From Acidobacteriaceae bacterium (GTDB lineage: Bacteria > Acidobacteriota > Terriglobia > Bryobacterales > Bryobacteraceae): a stretch of DNA of 53,132 nucleotides. The position numbers and the translations under genes are program-made. How positions within the stretch are numbered: position 1 is the stretch's first letter; every line of letters starts with the position of its first letter. This document shows, in pieces, positions 1 through 53,132 of the stretch. The DNA lies in the NCBI GenBank assembly GCA_019244055.1, contig JAFATG010000340.1:1-53132 (forward strand). The letters run 5' to 3'. The notes under the pieces are model-generated. The model ran no database searches. It worked only from the letters and a program-made list of their open reading frames with translations, and was not told where the DNA came from.

Positions 1-1051
1 TCGAATTGATCGGTGTTCTGTGCCGGGGATGTAGTTTTGTGAACCACGCAGGTAAGAGGTGATCCCATCCGGCGGTCATAGGTAATCTCGTCAACCCTGT
101 GAAAATGAGGCTTGCCGCCGCGATCCCCCGCGACAGGATCAACAGAATAGCCAACGGCGCGACGAGCGCGCCTATTCCCTGTGTGCCGAAAGCTAGCCGG
201 AACGTCTGCGGAATCGGTGCGATCAAATTGATGGGCTCGTTCGGGGTGAACGCCACAACTGTACTCGTTCCCAGGATGAACATCAGGGCGATAAGAGGTG
301 CAGAGATTATGACCGATCGTCCGATGGTTAGTGCGGCGCCTCGGCATTCCCCGGCCATAATCGCCACATATTCGAAGCCGCTTAATGCGCCGACAGTCAT
401 CTGGCCAAACACCGCCAAGCTGAACCCGTTCGGACTTGGAGTCTGCCACGGTACTGGCGTATACGCGATACTGCGTCCCATGAGCTTTGGCCAAAGGGGT
501 AATAGCAGAAGAATGCCATACGCGACCAAAATGCAACCGCTTCCAATGTTGTGCAGCCATTTGCCCGCTCCCAACCCATACACAGCGACTATCGCGATTC
601 CCGCTATAACGCCCCCTACGATCATCGCGGTCCCCAGCCGGTTTCCGGCAGCCATTCAGCCCCTCGGCCGATCAGATACGAGATGTCGGTAGGCACCATG
701 AACAAGATCGTAGGAACGCATATCACGGCATACACCCAGAGGTTCCATCCCGTTAAGAATCCCAGGAAGTCGCCGAATCCCTGTTTGGCCCACTCATATA
801 AGCCGCCCTCTATTGGCAGCGCACGATTCAGATAGATCACCACCGCCGCTAGCGGCACGTAATACAGAAGTATCGCGCCGATCCAAAATGCGGCGTGTGC
901 TCGCCCGAGTTTCGCTGCAACGCCCACCCAGGCTGATCCGACCACACATAGGACCTGGGCCAGCACGAGGTCGCGCAGACCCAGTTGTCTTTGGCAGTTC
1001 GTGCCTGCTCAATACCGCGCCCGGTACTTCGCTGTCTGCCGCAGTGGCCAA
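1..1051 (-). pseudogene. APC-family amino-acid permease, frameshifted, 3' end outside window
   Basis: The minus strand encodes a multi-pass membrane protein of the amino acid-polyamine-organocation (APC) superfamily, expected to be an inner-membrane permease. The coding signal runs through three frame segments: about 1051-1000 (residues ATAADSEVPG), about 995-640 (RQLGLRDLVLAQV to AEWLPETG) and about 640-1 (GTAMIVGGVIAG onwards, ending in HPRHRTPI at the window edge). The outer segments share one frame and the middle one is shifted, so two opposite single-base indels explain it, one near 985-1010 and one near 626-645. Each segment looks like good transmembrane sequence, with the GxGxWxGVAAKLG and GGLYEW regions typical of APC proteins. 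The only start in the first segment is a TTG at 1051 without a clear ribosome site. This is either a decaying gene or two base-call errors. The substrate is unknown. Confidence 0.75.
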
Positions 1052-1154
1052 GATCTGTCAATGATGACAAAGTTTATCTGATGCTGGGTTTCCTCAACGG
1101 CTCGCGGCCTCATTTTGGGCCTGCAAATGCACGTGACGGATTGGCGCAAGGGCA

Positions 1155-1412
1155 ATGGCTAATTACGACGAGACAAATGCTCTAGATCCAATGGTGAGTC
1201 CTGCCGGATCTGTAAGGAATCCCAGGGAAAAAGTTACCGTCCTCTCCTCCAGTGAAAACGTAATTGAGTGCGACCGGTATGAAGATCTAGCCCGCTCAAG
1301 CGGTCGCGCGCTCGGCTCTTTCGCGCGCCTTGTTCGTGACAAGCCGGCACTCTCGATGATTGCCGCCGCTGCCGGTGGACTTCTCACTGGCTTTGCTCTC
1401 CGGCGGCTTTAA
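1155..1412 (+). CDS. Small single-span membrane protein, YqjD/DUF883-like
   Basis: An 85-residue protein with a polar N-terminal half and a C-terminal hydrophobic, glycine/alanine-rich segment (about residues 66-82, SMIAAAAGGLLTGFAL) ending in RRL. This is the shape of DUF883/YqjD-type inner-membrane proteins, which are tail-anchored and in E. coli associate with ribosomes in stationary phase. The start ATG is preceded by a weak AAGGG. It is followed after 18 bases by the holin-X-like gene and then by a DUF3618-like gene, a trio that commonly occurs together in soil bacteria. Assignment is by architecture and neighbours rather than by a diagnostic motif. Confidence 0.6.
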   Translation: MANYDETNALDPMVSPAGSVRNPREKVTVLSSSENVIECDRYEDLARSSGRALGSFARLVRDKPALSMIAAAAGGLLTGFALRRL

Positions 1413-1430
1413 CCCGGGATTGGAGGAACT

Positions 1431-1823
1431 ATGGCGAATACCGAAAACGACCGATCCTTTGGCCTGATTCTGCAGGACGTGATGAAGGACGTGACTGATC
1501 TCGTTCGGTCTGAGGTCAGGCTCGCCAAGACCGAACTTAAACAGGAGGCGCTAGAGTTTGGCCGGGCCGCTTCCATCGTGACCGTGGGTGGTCTTTTGGC
1601 ACTCTGCGCTCTTGGCCTCATCTTTACCACCGCTATTTTGGCGCTCTGCTTGGTTTTGCCTGCGTGGGCCGCGGCGCTGATCGTCTCTGCGTTTGCTGTG
1701 ATAGTCGCTGGACTGTTTCTCAGTATTGGAATGGTTCGGATTCGCGCGCTCAAACTTAGGCCCGAGAAGACAGTTCAATCTTTACAGGAAGGGGCAGAAT
1801 GGCTGAGGACACAAACCAGATAG
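1431..1823 (+). CDS. Phage holin-X-like membrane protein (PF07332 type)
   Basis: A 130-residue protein. Residues 1-45 form an amphipathic region with the signature VTDLVRSEVRLAKTEL, followed by two hydrophobic hairpin segments (about 48-75 and 78-105) and a short basic tail. This is the organisation of the chromosomal putative actinobacterial holin-X family, which despite the name has no shown lytic role and is usually a stress-associated small membrane protein. The GGAGGAACT just upstream of the ATG at 1431 is a good ribosome-binding site. The 3' end overlaps the next gene by 25 bases, so the two are likely translated together. No phage genes lie nearby, which argues against a true holin. 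Confidence 0.8.
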   Translation: MANTENDRSFGLILQDVMKDVTDLVRSEVRLAKTELKQEALEFGRAASIVTVGGLLALCALGLIFTTAILALCLVLPAWAAALIVSAFAVIVAGLFLSIGMVRIRALKLRPEKTVQSLQEGAEWLRTQTR

Positions 1824-1996
1824 CCTATGAGATTGCTCTCGAAAGAGAGCGTCTCGGGCGGCACGTCTCAGAGTTGGAGGACAAGTTTCAGGAAGCTACG
1901 AACTGGCGCACCTATGTCCGGCGAAATCCACTCACCATGGTGTTGTCGGTCTTTTCCGTCGGGTTCATTCTGGCATTCGCATTCGTCAGGAAATAG
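1799..1996 (+). CDS. DUF3618-like small membrane protein
   Basis: A 65-residue protein with an N-terminal charged helix (residues 1-35, containing IALERERLGRHVSELEDKF) and one C-terminal transmembrane segment (about residues 46-62). The E-x-E-R-x-x-L-x-x-x-V-x-x-L pattern followed by a short linker and a single membrane span is the layout of the DUF3618 family. The ATG is preceded by GGAAGGGGCAGA, a strong ribosome site inside the end of the holin-X-like gene. Function unknown; by its neighbours it belongs to a small envelope-stress or membrane-organisation module. It converges on the PLP enzyme, overlapping its 3' end by 11 bases. Confidence 0.7.
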   Translation: MAEDTNQIAYEIALERERLGRHVSELEDKFQEATNWRTYVRRNPLTMVLSVFSVGFILAFAFVRK

Positions 1997-3134
1997 CCGC
2001 ATAGTCGCGAATCAAGGTGAGCGGGTTCTCGTGCCCCCGAGCGCGAACGCGGGCGCTTCCGCGAATCATCCCGCCCTCAACAATCAGCGCCTCGTCGAAG
2101 TTGTTTACGGTCGGGCATACATGTCGCGGTACCAGATACAAACGCTCACCAATGTTCGGTGCCGGGGCGCCTGGCGTGACTTCGAGTGGCAGGTGCTCTT
2201 CGCTCGGCTTCAGCGGCTGGAGGTCTGGTCGCCCCATGACTACACACGTTGGAACTCCTGCATCCGCTGACACGCTCTTATGGCCCGCATCGCATGTGAC
2301 GCGTGCCGCCATCGGATGGCTGATCACTGTGGTGAGTACGGTCACGGCGGCACGATAGCCGAAGCCGCGCAGTTGCTCCAGGCTCGTGGTGTCGTTGTAC
2401 ACCACCGTTCCGGGGGAAATTCGATGTAAGAAGCTGGCCTTCGCAAAGCCGGGGTACGAATAACCGTAGGGAGCTGCGGGCGTTCCCGATGTAATCACCT
2501 CATTGACCGAAATATTGGCCGCCGCGAGCGCCTGAACAATTGCAAGCAGCCGGTCGTAACCGCGGTGTGCTTGGGCTTCGCGTTCTGCTGGTGGTACCCC
2601 CGACATATGCCCGTCGTAGTAATGTAGGCCGCGAAAATCTGCGTTGATGGTTCGTGCCAGTTCCAAAACTTGGTCGGCGCGTTCCTGATTGATTCCGGTA
2701 CGGTCCATCCCCGGGTTCACGTCGACAAAAACACCCAGCCCGGTCCGGCTCCAAAACTGTGCTTGTTCCGCCGCTTCGACCAGCACTGAAATCCGAGTTC
2801 GTGGAAACTCACTGGCAATTTCTAGAGTGCGCTCGGCATTTGCGCCGGTCATCGCGAATGCCACTAGCACGTCGTCCGCCCCTGATTCGCAGGCGGTTAG
2901 AAGCTCCAGAGTTGTCGAGCACTTGAACGCCCGGATTCCGTAGGTCATCATCCGCTGCAGTACCGCCGGAATCTTCGCTGTCTTGATGTGCGGCCGCCAC
3001 CGACCGGCATCGCCTCCTAGCATCCGGAGCGTAGCTTCAACGTTGGAATCCACATAGTCGATATGAACCAGCAGGGCAGGGGTCAAAATTCGGTTCGTAT
3101 CGGGCAGCTCGTATCCGTCCAGCGGAAGATCCAT
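1986..3134 (-). CDS. D-threonine aldolase / D-serine dehydratase-like PLP enzyme
   Basis: A 382-residue fold-type III PLP enzyme with an alanine-racemase-like N-terminal barrel and a D-serine-dehydratase-like C-terminal domain. The PLP lysine is in RPHIKTAK near residues 47-54. The C-terminal domain carries the metal-binding H-x-C pair in PRHVCPTVNNFDE (about residues 336-348), the hallmark of the D-threonine aldolase/DSD1 family, which uses a divalent metal. Expected reaction: cleavage of D-3-hydroxy amino acids to glycine and an aldehyde, or D-serine dehydration; the two cannot be separated from sequence alone. Cytosolic, no signal peptide. The ATG at 3134 is preceded by GGAGAA at 9 bases. 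Confidence 0.85.
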   Translation of the reverse strand: MDLPLDGYELPDTNRILTPALLVHIDYVDSNVEATLRMLGGDAGRWRPHIKTAKIPAVLQRMMTYGIRAFKCSTTLELLTACESGADDVLVAFAMTGANAERTLEIASEFPRTRISVLVEAAEQAQFWSRTGLGVFVDVNPGMDRTGINQERADQVLELARTINADFRGLHYYDGHMSGVPPAEREAQAHRGYDRLLAIVQALAAANISVNEVITSGTPAAPYGYSYPGFAKASFLHRISPGTVVYNDTTSLEQLRGFGYRAAVTVLTTVISHPMAARVTCDAGHKSVSADAGVPTCVVMGRPDLQPLKPSEEHLPLEVTPGAPAPNIGERLYLVPRHVCPTVNNFDEALIVEGGMIRGSARVRARGHENPLTLIRDYAAIS

Positions 3135-3240
3135 GCGAGTATTCTCCCACCGTGGGCGACTGGAGTATTTGAGCTCGAATCGAGCAATTTAAAACGAAAA
3201 GATTGTTATTCCGAGAAAGTATCGGTATCTGTAGTACGGC

Positions 3241-3591
3241 AATATCCCTCGTCTTCTGGCCACATTCGCTCTGGTCTGTGCGTTGCTCCGGGAAGACCTC
3301 GCTCCTCTGCCGTGGAGTGAAGGCGTGATGCTGCAATGCATAATCGCGTTGCTCGCGTATCTGGGAATCGGGTTGCTGATGCGCTATGTAGACCAGCACC
3401 GCAGAACTACCTTGCTCCAAGCGGGCCAGCTCGTAAAAGAAGTCGAGCACCGGGAGACTGTCGAGCAACAGCTTAGGGGATTAGTCGAGGGAACACCTGC
3501 CGCTATTCTCACCCTAGATTCGGCCGGAAACGCGTTGCTCGCAAATGAGGCCGCTCACGAGTTGCTGGGCTTTGAAAACATGGCCAAGTAA
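3241..3591 (+). pseudogene. Remnant of PAS-domain sensor kinase (N-terminal part)
   Basis: The open segment has no credible start. In-frame sequence upstream of the TTG at 3283 already looks like a membrane span (IPRLLATFALVCALL), a stop lies at 3232-3234, and a second hydrophobic stretch (ALLAYLGIGLLMRYV) follows. After a coiled linker with VKEVEHRETVEQQLR comes the start of a PAS domain (LVEGTPAAILTLDSAGNALLAN, EAAHELLGFE). The frame then ends at a TAA (3589-3591) only about 40 residues into the PAS domain. This is the front of a membrane-bound sensor histidine kinase that has lost its C-terminal part, and probably its own 5' end. Confidence 0.65.
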
Positions 3592-3710
3592 ACGTGCGAT
3601 TCCACAACTCCGGGCCCCCCATCGGAAATCCGGAGATGTTGTTCAAACCGTTACAAGCAGCGATTCGCGAAGCCGTAGAAGGTCAGCAACTGTCTCATCC
3701 GACTCCTCGA
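3588..3710 (+). pseudogene. Remnant of histidine-kinase ATPase domain
   Basis: In a different frame from the PAS remnant, and starting exactly where that frame ends, the sequence reads VNVRFHNSGPPIGNPEMLFKPL. This matches the N-x-GPPI-x5-LF-x-PF strand and helix that carry the G1 box of HATPase_c domains. The rest of the ATPase domain (GLGL box, G2 box) is absent. The simplest reading is a deletion that removed the HisKA domain and most of the ATPase domain and left this piece joined out of frame. The identification rests on about 20 residues. Confidence 0.5.
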
Positions 3711-3717
3711 GCGTTTA

Positions 3718-3936
3718 TTGAGCCGGGCGAGCGGCGCAAAACCTCTGACACCGCGCGAAGCCCAGGTTCTTCGATCCGTTGTGGAGGGGCATAGCAATAA
3801 AGAGATCGCGGGCGAATCAGGCTGTTCGGCATCGGCGGTGAAGGGTATCCTCCAGCAGCTATTTCGGAAGAGCGGAACAGGCACGCGAGGCCAATTGGTG
3901 CGTGTTGTGTCAGAGCAATACCGGGATCAGATCTGA
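3718..3936 (+). pseudogene. LuxR-type HTH remnant of a response regulator
   Basis: A 72-residue open frame from TTG at 3718 holding a complete LuxR/GerE helix-turn-helix: LTPREAQVLRSVVEGHSNKEIA, then a recognition helix containing SASAVKGILQQLF, then KSGTGTRGQLVR. The frame is open upstream only to a TAG about 45 bases before, and no receiver (CheY-like) domain is present. No ribosome site precedes the TTG. It lies directly after the kinase debris, so the whole 3241-3936 stretch looks like a collapsed two-component system. A short DNA-binding peptide could still be made, but I favour a pseudogene. Confidence 0.6.
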
Positions 3937-4000
3937 AGTTCCTTAAAATTCTTGCGTGCAGATCATACCTTCGCCGAGTCAATAGGACGAGGAGGGAAAA

Positions 4001-4486
4001 ATGACAGACGCACAACTCTATGGAGGAATTGCCGCTATGGGCGCCGTGGCCGGCATGCGATCGATGTCGGCGCCGGCCATGCTCGGCAAAGTGGCAAAAG
4101 CGGGCTTGCTACCCGCGAAGAATTCGCGCTTTAATTTTCTAAATAGTCCTAAGATCGCCTATCCGCTCCTGGCGGTAGCAGCCGGCGAGCTCGTTCTCGA
4201 TAAACTCCCGTTTACGCCTCCCCGCACGAAGCTGCCTTCCCTTCTTGGTCGCGCTATCACCGGTGGCTTCACCGGAGCGGCGATTGGTGCTTCGAAAAAG
4301 CGCTCTGCCGTTATCGGAGCCCTAATCGGAGCGGGAGCCGCTGTGGGTGCCTCGTACGCTGCGTACCATCTGCGCCGAAAGGCCTCCCAAAAATTGCCCG
4401 GGACTGTTGTAGGACTGCTCGAAGATGCCGTCGCGGCCGGCGCCGGCATGGTTGTTCTTTCAAAACTTCGGACCGCTAAAGCGTAG
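4001..4486 (+). CDS. DUF4126-family membrane protein
   Basis: A 161-residue integral membrane protein. The N-terminal AGMRSMSAPA (about residues 17-26) and the following PKIAYPLLAVAAGELVLDKLP are characteristic of DUF4126 proteins, and the rest is three to four alanine/glycine-rich membrane helices (ITGGFTGAAIGA, ALIGAGAAVGA, LEDAVAAGAGMVVLS). No enzymatic motif is visible and the family has no established function. The ATG is preceded by AGGAGG seven bases upstream, so the start is secure. It stands alone between the decayed signalling genes and the M16 peptidase. Confidence 0.8.
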   Translation: MTDAQLYGGIAAMGAVAGMRSMSAPAMLGKVAKAGLLPAKNSRFNFLNSPKIAYPLLAVAAGELVLDKLPFTPPRTKLPSLLGRAITGGFTGAAIGASKKRSAVIGALIGAGAAVGASYAAYHLRRKASQKLPGTVVGLLEDAVAAGAGMVVLSKLRTAKA

Positions 4487-4556
4487 AACTCTTTTTTCTT
4501 CGTGCGCGCTGCTGCAGTTCGCTATTTGGGCGTGCCGTAAGCTGAAAGTGTTCTAC

Positions 4557-7226
4557 ATGCCGTTTTCGTCTTTTGCCGCTCGAGCATTTATCCTTGCAGC
4601 GTTCGCCGTACCGCTCTTTGCTCAAAATCAGAACACCGCGCCCGAAGTCACGCGCGCCACTCTCGACGATGGTCTACAAGTAGTCATCGTTCGCGATCCT
4701 CTGGCGCCGGTCGTCACGCTTGAAACCAACTATCTGGTTGGCGCCGATGAAACTCCCGCGGGATTTCCCGGCATGGCGCACGCCCAGGAACACATGGCCT
4801 TTCGAGGCTGTACCGGGCTGACTGCTGATCAGATCGCCGCCATATATGCCCAACTCGGCGGCTACATGAATGCTGAAACCCAGCAGCACATTACCCAATA
4901 CTTCGTCACCGTTCCCGCTCAGGATCTCGACGTGGCCCTCCGGGTCGACGCCGCCTGCATGAGCGATGTCGACGATTCCCAGCAAGAATGGGCTCAGGAG
5001 CGAGGCGCCATCGAACAGGAAGTCGCGCGTGACCTCTCGGCCCCCACCTACAAAGCCATCACTCGCCTCAACAAGGATCTTTTCGCTGGCAGCCCTTATG
5101 CGGAGGATGCGCTCGGTACCAAGCCTTCTTTCGACAAGACCACCGGCGCGATGCTGAAAGAGTTCTACCGGAAGTGGTATGCGCCGAATAACGCCATTCT
5201 CATCGTGACCGGAGACGTGGACGCGCAGGCGACCCTCGCCAAGATCAAGCAGTATTACGGTTCCATTCCCAGGCGCGAAATTCCAGCCCGCCCTGCAATT
5301 GACTTGAAGCCGGTCACTCCCGAGTCGTTCACTATTGAGAGCAACTTGCCATACACGATGGCGGTCCTGGCATTCCGCTTTCCCGGTACCGACGACCCGG
5401 ATTACGCAGCCGCCAGCGTGCTCGGTGACGTTCTCGCCAGCCAGCGTGCGGATCTGTACGCTCTGGTGCCGCAAGGCAAAGCGCTTGCCGCCGCGTTCGG
5501 AGTTCTCGAAACTTATCGAAAAGCCAGCGCTGCGCTTGCCTACGGCGCACTTCCCTCAGCAACAGATCCTGCGTCGCTCATCTCTCAGATCAAGGCCATC
5601 CTGGCCCATTACGCGGCCAATGGCGTTCCGGCAGATCTCGTGGAAGCGGCAAAAAAGGCCGAGGTCGCCTCCGCCGAGTTCAACAAGAATTCTATTTCCA
5701 ACCTCGCGTCGATCTGGTCCTCTGCTCTCGCCGTGGAAGGCCGCAACTCGCCGAATGACGACATCGCCGCTATTCAGCGCGTCACGCTGACTGATGTCAA
5801 TCGCGTCGCTAAGAAGTACCTCGTCGAGCAAAACTGCATCACCGCCGTCTTGAAACCCGCGCCTTCAGGCGAGGCCATCGCTTCCAAGGGATTCGGCGGT
5901 TCCGAAAAGACGACCTCCACTCCCACAAAGCCTGCCGCTCTTCCCGACTGGGCCGAAGTCGCCGTTAAATCTTTGCGCGTGCCCCAGCAAACTCTGCATC
6001 CGGTGGATCTGAGATTGTCGAACGGCATTCGTCTTATCGTGCAACCTGAAAAGGCGAGCCCCACCGTCACCGTCATCGGCTCGATCAAGACCCAAACCGA
6101 ATTGGAAACGCCACCGGGGCAGGAGGGTGTTTCGGACATTCTGGAGGAGCTGTTTTCTTACGGAACCCAGAGCCTCGACCGGCTGGCATTTCAAAAGGCG
6201 CTGGACGACATCGCCGCCTTCGAGTCCGCCGGCCCGAATTTCAGTCTCAAAGTCCTCAAGGGGGACTTCGCGAGGGGCGTCGAGTTGCTCGCCGATAATG
6301 AGCTTCACCCCGCTCTGCCTTCGGATGCTTTCAAAATCGTGCAAAAGCAAGCGGCTGAGTTTGTTGAAGGCGAAATGCACAGCCCCGGATATCGTACGGA
6401 GCGCGCGCTCGTCAAAGCGTTGCTCCCGCCTCACGATCCGCTGCAGCGCGAAAATACTCCGAAAAGCATCGGCTCCGTCAACTATGCCGATATACAATCC
6501 TTCTACCGGAAGGCCTTCCGGCCTGATCTTGCCACCATCGCCGTCATCGGCGACATAACGCCTGAGGAAGCGCGTTCTGTAATCGAGAAGTATTTCGGCG
6601 CCTGGCAAGCCTCAGGCCCCAAACCTGACGTTGTGCTACCTCCCGTTCCGGAGAACAATCCTAGTGCCGTAAATGTGCCCGATCCCAGCCGCATACAGGA
6701 CTCCGTTGAACTCGTCCAGCAGATCGCGATGAATCGCTTCAGCCCGGATTACTACGCTCTCGAAGTCGGAAATCACGTGCTCGGCGGAGGTTTCTATGCC
6801 ACCCGCCTCTATCGCGACCTGCGCCAGAAAGCCGGCTATGTCTATAACATCGACGATTCGCTCGAAGCTGGTGAAACGCGCGCTACGTATTCCATTACTT
6901 ATGGCTGCGACCCGCAAAATGTCTCAAAGGCGCGCGCCATGGTCGAGCAGGAATTGATCGACATGCAGAAGAACAACGTCACTCCCAGTGAGCTCCAGCA
7001 GGCCAAAGCGCTTCTTTTGCGTCAGATTCCTCTGGCCGAATCCAGCGAAGATGCGGTTGCGGGCGGATTCGTTAGCAGGGCACGCATTGGATTGCCGTTG
7101 GATGAACCAATCAAAGCTGGAGAAACGTACTTCAATATGACCGCTGACCAGGTTCGGGCCGCTTTCGCCAAACATATTAGCGTCGCCGATTTTGTTCAAA
7201 TTGTCCGCGGGCCTGCGCCGCAGTAG
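4557..7226 (+). CDS. Secreted two-domain M16 zinc metallopeptidase
   Basis: The ATG at 4557 gives an 889-residue protein with a signal peptide (residues 1-22, hydrophobic core AFILAAFAVPLFA). The open frame reaches further upstream into the DUF4126 gene, but that extension lacks signal-peptide character. The inverted zinc motif HxxEH is HAQEH at residues 75-79, and the third ligand is the Glu of AIEQEVARD near 155, giving an active first M16 domain. A second M16-like half follows from about residue 480 (LRLSNGIRLIVQPE) without HxxEH, as expected for the non-catalytic partner half. Such proteins act in the periplasm or outer membrane on peptides. It is followed by a 49-residue ORF and an amidase, probably in one operon. 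Confidence 0.9.
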   Translation: MPFSSFAARAFILAAFAVPLFAQNQNTAPEVTRATLDDGLQVVIVRDPLAPVVTLETNYLVGADETPAGFPGMAHAQEHMAFRGCTGLTADQIAAIYAQLGGYMNAETQQHITQYFVTVPAQDLDVALRVDAACMSDVDDSQQEWAQERGAIEQEVARDLSAPTYKAITRLNKDLFAGSPYAEDALGTKPSFDKTTGAMLKEFYRKWYAPNNAILIVTGDVDAQATLAKIKQYYGSIPRREIPARPAIDLKPVTPESFTIESNLPYTMAVLAFRFPGTDDPDYAAASVLGDVLASQRADLYALVPQGKALAAAFGVLETYRKASAALAYGALPSATDPASLISQIKAILAHYAANGVPADLVEAAKKAEVASAEFNKNSISNLASIWSSALAVEGRNSPNDDIAAIQRVTLTDVNRVAKKYLVEQNCITAVLKPAPSGEAIASKGFGGSEKTTSTPTKPAALPDWAEVAVKSLRVPQQTLHPVDLRLSNGIRLIVQPEKASPTVTVIGSIKTQTELETPPGQEGVSDILEELFSYGTQSLDRLAFQKALDDIAAFESAGPNFSLKVLKGDFARGVELLADNELHPALPSDAFKIVQKQAAEFVEGEMHSPGYRTERALVKALLPPHDPLQRENTPKSIGSVNYADIQSFYRKAFRPDLATIAVIGDITPEEARSVIEKYFGAWQASGPKPDVVLPPVPENNPSAVNVPDPSRIQDSVELVQQIAMNRFSPDYYALEVGNHVLGGGFYATRLYRDLRQKAGYVYNIDDSLEAGETRATYSITYGCDPQNVSKARAMVEQELIDMQKNNVTPSELQQAKALLLRQIPLAESSEDAVAGGFVSRARIGLPLDEPIKAGETYFNMTADQVRAAFAKHISVADFVQIVRGPAPQ

Positions 7227-7234
7227 GCGAGTAA

Positions 7235-7384
7235 ATGATCTCTCAGGAAGACGCCAACCGGGAGAATCAGAAAATCATCGACGCTCTCCGCAAGGAGTTC
7301 GAGCTGCTCACTAAACGGCTGGACCACGAAGTGGAACCTGCGCTCACCTTCATGCTCTCGCCGTCAATCGAAGCGGAGAGCTAG
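7235..7384 (+). CDS. 49-residue ORF translationally coupled to the amidase
   Basis: ATG at 7235, eight bases after the M16 stop, encodes a 49-residue acidic, mostly helical peptide (MISQEDANRE at the N-terminus, LDHEVEPALTFML near the C-terminus). Its TAG stop (7382-7384) shares its last base with the GTG start of the amidase (TAGTG), a classic arrangement for translational coupling. Small partners encoded just before amidases are known (AtzG with AtzE, GatC with GatA), but I see no clear similarity to either, and this one is shorter. I do not recognise the family. The tight coupling and the helical composition support a real gene. Confidence 0.6.
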   Translation: MISQEDANRENQKIIDALRKEFELLTKRLDHEVEPALTFMLSPSIEAES

Positions 7385-8751
7385 TGACTGTCCGCGAGAT
7401 CGGCGCGCTCTTACGAACGCGCAAAACGTCTTGTGTAGAGTTCCTGCAGCAAACATTTCGAGAAATAAAGACTCGCGATTCATTCAATTCCTTCATCACG
7501 CTTACCCCTGATCTGGCCCTAGCTGAAGCCGCTGCACGCGACCGCGAACTGGCCGAAGGAATGGATCGCGGCCCGTTCCACGGCATTCCCATTGCTGTGA
7601 AAGATATTTTTTACACTGTGGGCGTTGCGACCACCGCTGGGTCACTCGTTTTTGGCGATTTCATCCCCGACCACGACGCCACGGTTGTTTCGCGTCTGCG
7701 TACGGCCGGCGCGATCAGCATTGGCAAAACCAATCTTCACGAACTGGCGTACGGTATCACGTCGAAGAATCCGCACTACGGCTTCGTCTTGAACCCTGTC
7801 GATCCCACCCGCATCCCAGGCGGATCGAGTGGCGGATCAGCTAGCGCGGTCGCAGCCGGCTTTGTCCCCATGGCTCTCGGAAGCGACACTGGTGGATCCA
7901 TACGTATCCCCGCGTCTTATTGCGGCATTACAGGCCTTAAACCCACTTATGGGCGGGTGAGCCGTTATGGTGTTCTGCCGCTCGCTTTCAGTCTCGACCA
8001 CATTGGCCCGCTTGGCTCCGGTGTCGAGGATTGTGCCCTCGCCATGAACGCCATTGCCGGTCCCGATCCACTCGACGCCAGTTGCTCGCAGGCTGCAGTT
8101 CCCGATTTCAATCTTCCGCCTCGAACGGATCTGAAAGATGTGAGAGTTGGTCTTCCCCGAAACTTCTTCTTCAATCGTGTGGATGAGCAGGTCTCCGCTG
8201 CCGTTCACAACAGCCTGTCAATGATGCAAACGCTCGGAGCTTTCATTCATGAGATGGAGATACCAGATCTGAATGCTGTTAACACCGCTGCGCGCGTCGT
8301 TCAACTCGCCGAAGTGGCCGCGCTTTATGCTGGCCGCCATGATGCCGCTCTATTCGGAAGCGACGTGTGGGATCTAATTCAGCAGGGCAAGCTTATTGCC
8401 GGTTACGAATACGTCAATGCCCAGCGCCTCCGCACCTTATTTTGCGAGGAATTTAACAAGCTCTGGCGAGTGATTGATGTCCTGGCCGCTCCCACAACTC
8501 CCGTCGCTGCTCCAGGTCTTCACGAAACGGAAGTTCAGATCGGAGACGAATGGGAGAACACGCGGATGGCTTCTACCCGCCTCGTTCGAGCGGTGAATTA
8601 CCTTGGAATTCCGGCTCTTTCCATGCCCTGCGGAAAAACGACTTCAGGTCTCCCTATCGGGCTTCAACTAATAAGCTCCCCGTTTAGCGAGGCGAAACTC
8701 CTTCAGATCGCCCGCACGTTGGAGCCGCTTCTAGGGTCGCTCAATCGGTAA
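7384..8751 (+). CDS. Amidase-signature hydrolase (GatA/AtzE-like)
   Basis: A 455-residue amidase-signature enzyme starting at GTG 7384. The Ser-cisSer-Lys triad is intact: Lys73 in IAVKDIF, cis-Ser148 in the [11 protein letters not shown] loop and Ser172 in [12 protein letters not shown]. The spacing (75 and 24 residues) equals that of GatA. The family hydrolyses amide bonds with Ser172 as nucleophile; the substrate cannot be told. No gatB or gatC is present, so a free-standing amidase is more likely than the Glu-tRNA amidotransferase subunit. It is coupled to the preceding 49-residue ORF and its last 21 bases overlap the convergent rhodanese gene. Confidence 0.9.
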
Positions 8752-9114
8752 ATCGCTCGCCTCTATGGCCCGCCAACCGCCATCCAGTGATATCGCGTTC
8801 TCGTATCCCATTCTCCGCAGGTTATCTGTGGCCAGCGCGGAGCGAAATCCACCACCGCAATAAAGCACAAGCTTCGTGCTCTTGTCGGGAAAAGTCTTTT
8901 CGATATCCCGCTCGATGATTCCCTTACTGAGATGGATCGCGCCCGCAGCGTGAGCGGTTTCCCATTCGTGATCCTCGCGAACATCTACCAGTTGTCCGGC
9001 CTCTCCTCGCTCCCGTAATTTTTTGTACTGTTCGATGTCGATCTCGCGAATGCGCTTCTTCGCGTCTTGAACTAGAGCAAGAAATCCTTCACTGTGATGT
9101 TTCGCAGCAGTCAT
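8731..9114 (-). CDS. Rhodanese-domain protein
   Basis: A 127-residue single-domain rhodanese. An N-terminal helix (residues 1-25) leads into the domain with the conserved LVDVRED (42-48), the E-x-x-x-AHAAGAIHL segment, and the active-site loop with Cys86 in YCGGGFRS, followed by LDGGW. The loop length suits a sulfurtransferase or persulfide carrier. Cytosolic. It starts 3 bases after the murA stop on the same strand and is probably the last gene of the murQ-murA transcript. Confidence 0.88.
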   Translation of the reverse strand: MTAAKHHSEGFLALVQDAKKRIREIDIEQYKKLRERGEAGQLVDVREDHEWETAHAAGAIHLSKGIIERDIEKTFPDKSTKLVLYCGGGFRSALATDNLRRMGYENAISLDGGWRAIEASDLPIERP

Positions 9115-9117
9115 GCT

Positions 9118-10374
9118 CTACTCTATGCGCTGAATGTTCGCCCCCGCCGTCGCCAGCTTCTCTTCAATACGCTCGTAACCGCGATCGATGTGGTAAACCC
9201 GGTCGATAGTTGATTCCCCGCGCGCTACCAGCGCCGCAAGAACTAGAGAGGCACTGGCTCGCAGATCTGATGCAATTACCTGGGCTCCGGTCAATTCCGC
9301 CTCGCCTGCGATAATTGCCTGCCGCCCCTCGATCCGAATATTTGCCCCCATCCGCGCCAACTCCTGGGTGTGCATAAACCGGTTCTCGAAAATCGTCTCA
9401 GTGACCAAGCTGATTCCTTGCGCTATGCTCATCCACGCCATGTATTGCGCTTGCAAATCTGTCGCAAACCCAGGGTACTCTTCCGTTGTCACATCTATTG
9501 CTTTGGGTCTTTGTGAGCACCTCACCCAGAGCGATCCTGATCCCAGCTCCTCGATCTCCGCTCCGGCCTGTCGCATCTTCACGACTAGCCCGGCAACATG
9601 CTCGGGATTGCATCCGGTAACAGTGACATCGCCGCCGGTAATCGCGCCCGCCAAAAGGAAGGTTCCTGCCTCAATGCGATCGGGAATGATGGTGTGCTCG
9701 GCTCCGTGCAGCCGCTTCACCCCGGTGATCCTAACGATCGAGGTCCCAGCGCCCTCAATCTTCGCTCCCATCTTGATCAGCAGATCCGCCAAGTCCTTCA
9801 CTTCGGGCTCGCGCGCCGCGTTTCTGATGATCGTCTCGCCCTCGGCGAGCACAGCGGCCATCAGCACGTCCTCTGTGCCTGTCACGCTAATTCGATCGAA
9901 GTGAATCATCGCGCCCCGCAAGCCCTTGGGAGCCTGGGCTTCCACATACCCGTAAGCCTGTTCGATGCTCGCGCCCAGTTCTTCCAGCGCGGAAACATGC
10001 ATGTTGATCGGCCGTGCGCCGATTGCGCAGCCGCCGGGCATCGAGACACGTGCCCGTCCGGTCCGCGCCACCAGCGGGCCTAGCACCAGGCTCGATGCCC
10101 GCATCGTTTTCACGACGTCGTAGGGCGCCTCGGGCCGGTCCAACGATTTCGCATGGATCCGTACAGCACCGTCTTCCTGCCCGACCTCCGCTCCTGTGTA
10201 TTTCAGGAGGCTTTGCATCGTCGAGATGTCTTTAACGTCCGGAATTCCGTACAGCGTCATCGGCTGCTCCGTCAGCAGACATGCGGCCAGCGCCGGCAGG
10301 GCTGAGTTTTTCGAGCCGCTGACGGGCAATTCCCCCCTAAGCGGCGTGCCGCCCCTTATCTTGAACTTGTCCAT
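9118..10374 (-). CDS. murA: UDP-N-acetylglucosamine 1-carboxyvinyltransferase
   Basis: A 418-residue enolpyruvyl transferase, normal length for MurA, catalysing the first committed step of peptidoglycan synthesis (PEP to UDP-GlcNAc). The conserved Lys22-Asn23 pair lies in SGSKNSALP, and the mobile loop has the catalytic Cys116 in MPGGCAIGARP; presence of Cys predicts the usual fosfomycin-sensitive type. The two inside-out alpha/beta domains are complete. GGGAGAAAGA precedes the ATG. It lies 20 bases downstream of murQ and 3 bases upstream of the rhodanese gene, so synthesis and recycling of cell-wall sugars appear to be co-transcribed. Confidence 0.95.
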   Translation of the reverse strand: MDKFKIRGGTPLRGELPVSGSKNSALPALAACLLTEQPMTLYGIPDVKDISTMQSLLKYTGAEVGQEDGAVRIHAKSLDRPEAPYDVVKTMRASSLVLGPLVARTGRARVSMPGGCAIGARPINMHVSALEELGASIEQAYGYVEAQAPKGLRGAMIHFDRISVTGTEDVLMAAVLAEGETIIRNAAREPEVKDLADLLIKMGAKIEGAGTSIVRITGVKRLHGAEHTIIPDRIEAGTFLLAGAITGGDVTVTGCNPEHVAGLVVKMRQAGAEIEELGSGSLWVRCSQRPKAIDVTTEEYPGFATDLQAQYMAWMSIAQGISLVTETIFENRFMHTQELARMGANIRIEGRQAIIAGEAELTGAQVIASDLRASASLVLAALVARGESTIDRVYHIDRGYERIEEKLATAGANIQRIE

Positions 10375-10394
10375 TCTTTCTCCCGGTGAGCCGC

Positions 10395-11282
10395 TCAGGT
10401 CCCGAGCGCGACCCGCAGCCGTCCCCGTGCCGCCGTCAGGCGCGCTTCCGCCTCGGTGCGCGTCAATCCCAGGTTGTGCATGAGCACCGCCGCCCTCACC
10501 GAACCGCCCTCTGTCATTAGTCGCGATGCTTCATCATAGGACGAACCCGTTATGCGGGCGATGATCCGCCGGCCTCGGTCGGTTAATTTTTCGTTCGTCG
10601 GCTGTACATTCACCATGAGATTTCCGTACACGTACCCCAGCCGGATCATCACGCCCGTGCTCAGCATATTGAGAACCAGTTTGGTTGCTGTCCCGGCGCG
10701 CATGCGGGTCGATCCAGTGAGTATCTCCGGGCCGGGAATCGGTGTGATCGCAATCTCGGCCGCTTGCGCTACCTCTGAATTCACCGTGCAACTCAATCCG
10801 ATCGTCAGGGCTCCGATCTCGCGCGCATACCGCATCCCGCCCAACACATACGGAGTTCGTCCACTCGCCGCGATTCCTACTAAAGCGTCCCCCGAATCGA
10901 ATCCTCGGTCTGCGAGGTCTTTCCGTCCTTGCTCCGGTTCGTCCTCGGCGCGCTCGACGGAGCGGCGCAAGGCGTAGTCCCCGCCTGCGATGAGTCCTTG
11001 CACCATCTCCGGTGGTGTGTTAAACGTGGGCGGGCACTCGGACGCGTCCAACACGCCTAATCTTCCCGATGTGCCCGCGCCCAGATAGAACAGCCGGCCG
11101 CCGGCTTGGAGTCGCTCCGCGATGGCGTCGACTGCGCGTGCGATGCTCGGCAGCTCGCGTTCCACGGCTAACGCCACCTCCTGATCCGCGGCGTTGATCA
11201 CCCGCAGCATCTCGAGAGTGGGCAGAGCGTCGATCGATTCTGAGGCCGGATTCCTGGCTTCAGTTGTCAAATCGTGACGCAT
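10395..11282 (-). CDS. murQ: N-acetylmuramic acid 6-phosphate etherase
   Basis: A SIS-domain lyase that cleaves the lactyl ether of MurNAc-6-phosphate to GlcNAc-6-phosphate and D-lactate in cell-wall recycling. The ATG at 11282 (MRHDLTTEARNP) is chosen because homologues begin with L-T-T-E-x-R-N; the frame is open a further 15 codons. Diagnostic blocks are the sugar-phosphate loop GAGTSGRLGVLDASECPPTF with the catalytic Glu, the GIAASGRTPYV loop and TGSTRMRAGTATKLVLNM. The 295 residues match the family. No phosphotransferase permease (MurP) or AnmK is seen next to it; murA follows directly. Confidence 0.95.
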   Translation of the reverse strand: MRHDLTTEARNPASESIDALPTLEMLRVINAADQEVALAVERELPSIARAVDAIAERLQAGGRLFYLGAGTSGRLGVLDASECPPTFNTPPEMVQGLIAGGDYALRRSVERAEDEPEQGRKDLADRGFDSGDALVGIAASGRTPYVLGGMRYAREIGALTIGLSCTVNSEVAQAAEIAITPIPGPEILTGSTRMRAGTATKLVLNMLSTGVMIRLGYVYGNLMVNVQPTNEKLTDRGRRIIARITGSSYDEASRLMTEGGSVRAAVLMHNLGLTRTEAEARLTAARGRLRVALGT

Positions 11283-11306
11283 CGATGGACGGTGTTCCCC
11301 TATAAC

Positions 11307-11325
11307 AAAAAAGGCCCGAAGGGCC
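11307..11325 (-). terminator. Rho-independent terminator after the A-type Fe-S carrier gene
   Basis: On the minus strand the stem GGCCC, loop TTC and stem GGGCC (11325-11313) are followed immediately by TTTTTT (11312-11307). It sits about 40 bases beyond the stop of the erpA-like gene and before the murQ start, so it separates these two transcription units. Confidence 0.85.
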
Positions 11326-11366
11326 ACTGCCCTCCCGGCCTCGCTGATCTCACAAGTACCTGATAC

Positions 11367-11690
11367 TTAAGCGCTAAACGAACTTCCGCAACCGCACGTC
11401 GATTTCACCTGCGGGTTGTTGAATTTGAACCCGGACCCTTCGATGGTCTCGACGTAATCGACCTCGGCGCCATCCAGATAAAGCATGCTGGCCTGGTCGA
11501 TAAAGACTCGCAGGTCTCCAAAGTTGTAGGTCTTGTCCAACATGCTCGGCTGGTTTTCGAAGGCCATGGAGTAGCTGAAACCCGAGCACCCGCCGCCTAC
11601 CACAGCGATCCGCAAACCGGCCGGTTTTGGATCCTGCATGTTCAAGATCTCATTGACCTTACTGACCGCGGTTTCCGTTAATTGAATCAT
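11367..11690 (-). CDS. erpA: A-type iron-sulfur cluster carrier (HesB/IscA/ErpA family)
   Basis: A 107-residue A-type carrier that receives Fe-S clusters from a scaffold and inserts them into target enzymes. The three cluster ligands are present: Cys35 in GGGCSGFSY and Cys99/Cys101 in STCGCGSSF. The acidic-patterned middle (VDYVETIEGSGFKFNNP) is typical for ErpA-like members, although erpA and iscA cannot be separated securely. AGGAGAT precedes the ATG. The gene is monocistronic: a terminator follows at 11325-11307, and no isc or suf genes are nearby. Confidence 0.9.
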   Translation of the reverse strand: MIQLTETAVSKVNEILNMQDPKPAGLRIAVVGGGCSGFSYSMAFENQPSMLDKTYNFGDLRVFIDQASMLYLDGAEVDYVETIEGSGFKFNNPQVKSTCGCGSSFSA

Positions 11691-11802
11691 CCAAATCTCC
11701 TGACAAGGAACTGCACCTACAGTTTACAACTATTACGCTCTTTTGATGCAACCGGCTTCCGTCAGGCTTCGCACGTTGCGGAACGCCCCTAATAGCCGGG
11801 TC

Positions 11803-12420
11803 TTACTGCTGTTTCTTCCCCCCGGGCGACACCGTTAGCTTTTTAAAATTAGCCGGAATTCTCAATTTGGAGCTATCAACTGGAGTGGAGAGATCGACGG
11901 ACGACGCCTGCTTCACGTACTCTGTGCGGACGCCGTTTGCATCCACATGAATCTCTTCCTTGAGCAGAATGTCATCGGCAACGTCCACACACAGTTGTCC
12001 GCCGCCGTTCCTCATCGACACAGGATAATCGCTACAGGGCAGACCGGCTACAACCTCATTACCCGTCGGAGAAACCTTCGGTACGGGTAAATGAGTTCGA
12101 GGTGCGTGACCTGACACAATGGCTTGCTGTCTGGTGTAGTCCAGATCATCGATTTCACCGCTGGCTAGCCAGAGTTTGCCTTTTATCTCGTTCCCACCGA
12201 CTTTGCTGATAGAGAGCACCGATCCGTCTTCGGACCGCAATTCGTCGACCTCTGAATTCTTATGCGTCTGGTTCCCCGATGGACCCTGCGAAGATACGGT
12301 TTCCGTATAATGCGCCGAGTATGGGGTCCATTCAGTTCCGTTTGTTGCCTGTGGAGCCGCAAGGGACACCCCGCCCGCTAGCGGAACCGCAAGAAGTGTA
12401 ACGTAGAGCCGCTTTGTCAT
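11803..12420 (-). CDS. Secreted protein of unknown function
   Basis: A 205-residue protein with a signal peptide (residues 1-22, LYVTLLAVPLAGGVSLAA). The mature part is beta-rich and hydrophilic with only two cysteines (in GLPCSDYPV and GQLCVDV, about 24 residues apart), which may form a disulfide, and ends in a basic PGGKKQQ. I do not recognise a family. A strong AGGAGG precedes the ATG. It starts 22 bases after the end of the cysteine-rich secreted gene on the same strand, so the two are probably co-expressed. Confidence 0.7.
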   Translation of the reverse strand: MTKRLYVTLLAVPLAGGVSLAAPQATNGTEWTPYSAHYTETVSSQGPSGNQTHKNSEVDELRSEDGSVLSISKVGGNEIKGKLWLASGEIDDLDYTRQQAIVSGHAPRTHLPVPKVSPTGNEVVAGLPCSDYPVSMRNGGGQLCVDVADDILLKEEIHVDANGVRTEYVKQASSVDLSTPVDSSKLRIPANFKKLTVSPGGKKQQ

Positions 12421-12442
12421 AGCATCCTCCTCTCCGAAAACC

Positions 12443-12697
12443 TCATACCATGCTGCAGCAAGCGCAACAAGCGACGTAGCCCGTCGAGCAGCTATATATA
12501 TTTACGGCGTTGTTGTTTTGATACGGAAGATCGTATAGGCAGGCACACGGTATATCGCAACTGCCGAGATTCCAGAGGAAGCAACTGCCATGCCCCTGAA
12601 GATCTATAGAACATGTCGTTGTTTGGGCTCGCAGAACTGAGCCGGAACCCGTGGCAAGCATCGCCGCTAACGTGATTGCCCTGAACGCGAATTTCAT
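12443..12697 (-). CDS. Small cysteine-rich secreted protein
   Basis: An 84-residue protein with a signal peptide (residues 1-24, AITLAAMLATGSGSVLRAQ). The mature portion of about 60 residues contains ten cysteines, including the clusters CDIPCAC and ACCACC near the C-terminus. Such density suggests disulfide-stabilised folding or metal binding after export. I find no match to a known toxin, bacteriocin or metallothionein pattern by eye. GGAAGGA lies 11 bases before the ATG. The next gene downstream encodes another exported protein of unknown function. Confidence 0.65.
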   Translation of the reverse strand: MKFAFRAITLAAMLATGSGSVLRAQTTTCSIDLQGHGSCFLWNLGSCDIPCACLYDLPYQNNNAVNIYSCSTGYVACCACCSMV

Positions 12698-12911
12698 GGA
12701 GTGTTACGTCCTTCCCGCTAACTTTTACCGGCGCATGATCCCTCAGAATCGATGCCGATATTAGCGCGGCTGAACTGTAGGTCATACCACAGAAGTGGTC
12801 GGTATTCGATAACAGCTAGTTTTTTGCGAATGGAGACGCGTTGCACATCCCTGGCCGGTCGGAAAATTCGATTTGGGATAATGGGCTGTTTGCTCGGCTA
12901 GCAAGTTCCCT

Positions 12912-12946
12912 CAGGTTTTTGTAACCTGCTCATATTTCAGCGCGTC
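12912..12946 (+). promoter_or_regulatory. Inverted repeat and possible ECF-type promoter of the sigma-factor operon
   Basis: CAGGTT-TTTGT-AACCTG (12912-12928) is a perfect 6-bp inverted repeat. Its right arm overlaps GTAACCT (12921-12927), which with GTC at 12944-12946 after 16 bases resembles the AAC-N16-GTC layout of ECF sigma promoters. Position 15 bases upstream of the sigma-factor ATG fits autoregulation. The -35 match is imperfect. Confidence 0.3.
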
Positions 12947-12961
12947 GGGTGCGGTAGATAT

Positions 12962-13633
12962 ATGAGCGGGCTAACTGCGACCCTTCCGTTTCCGGCTACA
13001 ACCGGTGGGGCGACCCGAGCGAAGACCAGATTGGATCACCGAACCACGGAAGAGGCGGCGTTAGTCCGGCGCGTGCAGGCGCACGACGAAATCGCCTTCC
13101 GCGAAGTCGTCGAGCGGTATCAGGCCAAGGTCTTCTCTATTATTTACGGCATTCTTCGAAACCGTAATGATGCCGAGGATATCGCCCAGCAGGTGTTCGC
13201 CAAGATCTATTTTTCCATCGGCCATTTTGATTTCCGCAGTTCGCTTCTGACCTGGATTTATAAGATTACGGTCAACGAATGCTATGACTACCTCCGCAAG
13301 AAACGGGTGCGCAAACTGGTCTATGAGAGCGATTTCTCCGCCGACGAGACGCACCGAATCGTGAATTCCGAGCCTGCTACCGATCAGGCTCCTTCAGTGG
13401 ATGAGCGGCTTGCACAGCACGATCTCATTCTGAAGCTACTCTCGAAGATCTCCGAGGAGGACCGTTCCCTCATCTTGCTCAAAGAAGTGGAAGGACACTC
13501 GGTAGAGGAACTGTCCGAGATGACGGGGATGAATGAAAACACGATTAAGGTAAAACTGTTCCGCGCGCGCCAGAAGCTTGTAAAGGCTGCGCAACGGTTG
13601 GAAAAGGGGCCGTTGACCCCGCCAAGTATTTAA
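12962..13633 (+). CDS. ECF RNA polymerase sigma factor (RpoE type)
   Basis: A 223-residue group IV sigma factor. After a 30-residue unstructured leader come region 2 (residues about 35-105, with AEDIAQQVFAKIY as region 2.2-2.3 and LTWIYKITVNECYDYLRKK as 2.4) and region 4 (about 150-210, with VEELSEMTGMNENTIKVKLFRARQKL as the -35-binding helix-turn-helix). It directs RNA polymerase to a small regulon, normally held inactive by the anti-sigma gene next door. The operon continues with that gene and an LTxxQ-type periplasmic protein, a layout typical of envelope-stress sensing. Confidence 0.92.
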   Translation: MSGLTATLPFPATTGGATRAKTRLDHRTTEEAALVRRVQAHDEIAFREVVERYQAKVFSIIYGILRNRNDAEDIAQQVFAKIYFSIGHFDFRSSLLTWIYKITVNECYDYLRKKRVRKLVYESDFSADETHRIVNSEPATDQAPSVDERLAQHDLILKLLSKISEEDRSLILLKEVEGHSVEELSEMTGMNENTIKVKLFRARQKLVKAAQRLEKGPLTPPSI

Positions 13634-13697
13634 CTGTAAATTTGAGTTAAGCGAACGTCAGATTCGCAAGTAGTGGTTGGGTTTTTTCGAGGGAAAT

Positions 13698-14174
13698 ATG
13701 CACGAGTCGATTCGGCATCGGCTGGAAGACTTGCTTAGCGCAGGTTCTTCGGTTGGGGGTCACAGTAGTCCGGACGGACATCTAGCTTCCTGTTCGGAAT
13801 GCTCGTCGGAAGTAGCCGTCATGCAAAGTCAAGGGGTTTTGCTGCGTTCGCTGCGCGCGTCCGAAGAGCTAGAGCCACCGCCGGGGTTTTACGCCCGAGT
13901 GATGCAGCGAATCGAAGAAGCTGGCGTGCGTTCTGTGTGGACCGCCTTTGCCGAGTCACGGTTTGGCGTACGCCTGGCGTATGCTTCACTGACTATTGCT
14001 ATCATTCTGGGCTCCTATGTTGTTTCCGCGGAACGTCGCGACGGACATCTTCGCGGGCAGACGATCGTCGCTCAGGACGTCGATTACGCCGCTCCGGTGA
14101 CCGGCGATCTGGCCCATCAGAGAGACGCGGTTCTAGAGAACATCGCGCTCCGTCAGCAAGGGACTGCAAGATAA
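13698..14174 (+). CDS. Single-span anti-sigma factor
   Basis: The ATG at 13698 is chosen because GAGGGA lies just upstream; the frame is open 7 codons further. The 158-residue protein has an N-terminal cytosolic part with H-x3-C-x2-C (HLASCSEC, about residues 27-34), the core of a zinc-binding anti-sigma domain, and one transmembrane helix (about residues 95-115, LAYASLTIAIILGSYVV), with a periplasmic tail of about 45 residues. This is the arrangement of membrane anti-sigma factors that bind an ECF sigma at the cytosolic face. It lies 64 bases after the sigma gene and its stop overlaps the next gene. Confidence 0.8.
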   Translation: MHESIRHRLEDLLSAGSSVGGHSSPDGHLASCSECSSEVAVMQSQGVLLRSLRASEELEPPPGFYARVMQRIEEAGVRSVWTAFAESRFGVRLAYASLTIAIILGSYVVSAERRDGHLRGQTIVAQDVDYAAPVTGDLAHQRDAVLENIALRQQGTAR

Positions 14175-14578
14175 TTACACCTGCCACACATCGCGCACCT
14201 GCCATCTCGTACAGGGATAATGGCTGGTCGAATCCCAAGGTGCTCGCCATCCTGGCAATCGTCTTTGTGTGTGGAACCGCTGTTGGATCTGCTGTCACCC
14301 GCACCTATCTTCACCGGGTTATGGGCAACGCTTCCTCTGTTCGGGCGGTAGAAGTGGCACGGCACGTTGGCGTCGAGCGATTGAGAACGGAATTGAATCT
14401 GACGCCCGCTCAGGAAAAAGCGCTGATGCAAGTGCTTGACGACTACGGCAAGTACTACCAGAATATCGAAGACGATCGCGACGATGTTGCGGCACATAGC
14501 AAACAGCTCATCTTGAACTTGCTAACCACGGACCAGCAGAAGCGATTCAACGAGATGCTGGTTCAGGCCCGTCAGTAG
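14174..14578 (+). CDS. Membrane-anchored LTxxQ (CpxP/Spy-like) periplasmic protein with non-standard start
   Basis: About 134 residues: an N-terminal transmembrane anchor (VLAILAIVFVCGTAVGSAV) and a helical periplasmic domain with the LTPAQ motif and a second LTTDQQKRFNEML, the repeated LTxxQ signature of CpxP/Spy/CnrX-like stress sensors and chaperones. There is no ATG, GTG or TTG between the anti-sigma stop and the anchor. The best candidates are ATA at 14171 or ATT at 14174, the latter sharing a base with the anti-sigma TAA, with AAGGGA (14158-14163) at a proper distance. The frame is open far upstream, but that part is arginine-rich shadow of the anti-sigma gene. A sequence error is the alternative. 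Confidence 0.65.
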   Translation: MTPATHRAPAISYRDNGWSNPKVLAILAIVFVCGTAVGSAVTRTYLHRVMGNASSVRAVEVARHVGVERLRTELNLTPAQEKALMQVLDDYGKYYQNIEDDRDDVAAHSKQLILNLLTTDQQKRFNEMLVQARQ

Positions 14579-15027
14579 CTCTTTTGATTCTGCGTCTTTC
14601 TTGGAGTCGAGCCTACCAGTAAAGTGGCGGCGAGAATCATGCCGGCACCTATCCACCGTTCCAGGCTGACCGCTTCGTGAAGGAAGAATTTCCCCGTCAC
14701 TACTGAAATTACGTACCCTACTGCCATCATCGGGACTGCGAAGCTCAGGTCGGCGACACTCAAAAGCACGAGGCGCGCAACAATCGCGCCGACCAGGAAT
14801 AGAATCCCTACAGCGACAACTGGATTGAAGATCGCCTGAAGGTATCCAATTGGATTGACTGTGAGTCCTTTGGTCAGGTGCCTCACTCCCCACGCTAGCG
14901 ATACATTTCCGACGGCACGGAAGGCGAGAAACCAGAACAGCGATAAGTAGACACGTGCTGAGAACAAGCGCCTGCGCTTACCGGAAATCTGTGTCGTTCT
15001 GCTGACCTCTAGCTCGCTGCTACGCAT
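14572..15027 (-). CDS. EamA/EmrE-like small multidrug or metabolite transporter
   Basis: A 151-residue membrane protein with four hydrophobic helices in the spacing of a drug/metabolite transporter half: LFWFLAFRAVGNVSLAWG, GILFLVGAIVARLVLL, FAVPMMAVGYVISVVTG and WIGAGMILAATLLVG. The VPMMAVGYVISVVTGKFFLHE segment with the conserved late glutamate is typical of EamA-like domains, which pair as dimers when encoded as single 4-helix units. No substrate can be assigned. It converges on the LTxxQ gene, overlapping by 7 bases. Confidence 0.75.
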   Translation of the reverse strand: MRSSELEVSRTTQISGKRRRLFSARVYLSLFWFLAFRAVGNVSLAWGVRHLTKGLTVNPIGYLQAIFNPVVAVGILFLVGAIVARLVLLSVADLSFAVPMMAVGYVISVVTGKFFLHEAVSLERWIGAGMILAATLLVGSTPRKTQNQKSY

Positions 15028-15162
15028 AAAGCGTTCGGCGCGGTGGCTACAGTCATGGCTCTACCTAAGCTCCATACCGCTTACCAAACGTAACCCTACC
15101 GCCCTAGTGTAGCGTCCTGAAACTTTGGAAACTTCCCAGAATCAATGCTCTGTAAGCACTCT

Positions 15163-15192
15163 TGCCCGCTAGACAGCTTTGATCGGCGGGCA
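15163..15192 (+). other. GC-rich hairpin in the leader of the sulfoquinovose synthase gene
   Basis: TGCCCGC (15163-15169) and GCGGGCA (15186-15192) form a perfect 7-bp stem with a 16-base loop. No T-run follows, so it is not an intrinsic terminator. It lies 65 bases before the ATG of the SQD1-type gene and downstream of a GGAAACTT box (15127-15134). It may be a structured leader or an operator; I see no known riboswitch. Confidence 0.35.
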
Positions 15193-15209
15193 TGAAACAA
15201 TTCGAATAA

Positions 15210-16490
<1,281 letters not shown>

Positions 16491-16491
16491 T

Positions 16492-18327
16492 TCACTCGCT
16501 AAATTTCACCGGGATTAGCGGCAGATTCGTCAGCAATAATTTTTCTCCGCTCTGTTTTACTTCGATCAGGCGGTCATCTCCCACGAGCGCACGCAACCGC
16601 GCCAGACCCGAATCATCGATGATGAGATAACATCGCTCTGGGCGAAGCCAGATGCCTTTCCATTGCCTGTCATCGATGAATACATTCGGTGCGCCAGGCG
16701 CATAGGATCCGTACACCAAATTCTGAATCCGCCCGTTCAAAAGCAGCGCCGTCCGGTTCGTGTAAAAGAAAATCGACGAATAAGTGTAATAGTGGTGATC
16801 CACGATTAAGCGTCCAGTTGGAGCGGAAAGCAATGCCTCCGCCAGCGCATGAGAAGAGAGATACGGGTCAAAGCCTATCAATGCCAAGCGCGCCGCATGG
16901 AAGAAAATCACCATCATTAATGCTGACGCGAGGAATGCTTTGCGTGCAGTCAGCCAAAGGTTTCCAATTGCACCGATCAAGAACGCGAGCCCGGCTACAA
17001 ATAGCGGTAGCCGCAAATAGGCCAGCGCGCCAACAGTCAGATCCTCTATGTGTCCCAGCGAGAGACTGTATACCTTCGGATGCCTGCTTAACGCTCCCGA
17101 AATGTCGCCGGGCGTAGGGGCGCTACGAACATACCACAGCAACACAAATGCTGTTAACGCGGCTATCGCGGTCACCACTCCTAGAACTCCTTTGCTTCTC
17201 GTTATCCAGCCGTTATCGAGCGCCATGGCCGAACCCAGCAGCAAGGCGAATGCAGGGTAACTTGGCATGGAATAGTACTCTTGCGTGGTCGACAACGTAA
17301 AGAAAATGAGAACAAAACCGATCCAGCACAAGCAGAGCAGTCGTGTCTGTCCCGCGCGGTCGTTCGCACGGTACCGCAGTTTCAGCAATGACGGAAAGTA
17401 AGCGCTCCACGGAAAAAGCCAAATGAAATGAAAGAGCCAGAAATATAAGCGAGGCACAGTGTTATAGTCTCGCGGATACCGCAAGTTCAAAAAACGAAGA
17501 AGCTGCTCATTGATGAAAAAGAACCACAGAAATCCGTGGTAGGCTCCAGGAACGCTCCGCATTGTGAAATCGAAATAGGGCGGGTTCTGCAGGGTCGCCA
17601 ATATATGCCACGGGGCGGCGATGGCGAGAGCGACAACTGATCCGCTAAACGGATGTAATCGCCGCCATGTATCTCTTAAAAAGAGCTGCCCGGTTAAGAG
17701 GAGATAAACTAAGCCGGCTCCGGCGGGGAAAATCACACCGATTAAACTCTTCAGCAAGAGACCAGTTCCCATGCTGGCTGCCAGCAGGAAAGCCCAAAAC
17801 CGGACATGCCGTTCGGCCCGATCGAGGCATCGAAGGAAGGCCCACAACGCGAGTGAGACCGTAAGCGTCTGCATCACGTCGGGAATCTGAATCCGCGTAA
17901 AGAGGAACAGTCCGGCGCAGGTCGAAATGCATACACCTGCGTAGAAGCCCGCCTTTTGCCCAAATGCCCAAATCCCAAATGCCGTCGTCAACCATGCCAG
18001 CGCGATCGCGGAAAGCACTACGGGAATGCGGGCAGCCCAATCATGCGGCCCGAAAATCTTGTAAGCGCCTGCAATCAGCCAGTAAATGAGAGGGGCCTTT
18101 TCAAGATAAACAATCCCATCAAGCCGCGCGGTCACCCAGTCGCCTGAAGCGAGCATGTTTCGGGCAATCTGCGCTTGGACCGCATCCACATCGTCCATCA
18201 GCCACGGAGGCGCGATAGCGCAGCCGATGTAAATCGCGGCAGCAACCAGAATGACGGTTACATAGACGTAAGTATGGGTTCGAGCGCTCCCACTGCCTGG
18301 CTCTTGGCCACTGTTTGAATTCGCCAT
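16492..18327 (-). CDS. ArnT/PMT-like membrane glycosyltransferase (GT-C fold)
   Basis: A 611-residue polytopic membrane protein of the dolichyl-phosphate-mannose mannosyltransferase/ArnT superfamily. After the first membrane helix comes an acidic MDDVDA motif (about residues 44-49) where ArnT has its catalytic aspartates, then the conserved YLEKAPLIYWL loop and ten or more helices, with a soluble C-terminal domain. Such enzymes use polyprenyl-phosphate sugars on the outer face of the membrane. The ATG at 18327 is chosen because the longer upstream reading lies inside the asparagine synthase gene and is arginine-rich; it overlaps that gene by 70 bases. Donor and acceptor unknown. Confidence 0.85.
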   Translation of the reverse strand: MANSNSGQEPGSGSARTHTYVYVTVILVAAAIYIGCAIAPPWLMDDVDAVQAQIARNMLASGDWVTARLDGIVYLEKAPLIYWLIAGAYKIFGPHDWAARIPVVLSAIALAWLTTAFGIWAFGQKAGFYAGVCISTCAGLFLFTRIQIPDVMQTLTVSLALWAFLRCLDRAERHVRFWAFLLAASMGTGLLLKSLIGVIFPAGAGLVYLLLTGQLFLRDTWRRLHPFSGSVVALAIAAPWHILATLQNPPYFDFTMRSVPGAYHGFLWFFFINEQLLRFLNLRYPRDYNTVPRLYFWLFHFIWLFPWSAYFPSLLKLRYRANDRAGQTRLLCLCWIGFVLIFFTLSTTQEYYSMPSYPAFALLLGSAMALDNGWITRSKGVLGVVTAIAALTAFVLLWYVRSAPTPGDISGALSRHPKVYSLSLGHIEDLTVGALAYLRLPLFVAGLAFLIGAIGNLWLTARKAFLASALMMVIFFHAARLALIGFDPYLSSHALAEALLSAPTGRLIVDHHYYTYSSIFFYTNRTALLLNGRIQNLVYGSYAPGAPNVFIDDRQWKGIWLRPERCYLIIDDSGLARLRALVGDDRLIEVKQSGEKLLLTNLPLIPVKFSE

Positions 18328-20174
18328 CTCTTCATCCAAAGAAACAGCATCATCAGTCCCCAGAGATGGTATCCAAGGTTGGCCCGGCGGTTCAGGTGCG
18401 CTGCGATGCAAGTTCGAATCACCTCGAAATTGAAGAAATCTGAATATCGAGCTTCGGCATCCGCGAACGTATCTGCCAAAACGCCGTGGAGGGGTCCCCG
18501 CAGCCAATCGTGGGCCGGGAAATCCAATCCGATTTTCTTTCGGCGCGTAACGGTTCGCGGCAGTTTGCTTCGCATTAGCTCTCGTAAAAGAACCTTTTGG
18601 TGCCCGCGAGATATCTTGAACGAGTTCGGGAGTTGCGCGGCGAATTCTGCGATTCGATGGTCCAGAAAAGGCGGCCGCACTTCAATCGAATGCGCCATAC
18701 TCATTCGGTCCACCTTCATCAGAATGTCATCCGGAAGGAAAAACTTCTGATCAAACCACAGATATGCTGCCAACCCGCCGTCATGTGCGTTCATTTCTGC
18801 CAGTAACGCCTCAAACGAGGGCGGCAGCACGGCGGCGACAAGCGAGCGCTTCTGCTGGTCCGAGAATGTTCCATTCCAGAAAGTGTGAGCGCGCGCTGGC
18901 TCGAGTAACAATCCTTCCAAAAACCGCTTCGCTTTGTATTCGAAGCTAATCTTATCATCGGAAACGGGCAGAAACTCAGCTCCCCGACGCACGATTCGCA
19001 GCACGGACCGAGGCAGCTTCCTGACTTGCCCGGCCAGTATGTCGGCTGCCTGGGTCAAGTAGCCGCCGAAGATCTCATCTGCTCCTTCGCCGCTGAGCAC
19101 TACCGTCGCTGTTTGGCGAGTTAGCTTCGATAAGAACCAGACCGGCAGTGCTCCGCCATCGGCGTTCGGTTCATCCATATAATCGGCGAATTGCTCGATT
19201 GCGTTTTCCAGGTCCACTTCGTCTGGACGCAAGTCCAGTTCTTCGTGCTCCGTTCCGTAATGCTCAGCGACCTCCCGGGCGTATGGCGTCTCGTCGAAGC
19301 TGCGGCCTTTGAATGATATTGAGTATGTCCGCAGACGGCGCCCGGCCGCCGCTGCTGCGTAGTGCAGAATCGTCGACGAATCGATTCCACCGCTGAGCCA
19401 GACCCCCAGCGGCACATCCGACAGCAGATGCTCTCGCATCGATTCTGTCAATAGGAGGTCCAATTTCTCCTTGGCAGATTCTCGATCGGTTCTGCCCTCT
19501 GGCTTAACAATTAGCTGCCAATAGGCCTCCGAACGAACTTTGCCCGCTTTCCATTCGAGCCAATGTCCGGGTTGGAGTTTCTCAATGCCTTCGACCATCG
19601 TCCAAGGACTCGGAACATAGTTTAGACTGAGATAGCAATCAAGGCCGTCGAGAGATAGCCGCCGGTCAATCTCCGGATGGATGAAGAGGGCCTTCAGCTC
19701 GGATCCAAAGTAAAGATCGCTTCCCCGAAAACACGTATAGAGCGGCTTAATTCCCAGCCGATCGCGAGCCAAAATGAGGCGTTGGGACGACTCCGTCCAA
19801 AGCGCCACCGCGAACATCCCTCGAAACCGTGAAAAGCAGTCTGTATCCCACTCCAGAAACGCTTCGAGGACAGTTTCCGTATCGCATCGCGATTGGAATC
19901 GATGTCCTCGTCTTTCCAGTTCCGCGCGCAGCTCCGGGTGGTTGTAGATCTCGCCATTAAAAGCTATCACGCAGTCGCCATTGTGGGAACGAATGGGCTG
20001 GTCACCGGACTGGAGATCGATAATCTTCAGCCTGGCGGCTCCCATCGAAACCAGATTGGATTCGAATATGCCCTGCTGATCGGGACCACGGTGAATGAGT
20101 GTTCGAACGGCAGCCTCAATAGCCCCGGGGCGTGGCGCAAACCTGATATGAGTGAATCCGGCTATTCCGCACAC
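18258..20174 (-). CDS. asnB: Asparagine synthase (glutamine-hydrolysing) homologue
   Basis: A 638-residue two-domain amidotransferase. The GTG start puts Cys at position 2 (MCGIAGF), the glutaminase nucleophile. The class II domain has the FNGEIYNH and HRGPDQQG segments. The synthetase domain (from about residue 240) has the pyrophosphate loop LSGGIDSS and the SGEGADEIFGGY motif. In bacteria such genes often sit in exopolysaccharide or glycan clusters and amidate sugar acids or peptide parts instead of supplying asparagine (AsnB/WbpS-like). Its overlap with the PMT-like gene and nearness to the sulfoquinovose synthase support that. No clear ribosome site is visible before the GTG. Confidence 0.88.
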   Translation of the reverse strand: MCGIAGFTHIRFAPRPGAIEAAVRTLIHRGPDQQGIFESNLVSMGAARLKIIDLQSGDQPIRSHNGDCVIAFNGEIYNHPELRAELERRGHRFQSRCDTETVLEAFLEWDTDCFSRFRGMFAVALWTESSQRLILARDRLGIKPLYTCFRGSDLYFGSELKALFIHPEIDRRLSLDGLDCYLSLNYVPSPWTMVEGIEKLQPGHWLEWKAGKVRSEAYWQLIVKPEGRTDRESAKEKLDLLLTESMREHLLSDVPLGVWLSGGIDSSTILHYAAAAAGRRLRTYSISFKGRSFDETPYAREVAEHYGTEHEELDLRPDEVDLENAIEQFADYMDEPNADGGALPVWFLSKLTRQTATVVLSGEGADEIFGGYLTQAADILAGQVRKLPRSVLRIVRRGAEFLPVSDDKISFEYKAKRFLEGLLLEPARAHTFWNGTFSDQQKRSLVAAVLPPSFEALLAEMNAHDGGLAAYLWFDQKFFLPDDILMKVDRMSMAHSIEVRPPFLDHRIAEFAAQLPNSFKISRGHQKVLLRELMRSKLPRTVTRRKKIGLDFPAHDWLRGPLHGVLADTFADAEARYSDFFNFEVIRTCIAAHLNRRANLGYHLWGLMMLFLWMKRWRIQTVAKSQAVGALEPILTSM

Positions 20175-20501
20175 GTTAATCGCATTATGGCTCAGGATTG
20201 CTCAGGGGGCCTGAATTCGGACGCAAATTTCCTCGGCGTAACGGCGGCGGTTACGGAACAAAAAATAGGATGTCATATGAATCTAGTAGACGCCCCAGAC
20301 TCCTCACGGCTTCCGTCAGTGATCGAAGTAAACTGGGGTGGTGTCCAATGAAACCTCGCGGGGCCATTAACTTGCGTTCTGATGCAAGCTTAGTTGCTTA
20401 CTAAAACTCGATAAAGGAAAGCATGAAGTTTAAACCCTTCGTCCCTTGAGAGCCAGTCGGGAACGACTAATTCTCCAGGTTTCGAGTGGGCGAGCATCAA
20501 T
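20175..20501 (+). other. 327-base divergent intergenic region with leader hairpin
   Basis: Region between the divergent asnB homologue and the first GT21 gene. No credible ORF or RNA gene. A small stem AGTCG-GGAA-CGACT (20455-20468), flanked by GAGA (20449-20452) and TCTC (20472-20475), could form a leader structure 26 bases before the GT21 start. CTTGC-N8-GCAAG near 20370-20387 is a weaker repeat. Promoters for both directions must lie here, but I could not fix them. Confidence 0.3.
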
Positions 20502-21668
20502 ATGCCCGAACTCTTGATCCTAATCATCCTCCTGTTCGCCCTGTGTCCTCTTGTCTATTACGCGATCGCAATCTTTAGCTCGTGGCGATTCTCATCACAG
20601 TGCGAGCCCAAACACGCGCGAGCTCCCCTTTTCACTCCGCCGGTCAGCCAGCTCAAGCCCGTTAAAGGCGCTGATCCCGACACGTACGAGAATTTCGCCA
20701 GCTTCTGCCGGCAAGATTACCCGGATTATGAGTTGCTGTTCTGCGTCGATGGCCCGGATGCGCCGGCAATGGATGCGATTGCCCGACTGCAGCGCGAATT
20801 CCCGGAACGCTCTATTCGAGTATTATTCGGATCGAACAGTTCCGCCGCAAACGACAAGGCAGCGAAACTAGCACGTTTGGTCAATGAAGCCTCCCACGAA
20901 GTTATCGTGATCAGCGACAGCGATGTGCGGGTCCGGCCAGACTATCTCAGGACTGTCGTTTGCCGCTTGTCTGATGCTGAGGTGGGGGCCGTGACCTTAC
21001 CTTACGTCTCCATTAACGACCGGACTTTTGCTGATCGCCTGCAAACCATAGGCATGTTCTCAGATTTCTTTGCGGGCATCTTCGTTGCCCGTCAGCTCGA
21101 CGGAATCAAATTCGCGCTCGGACCAACTATCGCCACCACCAAAACGCGATTGAGCCGTTTTGGCGGCTACTCCGCGATCGAAGATCGGCCGGGTGACGAT
21201 CTGCTCGTGGGCCGCTTAATCGCCGAGCAAGGGTATCGTGTGGAGATGCTGAATTACCCTCTCGAGACAGTCGCTGATTTCGATTCGCTTCGCGAGCTTC
21301 TCGAAAAGCGCCTCCGCTGGAAAGTAGTTATGCGCTGCATGCGGCCCTGGGGCCATTTGGGTCTGATCTTTACGCAAGGGCTTCCCTGGTCGTTGCTGGC
21401 GGCTGTCATCGCCCCCTCGCTCCCAATTGCCCTCTTTTATCTCTCGCTTTACGTTCTGCTTAGAGTAGCTCTGACATGGATTATCGGGATACAGTGCTTC
21501 AAACAAGATTCTCTGGCAAGCAAACTGGTGCTCATCCCCCTCTGGGACGCTATTGCGTTCGGAATCTGGCTTATCAGCTTTACCAGGCGAACACTGAAGT
21601 GGCGCGGCAGTAACTACTACATACGCGATGGGCAGCTTATACCCATCTCCGAAACCGGGCAGGACTGA
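20502..21668 (+). CDS. GT21 glycosyltransferase, ceramide-glucosyltransferase/HpnI-like (copy 1)
   Basis: A 388-residue processive-type GT2-fold transferase of family GT21. It has an N-terminal membrane anchor (residues 3-27), the SQLKPVKGADPDTYENFASF entry motif, the metal-binding DSD at 139-141, a second acidic motif in RPGDDLLVGR, the R-x-RW motif in EKRLRWK, and two to three C-terminal membrane helices. The family transfers a sugar from a UDP-sugar to a lipid (ceramide, or hopanoid in HpnI). No squalene-hopene cyclase is present in the window. Given the UDP-sulfoquinovose synthase 4 kb away, the donor could be that nucleotide sugar, but this is speculative. Confidence 0.88.
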   Translation: MPELLILIILLFALCPLVYYAIAIFSSWRFSSQCEPKHARAPLFTPPVSQLKPVKGADPDTYENFASFCRQDYPDYELLFCVDGPDAPAMDAIARLQREFPERSIRVLFGSNSSAANDKAAKLARLVNEASHEVIVISDSDVRVRPDYLRTVVCRLSDAEVGAVTLPYVSINDRTFADRLQTIGMFSDFFAGIFVARQLDGIKFALGPTIATTKTRLSRFGGYSAIEDRPGDDLLVGRLIAEQGYRVEMLNYPLETVADFDSLRELLEKRLRWKVVMRCMRPWGHLGLIFTQGLPWSLLAAVIAPSLPIALFYLSLYVLLRVALTWIIGIQCFKQDSLASKLVLIPLWDAIAFGIWLISFTRRTLKWRGSNYYIRDGQLIPISETGQD

Positions 21669-21747
21669 TCGCTTTGATCAGCGCATTGCGTCAACTCACA
21701 AGTAGGATCCCCACGGGCTCAAGATCTAGCCGTCCGCGGCGCTTTGC

Positions 21748-22008
21748 CTATGCTCCCGAGCAACGCCCGGGACCTTTATCCTTAATCTTTTTCGCCAGAG
21801 CGGCCATCAACCTTGATTCAATGTCCGCGGGTACTGCCATTGCCTCCATACCCTTGTAAACCTTTAAAGTCTTCTGGGTCGTATCGCAAACTACCCAACA
21901 ATTCGGGCACTCGTTGACGTGCTTCTGTAACTCGGCCCGCGTCTGCGGGTCCAACGTCTCGTCCAGGTACTCGTTCAGCTCGTGCAGGAACTGCTTACAA
22001 GTAAGCAA
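21748..22008 (-). CDS. Zinc-finger anti-sigma factor (soluble, short)
   Basis: An 86-residue protein with the complete ZAS motif H-x3-C-x2-C (HVNECPNC, residues 29-36), preceded by an N-terminal cysteine (LTCKQFLHELNEYLDE) that supplies a further ligand. There is no membrane span, so it belongs to the soluble zinc-binding anti-sigma class that can respond to redox or metals. The TTG start at 22008 is supported by GGGGGA 8 bases upstream. It overlaps the 3' end of the sigma gene by 14 bases, which suggests equal expression of the pair. Confidence 0.85.
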   Translation of the reverse strand: MLTCKQFLHELNEYLDETLDPQTRAELQKHVNECPNCWVVCDTTQKTLKVYKGMEAMAVPADIESRLMAALAKKIKDKGPGRCSGA

Positions 22009-22618
22009 ACGCGTCGTCCCCCTTTCTCTTGAATTGCCGGGTAAGCTTGTCTCGAAGCTGTAGCCGTGCTCGCAGTAGGCGGCTCTTCACCGCTGATATT
22101 GATAGTCCCAGAGCCTCTGCTGTCTCCTCGATTGACAGTTCTTCGATGTCTCTTAACACGAAAACGGTGCGGTATGCGGGCTTTAAACTTTGGATCGCCT
22201 CGTCTAAGATCCGCGCCAGTTCCTCTCGCGAGTAGGTTTCCTCTGGATTTTGGTCCCAAACGGCTATTTCCCGCGCCACTTCGTCTTCGCCCGTATCAAT
22301 TGGCTCATCTAGGGGCACAGTTCGGTCGGATCGCCGCTTCCTGAGCTTCATCAAAGCTTCATTTACTGCAATCCGGACCAGCCAGGTGTAGAACTTGGAG
22401 TTCCCCTGAAAATCGTCCAGGTGTGTGTAGGCCTTGAGAAACGTCTCCTGCAGCACGTCTTCTGCGTCGTCGTCATTCTGGGTAATCTGCTTGGCCATGC
22501 GGAACACCCGCCGATCGTAGCGCTGGACGAGTTCTGAAAATGCCGCCGCATCTCCGGCCTTGGCGCGAGCCACCAGAGCGGCTTCATCAAATCCCGATGC
22601 AATGGTGGAAGTACTCAC
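21995..22618 (-). CDS. ECF RNA polymerase sigma factor
   Basis: A group IV sigma factor of about 207 residues. Region 2 holds DDAEDVLQETFLKAYTHLDDF and FYTWLVRIAVNEALMKLRKRR; region 4 holds LSIEETAEALGLSISAVKSRLLRARLQLRDKL. Between them is an acidic linker. I place the start at GTG 22618; a TTG at 22627 would add three residues, and neither has a strong ribosome site. The cognate anti-sigma is the overlapping downstream gene. It is divergent from thrS with a 105-base gap. The target regulon is unknown. Confidence 0.92.
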   Translation of the reverse strand: MSTSTIASGFDEAALVARAKAGDAAAFSELVQRYDRRVFRMAKQITQNDDDAEDVLQETFLKAYTHLDDFQGNSKFYTWLVRIAVNEALMKLRKRRSDRTVPLDEPIDTGEDEVAREIAVWDQNPEETYSREELARILDEAIQSLKPAYRTVFVLRDIEELSIEETAEALGLSISAVKSRLLRARLQLRDKLTRQFKRKGDDAFAYL

Positions 22619-22723
22619 GGGAAACAACTTCAGTCTAACAGTCGCGGACTATTCCCTCGGCGCTGCAAACCTATCAATCCGCTTACCTTCTTTCGTCTGC
22701 TACGCTCGAATTACCGCCGAAAA

Positions 22724-24658
22724 ATGAGCAGTTTGAACGTCACCCTACCGGATGGCAGCCAGCAACAGGTACCCGAAGGAGCACGTCCCCTTGACGTGGC
22801 CAAGTCCATCAGTCCACGCTTGGCTTCTGATGCCATTGTTGCTCGTGTAAATGGCAGTCTATATGATTTGACTCGCCCCCTCGAAGCCAACTCGCAACTC
22901 GAGATTCTGACCCCAAAGAACCCGGAATCGCTCGAGGTCTATCGTCATTCCACCGCTCATCTCTTGGCTGCCGCCGTGCTTGAGCTCTTCCCGGAAACCA
23001 AGCTCGGCATTGGTCCTCCTACCGACACGGGCTTTTATTATGATTTCCAGCGCGATGCTAAGTTCACTCCGGAAGATCTCGAAAAAATCGAAGCTCGCAT
23101 GCGCGAGTTGCAATCAAAAAATCTTCCCTTTGAGAGAAAATTAACCCCCAAACAGCAAGGCCTCGAAAAATATCGGGACGACTGGATGAAGCGTGAGCTG
23201 ATCGAGGAGCGTGCTGGCGATATCTTCTCGGAGTACACCCTGGGACCGAACTTTATCGATTTCTGCCGCGGCCCGCACGTGCCATCGACCGAAAAATTGA
23301 AGGCGTTTAAGTTGCTCTCCATTGCCGGTGCGTACTGGAAGGGTGATGAAAAGAATCCGCAGCTTCAGCGCATTTACGGTACGGCCTTTTTCACGCAAAA
23401 GGAGCTCGATGAGTATCTTCACCGGATGGAAGAGGCGCGGAAGCGCGATCATCGCAGGCTCGGCAAAGAGCTCGACCTTTTCAGCATTCAAGAGCTCGCC
23501 GGTCCTGGCCTCATCTTCTTCCATCCGAAAGGCGGAGCTGTTCGGAAAGTAATCGAAGACTGGATGCGCAACGAGTATGTCCGGCGCGGCTACTCGCTGG
23601 TATACACCCCCCACGTTGCCCGCAGCGATCTCTGGAAGACCTCCGGCCATTACAATTTCTACGGCGAAAACATGTTTCCCCGCATGGAACTGGAGGATGC
23701 CGAATATCAGCTCAAGCCGATGAACTGTCCATTTCATATCCTCATCTATCGAGATCGCCTCCGCAGCTATCGCGATCTGCCAGTGCGTCTGGGAGAGTTG
23801 GGCACGGTTTATCGTTACGAGCGCTCGGGCGTTGTACACGGGCTGCTGCGCGTCCGGGGTTTCACTCAGGATGACGCGCATATTTTCTGCACTCCGGATC
23901 AGATTGAGAATGAGGTGGTCGATTGCTTGCAGTTCGCGATCGACACTTTGAACACGTACGGCTTCACGAGCTATGAAGCCGAGCTCTCCACGTGGGACGG
24001 AGGCGCCAGCGGAAAATACGACGGATCGCCCGAACAATGGGAACTCGGCGAGAAAGCGCTACAACGCGCTACCGATCGACTCGGCATGAAGGTTAAGATT
24101 TCCCCGGATGAAGCGGCATTCTACGGCCCCAAAATCGATGTGAAGCTGGTCGACGCCATTGGCCGTTTGTGGCAGCTCTCAACTGTCCAATTCGATTTCA
24201 CGCTGCCCCGCCGCTTCGGTCTCGAGTACATCGCCGAAGATGGCAAATCTCATCAACCCCTAATGGTCCATAGGGCGTTGTACGGGTCGATTGAGCGGTT
24301 CTTCGGCATTCTCGTCGAGCACTACGCCGGCGCCTTTCCCGTCTGGCTCGCCCCCGTTCAGGCTGTCGTTCTGCCCATTACCGATCGCCAGAATTCTTAT
24401 TCGCAAGAGGTGTATCAAACTTTGAAGGACGCCGGTTTCCGGGTCGAGCTGGACAAACGGAACGAAAAAGTGAACCTGAAAATTCGCGAAGCCCAATTGC
24501 AAAAGGTCCCCTATATGCTCGTCGTGGGCGATCGAGAAGCGCAATCCCGCAAAGTTTCGGTGCGTAACCGGAAGCACGGGGACCAAGGTGCTGTTGAACT
24601 TACGGAATTTCTGAATACGTTGTCGCAGGTCGTTGCGTCAAAGAGTCTTCAAGAATAG
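22724..24658 (+). CDS. thrS: Threonyl-tRNA synthetase
   Basis: A 644-residue class II synthetase with full domain order: TGS (residues 1-62), the editing domain with HSTAHLLAAAV and the DFCRGPH metal-binding segment, the catalytic core with motif 2 in YRYERSGVVHGLLRVRGFTQDDAH, and the anticodon-binding domain. Zinc ligands are seen in KPMNCPFH, the DAH segment and MVHRALYGS. It charges tRNA-Thr and edits Ser-tRNA-Thr. No T-box leader is visible upstream. The 3' end overlaps the second GT21 gene's possible start. Confidence 0.97.
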   Translation: MSSLNVTLPDGSQQQVPEGARPLDVAKSISPRLASDAIVARVNGSLYDLTRPLEANSQLEILTPKNPESLEVYRHSTAHLLAAAVLELFPETKLGIGPPTDTGFYYDFQRDAKFTPEDLEKIEARMRELQSKNLPFERKLTPKQQGLEKYRDDWMKRELIEERAGDIFSEYTLGPNFIDFCRGPHVPSTEKLKAFKLLSIAGAYWKGDEKNPQLQRIYGTAFFTQKELDEYLHRMEEARKRDHRRLGKELDLFSIQELAGPGLIFFHPKGGAVRKVIEDWMRNEYVRRGYSLVYTPHVARSDLWKTSGHYNFYGENMFPRMELEDAEYQLKPMNCPFHILIYRDRLRSYRDLPVRLGELGTVYRYERSGVVHGLLRVRGFTQDDAHIFCTPDQIENEVVDCLQFAIDTLNTYGFTSYEAELSTWDGGASGKYDGSPEQWELGEKALQRATDRLGMKVKISPDEAAFYGPKIDVKLVDAIGRLWQLSTVQFDFTLPRRFGLEYIAEDGKSHQPLMVHRALYGSIERFFGILVEHYAGAFPVWLAPVQAVVLPITDRQNSYSQEVYQTLKDAGFRVELDKRNEKVNLKIREAQLQKVPYMLVVGDREAQSRKVSVRNRKHGDQGAVELTEFLNTLSQVVASKSLQE

Positions 24659-25772
24659 ATTGATTATCGCCACCCTAATATTGGCGGGTTGTTGGGTCTA
24701 TTGCAGTTTGGCAATCACTGCAGCGCTTCGCCATCTGCGCACGGCTCGGCTTCGCCCACTGCTCGCAGATACGCCGATCAGCATCCTAAAGCCGCTTTCG
24801 GGATTAGATGAAGGTCTGATCGAGAATCTGCGCTCGTTTTTCGAGCAGGACTACGAACGCTTCCAACTCCTCTTTGCTGTCCGCCACAACTGGGATCCGG
24901 CCGCGAGCGTGGTGCGGATGCTCATGGCGGAATATCCGGCCATCAACGCCCGACTTCTCGTCACGGGCGAGCCGCCCTACCCGAATGCCAAGGTTTTTAG
25001 CCTTAAATGCATGCTCGATCAAGCCCGCTATGGCCTGATCGTGATGAGCGACAGCGACATTCGCGTAAACCGGAATTTCTGCCACGAAGTCGCCGCCGAA
25101 TTTGAGGACCCCGCAATCGATCTGGTCACTTGCCCTTACGAGGCGGTTGCCGGAAAGAGCCTGTGGTCACGCCTCGAAGCCGCCGGGATGAATACTGATT
25201 TTCACGCTGGCCTGTTTACCGCGGTGATGCTGGAAGGCGCCAAGTTTGCTGTAGGACCCACCATCGTGGCTCGCGGCAGCCTGCTCGACGCCCTCGGTGG
25301 CATCGAGCGCGTCAAAGACTATCTCGCCGAGGATTTCATGCTGGGGAAAATCGCCTCCGAGGAAGGCTTCGGCGTGCGGCTCTCCGCTCACGTTGTGCAG
25401 CATCGCATCGGCAGCGAGCCGCTCGGCCACAATTTTACTCATCGCCTCCGGTGGGCGCGCAGCACGCGCCGCTCTCGTCCGGCTGGCTACGTCGGGGAAT
25501 TCTTTACGCAACCCGGTCCGATCGCGCTTGCGGTGCTATTACTGTGGCCGCAGTGGTGGCCGCTCGTGGCCGTTACATTCGTTCTTCGCATCTTGAGTGC
25601 CTGGATTGTTTCCAAAGGTATCTTGGATGCGAGAGTACCCTGGCACCTGCTCCCCGCGCAGGATCTGTTAGGATTCGGTTTCTGGATTGCCGGCTTCTTC
25701 GGCAACTCCATCCATTGGCGCGGCCGCCGCTACATTTTGAATCGCGACGGCACCGTTGAACCCGCTGCTTGA
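24633..25772 (+). CDS. GT21 glycosyltransferase, ceramide-glucosyltransferase/HpnI-like (copy 2)
   Basis: A 379-residue GT21 enzyme. It contains the membrane anchor (residues 9-31), ISILKPLSGLDEGLIENL, the DSD in MSDSDIRV, the acidic KDYLAEDFMLG and the R-x-RW motif in HRLRWARS, with C-terminal membrane helices. It shares the motif set of the enzyme at 20502-21668 but is clearly divergent from it, so the two likely act on different acceptors or in sequence. The start is uncertain: TTG at 24633 lies inside thrS (26-base overlap), and another TTG at 24660 lies just after the thrS stop. Co-transcription with thrS is likely, though the functions are unrelated. Confidence 0.87.
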   Translation: MRQRVFKNRLIIATLILAGCWVYCSLAITAALRHLRTARLRPLLADTPISILKPLSGLDEGLIENLRSFFEQDYERFQLLFAVRHNWDPAASVVRMLMAEYPAINARLLVTGEPPYPNAKVFSLKCMLDQARYGLIVMSDSDIRVNRNFCHEVAAEFEDPAIDLVTCPYEAVAGKSLWSRLEAAGMNTDFHAGLFTAVMLEGAKFAVGPTIVARGSLLDALGGIERVKDYLAEDFMLGKIASEEGFGVRLSAHVVQHRIGSEPLGHNFTHRLRWARSTRRSRPAGYVGEFFTQPGPIALAVLLLWPQWWPLVAVTFVLRILSAWIVSKGILDARVPWHLLPAQDLLGFGFWIAGFFGNSIHWRGRRYILNRDGTVEPAA

Positions 25773-25826
25773 GGTGTCCGTTAAGCGCGGATCCGGAGCG
25801 GTTTCTTCAATAGTAAAGATGATTGT

Positions 25827-26960
25827 ATGAAGATCGTTCGCATTGAAGCTGCGGGTTTGCGCGGCGCTACGCCCGAAGGCGGTTGGGCGAACGAAATCAA
25901 GCCCAGCGATTGTGTTCACACCCTGCTGGCGATCTATACGGACGAAGGAGTCACCGGTTGGGGCTCAGTCTTCACAAATGACGCTCTGGTAAAGGCAGCC
26001 TTGGGTGTTCTGGCGCCTTTATATCAGGGCGAAAATGCGCTCGAGCCGGAGCGAGTCAGTGAGAAACTTCACGCAAATACATTCTGGCTGGGGCGGGGCG
26101 GCAGCATTACCCATACGATCAGCGGTATTGATATCGCACTGTGGGACATCCTCGGCAAAGCGACGGGACAACCGGTCGGGAGGCTGCTTGGAGGACGATA
26201 CCGGAATCGCGTTCGTCCGTATGCCTCTCTATTGATGTGCCAACCCAAGCCGCTCGCTGAGCATCTGCATGCCGTGCGCGAACAGGGATTCAAAGCCTTC
26301 AAAATCGGTTGGGGTCCATTTGGGCAGGAGAGTTACAGACGAGATGAGGAGATTATTCGCGCTGCGCGCGATGCCGTCGGGACCGAAGCGATGTTGATGG
26401 TGGATGCCGGCGCCAGCAACGCGTCCTGGCCGCAAGGCTTTAAATGGGCCGTCAGAACGGCGGAAATGCTGCGGGATTACGACGTCTATTGGTTTGAAGA
26501 GCCGCTTCTTCCGGATAACTTATCCGATTACGTACTGCTCAGGCAGAAATCACCGGTTCCCATCGCGGGCGGCGAGGTTTTAACACGGCGGCAGTCCTTC
26601 GCTTCGTGGCTGCAAGCCGGCGCCTTCGACATCGTTCAGCCCGACGTGACGAAAGTAGGCGGGATCTCCGAGGAGCGCAGGATCTGCTGGATGGCCGAGG
26701 AAAACGGCGTGCGTTTTATCCCACATGGATGGAACACTGCGTTGGGCCTCGCAGCCGATTTGCAATTGGCGTCCGCAGGGAAGCAAACCGATTTGGTTGA
26801 ATACCTGACTGGATCCCCCTTTATCGATGAAATAGTGCAGACCGCTTGGAAATTAGATGCCGAAGGCCATCTGACAATCCCTGACGGCCCGGGGCTGGGC
26901 ATCACTCCCGATCTGGACGCCATCGAAAAATATACCGGAAAGAGGTTCTCAGCGCGATAA
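25827..26960 (+). CDS. Enolase-superfamily sugar-acid dehydratase or cycloisomerase
   Basis: A 377-residue mandelate racemase/muconate lactonizing-type enzyme. The capping domain (residues 1-125) precedes the barrel, which has the general-base region FKAFKIGWG, metal ligands in MVDAGA (Asp), WFEEPL (Glu) and AGGE (Glu), and a catalytic His in FIPHGWN. The His at the end of the seventh or eighth strand points to the mandelate-racemase subgroup acting on sugar acids such as galactarate, galactonate or aldaro-lactones. The exact substrate cannot be told. It is followed 37 bases later by a secreted glycoside hydrolase on the same strand and then a permease, so a sugar-uptake role is plausible. 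Confidence 0.85.
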   Translation: MKIVRIEAAGLRGATPEGGWANEIKPSDCVHTLLAIYTDEGVTGWGSVFTNDALVKAALGVLAPLYQGENALEPERVSEKLHANTFWLGRGGSITHTISGIDIALWDILGKATGQPVGRLLGGRYRNRVRPYASLLMCQPKPLAEHLHAVREQGFKAFKIGWGPFGQESYRRDEEIIRAARDAVGTEAMLMVDAGASNASWPQGFKWAVRTAEMLRDYDVYWFEEPLLPDNLSDYVLLRQKSPVPIAGGEVLTRRQSFASWLQAGAFDIVQPDVTKVGGISEERRICWMAEENGVRFIPHGWNTALGLAADLQLASAGKQTDLVEYLTGSPFIDEIVQTAWKLDAEGHLTIPDGPGLGITPDLDAIEKYTGKRFSAR

Positions 26961-26997
26961 GATTGCACAAGTTCTGCTCCGTGTGTCAGGAGAAACG

Positions 26998-28788
26998 ATG
27001 AGCCGCCCCTTCCCGGTTACCGCGACAATGTTGAAGTTTTCCCTGGCTGCTTCTTTGTTGTTCCCAATCGCAACGCTATCGGCTGCGGATCAGAGCACGC
27101 CGGATCGCCTGATTCCACGGCGCGCGAGCCAGATCAAGGACGGCTTCGGCATCAACTCGGATCTCCCTCGAGAGCCGTTTATTCCCTGGAACCGTTGGTG
27201 GTGGACCCGAATGTTCGATGCCGGCGTAAACTTCATCCGCATCGGTCAATACGAAAACAGCTCCGATTACACCAGTTGGGAATGGGTCGAACGCAACCGT
27301 GGCGAGTATTCCGTCGTCCCCGAACTGGATGACTACGTGAACTCGCTGGTTGAAAACGGTGTTCACATTGAAGTGCAATTGCTCTACGGCAATCCGCTAT
27401 ACACGTCTCCGGCAGGCCGCACGCCGGAATCTGTCACTCCGGAGAATGGCAGCTTCCACAATCCTGACCGGAGCTTGTACTCAATCTTCTGGCCGCCGAA
27501 AACCGACGCGCAGATACAGGCGTTCCTGAAGTACGTTGCGTGGATGGTGAATCACTTCCGCGGCCGCGTCGAATATTACGAGATCTGGAACGAGCCGAAT
27601 ATCGAGTATTGGAATCCAACGGCGAATCCAGAGGAATACGGCAGATTATTCAAAGCAGCGGCAGCGGCCATTCACTCTACGGATCCAAAGGCAAAGGCCG
27701 TTTTCGGCGGGCTCGCCAGCGCGGAGACCGAATTCGCCAAACGGGCGCTCGATGCTTGCAATTGTGCGCCCGCTATCGACGTATTCGCTTATCATAATTA
27801 CCCGGCATACGGCCACAATCTGAACCCGGAGGCCGTTCATTCGCACGGTGACACGAATCCGTCATCGAAACCATTGCGAGATATGGTTCGCGCCTATCCG
27901 GGTATTCGGAAGGACTTGGTTTTCTGGGATGACGAGTTTAACGATGGGATTCCTACCTGGGAGAATTGTGATGAATCTGTTCAGGCGAAATATATTCCGC
28001 GCGGCTTGATCACGGACCGCGCGTCTGGAGTTCGCACCTTCGTCTGGCTCCTGGTGGGCGCCACCGACGGTAACGAATTGGACGACTTTGGAATGCTGCA
28101 TGGACTGAAATTCAAGCCGGACGACTTCACGGCGCGACCAGTCTTCCTGGCCTTGCAGAACACGAACGCTCTATTTTCAGACACGCAACCAGACGCCTCG
28201 GTAAAGGTAAGCATGGACGGAGCATCTGGGGGCCCAGACCCGCCGGTCACTTACGCCTTCCGCTCGTCGACTGGCAAAGTTATCGTGGCCTATTGGCTAC
28301 GCATCCTCAGCCGTCCCGGGAATCAGTCAGCGGTTCAACGCGTGAAGCTACGAATCGCGGATTCCGGCATTAAGGACCCCGTTTTGATCGACGTAACGTC
28401 TGGCAAGCTGACCAGCAAGCGATGGACAAACGGTCAGGAAGGGACTTTGGAGCAAATGCCTCTAAGCGATACCGTGATGGCCGTTGCCGACCGAAGCTTC
28501 TTCGACTGGCCTGAGTTGCCGGAGGCGCCCAGCGATCTCAATCTTCGCGAAGGAGCCGGCACAATCCAGCTTAGCTGGCGCTTGCACGGCGGCAATCCTG
28601 AATTCGTATCGATCGAGCGCAGGGTTGGTTCGAATGCCTGGCAGAGTCTGTCGAAGCTTGATGCGCATACCACGGCCTTTTCGGATCCTCACGCGTACAA
28701 CAACCAGGGGCCGATCTCTTACCGCGTTCGGGCCGGGAACACCGCAGGCATGTCGGCCTATTCGAATATCGCCGCCGTTGGCCGTTAG
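26998..28788 (+). CDS. Secreted clan GH-A glycoside hydrolase with C-terminal Fn3 domain
   Basis: ATG 26998, preceded by AGGAGA, gives 596 residues. A signal peptide (FSLAASLLFPIATLSA) is followed by a TIM-barrel whose acid/base is the Glu of YYEIWNEPNIEYW and whose probable nucleophile is the Glu of FWDDEFND. This places it in clan GH-A, closest in look to GH39/GH5-type enzymes; I cannot set the family. A linker and a fibronectin type III domain (about residues 505-595, LPEAPSDLNLREG to YSNIAAV) follow. Expected to be exported and to act on plant or microbial glycans. The neighbouring enolase-superfamily enzyme and permease suggest the product is metabolised via sugar acids. Confidence 0.85.
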   Translation: MSRPFPVTATMLKFSLAASLLFPIATLSAADQSTPDRLIPRRASQIKDGFGINSDLPREPFIPWNRWWWTRMFDAGVNFIRIGQYENSSDYTSWEWVERNRGEYSVVPELDDYVNSLVENGVHIEVQLLYGNPLYTSPAGRTPESVTPENGSFHNPDRSLYSIFWPPKTDAQIQAFLKYVAWMVNHFRGRVEYYEIWNEPNIEYWNPTANPEEYGRLFKAAAAAIHSTDPKAKAVFGGLASAETEFAKRALDACNCAPAIDVFAYHNYPAYGHNLNPEAVHSHGDTNPSSKPLRDMVRAYPGIRKDLVFWDDEFNDGIPTWENCDESVQAKYIPRGLITDRASGVRTFVWLLVGATDGNELDDFGMLHGLKFKPDDFTARPVFLALQNTNALFSDTQPDASVKVSMDGASGGPDPPVTYAFRSSTGKVIVAYWLRILSRPGNQSAVQRVKLRIADSGIKDPVLIDVTSGKLTSKRWTNGQEGTLEQMPLSDTVMAVADRSFFDWPELPEAPSDLNLREGAGTIQLSWRLHGGNPEFVSIERRVGSNAWQSLSKLDAHTTAFSDPHAYNNQGPISYRVRAGNTAGMSAYSNIAAVGR

Positions 28789-28819
28789 CGGCTGAGCACA
28801 CAGATCGAGGCTGTCGAAC

Positions 28820-30154
28820 ATGTCAACGAAAGCGAACAGCAGTAGAGAAGCCGGCAGTACTCTAAGACGATCACTAACAGTCTGGGACCTGGTTTTCTAT
28901 GGATTGATAGTGATCCAACCCACCGCGCCTATGCCAATATACGGCGTCGTGTCGCAGGTTGCGCGAGGGCACGTCGTCACCACGATCCTGATCGCGATGA
29001 TTGCAATGTTGTTAACGGCCGTCAGTTATGGCCGAATGGCGCGCGTATATCCGAGCGCCGGTTCCGCATACGCGTATGTGCGCGGTGAGTTCGGAAACAT
29101 AGCAGGATATCTCACAGGCTGGGGAATCGTGCTCGATTACCTATTAAACCCGCTAATCTGTACGATCTGGTGCAGCAAAGCAGCAGCGAACGTTGTGCCG
29201 CTTCCTTACGCACTCTGGGCGCTGTTTTTCGCAGCTCTATTTACCTGGCTGAATCTCCGCGGCGTGGAGACATCTGCTGCAATCAACCGGTGGCTCGCGA
29301 TAGGCATGTCGATTGTGGTCGCATTCATGCTGATCTGCTTTATCCGCTATTTGGCCGGCCATGGGCCCTTTAGCGCGTCTTATTTCACCCGCCCGTTCTA
29401 CGATCCTGCCACGTTTTCGGCTTCCGCTGTTTTCACAGGAACGTCAATCGCGGCCCTCACGTACATCGGATTCGACGGCATCTCCACGCTGTCGGAAGAA
29501 GTTGCAAATCCGCAGAGGAATATTCTGCGAGCAACCGTGCTAGTTTGCCTTGCGACTGGGATTTTCTCTGGTATCGAAGTGTATGTTGGCCAGCTCGTTT
29601 GGCCCGATTTCCGGCACTACCCAGACGTTGACACTGCTTACAGTTTCATCGCCGGTCGCGCGGGAGGCCCAGTCTTGTTTCAGATCGTGAACGCGACGCT
29701 GCTGATCGCGACAATTGGGTCCGGGATGGGGTCACAGCTAGGCGTGGCGCGGCTGTTGTATGGAATGGGACGGGACAACGCCCTACCTTCCCGGTTCTTC
29801 GGCCATATTGATAAGAAAAGGAATATCCCGAGCTACAACGTTCTGTTCAGCGGAGCGGTCGCCCTCATCGGAGCGCTCTCAATCAGTTATCAACTCGGCG
29901 CCGAATTGTTGAATTTCGGGGCATTTCTAGCCTTTACTGGCGTGAACCTCGCAGCGTTCATGCACTATTTTGTCCGCGGAGGAAACCGTAGCTGGACCTA
30001 CTTCGTTCTTCCGCTCGCCGGATGCGTTGTTTGTCTGTATATATGGTCCAGCTTGCGCTGGGAGGCACGTCTTATTGGATCTATTTGGCTGTGCATCGGC
30101 GCAATCTGTGCTTTTGTGAGGCGCCGGGCTATTCGAGAAGCTCTGCCCGCCTGA
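28820..30154 (+). CDS. APC-family amino-acid permease
   Basis: A 444-residue inner-membrane transporter with about twelve helices. The first helix carries the GLIVIQPTAPMPIYG break, and other APC markers are VYPSAGSAYAYVRGEFG, the GYLTGWGIVLDYLLNP segment and FTGTSIAALTYIGFDGISTLSEEVANPQRN (helix 6 region). Probably a proton-coupled amino-acid or amine importer; substrate unknown. It follows the glycoside hydrolase after 31 bases and precedes a HAD phosphatase after 20 bases, so it may be in their transcript. It is a complete relative of the broken permease at 1-1051. Confidence 0.88.
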   Translation: MSTKANSSREAGSTLRRSLTVWDLVFYGLIVIQPTAPMPIYGVVSQVARGHVVTTILIAMIAMLLTAVSYGRMARVYPSAGSAYAYVRGEFGNIAGYLTGWGIVLDYLLNPLICTIWCSKAAANVVPLPYALWALFFAALFTWLNLRGVETSAAINRWLAIGMSIVVAFMLICFIRYLAGHGPFSASYFTRPFYDPATFSASAVFTGTSIAALTYIGFDGISTLSEEVANPQRNILRATVLVCLATGIFSGIEVYVGQLVWPDFRHYPDVDTAYSFIAGRAGGPVLFQIVNATLLIATIGSGMGSQLGVARLLYGMGRDNALPSRFFGHIDKKRNIPSYNVLFSGAVALIGALSISYQLGAELLNFGAFLAFTGVNLAAFMHYFVRGGNRSWTYFVLPLAGCVVCLYIWSSLRWEARLIGSIWLCIGAICAFVRRRAIREALPA

Positions 30155-30174
30155 CCAGCAGGGTAGTATCGAGC

Positions 30175-30834
30175 GTGATCATAAACTGCGATGCGGTGCT
30201 GTTTGATATGGACGGCACGCTCATCGATTCCACGCTTGCTTGTGAGCGGCTCCTGCGCGATTGGGCGACACGCCACAACCTCTCCGCCGATTATGTCGTG
30301 ACGTACAGTCACGGTCGCCGGAACCTCGATGTCGTCCGTGATCTGACACCCCACCTGGCGATTGAACAAGAAGCCAGGCGTCTCGACCAGGAAGAACTGG
30401 ATTACCGCGACGGCGTCATTGCTGTGCAGGGCGCCCTTCAACTGCTATCTGCGCTTCCTGAGGATCGCTGGGCTGTTGTCACATCGGCCAGTCGCAACGT
30501 TGCACAGATGCGGTTCGCCTGTGCCGGGCTGCCGCAGCCACGCGTTCTTATCTGTTCCAAGGATGTTAGTCGCGGTAAACCCGATCCCGAAGGCTATCTT
30601 CTCGCGGCGAAACGGTTGCGGGTGCGGCCGGAGCACTGCATCGTAATTGAAGACACTCCCGCCGGTCTTGAAGCCGGACGTAACTCCGGCATGCCGGTCT
30701 TAGGAATAACGACTACGTTTGGGCCGGATGCTTTGAACTGTGACACGATCGCGGACTTCACCGCGATCAAGGTGAACGTTCAGGAGGATTTATCTCTGAG
30801 GCTCGAAGTAGGCGCGAACTGCCGTAAGGCCTAA
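30175..30834 (+). CDS. HAD-superfamily sugar-phosphate phosphatase
   Basis: A 219-residue HAD hydrolase from GTG 30175; the longer open frame upstream overlaps the permease out of phase and is not protein-like. Motif I is FDMDGTLIDST with the nucleophile Asp, motif II VVTSAS, motif III the Lys in SRGKPDPEGYLLAA, and motif IV IEDTPAG. The small helical cap after motif I fits the beta-phosphoglucomutase/DOG1/YfbT-like subfamily that dephosphorylates small sugar phosphates. Cytosolic. Placed last in the enolase-hydrolase-permease group. Confidence 0.88.
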   Translation: MIINCDAVLFDMDGTLIDSTLACERLLRDWATRHNLSADYVVTYSHGRRNLDVVRDLTPHLAIEQEARRLDQEELDYRDGVIAVQGALQLLSALPEDRWAVVTSASRNVAQMRFACAGLPQPRVLICSKDVSRGKPDPEGYLLAAKRLRVRPEHCIVIEDTPAGLEAGRNSGMPVLGITTTFGPDALNCDTIADFTAIKVNVQEDLSLRLEVGANCRKA

Positions 30835-30920
30835 GTCTCTTTGCTCGCGTTTTCCCGCTTCGCTTTCGCTTCCTTGTCCAGTTCCTTCGGTATCCTTCAC
30901 GTTCCGCGGCCCCTAGCCCG

Positions 30921-31430
30921 TTACTGCGGAGGAAGCACGTCCGAAAGTGGCAGCTCTACACCGAGCGAGCGCGCTCTTAAGACTCCGTCTCGAACCTCCA
31001 GCGGCGGCTCGATTTCATCGAACACCCACGCCCGACGGTCATACGGATCTATGATCCAGACACACGGCACGCCCATTCCTTGGTAATCGGCGATTGAAGC
31101 GTGAACCCGATTCCACCGGTCGTCCGGCGAGAGCACCTCTACGCACAGCAACGGTGCCTCGGCTGTCACCTCTTCCAGTTTCAAGACCACACAGACATCA
31201 GGGATCCGTACGCGTGATTGAGATACACGAACCCGCTGCTCCGGCAAAACGAGCTTTCCGTTGGACTCGACGAGATCGCCCAGCCGTCGATACACCTTGC
31301 CTTGCGTGTACGAATGTTTTCCTTTCCCCACGTTGCGCTCCAGAATTGTGCCATCAATGTACTCGCAGTCGGGCGAGTACTCGGTATGCAAATATTCCTC
31401 GAGCGAAACGAGAGCGGGTATCGTTGCCAT
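30921..31430 (-). CDS. Uma2-family (DUF820) endonuclease-like protein, copy A
   Basis: A 169-residue Uma2 protein with the PD-(D/E)XK-like core: YIDGTILERN, VRIPDVCVV (Asp), PLLCVEVLSPDDRWNRV (Glu) and GVPCVWIIDP. The family is widespread in cyanobacteria and some soil bacteria, and its biological role is not established. It is a tandem copy of the gene at 31459-31968, near-identical except for residues 44-63. Its start and leader, including ACAGGAGAATTGAAAGAGAA, duplicate the corresponding stretch upstream of copy B. Confidence 0.85.
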   Translation of the reverse strand: MATIPALVSLEEYLHTEYSPDCEYIDGTILERNVGKGKHSYTQGKVYRRLGDLVESNGKLVLPEQRVRVSQSRVRIPDVCVVLKLEEVTAEAPLLCVEVLSPDDRWNRVHASIADYQGMGVPCVWIIDPYDRRAWVFDEIEPPLEVRDGVLRARSLGVELPLSDVLPPQ

Positions 31431-31458
31431 GCTTCTCTTTCAATTCTCCTGTATTCCC

Positions 31459-31968
31459 TCACTCCGGAGGAAGCACGTCCGAAAGCGGCAGCTCTACAGA
31501 CAGCGAGCGCGCCCTTAGGACTCCGTCTCGAACCTCCGACGGCGGTTCGACTTCATCGAACACCCAAGCGCGGCGTTCATACGGATCAACTACCCAGACA
31601 CACGGCACGCCCATGGCTTGGTAATCCGCAATCGAAGCGTGGACCCGGTTCCACCGGTCATCCGGCGACAGCACCTCTACGCACAGTAGCGGTGCCTTGG
31701 TAGTTACCTCTTCCAGTTTCGACACTACACAAACGTCAGGAATCCTCACGCGTGATTCCGAGACTCGCGTCCGTTGTTCCACCAGCACAACCTTTCCTGG
31801 GGCTGACAGTATCTGGCGAAGCCGCACCAGCAACTCCGATTGCGTGTACGAATGTTTTCCTTTCCCCACGTTGCGCTCCACAATCGTGCCATCAATGTAC
31901 TCGCAATCGGGCGAGTACTCGGTATGCAAATATTCCTCGAGCGAAACAATAGCGGGTACGGTTGCCAT
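31459..31968 (-). CDS. Uma2-family (DUF820) endonuclease-like protein, copy B
   Basis: A 169-residue Uma2 protein, the upstream member of the tandem pair. The nuclease-like core residues are the same as in copy A (VRIPDVCVV, CVEVLSPDDRWNRV, GVPCVWVVDP). Compared with copy A the two align over the whole length; changes are scattered except in residues 44-63 (SELLVRLRQIL against GKVYRRLGDLV), where they look unrelated. The ATG sits 9 bases downstream of the DUF488 stop, so DUF488, copy B and copy A are likely one transcript. Confidence 0.85.
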   Translation of the reverse strand: MATVPAIVSLEEYLHTEYSPDCEYIDGTIVERNVGKGKHSYTQSELLVRLRQILSAPGKVVLVEQRTRVSESRVRIPDVCVVSKLEEVTTKAPLLCVEVLSPDDRWNRVHASIADYQAMGVPCVWVVDPYERRAWVFDEVEPPSEVRDGVLRARSLSVELPLSDVLPPE

Positions 31969-31977
31969 ACTTCTCTT

Positions 31978-32511
31978 TCAATTCTCCTGTATTTGCTCGG
32001 CCGGCGGATATGTAATCCGCAGTCCGTCAACTCTTGCCCAGGGTGTCAGCGCATGCGCTTTCGCCTTCCGCTCACTCAGCACATCGATTACCTCGATGCC
32101 GCGAACCGCCAGCGCATCCCCAATCAAAGATCGATGGCATCGCCACGGCACTGCTTCGGCGCACATGATCGCGGTCGCATATTCCATCGCAAGTGCTATC
32201 AAGTTATTCAGACCCGTCTGGAATTGTTCCGTTTGCATGTAGTCGGCGTAGCCGCGAAACGAATCATTCCTCCAACCGGAGTTCGGTGAATCCTTTCGCG
32301 GATGCCGGAGTCCTCCCAACTCGGCTAAGTGCGCGTATCCGATACCCTGATCCTCCAGTGTGCTCGCCAACTTCTCCCTTTCAAACTGGGGATTGCGCCG
32401 GGACCGCGGAACCGTTCGGATATCAGCCAGCATCTGAATTCCAAACGCCTTCAAAATCCGCAAGAATTCATCGGCCGTTCGCGTTGAATGCCCAATTGTG
32501 AAAACTGTCAA
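31978..32511 (-). CDS. DUF488-family protein
   Basis: A 177-residue DUF488 protein. Diagnostic segments are FTIGHSTRTADEFLRIL at the start, LADIRTVPRSRRNPQFE, LGGLRHP and the late C-x6-CHR pattern in MCAEAVPWRCHRSLI. The family is widespread and of unknown function; the conserved Cys and His suggest metal or nucleic-acid chemistry. It heads the minus-strand unit with the two Uma2 genes. Divergent from the YCII gene by a 122-base gap. Confidence 0.85.
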   Translation of the reverse strand: MTVFTIGHSTRTADEFLRILKAFGIQMLADIRTVPRSRRNPQFEREKLASTLEDQGIGYAHLAELGGLRHPRKDSPNSGWRNDSFRGYADYMQTEQFQTGLNNLIALAMEYATAIMCAEAVPWRCHRSLIGDALAVRGIEVIDVLSERKAKAHALTPWARVDGLRITYPPAEQIQEN

Positions 32512-32633
32512 AAGTTCTTTCCCGATACGGTTCGGTGTGTCGATTTCTCCGTCTCTCGTTCGATCTATAGTAGACCGGGAATTTACAACGATTCGCGAGT
32601 TGTTGAAGCAGCATACAAGGAGAGGAGAGCATC

Positions 32634-32972
32634 ATGAAATTCCTGAGTATTTACAAATCCGTCGAGAAAGACCGTCCCCCTACACCGGACGAAATGGCCA
32701 AAATGGGCAAGCTGATCGAGGAAGCGATGAAAGCCGGATATCTCCTTTCCGCCGAGGGCTGCATGCCCAGTTCCACCGGCTCGCGGGTGAGGCTTTCGAA
32801 GGGCAAGTTGACGGTGACCGACGGGCCTTTTGCCGAATCGAAGGAAGTGATCGGCGGGCTCGCCATCCTTCAGACGAATTCAAAGCAAGAGGCTATCGAG
32901 CGGGCGAAGGAATTCCTTCAGGTGGCTGGCGACGGTGAGTGCGAGGTCGGGCAGCTCTACGAAGCCGGTTAG
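32634..32972 (+). CDS. YCII/DGPF-domain protein (stand-alone)
   Basis: A 112-residue protein of the YCII-related family with the defining TVTDGPFAESKEVIGGLAILQ segment (DGPF motif). The ATG is preceded by AGGAGAGGAGAG, a strong ribosome site. Such proteins are often partners of ECF42-type sigma factors, but this copy stands alone between DUF488 and the AI-2E-type exporter. It is a distant relative of the DGPF protein at 35883. The family role is not settled; its ferredoxin-like fold suits small-molecule binding. Confidence 0.85.
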   Translation: MKFLSIYKSVEKDRPPTPDEMAKMGKLIEEAMKAGYLLSAEGCMPSSTGSRVRLSKGKLTVTDGPFAESKEVIGGLAILQTNSKQEAIERAKEFLQVAGDGECEVGQLYEAG

Positions 32973-33028
32973 AATCCGCAGTTTAGATTGGAGTTTCGCA
33001 CGACGGGCGCGGGCCAGTCTAGCCGAGT

Positions 33029-34909
33029 CTAGCGCCCGGCCTCCACTTGCTCAGGCTGGTTCGGTATTTCCTCGTGCGCGTCCTGTTGCACGGGTTTGCT
33101 CTCCGGCTCTGGATTCAGAAGCCGCAACTGCAGCCCTGCCTGCGACAAACTCTTCACCAGGTAATCCGCGCAGCCCGCACCCAAACGGCCTCGAATCTCT
33201 TCCGTGTCCTCCTTCGCCCCCCACAGGCAGATAATCGGTTTCACCTCGGGTAACCTTTGGCGCGCTCGGCGGCAGATGGACCGTGCATGGCCCACTGCAA
33301 ACGGCGGAAGTGCGGAGATAAATAGAATCGACGGTTTCTCCCTTACGATCGCGGTTAGCATCTCTCGCAGGAACCCTACCGCCACCGTTTTCGATTCGTA
33401 GCCGCCGATTCGCAAGGTCTGCGCGAGCATGAGGCCCGCTAATTCATCCGCCTCATCTCGGGCCGGCACGATCATAATCGGGCCACGCAGGCTTCCACTC
33501 TCGGTTGCGTTATTCTTAGCCGTCCCGAATTCATCGCCGTAATCCTCGATTAGATCCCGTGTTGTTTGATAGATAAACTTCTGCTGCTTCTCATCTAACT
33601 CGCCCTCGTGCTGGTCGTGCTCAATCAGCGAAAGCGCCGGAATCAATACCTCGTCGTAGAGTTGAACGACCGTTCTGCCTTTGATGTAGGTGTCCAGAAC
33701 GTCTCTGGCCTCATCTTCGTCCAGCGACAACAGCCGTTGATAGTAGGACGCTTCCGGAGCGAGCGCCGGCTCGTCCCCAAATAGGATGTAAAGGAATTCG
33801 AGTTGCGGAACGTGCCTTCCCAAAACCACCAGGCAAACGGTGAGCGGTGTGGCGACAATCAGCCCGATCGGCCCCCACAGCATAGTCCAAAAAGCCGCTG
33901 AAAGGAGCACTGCGAGCGACGAAATCCCTGCTCGCGCCGCGTAGAGCCATGGCTCCAATGCTCCCGAAATCAGCGCTTCCACCACCGCCCACAAAGCCAG
34001 CGTGAGCAGCGGGACTTTCCAGCCATCGAATAGAGCCAGCGCCAGTACGAAGGGCGAGGCACCTGCGATCAATGTACCCACATACGGTATGAACCGCAGC
34101 ACGGCTGCCAATGCGCCCCAAAAGATGAAATAGGGGACCCCTATAAAGAACAGTCCGACGCCCAACAGGAAGCCATAGGTGCAGTTCACGCAGAGTTGCG
34201 TAAGTAAATAGCGGCTCACTCGCCTGGCGGCATCATCCATTGCGGTGGTCACCACGTTGATTCGCCCACGGCCAAACAGGCGAAAAATTCTGTCTCGAAG
34301 GTCGCCTCGTTTCAGCAGCATGAACAAGCTCAGCACCACCACTGCCGCCAACGTACCTGCAATGTACACAAGTGAGGAACTGATGCTTCCTAGTGACCCG
34401 CCGATCCCCTCGCCGCGTTTCACCACCTCCACTGGCACGGGTTTCTCTTCGCGTCCCCTCGTAATCGGAGGTTTACCGCTCCTTCTTAAATCGCGGCGTT
34501 TTTCGAACTCTGTGCTGCCTGGCGTAAGCTCGGTAGCAATTGCATTCACGCCCGCTATCGCCCTCGAAAGACGGGAAGATCCATCGGCCGTATTCTCGAG
34601 CCGCCGCACCTTCGCTTCGATATTCGCTTGGTACTCGGGAAGCTCAGCCAGAATATTTGAAAATTGCTGTGCGCCTATCCACAGCAGGGCACCGGCGATG
34701 GAGTAGGTGATCGCGAGAACCGTCACGACTGATACCATGCGACCCAATCGCAACTTCTCTAGCCAGGAAACAGGCGGTGCCAGCAAAAAGCTGACCAGCA
34801 CCGCCAGCGCGAATGGGATTAGAACTTCTCTGCCAAAATAAAGTGCTGCCAATACCGCCATTGCGGTCAATACGAGCAGTGGCGGTGTTGGTTCAGAGCG
34901 TCCCTTCAA
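33029..34909 (-). CDS. AI-2E/PerM-family exporter with C-terminal cytosolic domain
   Basis: A 626-residue protein. Residues 1 to about 385 form the AI-2E (PerM/TqsA) membrane domain: helices such as LTAMAVLAALYFGREVLIPFALAVLVSFLLAP, a periplasmic coiled stretch, and the conserved YGFLLGVGLFFIGVPYFIFWG and LRFIPYVGTLI segments. A 240-residue cytosolic extension follows: a helical part (LLSLDEDEARDVLDTYIKGR) and a Rossmann-like domain (GPIMIVPARDEADELAGLMLAQ, SILFISALPP, PIICLWG). That domain resembles a B12-binding fold, but the DxHxxG motif is absent, so cobalamin binding is unlikely. It stands alone on the minus strand, and the transported substrate is unknown. Confidence 0.85.
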   Translation of the reverse strand: MKGRSEPTPPLLVLTAMAVLAALYFGREVLIPFALAVLVSFLLAPPVSWLEKLRLGRMVSVVTVLAITYSIAGALLWIGAQQFSNILAELPEYQANIEAKVRRLENTADGSSRLSRAIAGVNAIATELTPGSTEFEKRRDLRRSGKPPITRGREEKPVPVEVVKRGEGIGGSLGSISSSLVYIAGTLAAVVVLSLFMLLKRGDLRDRIFRLFGRGRINVVTTAMDDAARRVSRYLLTQLCVNCTYGFLLGVGLFFIGVPYFIFWGALAAVLRFIPYVGTLIAGASPFVLALALFDGWKVPLLTLALWAVVEALISGALEPWLYAARAGISSLAVLLSAAFWTMLWGPIGLIVATPLTVCLVVLGRHVPQLEFLYILFGDEPALAPEASYYQRLLSLDEDEARDVLDTYIKGRTVVQLYDEVLIPALSLIEHDQHEGELDEKQQKFIYQTTRDLIEDYGDEFGTAKNNATESGSLRGPIMIVPARDEADELAGLMLAQTLRIGGYESKTVAVGFLREMLTAIVREKPSILFISALPPFAVGHARSICRRARQRLPEVKPIICLWGAKEDTEEIRGRLGAGCADYLVKSLSQAGLQLRLLNPEPESKPVQQDAHEEIPNQPEQVEAGR

Positions 34910-35015
34910 AATGTCGTATCCCCCTAAATAATAGAAACCCCAGCTGGTTAATTGTGACTCAGCAATGACGCCGTACCCGCCGGACTAGACTTAAAACTGC
35001 CAAACCCAGCCAATC

Positions 35016-35753
35016 ATGATGGAAGAAGAGATCGAAATACAAACTCCTGACGGAACACCTCGGGGCTTTCTGTTTCGCCTTGACGAACAGCCGCGTCCCG
35101 GCATCCTCCATTTGACTGACATCGGCGGTACTCGCGACGTCAACCGCGAACTTTCGCGCCGTCTGGCGGCCGAAGGCTATACGGTTCTGATGCCAAATAT
35201 TTTCTATCGGACGGGATCGCCGCCGTTTTTTGCATCGCATCCAAACATGGCGGACGAGGCAGCCAAGAAACGTATCGCTGAACTGTCCGGTCCGCTAACC
35301 CCAGAAGCTATGGAACGCGACGGTTCTGCCTATATAGACTTCCTGGCCGGGCAGAAATCCGTTAACTCTGGTCGGATGGGAGTGGTCGGTTATTGCTTTT
35401 CAGGCGGGATGGCCTTGCGAATCGCCGCTTTTCGCGCCGACAAAATCATGGCAGCCGCCTGCTTCCACGGCGGACGCCTGTTTATAGACGAGCCAGCCAG
35501 CCCTCATCTCTTACTTCCTCGCATCAAAGCGCGCCTGTATTTCGGCCACGCCGTCCAGGACCGCAGCATGCCCGCCGAAGCGATTCAAAAACTTGGCCAG
35601 GCGCTCCAGGCATGGGGTGGCCAGTATGAGAGTGAAGTGTATGACGGCGCGTTTCACAGTTGGACCATGCCGGACAGTCCGGTCTATAATTGCGCCCAGG
35701 CCGAACGCGCGTTCGACAAATTGACCCAGCTATTTAACGCCACACTCAAATGA
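35016..35753 (+). CDS. Dienelactone hydrolase-family protein
   Basis: A 245-residue alpha/beta hydrolase. The nucleophile is a cysteine in VVGYCFSGGMA (G-x-C-x-G), as in dienelactone hydrolases. The Asp is in HAVQDRSM and the His in GAFHSWTM, completing a Cys-Asp-His triad. Cytosolic, no signal peptide. Members act on dienelactones from aromatic degradation or on other small esters; no aromatic-pathway genes are close, so the substrate stays open. It is divergent from the AI-2E-type gene with a 106-base gap. Confidence 0.88.
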   Translation: MMEEEIEIQTPDGTPRGFLFRLDEQPRPGILHLTDIGGTRDVNRELSRRLAAEGYTVLMPNIFYRTGSPPFFASHPNMADEAAKKRIAELSGPLTPEAMERDGSAYIDFLAGQKSVNSGRMGVVGYCFSGGMALRIAAFRADKIMAAACFHGGRLFIDEPASPHLLLPRIKARLYFGHAVQDRSMPAEAIQKLGQALQAWGGQYESEVYDGAFHSWTMPDSPVYNCAQAERAFDKLTQLFNATLK

Positions 35754-35882
35754 TTAAGGCTCTATCCAAAATTCCCGGAAAAAATTTGTCCGCCCCCTAG
35801 GTTCTGGAACGTTTACCAGTCGAAGCACAAGAGCTTCAAACATAAGTTCGAGACATAATCGAAAAGCAAAAGGAGAAACGTC

Positions 35883-36224
35883 ATGGGCGAATTTACTTTC
35901 TTGTACCGGGGCGGCGATCGGTCCGGATCCCCGGAAGAGATGCAGCAAGTCATGCAGAAGTGGGTGGCCTGGATGAAGGAACTCGGCGATAAAGGGCACC
36001 TGAAAGATCCTGGCCACCCATTGGAGCACACCGGTAAAGTCGTAAAAGGCAAAGGGAAAAACGTAACCGACGGCCCCTACGTTGAGACCAAGGACATCAT
36101 CGGCGGGTACACCCTGATAAACGCCAAGGACCTCGACGAAGCCGCGCAACTCTCGCTAGGCTGCCCGATTCTGGACCGCGGAGGCCTTGTCGAAGTGCGG
36201 CCCATTATGAAACTAGATATGTAG
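35883..36224 (+). CDS. DGPF/YCII-domain partner of the ECF42-type sigma factor
   Basis: A 113-residue YCII-related protein with NVTDGPYVETKDIIGGYTLI (DGPY variant of the DGPF motif). ATG preceded by AAAGGAGAAACGTC. Its stop TAG shares its G with the GTG of the sigma gene (TAGTG), so the two are translationally coupled, the usual genomic layout of ECF42 sigma factors with DGPF partners. The partner's biochemical role is not established. Confidence 0.88.
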   Translation: MGEFTFLYRGGDRSGSPEEMQQVMQKWVAWMKELGDKGHLKDPGHPLEHTGKVVKGKGKNVTDGPYVETKDIIGGYTLINAKDLDEAAQLSLGCPILDRGGLVEVRPIMKLDM

Positions 36225-37639
36225 TGGAACCCGGCGATCATCTCTTTCGGCGCGAGTCAGGGCGCATGGTCGCTGCCCTGACTCATATTCTAGGAATCCA
36301 CAACCTGCCCTTGGCCGAGGACGTCGTGCAGGACGCCTTCTGTCGGGCCTTAGAGGTCTGGCGATTCCGCGGTGTGCCCGAAAACCCTTCGGCGTGGCTT
36401 ATGGCCACCGCTAAAAACCGTGCCCTCGACCTAATCCGCCGGGAACGCACTGCTCGCACGTTTGCGCCGGAACTGGGCCGCCTTCTCAATAGCGAATGGA
36501 CGGTTGCGAGCGTCGTCCAAGACGCGTTTTTGCCAAATGCTATTAAGGACGATCAGCTTCGGATGATGTTCTCCTGCTGTCATCCTCGCCTCACCGAGGA
36601 AGCACAGGTCGCCCTTGTGCTTCATATCTTGTGCGGCTTCAGCGTCGGCGAGATCGCCAACGCGTTTGTAAGCAGCCACGCGGCCACCGAGAAGCGCATC
36701 TCGCGGGCAAAGAAGGTGCTCGCCGCATCGAAAACTCTATTCGACATAGCGGATACCGCTTTGCCGGCCCGTCTTTCAGCCGTTCACCGCGCCCTTTATC
36801 TGCTCTTCAACGAGGGCTATCACGGCGCATCTCCAGAATCGGCGGTCCGCGCCGATCTATGTCAACAAGCGATGCGCCTGGCCGCCTTGCTTCTTGATCA
36901 TCCGCTGACCGCTCTCCCCGCCACATACGCGCTCTCCGCGCTCATGTGCTTTCACGCGGCACGCTTGCCCGCGCGCCTTGATCACTCTGGGGACTTGACC
37001 ACGCTTTCTGACCAGGATCGATCGCGGTGGGATCTCAATCTCGTCGCCGACGGAAAGAGGCTTTTGGACCTCTCGGCTTTTGGTTCCGAAATCACCGAAT
37101 ATCATGTCGAGGCGGCCATCGCGTTGCTTCACGCGGCAGCGACGAGCGCCGACAACACAGATTGGAATCGTGTCGTTTCGCTCTACGATCTTCTAATGAA
37201 GATTCGCCCCTCTCCTGTTGTCGCGCTCAACCGTGCGATTGCCGTTGCCCAGAAAGAAGGTCCTGAACGTGGACTTGAAGAGATCGGCGCAATCGCTGGA
37301 CGCGATCGCCTGACTGACTATCCGTTCTACTCCGCTGCGGTCGGTGAGTTGCACCTTCGTAGAGGACATGTCGAAATCGCCCGCGAGCACTTTCAAGCCG
37401 CCGTCGCTCTCGCCCGCAATCCCACGGAGCGCCGATTCCTCGAGAAGCGCATTTCCGCTTGCGAAAACGGCCGATCTACTCGTACCTCAATGCCGCCATC
37501 GGATCGGCCTTCATCGCCCGCCGCGCCGGCACACAACTCGCTACCACCGCTGCCCCCGCCAGCACGATCGAGACGATCGCGAGAATCAGCGGATCCGACG
37601 GACGAACGCCAAAAAGGATGCTCGATAGAAAGCGCGTAA
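36224..37639 (+). CDS. ECF42-type RNA polymerase sigma factor with C-terminal TPR-like domain
   Basis: A 471-residue ECF sigma factor. Region 2 (VVQDAFCRALEVWRFRG, SAWLMATAKNRALDLIRRER) and region 4 (VGEIANAFVSSHAATEKRISRAKKVL) are followed by a large helical domain of about 200 residues typical of the ECF42/DUF6596 group (LYLLFNEGYHGA, FEDNVVSLYDLLMKI-like DWNRVVSLYDLLMKI, VVALNRAIAVA). The TPR-like part contributes to activity control, as no anti-sigma is known for this group. From about residue 415 the protein becomes basic and proline/serine-rich and overlaps the 3' end of the convergent ADOP gene by 164 bases, so the natural stop seems to have been lost. Confidence 0.85.
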   Translation: MEPGDHLFRRESGRMVAALTHILGIHNLPLAEDVVQDAFCRALEVWRFRGVPENPSAWLMATAKNRALDLIRRERTARTFAPELGRLLNSEWTVASVVQDAFLPNAIKDDQLRMMFSCCHPRLTEEAQVALVLHILCGFSVGEIANAFVSSHAATEKRISRAKKVLAASKTLFDIADTALPARLSAVHRALYLLFNEGYHGASPESAVRADLCQQAMRLAALLLDHPLTALPATYALSALMCFHAARLPARLDHSGDLTTLSDQDRSRWDLNLVADGKRLLDLSAFGSEITEYHVEAAIALLHAAATSADNTDWNRVVSLYDLLMKIRPSPVVALNRAIAVAQKEGPERGLEEIGAIAGRDRLTDYPFYSAAVGELHLRRGHVEIAREHFQAAVALARNPTERRFLEKRISACENGRSTRTSMPPSDRPSSPAAPAHNSLPPLPPPARSRRSRESADPTDERQKGCSIESA

Positions 37640-40085
37640 GCGCGAACGTTGCGATGAGGCCGATAACCAGGCCGAGGCCAACTGCGCCCAGCCCTTGACC
37701 CACTACCAGCCTCAGCACATCGGCGGACCCAGCGCCCAGTGCCACGCGCACTCCGAACTCATGCGTTCGCTGAGCGGCGGAAAACGAGATCACGCCGTAA
37801 ATGCCTACCGCCGCCATTAACAATGCCATCGCGGCAAAAATGACTAGAAGAATCGCGATAATTCGCTGCGGTGCCAGTGACTCTGACGCGAGTTCGTGCA
37901 TACTCATGACAAACGAAACCGCCTGATCCTTATCTACGGCCCAGACTGCACCTTCCGCCGCGCGAGCCAGTCGCGCGGGATCCGATCCCGTTCGAATGGC
38001 GAAGCACATGAGGGGCGCCGGAGCTTGAGAAAACGGCAGATAAATCTCTTCCTTGATCTCCGATGTCAACCCAAGCTGATGAACATCGCCTACCACCCCC
38101 ACAATCTCGACAGGAGCCTTTAGCCCATCGACGTTGACCCGTTTGCCCACCGGATCTTGATTAGGCAAGAGCTGCCGGGCAAGGGTCTTGCTGATAACGG
38201 CGACTGGTGTAGAGTTGCGCGTATCGTCATCGATAAACGACCGGCCGCTGATCAAAGGAATACCCAAGGCGCGAAAGTAATCTCGCGATACGGAACTCCA
38301 CACGGGGAGCCGCTGCGAAGAGGCGAGTTGTCCCACTAGCGTGACACCTCGTGTTCCCCACCAGCCGCTAAGAGGAACGAAGGTCACTGTCCCGGCCGAT
38401 TCCACGCCCGGCAGGGACTCGATGCGACTTAGAACCTGTCCGCTCAAAGCAAGCTGTTTGGCCTCTGTGTGGTACTTGTAATCCGGCAACAGTAAGCGCA
38501 TTGTCAGCACGTTTTGAGGATTGAAGCCCAGATCGCCGCCGAGCAGATAGGCAAAACTCTTGACTGCTAGCCCCGCAGCCGCAAGCAGAACCAAGGATAA
38601 TGCAACTTCGGCCACCACTAGCGCGTTTCGTAAACGGTGTCCGGCTAAACCACCCGCCATACCGCGTTCAGACCGCTTCAATGACTCGCTGGTTTCGATG
38701 CGGACGGCCTGGAGAGCGGGAACCAGCCCGAAGATCACGCCCGTGAGCAAAGAGAGAGCAAGAGTGAACGCCAGCACCCAAGCATCGATCGGAATTTCTT
38801 CCACGTGAGGAATGCTGAGATTTGCAATTGTGGGTGGGAACATCGCCACCAGAGCCCGACTACATAAAAGAGCAAGCAGCAGCCCGATGAGTCCGCCGGC
38901 CAATCCCAGCACCACGCTCTCAGTTAGAAACTGCCGTACTAGCCGTGAGTTGCTGGCCCCGAGTGCGGTCCGGACCGCAACTTCCTTTTGGCGTCCGACC
39001 GCTTCTACTAAGAGAAGATTGGCGATATTCGCGCAGGCAATCAGTAGCACGAAGCCCACCGCGCACAGGAGCACCAAGAGCGCCGGGCGAATATCCCCGG
39101 TGATCGTCTGGCGCAGACTGATGATCTTTGTCGTTGCTTCTTCCTTGTTTGTCTTCGGATACTCGTGTGCTAAGCGCTCTGCGAGTAAGTTCATTTCCCG
39201 CTGTGCCTGCTGAGTGGTAATGCCGTTCTTCAGGCGAGCTATTATTCGCAGAAAACTATAGCTGCGATCGTTTACTGCTTCCCGCGGGATTATAAGAGGC
39301 GTCCACAACTCGGTCGATTGCGGATATTGGACGCCCTTTGGCATCACTCCAATCACCGTGTAGGGCGCGCCGTCCAGCCTGATCGTCTTTCCCACGATGC
39401 CCGTATCTGCGCCAAAATGGCTCCGCCATAGACGGTAGCCGAGCACCACGACGTGATTCTTCCCCGGCTGTTCTTCTTCTGGAAGAAAAGTACGGCCGAC
39501 CAGCGGAGTCACGCCGAGCACGTGAAAGTAATTAGCCGAAAACTGATAGGCGATGATCGGCGTAGGTTCTCCAGAGCCCGTCAATGTATACATCGCGTCG
39601 GTGGAAGCGGCCATTTCTTCGAATACATGGCTCTGCGATCGCCAGTCGAGGAAATCAAGCCGTGAGACCTGGTCGGTGTCAAAACCGCGCTGCCGGTTGT
39701 TTCCCCATACCATGACCAGGCGGTCGGCGTCTTTGTATGGCAATGGACGGAGCAGCACAGTGCTTACCACGCTGAAAATCGCCGTGTTCGCGCCTGTGCC
39801 GAGCGCGAGCATAAGGAGCGCCGTAACAGCCACGCCGGGCTTTCTGACCATGGCTCGCGCTCCGAAGCGCACATCTTGCCAGACGCGTTCCAGTGATGCC
39901 CATCCCCACACTTCGCGCACAGTTTCCCTCACTAAAGTTGAATTCCCAAACGCCCGTCGCGCCGCATAGCGGGCCTCCTCCAACTCGAGGCCTGTTTCCC
40001 GCTGCTCTTCCGCCTCAAGTTCCAGATGTGAACGCAGCTCGCGCTCTAGGTCTTCCGCGTGTCGCTTTCGCCACCACCAACGCAC
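37476..40085 (-). CDS. ADOP-type orphan ABC permease (FtsX/MacB-like), copy 1
   Basis: An 869-residue protein: N-terminal soluble prefix (residues 1-65, with LERELRSHLELEAEEQRETG and [12 protein letters not shown]), a first membrane helix, a MacB-type periplasmic domain, two FtsX-like four-helix blocks (one near residues 330-460 and one at the end, with GVISFSAAQRTHEFGVRVALGA). This is the acidobacterial duplicated orphan permease family, which lacks its own ATPase. GTG start with GGAGGT six bases upstream. The function is not known; MacB relatives couple cytosolic ATPases to periplasmic work. The C-terminus ends in DPMAALRYE and overlaps the convergent sigma gene. Confidence 0.92.
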   Translation of the reverse strand: MRWWWRKRHAEDLERELRSHLELEAEEQRETGLELEEARYAARRAFGNSTLVRETVREVWGWASLERVWQDVRFGARAMVRKPGVAVTALLMLALGTGANTAIFSVVSTVLLRPLPYKDADRLVMVWGNNRQRGFDTDQVSRLDFLDWRSQSHVFEEMAASTDAMYTLTGSGEPTPIIAYQFSANYFHVLGVTPLVGRTFLPEEEQPGKNHVVVLGYRLWRSHFGADTGIVGKTIRLDGAPYTVIGVMPKGVQYPQSTELWTPLIIPREAVNDRSYSFLRIIARLKNGITTQQAQREMNLLAERLAHEYPKTNKEEATTKIISLRQTITGDIRPALLVLLCAVGFVLLIACANIANLLLVEAVGRQKEVAVRTALGASNSRLVRQFLTESVVLGLAGGLIGLLLALLCSRALVAMFPPTIANLSIPHVEEIPIDAWVLAFTLALSLLTGVIFGLVPALQAVRIETSESLKRSERGMAGGLAGHRLRNALVVAEVALSLVLLAAAGLAVKSFAYLLGGDLGFNPQNVLTMRLLLPDYKYHTEAKQLALSGQVLSRIESLPGVESAGTVTFVPLSGWWGTRGVTLVGQLASSQRLPVWSSVSRDYFRALGIPLISGRSFIDDDTRNSTPVAVISKTLARQLLPNQDPVGKRVNVDGLKAPVEIVGVVGDVHQLGLTSEIKEEIYLPFSQAPAPLMCFAIRTGSDPARLARAAEGAVWAVDKDQAVSFVMSMHELASESLAPQRIIAILLVIFAAMALLMAAVGIYGVISFSAAQRTHEFGVRVALGAGSADVLRLVVGQGLGAVGLGLVIGLIATFALTRFLSSILFGVRPSDPLILAIVSIVLAGAAVVASCVPARRAMKADPMAALRYE

Positions 40086-40097
40086 TTCTAACCTCCA

Positions 40098-42725
40098 TTA
40101 CTCCTCGCGTAGCGCCGTCATGGGGTCTACTCGCGAGGCCCGTCGCGCAGGCAGATAGCTGGCTGCCAAAGAGACTGCGAGTAAAAGTGCCGCTCCAGCA
40201 AAGTACGAGATCGGATCCAGTGTGCGAACACCGAATAGTAATTTCGAGACGGACGCACTAGCTATTCCCGCGGCGCCGAGTCCTACAACAATGCCCCAGA
40301 CCGTCAGCCGGGCGCCTTCGCCCATCACAAGTTTGATGTTTTCGATTGGCCTTGCACCCATCGCCATTCGAAGCCCCATTTCACGCGTGCGCTGTGTGAC
40401 CGAGTGCGAAAGAACACCGTAAACGCCAATCAGCGACAATACCAGCGCCAGTAACGCAAAATCGGCTGCCAAGGACAGCGAAGCGCGCCGCGTTGCCAAT
40501 GATGCCGAAACCACTTGATGAAGAGTGCTGAATCCCAGAATGGGCAACGCGTGATCCACTGACCAAATCTCGTTTTGCGCGGCCGCCGCCAGTCGCATCG
40601 GATCGTTTCCTCCGCGCATGCGAAGCACGAACACGCCGCTCGTTGTGGCCCCGCTCTCCACTTGATAGAGCGAGTTGTAAATTGCTGGTCCGATCGGTTT
40701 GTCGAGCGCTTCAGCGTGAATATCGCCCGCAACTCCGATTACCGTAAGATGCCGACCGCCCCATTTGAACCCTTTCCCAACAGGATCGTCGTCATGCCAA
40801 TATTCGCGTGCCATGCTTTCATTGATAACTGCCGCTAGTGGCGAATGCGGCGCGTCTCGATCCGTAAAGCTCCTTCCCCTCAGCAGCGGAATGCGCATGA
40901 CCCGGAAGTAATCACCGCTCACCAGCGCGTTGTCGGCCCAATGAAACTCATCAGGGGGAGCGCCATCGATCAGAAATCCAATTTGGCGCTCGTCGGCAAG
41001 CGGCACATGACTGGTCACTGCGACGGCTTCCACGCCGGGTAGCGACGAGAGGCGGCCCGCAATGGAGCCTTCGACTTCGTGACGGCGCTCGGCGGAGCCA
41101 TAGCGCTGTCGGTTTAATTCGGTCCGAACAATCAAGGTATGCTCGGGATCGAATCCCAATGGGATCTGAAGTACATGAACGAAGCTTCTGAAGAGCAAGC
41201 CCGACCCGACCAGCAGCACTACCGAGCAGGCAATCTCGGCGAGGATTAAGCTGCGCGCCAGTCGTCGCTGCCCAAGGCTTGGCCCAGATTGCCGGGCAGT
41301 CCGTATGAGAGCGTCATTTATGTCCGGTTTTCGTGCCGTCCATGCCGGAGCAAGACCACACAGAAGACACGTCACAGCAGAGAGCCCCAAGGTGAAGAGA
41401 AGCACTCGCCAATCGACGCTTACCGCTGCGAGATTAACATCGTTCATCCAGAGCGTCTCGATGATCCGGATCAGTGCGTAGGCTAAGGCACAGCCTGCCC
41501 CGCCTCCAATGAAGGCAAGCACAGCCGTCTCGCTAAACACCTGGCGCATGAGTCTTGATGCACTCGCTCCCAACGCATGCCGAATGGATATTTCGCGTTG
41601 CCGCGCTCCAGCTCGCGCCAGGAGCAGATTCGCCACATTGGCACATGCAATCAGCAAAACGAATCCGACTGCACCGCACAACATAAACAGAACGGTTCGG
41701 ATCCGTTCGCCTAAATCGGGTGACCAATGCTCTGCGGTCGCGTCCAGCACTACATTTCCGGAATAGATGTCCGGGTGTTCTCGCTGAAATTGCTTCGCAA
41801 CGCGCTGAACATCCTCTCTCGCCAGCGAGAGCGATGCATCATCTCTTAATCGGGCAACAATACTGGTATCGAAGCTGCTCGCCCAATCAAGCAATTCATC
41901 CTTGGTAAACCATAGTGGAGTCCACAAGGCAGAGGGCTCGCCCGGAGTGGCTTTCGTCGCGGGAAACGCGAACCCTTCCGGCATCACGCCAATAACTTCA
42001 TACGGCTGCTCATTCAGCCGGATGGTTCTTCCGAGCACGCCTGGATCTCCGTTGTAGCGGTTCTTCCAATATCGGTGGCTTAAAACGACCACCTTCCCGG
42101 CGCCAATGGATTCCTCTTGCGCGGTGAAAACACGTCCAATCAGAGCCGAAACACCAAGCGTGGGGAAAAGACTGGCTGTCGCCTGACAGGCGGGAATGTG
42201 CTCCGGGTGATTCTCGTTCGTTACGTCAAAGCTTGCTTCCTGGTATCCCGCGAGGCTCGAAAACATGCGCGTCCTGTCGCGGTAGGCGACAAATTCCGGC
42301 GGAGCTGTTCCTAGCCGGCGTGCGCTCATTTTAGGTTCGCTCTGCCATATGCGAATGAGCCGATCCGGCCTGGGATATGGCAGCGGACGAAGCAATACCG
42401 CATCCATAATGCTGAAAATCGCCGTGTTCGCGCCGATACCCAGTGCGAGCGTCAGGATCGCTGTTGCCGCGAAGCCCGGGTTCTTACGGATGCTTCGAAC
42501 CGAGTAGCGAAGATCTTTTGCGAGAGCGTCCGCCCTCGCCCAAGTCCATAGATCCCGCACCTCATCCCTCACCAGCCCGGCGTTTCCGAATGCCCGCCGT
42601 GCCGCATAGCGCGCCTCTTCGCTGCTAAGGCCCGTATCCTGCTGCTCCTCCGTCTCAAGCTCCAGGTGCGATCCCAGTTCGCGCTCTAAATCTTTCTCGC
42701 GCCGCTTTCGCCACGGCCAGTTCAT
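40098..42725 (-). CDS. ADOP-type orphan ABC permease (FtsX/MacB-like), copy 2
   Basis: An 875-residue paralogue of the downstream gene with the same domain order: prefix ([34 protein letters not shown]), helix with [23 protein letters not shown], periplasmic domain, and two FtsX blocks (the last with [24 protein letters not shown]). It is 12 bases upstream of copy 1, so both are probably in one transcript. The two share the family motifs but are well diverged in the periplasmic domain, which suggests different partners. No ATPase or PadR-type regulator, often seen with ADOPs, is present in the window. Confidence 0.92.
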
Positions 42726-42817
42726 CTTAGAAGATATTCTACCCAGAATCCCTCCACACTGGGTAGACGGCCTTCTGTCGATCTTGTCAGCGAGTAAATT
42801 GATATGAGCAATGCACG

Positions 42818-43267
42818 ATGATCATCGCTGATTTGTCTCAAATCGCCGGACGGGTGTACCCGGCTCGTCGCCGCACCCAGAATCTAGTTGGAGGCGCCAG
42901 CCCGATTCAGGCCAGTCACTTCTCGATGGGCAATGTGACCCTCCAGCCGAATGGTGGCCAAGTACCCTGGCATAGCCAGGAGCAGGAAGAAATCTACTTC
43001 ATCCTCGAAGGAACGGCTGAAATGTGCCTCGGCGATGAGCGGCAAACGATTATGACTGGTCAGGCCGTCTACATTCCGCCGGGTGTTTTCCACCAACTGA
43101 CGAACATCGGCGACACGCCCTGTCGCATGCTTTATTGTTATGGACCTGCCGGAGATGTTGCCCACTGGCGGCAGGAACTGGAGGGAACGCTTCCGCGCGC
43201 AGGTCTCGAAGTGCCGCCGCTGCCCGCCGGCGCACGGCCCCAATGCACAGCTAAACCAAGCGCATGA
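42818..43267 (+). CDS. Cupin-domain protein
   Basis: A 149-residue single-cupin protein. The first cupin motif is [20 protein letters not shown] (His, Glu and metal-binding region) and the second is [14 protein letters not shown]. The His/Glu/His set fits a metal-binding cupin, either isomerase or dioxygenase type, or a sugar-binding regulator; I cannot say which. It heads the four-gene operon; its TGA overlaps the ATG of the oxidoreductase (ATGA). Upstream, 92 bases separate it from the ADOP gene, which runs the other way. Confidence 0.85.
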
Positions 43268-44430
43268 GCTCACAAGACGTTCACACCCTCGGCATCGTCA
43301 TGAATGGCGTAACAGGCCGCATGGGCCTGAATCAACATCTGCGCCGTTCCATTCAAGCGATCATTTCCCAAGGTGGCATTAACTGCCCCAGCGGTACCAT
43401 CATGCCGAAACCAATTCTGGTGGGGCGCAATGCCGCGAAAGTGGAGGCCATTTCAAATGAGTGCGGTGGCCTGCCATGGACGACTGACCTCGATGCCGCT
43501 CTCTCCGATCCCGCCTATTCGATTTATTTCGACGCCCAGACAACCGATCGCCGTGCGGCGTGCGTGGGCAAAGCGATCCTCGCAGGGAAGCACATCTTTT
43601 GCGAAAAACCTGTGGCCGATACTCTGTCCGCCGCTCTAGATCTGTATCGCCACGCCGAAGGCGCCGGTGTGAAGCATGGCGTGGTCCAGGATAAGTTATG
43701 GCTTCCTGGGATGCTGAAGCTGAAAATACTTCGCGACAGTGGCTTCTTCGGCACCATCTTGTCAGTGCGTGGCGAGTTCGGTTATTGGGTTTTTGAAGGT
43801 GATCGAATTCCCGCGCAGCGGCCGTCCTGGAATTATCGAAAAGAGCAGGGCGGCGGCATTATCTTCGACATGCTCTGCCATTGGCGTTATCTCTTGGATG
43901 ACTTGTTCGGGAACGTGAAAGCCGTCTCCTGCATCGGCGCGACTCACATCCCTCAGCGCTGGGACGAATGGGGCAAGCCTTATAGCGCAACCGCTGACGA
44001 TTCGGCGTATGCCACGTTCCAGCTTGAAAACGGCATCATCGCTCATTTCAACTCGTCCTGGTGTGTACGCGTCCGGCGCGACGATCTCCTCACAATTCAG
44101 GTCGATGGAACACAGGGAAGCGCGGTCGCGGGGCTTCGTCATTGCTGGATTCAGCCTTATGGCGCTACGCCGCGGCCAGTTTGGAACCCTGACATAGACA
44201 ATCCGTTGGATTTCTACCAGGGTTGGCAGAAAATGCCGGAACAGATGCCGTTTGAAAATGCTTTCAAACGGCAGTGGGAACTCTTCCTCTTGCACGTCAT
44301 CGCCAATGAGCCGTTTCCCTGGACGCTGCTGGCGGGCGCGAAGGGCGTGCAACTGGCGGAGAAGGGAATTGAGTCGTGGCAGAAGCGCGCCTGGGTCGCG
44401 ATCGACCCGCTTGATGGTGTCAGCCGTTGA
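43264..44430 (+). CDS. Gfo/Idh/MocA-family oxidoreductase
   Basis: A 388-residue NAD(P)-dependent dehydrogenase. The N-terminal Rossmann domain begins with GIVMNGVTGRMGLNQ, an unusual variant of the GxGxxG loop that resembles dihydrodipicolinate-reductase-type GxxGxMG loops. The catalytic Lys is in FCEKPVADT, a hallmark of the family. The C-terminal domain carries the substrate-binding face (GGGIIFDMLCHW with the conserved Asp/His). Substrates are sugars or cyclitols. It overlaps the cupin stop by ATGA and its own TGA overlaps the next gene, so the three are coupled. Confidence 0.88.
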   Translation: MSSQDVHTLGIVMNGVTGRMGLNQHLRRSIQAIISQGGINCPSGTIMPKPILVGRNAAKVEAISNECGGLPWTTDLDAALSDPAYSIYFDAQTTDRRAACVGKAILAGKHIFCEKPVADTLSAALDLYRHAEGAGVKHGVVQDKLWLPGMLKLKILRDSGFFGTILSVRGEFGYWVFEGDRIPAQRPSWNYRKEQGGGIIFDMLCHWRYLLDDLFGNVKAVSCIGATHIPQRWDEWGKPYSATADDSAYATFQLENGIIAHFNSSWCVRVRRDDLLTIQVDGTQGSAVAGLRHCWIQPYGATPRPVWNPDIDNPLDFYQGWQKMPEQMPFENAFKRQWELFLLHVIANEPFPWTLLAGAKGVQLAEKGIESWQKRAWVAIDPLDGVSR

Positions 44431-45161
44431 AGCCGGTCGCCATAGTAACCGGTGCGAGTCGCGGAATAGGGCGCGGCATAGCGGCCGAGCTCGCAATGAC
44501 CCACGACGTGATCGCAACCTATAAAGGACGACGTGATGCCGCTGAATCCCTCCGCGCCGAATCCGGCGTTGAAATCGTTCAATGCGATGTGGCCAAATCA
44601 TCCGATCGCCAGTCTCTGATCGACTACGTCCGCGCTCGCTTCGCCCGGCTGGATTTGCTCGTCAACAACGCGGGCATCGCGCCGCGCACCCGCCTCGATC
44701 TTCTCGAATCCACCGAGGAAAGTTTCGACGAGCTGATCTCCGTAAATTTAAAAGGGCCACATTTTCTAACGCAGCTCGCCGCTCGCTGGATGTCGGAAAC
44801 CGGAAAGGGCCGCATCGTCTTCATCACCTCAATCTCCTCGTACACTGTGTCAGTCAATCGCGGCGACTACTGCATGTCTAAGGCCGGCCTGAGCATGTCG
44901 GTGGCGCTTTGGGCCCAGAGGCTTGCAGCCTCTGGCATAAAGGTTTTCGAGATCCGTCCGGGGATCGTTCGCACCGATATGATCGCCTCTGTCGAAGGCG
45001 AATATGAAGAGAAAATCGCAGCCGGTCTGCTCCCCCAAGCTCGCATGGGAGAGCCGAAGGACATTGCGCTTGCCATTCGCGCCATAGCCGCCGGCCTGCT
45101 CGACTACTCCACGGGCCAGATTTTGAACATCGACGGTGGTTTCCACCTGCGTAGCCTGTGA
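44427..45161 (+). CDS. Short-chain dehydrogenase (FabG-like SDR)
   Basis: A 244-residue classical SDR: TGASRGIGRGI (residues 8-18), NNAGIAPR, SISS for the catalytic Ser, and YCMSK for the Tyr-x3-Lys, ending in NIDGGFHLRS. The start is a TTG overlapping the oxidoreductase TGA (TTGA); this tight linkage sets the choice. Together with the Gfo/Idh/MocA enzyme and MFS transporter it probably oxidises a sugar or polyol. The same fold is used by the SDR at 50308, but the two are only distantly similar. Confidence 0.88.
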   Translation: MKPVAIVTGASRGIGRGIAAELAMTHDVIATYKGRRDAAESLRAESGVEIVQCDVAKSSDRQSLIDYVRARFARLDLLVNNAGIAPRTRLDLLESTEESFDELISVNLKGPHFLTQLAARWMSETGKGRIVFITSISSYTVSVNRGDYCMSKAGLSMSVALWAQRLAASGIKVFEIRPGIVRTDMIASVEGEYEEKIAAGLLPQARMGEPKDIALAIRAIAAGLLDYSTGQILNIDGGFHLRSL

Positions 45162-46456
45162 TGCGAGTGCGCGGGCTCTTCACAGGCAAGCTCTTTTATG
45201 GTTGGATCGTAACCGCAGCCGCGTTCGTCACTCTGGGTCTCGCGGTAGGGCTGCCCTATTACAACATTCCGTTCTTTTACGATTACTTCGCAAAAGCCTT
45301 CCACTGGACAACGCCGCAAATAACGCTCGGCTTCCCTCTGGCTGCCTTGCCGACCGTTGTAATTGGTCCGCTTCTGATCCATCGGTTCAGCCCCCGCAAG
45401 CTCATTCTTTGCGGGACAGTGCTTACCTGCGGCGGCCTGATTTGGTTCGGGCTGATGGGTCCGAATGTATGGATCTATCGAGGCATTTGGGTCGTCTTCA
45501 CGACCGGCTACATCCTTTCCGGTCCCATTCCGCACCAAATCATCATTGCGCAATGGTTCCGCAAGAATCGCGGAATGGCCATGGGCATAATCTATGTCGG
45601 CCTGGGATTCTTCGGTTTTCTGGGCTCCCACGTAGTCAAGCCGCTCACGGAAAATTTGGATTTCCATTGCGCGCTCATGATCCTAGGCGGATTCGTCGCT
45701 CTGGCTTGGCCGCTGGCATTCTTCGTCCTCCGCGATCGACCGGCGGAGAAGGGCGTGTTTCCGGATGGGGCCGGCTCCGCTCCGGCAGAAATTTCCGCGG
45801 AACCATTCAGCTACCGGTTCCTGATAAGCCGGTACTCCTTTTGGCTGCTGGTGCTCGGCAGTACCTGTTCCATCGGCGCCATAGGGTCGGTGAATATTCT
45901 GATGAAGCTGGTATTCCAAGCCCACATGACCATTCCGCAATCGAACCCGGCGTTTCAACCGCTCCTGAATTCAACCTGGCGCGCCGCCTCGATGATCATC
46001 TTGGGTTCAAGTATTGCAGGCAGAATCGCGATCGGCGCTTTCAGCGATTACTTCTCGAAAAAATGGGTGATGACGATCAGCTATTTTTTATCCGCTGTAA
46101 CGATACCCATGCTGCTCTCTGTCAAGCCGCCCGCCACTCCGTGGCTCTTCGCTACACTTTTCGGCATTGCGATGAGCGCTGATTACATGCTGATTCCGCT
46201 GATGGCAGCCGAACAGTTCGGCGTCAGAACCCTCGCTCGTGCCATGGCCATCATCCTACCTGCAAACACAATCGGCCAGACCTGGTTTCCATATTTCACT
46301 TCAGTCCTTAAGCAGCATTGGGGAAACTACACCGAACCGATGTACCTGATCTTCGGAGTGGCCCTCCTGAGCGGCATTAGCATCGCTCTGCTGCCCGCCC
46401 CCGAGCTTATAAGAAGTCAAGAGCCTTTGCCCAATCTTTACAATTCTGTCCGATAG
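45161..46456 (+). CDS. MFS transporter
   Basis: A 431-residue major-facilitator transporter of the oxalate/formate or monocarboxylate look. The start ATG at 45161 overlaps the SDR stop (TGATG); the frame allows a GTG three bases upstream. Twelve helices can be traced: GWIVTAAAFVTLGLAVGLPYYN (helix 1), a motif-A-like loop RFSPRKLILCG, IIAQWFRKNRGMAMGIIYVG (helix 4 region), and ISVKPPATPWLFATLFGIAM near the end. It presumably imports the substrate of the cupin/dehydrogenase enzymes. Inner membrane. Confidence 0.88.
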   Translation: MRVRGLFTGKLFYGWIVTAAAFVTLGLAVGLPYYNIPFFYDYFAKAFHWTTPQITLGFPLAALPTVVIGPLLIHRFSPRKLILCGTVLTCGGLIWFGLMGPNVWIYRGIWVVFTTGYILSGPIPHQIIIAQWFRKNRGMAMGIIYVGLGFFGFLGSHVVKPLTENLDFHCALMILGGFVALAWPLAFFVLRDRPAEKGVFPDGAGSAPAEISAEPFSYRFLISRYSFWLLVLGSTCSIGAIGSVNILMKLVFQAHMTIPQSNPAFQPLLNSTWRAASMIILGSSIAGRIAIGAFSDYFSKKWVMTISYFLSAVTIPMLLSVKPPATPWLFATLFGIAMSADYMLIPLMAAEQFGVRTLARAMAIILPANTIGQTWFPYFTSVLKQHWGNYTEPMYLIFGVALLSGISIALLPAPELIRSQEPLPNLYNSVR

Positions 46457-46487
46457 CCTCACAAAGAAGCAGTTATCTTGAGAAGAT

Positions 46488-47090
46488 ATGTTTCGACTCT
46501 TCCCCGCCGCTCTCGGCCTTCTTACGCTGCCGCTTTTGGCGCCTGCTCAATCAGAGACGTGGCAGCTCGATCCTCCACACTCCGCGGCGCAATTTTCTGT
46601 GCGTCATATGGGCATCTCTACGGTTCGTGGCACGTTCACAAAGGTGAGCGGGACGGTTCAATACGATCCGGCGGATCTTGCCAAGAGCTCTATCGACGTG
46701 ACCATCGATGCAGCCTCGGTTGACAGTCGTAATGACAGGCGCGACAGCGACCTCCGCAGTGATCACTTCCTGGATGTGGCGAAATATCCCACCTTGACGT
46801 TCAAATCCAAACGCGTGGAGTCCGCCGGTTCAGGCAAACTGAAGATCACCGGCGATCTGACAATTCACGGCGTCACCCGCGAAGTTGTGCTCGATGCCGA
46901 CGGACCCACCGGGCCCATGAAGGATCCTCGCGGAAATTCCCACATGGGCGCGTCGGGCATGACAAAGGTCAACCGGAGCGATTTCGGAATGACCGGCTAC
47001 ACCGGAATGGTTGGCGACGAAGTTCAGATACAAATCGACGTCGAGATGGTGCGGCCGTCATCTGGGTCGCCTTCAGCGGCCGGCCGCTAA
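46488..47090 (+). CDS. YceI-family periplasmic lipid-binding protein
   Basis: A 200-residue protein with a signal peptide (ALGLLTLPLLAPAQS). The mature part is a complete YceI lipocalin-like barrel, with WQLDPPHSAAQFSVRHMGISTVRGTF at the start, HFLDVAKYPTLTFKS and LTIHGVTREVVLDA. YceI proteins bind isoprenoid or other amphiphilic molecules in the periplasm. GAGAAGAT precedes the ATG. It sits 31 bases after the MFS gene but has its own ribosome site, and is probably functionally separate. Confidence 0.92.
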   Translation: MFRLFPAALGLLTLPLLAPAQSETWQLDPPHSAAQFSVRHMGISTVRGTFTKVSGTVQYDPADLAKSSIDVTIDAASVDSRNDRRDSDLRSDHFLDVAKYPTLTFKSKRVESAGSGKLKITGDLTIHGVTREVVLDADGPTGPMKDPRGNSHMGASGMTKVNRSDFGMTGYTGMVGDEVQIQIDVEMVRPSSGSPSAAGR

Positions 47091-47114
47091 ATCAAGTGCA
47101 GCGCCGAGCAACCG

Positions 47115-48368
47115 TTACATCGGGCTGACGCACGGTGGACCAGCGTCCGTCAGGAAAGTCCCATTGTTGGAGAACCAGCCATGAATACCTATGGAAGGTG
47201 TCCCAAAGAACCAGGAGAAGAATGCTAACTCCTGAAGATGATACGTGAATCCGTTGGGCATCACAATTCGCGGCGCGTTAGTAGGCGTCAATGGATCGCC
47301 CACCTCCAGGGCGTTTGAACAACCCCCCACCTGGCCGATGTGGCCCCAGGGCGGCGTCGGATTGTTGTCAAATGGGTCGTCCATCCATTCAGCCAGCTCG
47401 TGAGACATCGGCGTGGTGTCCTTCACGCCAGGGCCGAAGACCCCCGTACTGTCGAAATCCACGGGCGAGTATGTCTGTATAGGAAGGCCGGTAAAGCCGT
47501 GATAGCCAAGAATGCAGCAAGTGCCAAGGTTCGTAACGGGAGAAGCCCATACGACGTTATGGACTAGAAAGATTGGGAAATTAGACGGGTTTACGCCTTG
47601 GGCCGCCAAGGCAGGAATGACTGTACTATCCAGGTAAGCGTCAAACCAGTTGATGTCAATAATCCCCAGCCGAGCGCAGGGTGGGACTGCGAAGACCGAG
47701 GTTGAAAGCGCTAGCCCGTTGGCCTTGGGTACATTGATCACGATCGGGGATAACGTTTTCACTGGATTGAGCAGCACGTGGTACGTAGCGGGGTCAATGA
47801 CTTTCCAGAAGTTGCCCCGTTGAAATGCATCTACGTACTGCGTTGTGCCCACAATCGTTCCGCCGAAATCGAACGTGGCCGATTTGAAGATCGGTGATTG
47901 CTGCACTAGCTTTAGTGGAACGTCGTTTGGCGCGGCCAGGCAGGCGGTATCGGCCACAGTCGGGTTAAAGGTCGTAGCGCCCGGCTTGGTGGAAATGATG
48001 CCCTTCGAATTGACAGAAGTGCCAATCTGGCTGGTGTTGATAATGAGCGGAACAACAAATGTTTTGACATCACTAGCTCCTCCACCGGTGAAGGGATCCT
48101 GGCCCACCATCACCCCTGTATAACCAAACTGGTCTCGCGTGGATTCGGTGAAGAAGGTCCACAGAGGTAGGGTTTTGCTCGGGTCCGTAACGCTCATATC
48201 CCGTGTGGCATTCACATGTTCAATCGGTGGACCCGGCTTTACCCACGAACGTACTTTCAATCTCGGACCGGTCGTTTCTTGTGTCTGATCCTGAGCTAGC
48301 ATTCGTGGAGCCATCGCGGACAGCACGAAGGTGGCGCAGGCGGACAACAAAATCAGGTTGCGGCGCAT
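47115..48368 (-). CDS. Secreted HELAE-motif protein, possible metallopeptidase
   Basis: A 417-residue protein with a signal peptide (residues 1-25, LILLSACATFVLSAMAPRMLAQ). The central TPMSHELAEWMDDPF (about residues 305-319) contains HExxE, a zinc-site pattern seen in a group of exported acidobacterial and other bacterial proteins whose consensus is HELAE-x-x-x-DP. A third metal ligand cannot be fixed. Cysteines at CCILGYHG and GGCSN may form disulfides. The protein lacks a recognisable catalytic family. GGAGGTCT precedes the ATG and a promoter candidate lies just upstream. Confidence 0.75.
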   Translation of the reverse strand: MRRNLILLSACATFVLSAMAPRMLAQDQTQETTGPRLKVRSWVKPGPPIEHVNATRDMSVTDPSKTLPLWTFFTESTRDQFGYTGVMVGQDPFTGGGASDVKTFVVPLIINTSQIGTSVNSKGIISTKPGATTFNPTVADTACLAAPNDVPLKLVQQSPIFKSATFDFGGTIVGTTQYVDAFQRGNFWKVIDPATYHVLLNPVKTLSPIVINVPKANGLALSTSVFAVPPCARLGIIDINWFDAYLDSTVIPALAAQGVNPSNFPIFLVHNVVWASPVTNLGTCCILGYHGFTGLPIQTYSPVDFDSTGVFGPGVKDTTPMSHELAEWMDDPFDNNPTPPWGHIGQVGGCSNALEVGDPLTPTNAPRIVMPNGFTYHLQELAFFSWFFGTPSIGIHGWFSNNGTFLTDAGPPCVSPM

Positions 48369-48704
48369 AAAGACCTCCGGGTATATATACTACTCAACTA
48401 AAACCTAATTACAAGACCTAATAAAGATTGCTCCAATTCGGAGGCCAGAAGTAACCGAATCTTCATAAAGTACGTCACCTTGGTATTTCGCTTCCAACGG
48501 CGCTTAGAAATCCGGGCAAATGAACGTTAGATCCGTGTGCTCCTGAAAACAAGAGGTACAAGTAAACGTTCTGTAAAAATGTTGCGCCAGTTGTAAAACT
48601 TGAGTGAGTAATGACCAACTCAGGGGCGTGTCGTAGGCAACTCATTAGCAGCCGGCGAAGGCGGGCTGGGGAGCCCACCGCAGCCTACGAGGCTCCCCCC
48701 AGTC
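48369..48704. other. 336-base intergenic region
   Basis: It lies between the HELAE-motif gene and the S10-like peptidase, both on the minus strand. Apart from the promoter candidate near 48400 it holds a short GGGCT-GGGG-AGCCC stem near 48663-48676 just after the peptidase gene, without a T-run on either strand. I see no gene, RNA or repeat in the rest. Confidence 0.5.
48387..48414 (-). promoter_or_regulatory. Sigma-70-like promoter candidate for the HELAE-motif gene
   Basis: On the minus strand, TTGTAA (48414-48409), 16 bases, then TAGTAT (48392-48387). The palindrome GTATATATAC (48390-48381) overlaps the -10. The ribosome site GGAGGT follows within about 10 bases, so the leader would be very short. 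Two mismatches from consensus in the -35. Confidence 0.35.
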
Positions 48705-50282
48705 TTACTGACTTGGTGTTGCGGTCTCGTATTGGCGATCGATATCGTCTCGCAGCTTCTCCATCGAGGCGTTATCGATGTACACCATGTGACCTGCGTT
48801 AAAGTGATCCTTGCTGATATTTTTGTGCGCCTGAGCCGTTAGACCCATATGGTCGAATGTGTAGTCCACTGCAAAGTAGGGCGTCGCGGCGTCATACATC
48901 CCTTCTGCGATGAACACGTGCATATACGGATTCTTTGCGAACGCGTGCCGCAGCGCCGCGCTTGTGTCCGCGAATCCGGACCAGCCGCTCACGTCATAGT
49001 CCCAGCGCCCGATTCCTCCGCCGAGCACATAGTAAGTCATATCCGTCTGGAATCCCAGCTCTTGCTTTACGTAATCGCCGAACACCGACGTGTACGGCGG
49101 CCGGATAGCTGCTTCGCTCGGATCGAATTCCGGACGCTGCTCGACCGCCGATTGGGCGGGACCCGTGAACCGTCCGTCCAGCCGTCCGACAATTTCCTCT
49201 TTGCCACGCAGCAACTCGGTATCGAAGTGAGATAAATCCACGCGCAAATTCAACTGCTCGATGTAATGTTTCGGCAATCCCGTGTACCGCGACAGATGAT
49301 CCGCCACGCTATCCCGCTCCGCGGCAGAAAGTGAATCGCCTTTCTGCAGCGCCAACGTATAATCGGTGGTCGCCCATTTCTCCACCTCCGCACGCAAGCT
49401 TTCCGGATCTTTCTCGAGTTCCGGCGCCAGCCGGTGATGATACAGCGCCGTCATTGTATAAGTCGGGAGATAGAGAATGTACGGCAGATCGTTGCCGGTG
49501 GTGAAACTCGCCGTTTGGAAATTCAGAATCGTCGAGATCAACACGATCCCGTTCAACGCGATCCCGTGATCGATCAAGTAGCCCGACAGCCCCGCTGCTC
49601 TTGTCGTCCCGTAACTCTCTCCTGCCAGGTATAAGGGCGACGTCCAGCGAGAGTTCTTCTGCAGATACAGCCGTATGAATTCGCCGAAAGCCGCTATGTC
49701 GCCCTGCAAATCGTAGAATTTCTTTCCCAAATCCTGCGTCACTGCCCGGCTATACCCGGTTCCGATCGCGTCCACGAACACCAGATCGCTCCGGTCCAGC
49801 AACGTGTTCTGGTTGTCCTCCCATTCAAATGGAGGTGCTGGCATGAACCCGTTTGGCATCAGCTTCACTCGTTTGGGTCCGAAAGCACCCATGTGCAGCC
49901 AGATAGTAGCCGAGCCCGGTCCGCCATTGAACGCAAACGTGAGCGGCCGCCTCGGTCCGGCGTTATCGAGCGTGTACGCGACATAAAACATCCGAGCCTC
50001 GGTCTTGCCCTCGGCATCTGTGACAGGCATTCGTGCTGCCGTCGCGGTGTAGTGCAGCGTCCTCCCTCGCAGCGAAGTCGTGTGGTGCGTCACCGACTCC
50101 TTCGGCTCCGGAAACGACTCCGGTTCTGCCTTCGGTCCTTCATTTCTTGCGCCCTCATTTTGCGGCCTAGCCTGCTGTGCAGGACGCTGCTCCCCCGGCG
50201 GCGTCTCGCCAGGGCGCTGCTGTTGCTGCCCAAGGGCCAAGGCCGCCGCAATTGCCAGATACCCCAAAAAACTCTTCGTCAT
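48705..50282 (-). CDS. Secreted S10-like serine carboxypeptidase
   Basis: About 525 residues from ATG 50282; a TTG six bases upstream would add two residues and sits better behind GGAGAA. A signal peptide (FLGYLAIAAALALG) is followed by a low-complexity Gln/Pro/Glu-rich linker (residues about 20-65). The alpha/beta-hydrolase domain has FNGGPGS, the nucleophile Ser near 225 in AGESYGTTRA, Asp in EGMYDAATPYFA and His in NAGHMVYID, a full S10 triad. The enzyme should trim C-terminal residues from peptides outside the inner membrane. It lies 25 bases downstream of the SDR gene on the same strand. Confidence 0.9.
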   Translation of the reverse strand: MTKSFLGYLAIAAALALGQQQQRPGETPPGEQRPAQQARPQNEGARNEGPKAEPESFPEPKESVTHHTTSLRGRTLHYTATAARMPVTDAEGKTEARMFYVAYTLDNAGPRRPLTFAFNGGPGSATIWLHMGAFGPKRVKLMPNGFMPAPPFEWEDNQNTLLDRSDLVFVDAIGTGYSRAVTQDLGKKFYDLQGDIAAFGEFIRLYLQKNSRWTSPLYLAGESYGTTRAAGLSGYLIDHGIALNGIVLISTILNFQTASFTTGNDLPYILYLPTYTMTALYHHRLAPELEKDPESLRAEVEKWATTDYTLALQKGDSLSAAERDSVADHLSRYTGLPKHYIEQLNLRVDLSHFDTELLRGKEEIVGRLDGRFTGPAQSAVEQRPEFDPSEAAIRPPYTSVFGDYVKQELGFQTDMTYYVLGGGIGRWDYDVSGWSGFADTSAALRHAFAKNPYMHVFIAEGMYDAATPYFAVDYTFDHMGLTAQAHKNISKDHFNAGHMVYIDNASMEKLRDDIDRQYETATPSQ

Positions 50283-50307
50283 GAGCAAAGATTTTTCTCC
50301 GTGTGGA

Positions 50308-51084
50308 CTAGACGTTTACTCCGGACGCGAGAAAGCCTCCATCAACGGTGATGCATTGTCCGGTGATGAAGCTGGCCGCGTCGGAGGCGAGAAAGACGGC
50401 GGATCCCACCAGCTCTGAAATCTTTCCAAATCGTTTCATCGGCGTTCGTGTCAGAAGTTCCCGTCCGCGATCTGTTCCGTCCAGAAGCTGCGAATTCAGC
50501 TCCGTGCGAAACACGCCGGGGGCGATCGCGTTCACGTTAATGCCTTTCTGCGCCCATTCGACTGCCAGGCTGCGGGTAAGGCTGAGAACGCCGGCTTTCG
50601 ATGCAGCGTAAGCTGAGACTTCGAAAAAACTCACAAATGAGTTGAGCGACGCAATATTGATGATTCTGCCCTGGCCACTGGCAGCGAGCGGCTGATAGAA
50701 GCTCTGGCAGCTTCGCAAAGTGCCTGTGAGGTTTACATCCAGGAGGTTATTCCATTCGGTTTCCGTGATCTCGATTGTGGGCTTGCGAAAAATCTGCCCC
50801 GCGGAATTGACGAGGATATCGACTCGCCCGAGTTGATTCATAATCACTTCTCGAAGAGCATCAATCGATTCTCTATTCGAGGCATTGACGGTAGCTCGGA
50901 GTGTCTTCCTTCCCGCGGCTTCGATCTCATCGGCAACTTGCTCCACAAATGCCTCGCGGCGGCCGGTAGCCACCACATCCGCTCCGGCTTCCGCCAGACC
51001 CAGGGCGATGGTTCGTCCGATTCCTGACGTGCCGCCCATCACAACCGCCACCCGACCCTTCAGCTCAAACAATTGCAGGGACAC
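50308..51084 (-). CDS. SDR oxidoreductase, KduD/gluconate 5-dehydrogenase-like
   Basis: A 258-residue classical SDR with GGTSGIGRTIA (cofactor loop), NSAGQIFRKP, IASLNS (Ser) and YAASK (Tyr-x3-Lys). The segments MFELKGRVAVV-like start (LFELKGRVAVV) and ITVDGGFLASGV end resemble 2-deoxy-D-gluconate 3-dehydrogenase/KduD and gluconate 5-dehydrogenase. Its gene starts 3 bases after the UxaE-like stop, which makes a role in uronate or keto-acid breakdown likely. Confidence 0.88.
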   Translation of the reverse strand: MSLQLFELKGRVAVVMGGTSGIGRTIALGLAEAGADVVATGRREAFVEQVADEIEAAGRKTLRATVNASNRESIDALREVIMNQLGRVDILVNSAGQIFRKPTIEITETEWNNLLDVNLTGTLRSCQSFYQPLAASGQGRIINIASLNSFVSFFEVSAYAASKAGVLSLTRSLAVEWAQKGINVNAIAPGVFRTELNSQLLDGTDRGRELLTRTPMKRFGKISELVGSAVFLASDAASFITGQCITVDGGFLASGVNV

Positions 51085-51087
51085 GCC

Positions 51088-52350
51088 TCAGGCTCCGATG
51101 AACAGCGGTTTGATGTGCCTCTGAAAGAGATTTTCCGTGACGTTTCTCGCAACGGTCTCCCTCATCTCCGAGAGAAGATTCAGGTATCGCTGGCCCATTT
51201 TCGCGGCAATTTTGAACCCTACATGAAGTAACTGGCGGACATTGCTGTTGTACTCGGGGTTTGCCGGATCGTGGCGAAGTGCGGAAACAAACTGCTCTGA
51301 TGACCATGCCTTCACATCCTCGGGCGAGGGCAGATTGGCGGGATCTACGTCTATGACGGAGGCGTAAGGTGCGCAAAGTTCCTCCCGATGAGCATACGCC
51401 TCGGTGTAGATCTCCTTCGCGATTCGCAGCCCTTCGCCTCCCGCTTCGGCCAGACCAATCAGTTCTTCGAGCCAGGTAGTTCCCGCCGTTTTCAAATGAA
51501 CACCCGCATCAAATTTCTGGAGAACGGTTCGCATCGGTTGATAAATTGCGAATTTATCGCTGCCTGAATGGACGCTGAGTTTCAGGTTCTTCGGTAGGCC
51601 ATAGCGGTCAATCGCGAAGGCGAGCACCGCGACATCGTCCGAAAACTCTTTGGCAAACGCCTTCAGATTTCCCTCATAATCGACTCCTTTGTTGAACCGG
51701 CCGGTAAACTTGGGCGCGATCGTTTGTATCGGGATCTTCTCATCCGCGATGGCGGCAAGGATGATGAGCAGCTCCAATGGCGTTTGCGGCGAGCTGGTCT
51801 CATCCATCGAAACTTCTGGGATAAAAGCGCCTGTGCCCTTTTCCCGTTGAATATACCGATAGATGCTGCCCGCCTCCCCTACAGCGGAGAGATACCGTCG
51901 GGCGATGCGGCCAACCATCTCGCGACTACTCTGGAACAACGCATCGATACCCGGCATGCTGAGTTTTCCGCTCAATTCCGGGTGCCTGTCGACGAAAGCT
52001 TGAATGTCTCGTTCCTCGGCTGGCTGGTCGATCAGATCCGCAACATCGATCGTAAAGAAATCGCAGGGTTCGAGGAATCTATCGACCGTTTTCAGGTTTA
52101 TGTGATCGGCATCAACATAATACTCGTTTTGCCAGCCGAGCTGACGGACAGCAGCATCGGCCGCGGCGCGCGTGGAGGAAGGTTCGGAGCCGATGATCGT
52201 ATGCTCCCGGTTCGACTTATTCCAGACTGGGGTTACGTCGACGCCTCCGTTTTGAGCAAGAACACAGGCGCGAAGCTGCGCATTCGCCTCTCGCGCGAAG
52301 CGATCCCCTACGCCAATCGAATACTTCGAGAGAGTAACCGGATTCGGCAT
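51088..52350 (-). CDS. uxaE: Tagaturonate/fructuronate epimerase (UxaE family)
   Basis: A 420-residue protein of the UxaE family, which interconverts tagaturonate and fructuronate in galacturonate catabolism. The start SKYSIGVGDRFAREANAQLRA, the YYVDADHINLKTVDRFL metal-binding segment, the KFTGRFNKGVDYEGN loop, and SVHSGSDKFAIY and VHLKTAGTTWLEE segments are typical. Length agrees with the family. Metal-dependent, cytosolic. It is first in a unit with the KduD-like SDR; a GH30-like gene lies 110 bases upstream, so the block may process pectin- or galactan-derived sugars. Confidence 0.88.
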   Translation of the reverse strand: MPNPVTLSKYSIGVGDRFAREANAQLRACVLAQNGGVDVTPVWNKSNREHTIIGSEPSSTRAAADAAVRQLGWQNEYYVDADHINLKTVDRFLEPCDFFTIDVADLIDQPAEERDIQAFVDRHPELSGKLSMPGIDALFQSSREMVGRIARRYLSAVGEAGSIYRYIQREKGTGAFIPEVSMDETSSPQTPLELLIILAAIADEKIPIQTIAPKFTGRFNKGVDYEGNLKAFAKEFSDDVAVLAFAIDRYGLPKNLKLSVHSGSDKFAIYQPMRTVLQKFDAGVHLKTAGTTWLEELIGLAEAGGEGLRIAKEIYTEAYAHREELCAPYASVIDVDPANLPSPEDVKAWSSEQFVSALRHDPANPEYNSNVRQLLHVGFKIAAKMGQRYLNLLSEMRETVARNVTENLFQRHIKPLFIGA

Positions 52351-52460
52351 TTAACGATAATTGGTGCGGATGGGAAGGATTTAAGTTCCACGGCGTTGCG
52401 AGCGCCGGAATCTAAATCTGATCATATACTCGCCGCTCTCCTTCGTATCGTCGTTGCAAA

Positions 52461-53012
52461 TCAGGCAAAATCACAAACCAAGGTGACAACCGATTTGGCA
52501 GGTATGGGGATAGCGGCCTCAGCCCGACGTTTGGGATAAGTTTTGAGTTCGTCACCAACCCGATCTGAGGTGATATATGGCGTGATGGACGTCGGCGTCC
52601 TCTGCCCGGAAGCAGTGGCGAACGCGAGAATGACCTGGCGGGGATTCTCTCCGATATTGATGTAGACGGCGATGACGTGCTGGCCCCGGTCATCTTTGAA
52701 CGCTGATCCCATAAGCCCGCGAATGTCATGATTTGCACCTTCGAGTTCTACCCGTTGCATTCCAGGCCGCACGAAACGGCTGAAGTTACCTAAGACCCAG
52801 AGAAGACGCGCAGGATAGATCGTTTCTGGATCTCCCTGTTTCAGCCAGTCGGTGTAGATTAACCCGTCTTTGTAATCGACCGGAGAGACGGCAGTCCACC
52901 ATTGCCAGGCGGACACTCCGCACAGCGTCAAATCAAGGTGAATGATTCGAGCAACGTCCAAGGCGGTCTTCATGGTCAAATCGCGAGGCATCGCGGAATT
53001 TACGTAAGGCAT
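52461..53012 (-). CDS. GH30-like glycoside hydrolase, C-terminal part (partial)
   Basis: A 183-residue open segment from ATG 53012 with the late barrel and beta-domain features of GH30 endo-galactanase-like enzymes: GVSAWQWWTAVSPVDYKDGLIYTDW and RLLWVLGNFSRFVRPGMQRVE, then a beta-sandwich ending in VVTLVCDFA. The real gene must start upstream, since the catalytic region is missing. In the same frame a TAA at 53033-53031 blocks extension only six codons before the ATG, so the gene is truncated or frameshifted there. The last 100 bases of the window show no frame I can join to it. Confidence 0.7.
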   Translation of the reverse strand: MPYVNSAMPRDLTMKTALDVARIIHLDLTLCGVSAWQWWTAVSPVDYKDGLIYTDWLKQGDPETIYPARLLWVLGNFSRFVRPGMQRVELEGANHDIRGLMGSAFKDDRGQHVIAVYINIGENPRQVILAFATASGQRTPTSITPYITSDRVGDELKTYPKRRAEAAIPIPAKSVVTLVCDFA

Positions 53013-53132
53013 TGTAGGCGTGGGCGATCCTTACCTGTCATGACCGGTGACTGATCGGATAGAGGCGCCCCAGTTGCTTGACGTATTCCACCAATGTGGA
53101 TCGTCGATGGCGAAGTCAAGACAGGGAGTCTC

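What the first reader, a model, noticed from the sequence alone, without database searches (positions are those of the whole stretch)
30921..32000. Tandem Uma2 duplication with one sharply divergent internal block
The two genes are offset by 538 bases and near-identical over most of their length, including the leader. The leader of copy A repeats the last codons of DUF488 (ACAGGAGAATTGA), so the unit was copied from within the DUF488 end. Yet residues 44-63 differ almost completely (SELLVRLRQIL against GKVYRRLGDLV). Scattered drift does not produce that; recombination with a third allele or strong diversifying selection on a recognition surface would.
Basis: seen in the sequence. Interest (0 to 1): 0.6.

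Follow-up and report, generated by a model that had tools for sequence, protein, structure and literature searches.

The report
Twin nuclease genes with swapped helix
Two neighbouring copies of a widespread but uncharacterised bacterial nuclease-like gene (Uma2) match along most of their length but carry very different versions of one short segment, and related genes elsewhere repeatedly show the same pattern, which points to an exchangeable recognition patch that can now be tested.

Summary
Copies A (30921-31430, -) and B (31459-31968, -) are tandem Uma2/DUF820 genes with a 538-base repeat unit. Residues 44-63 differ at 32 of 60 bases, against 7 of 129 upstream and 41 of 285 in codons 76-170.

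The A/B contrast has two sources: the 5' part looks recently homogenised, and the block is the family's most variable 20-residue window. It covers the end of helix 37-53, a loop and a strand; variability follows one helical face.

The pattern recurs: in 14 of 21 non-identical tandem pairs with flank identity of at least 0.65 the least similar 20-residue window starts at positions 38-50. In pair L246, 50 of 73 block bases differ but only 2 of the other 449 compared. A cyanobacterial plasmid pair shows it too. Close non-tandem relatives mostly conserve the block.

Best reading: an exchangeable specificity or interface patch that separates sister proteins. Block exchange is well supported in several pairs; for A/B it is consistent but unproven, and no donor was found. 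Function is inferred. A and B also lack the basic residue at the proposed relocated catalytic position.

The parts
30921..31430 (-). Uma2 copy A (169 aa), downstream member of the tandem pair
   Evidence: ORF; PF05685 81.3 bits against cut-off 27
31459..31968 (-). Uma2 copy B (169 aa), upstream member
   Evidence: ORF; PF05685 86.8 bits; AlphaFold2 pLDDT 94.7; closest solved fold 3OT2, Z 20.9
31242..31301 (-). divergent block of copy A, codons 44-63 (GKVYRRLGDLVESNGKLVLP)
   Evidence: 32 of 60 nt differ from copy B; family hypervariable window
31780..31839 (-). divergent block of copy B, codons 44-63 (SELLVRLRQILSAPGKVVLV): end of helix 37-53, loop, strand 60-63
31432..31455 (-). 24-base leader of copy A, identical to that of copy B, whose counterpart overlaps the end of DUF488; holds an AGGAG motif
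31970..31993 (-). 24-base leader of copy B, overlapping the last codons of DUF488
31978..32511 (-). DUF488 ORF immediately upstream in the same orientation; a DUF488 gene also precedes the Uma2 relative in L013
   Evidence: PF04343 E 1.8e-34; L013 ORFs and their Pfam matches
31633..31635 (-). codon 112 of copy B: Ser at the position of the relocated catalytic Lys proposed for the family
   Evidence: K or R in 161 of 166 aligned members
31095..31097 (-). codon 112 of copy A: Ser at the same position

Best explanation
A and B are sister Uma2 (DUF820, PD-(D/E)XK-fold) proteins whose 538-base repeat unit starts in the tail of DUF488, most simply by tandem duplication. Residues about 42-64 form an exchangeable patch: one face of helix 37-53 after near-invariant H39/Q43, a loop, and the first strand up to conserved E64. 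SHOWN: the block is the family's hypervariable segment; its variability follows one helical face; in several pairs it differs as a discrete unit, synonymous sites included, while the adjoining sequence stays similar or identical; close non-tandem relatives mostly keep it. INFERRED: the variable face is exposed; recombination with divergent alleles, plus gene conversion of the flanks, replaces or preserves the block; and selection favours sister copies with different blocks because the patch sets what the protein pairs with or recognises (its own dimer partner, another protein, or nucleic acid), so that the two products act separately instead of cross-reacting. For A and B a binding role may matter more than cleavage, since both lack the basic residue at the proposed relocated catalytic position.
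For: F = flank identity, K = block identity. Hypervariability: the window starting at 44 ranks first for mean entropy in alignments of 82 (A left out of the count) and 186 domains. Helical face: entropy and tandem-pair differences over residues 37-53 both peak at 100 degrees per residue (permutation p=0.0004 and 0.002); position 44 differs in 16 of 16 tandem pairs. Recurrence: K<F in 26 of 28 tandem pairs. Tandem against control: 12 tandem and 59 disjoint control pairs, K given F p=0.003, block pN given flank pN p=2e-4; a second set, 9 against 15, p=0.014. Discrete replacement: L246 block 14/16 synonymous sites differ, flanks (residues 8-43 and 64-138) 2 of about 87, p=2e-13, and 50 of 73 against 2 of 449 bases; L165/L166 15/15 against 21/78 (p=7e-8); L186 8/13 against 17/84 (p=0.005). 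Polarity: G104 copy 2 and its close relatives in G106 and G103 keep the block (pN 0.04 and 0.02) while copy 3 has pN 0.56 to copy 2; the G141 relative matches one L097 copy (pN 0.10) and not the other (0.47). Other phylum: Pseudanabaena plasmids L294/L296, block pS 0.73 and pN 0.41 against 0.23 and 0.03 in the 3' part. A/B quartet discordance p=0.0003.
Against: For A/B alone the block is not older than the 3' flank at synonymous sites (p=0.55) and its 3' edge is gradual. No donor block was found. The synonymous excess of block over pooled flanks reaches p<0.05 in 5 of the 12 tandem pairs tested for it: L097 and L186 but not A/B; L246, L251 and L220 but not L250, L247, L252, L249, L256 or L248. 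Non-tandem pairs show swaps too (L165/L166; L294/L296), so tandem arrangement is not required. In 7 of 21 pairs the least similar window starts outside 38-50; five of those start at 34-37, L220 at 8 and L197 at 113. The tandem pairs are partly homologous to one another and some control pairs contain a member of a tandem pair, so p values are indicative. Most genomes are multi-contig drafts, and assemblers may collapse fully identical tandem copies, which would inflate the tandem contrast. Nothing here tests binding, dimerisation, exposure or cleavage.
Confidence: 0.6

Rival explanations
1. Passive barrier: gene conversion keeps homogenising the flanks of tandem copies but cannot cross a segment that is already too divergent, so the block simply retains old divergence. 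No selection for difference is needed.
For: Flank pS is lower than block pS in tandem pairs (mean 0.44 against 0.60) but not in controls (0.61 against 0.62). The 5' part of A/B looks recently converted, with 2 of 23 synonymous differences in codons 8-43. A/B quartet discordance fits old blocks in young flanks.
Against: It does not explain how blocks first became so different, nor swaps between non-tandem relatives (L165/L166; L294/L296). In G104 two relatives of copy 2 keep the block at the same flank divergence, although an old third copy lost elsewhere is not excluded.
Confidence: 0.25
2. Relaxed constraint: the helix end and loop tolerate almost anything, so the block drifts fast.
For: Highest entropy window in the family, with gaps at 51-57 in some members. 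Among distant controls (F<0.80, 32 pairs) block pN/pS is 0.56, not far below the 0.71 of the 9 tandem pairs in that range.
Against: Close relatives conserve the block: in 14 control pairs with F 0.85-0.95 summed block pN/pS is 0.27, against 0.91 in the 3 tandem pairs with F of at least 0.85. Drift cannot change 14 of 16 synonymous sites in the block with almost none outside it. Positions 42, 46 and 50 stay 92-100% hydrophobic.
Confidence: 0.1
3. Artefact: misassembly, strain mixing, or compensating frameshifts.
For: The window and most relatives come from multi-contig draft assemblies; one copy of the L246 pair and one of the L250 pair reach a contig end.
Against: Equal block lengths and no alternative-frame match in A/B. 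The pattern is seen inside contigs in several genomes and in two plasmids recorded as complete sequences of named strains.
Confidence: 0.04
4. Targeted hypermutation of the block, as in diversity-generating retroelements.
For: A short variable stretch in a fixed scaffold.
Against: Changes are not adenine-biased: 27 of 48 differences in L246 and 22 of 32 in A/B involve no A on either side. No template-like copy was found in what was searched. A nearby reverse transcriptase was not searched for.
Confidence: 0.01

Closest known systems
Uma2 / DUF820 / COG4636 (PF05685), PD-(D/E)XK fold; structures 1WDJ, 3OT2, 6OKH, 9Y1L
   Same: Pfam match, fold, conserved H39, D78, E98; large paralog expansions and cassettes of paralogous genes reported before (passages of PMC551604, PMC2701414, PMC1274311)
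   Different: An exchangeable hypervariable block is not described in the passages read; A and B carry Ser at the relocated catalytic Lys position
Target-recognition-domain exchange in Type I restriction specificity subunits (HsdS); recalled, not tested
   Same: Conserved scaffold with a recombining, very different specificity segment
   Different: Here one 20-25 residue helix-loop-strand in a small single-domain protein, and no specificity role is shown
Interface divergence that keeps paralogous partners apart (toxin-antitoxin and signalling paralogs; recalled)
   Same: Sister genes differ mainly on one patch
   Different: No partner or dimer interface is known for Uma2 from these calls
PADLOC candidate models PDC-S03 (matched by Uma2) and PDC-M45B (matched by DUF488)
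   Same: A and B match PDC-S03, the DUF488 protein matches PDC-M45B
   Different: The library lists known and candidate defence proteins; no defence assay for either was seen in these calls

Membership tests
Uma2 (PF05685) | profile score above the curated cut-off | tested here: met
   81.3 and 86.8 bits against 27
Uma2 (PF05685) | PD-(D/E)XK fold as in solved Uma2 proteins | tested here: met
   model of B against 3OT2 Z 20.9, 6OKH 20.0, 1WDJ 19.5; copy A was not modelled separately
Uma2 (PF05685) | conserved His, PD and Glu of the proposed active site | tested here: met
   H39, P77-D78, E98 in both copies; role of these residues from passages of PMC551604
Catalytically active Uma2 nuclease | Lys relocated to the following helix (passages of PMC551604), or Arg there | tested here: not met
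   Ser112 in A and B; K 43 and R 118 of 166 members; that column 112 is the relocated Lys rests on the 1WDJ alignment
Catalytically active Uma2 nuclease | nucleic-acid cleavage | not testable with these tools
   needs biochemistry
PADLOC PDC-S03 candidate defence | profile match | tested here: inconclusive
   E 9.6e-17 and 6.4e-19, but no curated cut-off is given, so the match may show only that A and B are Uma2 proteins
PADLOC PDC-S03 candidate defence | protection against phage | not testable with these tools
   needs a plaque assay
Diversity-generating retroelement target | adenine-biased changes against a template | tested here: not met
   22 of 32 A/B differences and 27 of 48 L246 differences lack A
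Diversity-generating retroelement target | adjacent reverse transcriptase and template repeat | not tested
   no dedicated search was made

The most novel reading that the evidence does not exclude
Uma2 proteins carry a 20-25 residue helix-loop-strand specificity cassette that is exchanged as a unit between alleles and paralogs in at least two phyla, giving each sister protein its own identity (partner or target), and some such proteins, including A and B, may have given up cleavage and work as binders.
Probability: 0.4. Interest if true: 0.8.

Novelty: new variant of a known kind. Interest (0 to 1): 0.6.

Why it matters
Uma2 is an expanded family whose function was called unknown or only predicted in the passages seen. 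A short segment that is swapped while the rest is kept gives a concrete pointer to the surface that may define what each protein acts on. It makes the question 'what does Uma2 recognise?' testable with block-swapped chimeras of natural pairs such as A/B or L246.

Tried and rejected
Donor search: no close source for the blocks of A, B, L186, L165, L166 or L097 among 286 Uma2 ORF entries, duplicates included. For L246 a 301-base query was run in the 3 genomes of its genus and the block letters against all loci then held; no further copy of either block turned up. The weak likeness of one L246 block to L263/L264 (43-52%, E 0.04-0.08 in a small database) was not pursued. Dimer interface: the structure tool gave no coordinates and folds one chain, so exposure and contacts were inferred from helical periodicity only. 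A fused read-through of B and A was considered and not run. Frameshift and adenine-biased hypermutation were rejected. NCBIfam gave no family for A, B or the DUF488 protein. Cyanobacterial plasmids: 15 Uma2 matches on 11 of the 13 records hit, with no adjacent same-strand pair and one divergent pair on W06. The last lines print A/B site counts under wrong labels; the correct values are.

Rows dropped before counts: one search left out two partial domains; keep only domains covering most of the profile, and unique cores; one search used 12 of 17 tandem pairs (one identical pair and four with flank identity below 0.68 left out); one search used 16 of 17; one search used 9 of 11 new tandem pairs and 15 of 16 listed controls (flank identity limits 0.65 and 0.995); one search used 21 of 28 for the window position. 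sums rows that I retyped from the outputs.

Full report
WHAT IS THERE. The minus strand carries DUF488 (31978-32511), Uma2 copy B (31459-31968) and Uma2 copy A (30921-31430) in one orientation with gaps of 9 and 28 bases. Two direct-repeat families with a spacing of 538 cover the two copies. A 24-base leader one base before each start codon is identical, and in front of B it includes the end of the DUF488 ORF. The window is contig C267 of a 6.2 Mb genome in 372 contigs with 11 Uma2 matches. The one named relative found by sequence, L060 (43% identity), is a Bryobacteraceae assembly, so the window may be from that family; this is an inference.

THE A/B CONTRAST. Differences are 7/129 nt in codons 1-43, 32/60 in 44-63, 11/36 in 64-75 and 41/285 beyond. 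The 5' part is unusually similar at synonymous sites (2/23 in codons 8-43), so it was probably homogenised recently. The block differs from the 5' flank at synonymous sites (p=0.0015) but not from the 3' flank (p=0.55). What singles the block out from the 3' flank is protein change: pN 0.52 against 0.05-0.11. Equal lengths and the alternative-frame comparison speak against a frameshift. A quartet with the nearest relatives from two other genomes of the genus, L013 and L014, is discordant. In the flanks 31 informative sites join A with B, 4 join A with L013 and 8 join A with L014; in codons 44-76 the counts are 6, 10 and 1. Fisher on the first two topologies gives p=0.0003. This is short sequence and parallel change cannot be excluded.

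THE BLOCK IN THE FAMILY. In an alignment of 82 Uma2 domains, 44-63 is the 20-residue window with the highest mean entropy (2.84 bits against 1.70 for residues 6-43), and it stays first with 186 domains. The AlphaFold2 model of B (63 sequences, mean pLDDT 94.7) puts a helix at 37-53 and a strand at 60-63, and the fold matches solved Uma2 proteins. Within the helix one side is conserved (H39, Q43, and hydrophobic residues at 42, 46, 49 and 50 in 91-100% of members), while 37, 41, 44, 47, 48, 51 and 52 vary widely; 40 is limited mostly to Ser, Ala and Gly but differs in 12 of 16 tandem pairs. The variability peaks at 100 degrees per residue (p=0.0004 for entropy, 0.002 for tandem differences). 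Positions 47 and 48 are hydrophobic in 68% and 63% of members although variable, which leans towards a protein contact; that is an inference.

RECURRENCE IN TANDEM PAIRS. Among 17 tandem pairs in the first set of loci, the 12 with flank identity 0.68-0.995 have lower block identity than 59 disjoint control pairs at the same flank identity (p=0.003), and higher block pN for given flank pN (p=2e-4) or flank pS (p=3e-6); block pS for given flank pS is not significantly higher (p=0.09). The pairs include homologs and some controls contain a member of a tandem pair, so the p values are indicative. I then picked 11 further tandem pairs by spacing alone, eight of them from other families of the phylum and three from genomes of this family already searched. 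Nine had flank identity 0.65-0.995; their flank-minus-block gap exceeds that of 15 controls (p=0.014). Over all 28 pairs the block is less similar than the flanks in 26; the exceptions are an identical pair (L199) and L197. In 14 of 21 pairs the least similar window starts at 38-50.

BLOCKS BEHAVE AS UNITS. In L246 (G271) 522 bases of the two copies can be compared: 50 of 73 differ in one stretch, and 2 of the other 449, both near the 3' end (DNA view of part of it). In the counted region 14 of 16 synonymous sites differ in the block and 2 of about 87 outside it, both in codons 36-43 next to the block (p=2e-13). Relatives of this gene, L287 and L290, carry other blocks in a conserved frame; L287 is 36-44% identical to the two L246 blocks. 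In L165/L166, from two genomes of one genus, 15 of 15 synonymous block sites differ against 21 of 78 in the flanks (p=7e-8). In G104 a triplet polarises the change: copy 2 and its close relatives in G106 and G103 share the block, while copy 3, equally close in its flanks, has a very different one (p=0.005). In another phylum, two Pseudanabaena plasmids recorded as complete sequences (L294, L296) encode Uma2 proteins that differ mainly in the block and at the two ends (5' part pS 0.43, pN 0.10; block 0.73, 0.41; 3' part 0.23, 0.03). Four other cyanobacterial relatives (L298-L301) have nearly the same block as one another, so swapping is not universal.

SELECTION OR NOT. Close non-tandem pairs mostly conserve the block: for the 14 control pairs with flank identity 0.85-0.95, summed block pN over pS is 0.27, against 0.91 in the 3 tandem pairs with at least 0.85. 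Below 0.80 the contrast is weak: 0.56 in 32 controls and 0.71 in 9 tandem pairs. The segment therefore looks constrained at short range and changes abruptly in particular events. This favours exchange with functional meaning over loose drift, but a passive model, in which conversion homogenises flanks and cannot cross a divergent block, is not excluded. Assemblers may also collapse tandem copies that are fully identical, which would favour divergent pairs in the sample.

HOW IT MAY WORK. The most likely reading is that the patch sets what each protein contacts and that sister copies are kept apart by different patches. Both copies have Ser at position 112, where K or R stands in 161 of 166 members. 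In Tt1808 (1WDJ) the paper places the relocated catalytic Lys in the following helix (passages of PMC551604), and the 1WDJ alignment puts a Lys in this column. Four of the five exceptions are A, B, L014 and L015, so this small group may bind without cutting. A DUF488 gene also precedes the Uma2 relative in L013. PADLOC models match both gene types; what the letters PDC stand for is recalled.

LITERATURE. Passages of six papers were read by term search: PMC551604, PMC2701414, PMC1274311, PMC4963859, PMC1913061 and PMC8649781; the others were seen only as listings. 'Hypervariable' and 'dimer' do not occur in the main text of PMC551604. Searches for Uma2, DUF820, COG4636, PF05685 and structure codes (two of these lists were cut, at 30 of 34 and 30 of 111) showed no title or abstract start about block exchange in Uma2. 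The library is open-access only; subscription papers are not covered.

VERDICT. Most likely a real and recurring feature of a known family: a hypervariable, exchangeable segment. The exchange is well supported in several pairs, plausible but not proven for A/B, and its function is open and testable.

Noticed in passing
window 31095-31097 and 31633-31635 (codon 112 of A and B): Ser replaces the basic residue at the proposed relocated catalytic position; L014 has Ser and L015 Ala there, while L013 keeps Lys.
   Followed up: partly
L199 (G156:C141:72400-75000): Two tandem Uma2 copies with identical protein over residues 8-138, block included, and no synonymous difference there; a very recent duplication or an assembly duplicate.
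   Followed up: no
L202 (G104:C77:7000-11000): Three Uma2 genes in a row; the third carries a different block, and no third tandem copy was seen in the stretches fetched from G103 and G106.
   Followed up: partly
G076 and G080: 30 and 27 Uma2 matches per genome, a very large expansion in draft genomes of 6-7 Mb.
   Followed up: no
L013 and window 31978-32511: DUF488 directly upstream of Uma2 in two genomes of the genus; the window's Uma2 and DUF488 proteins match PADLOC models (the L013 proteins were not scanned there).
   Followed up: partly
L297 (Nostoc sp. C057 plasmid p057_A): Two Uma2 genes in divergent orientation about 290 bases apart.
   Followed up: no
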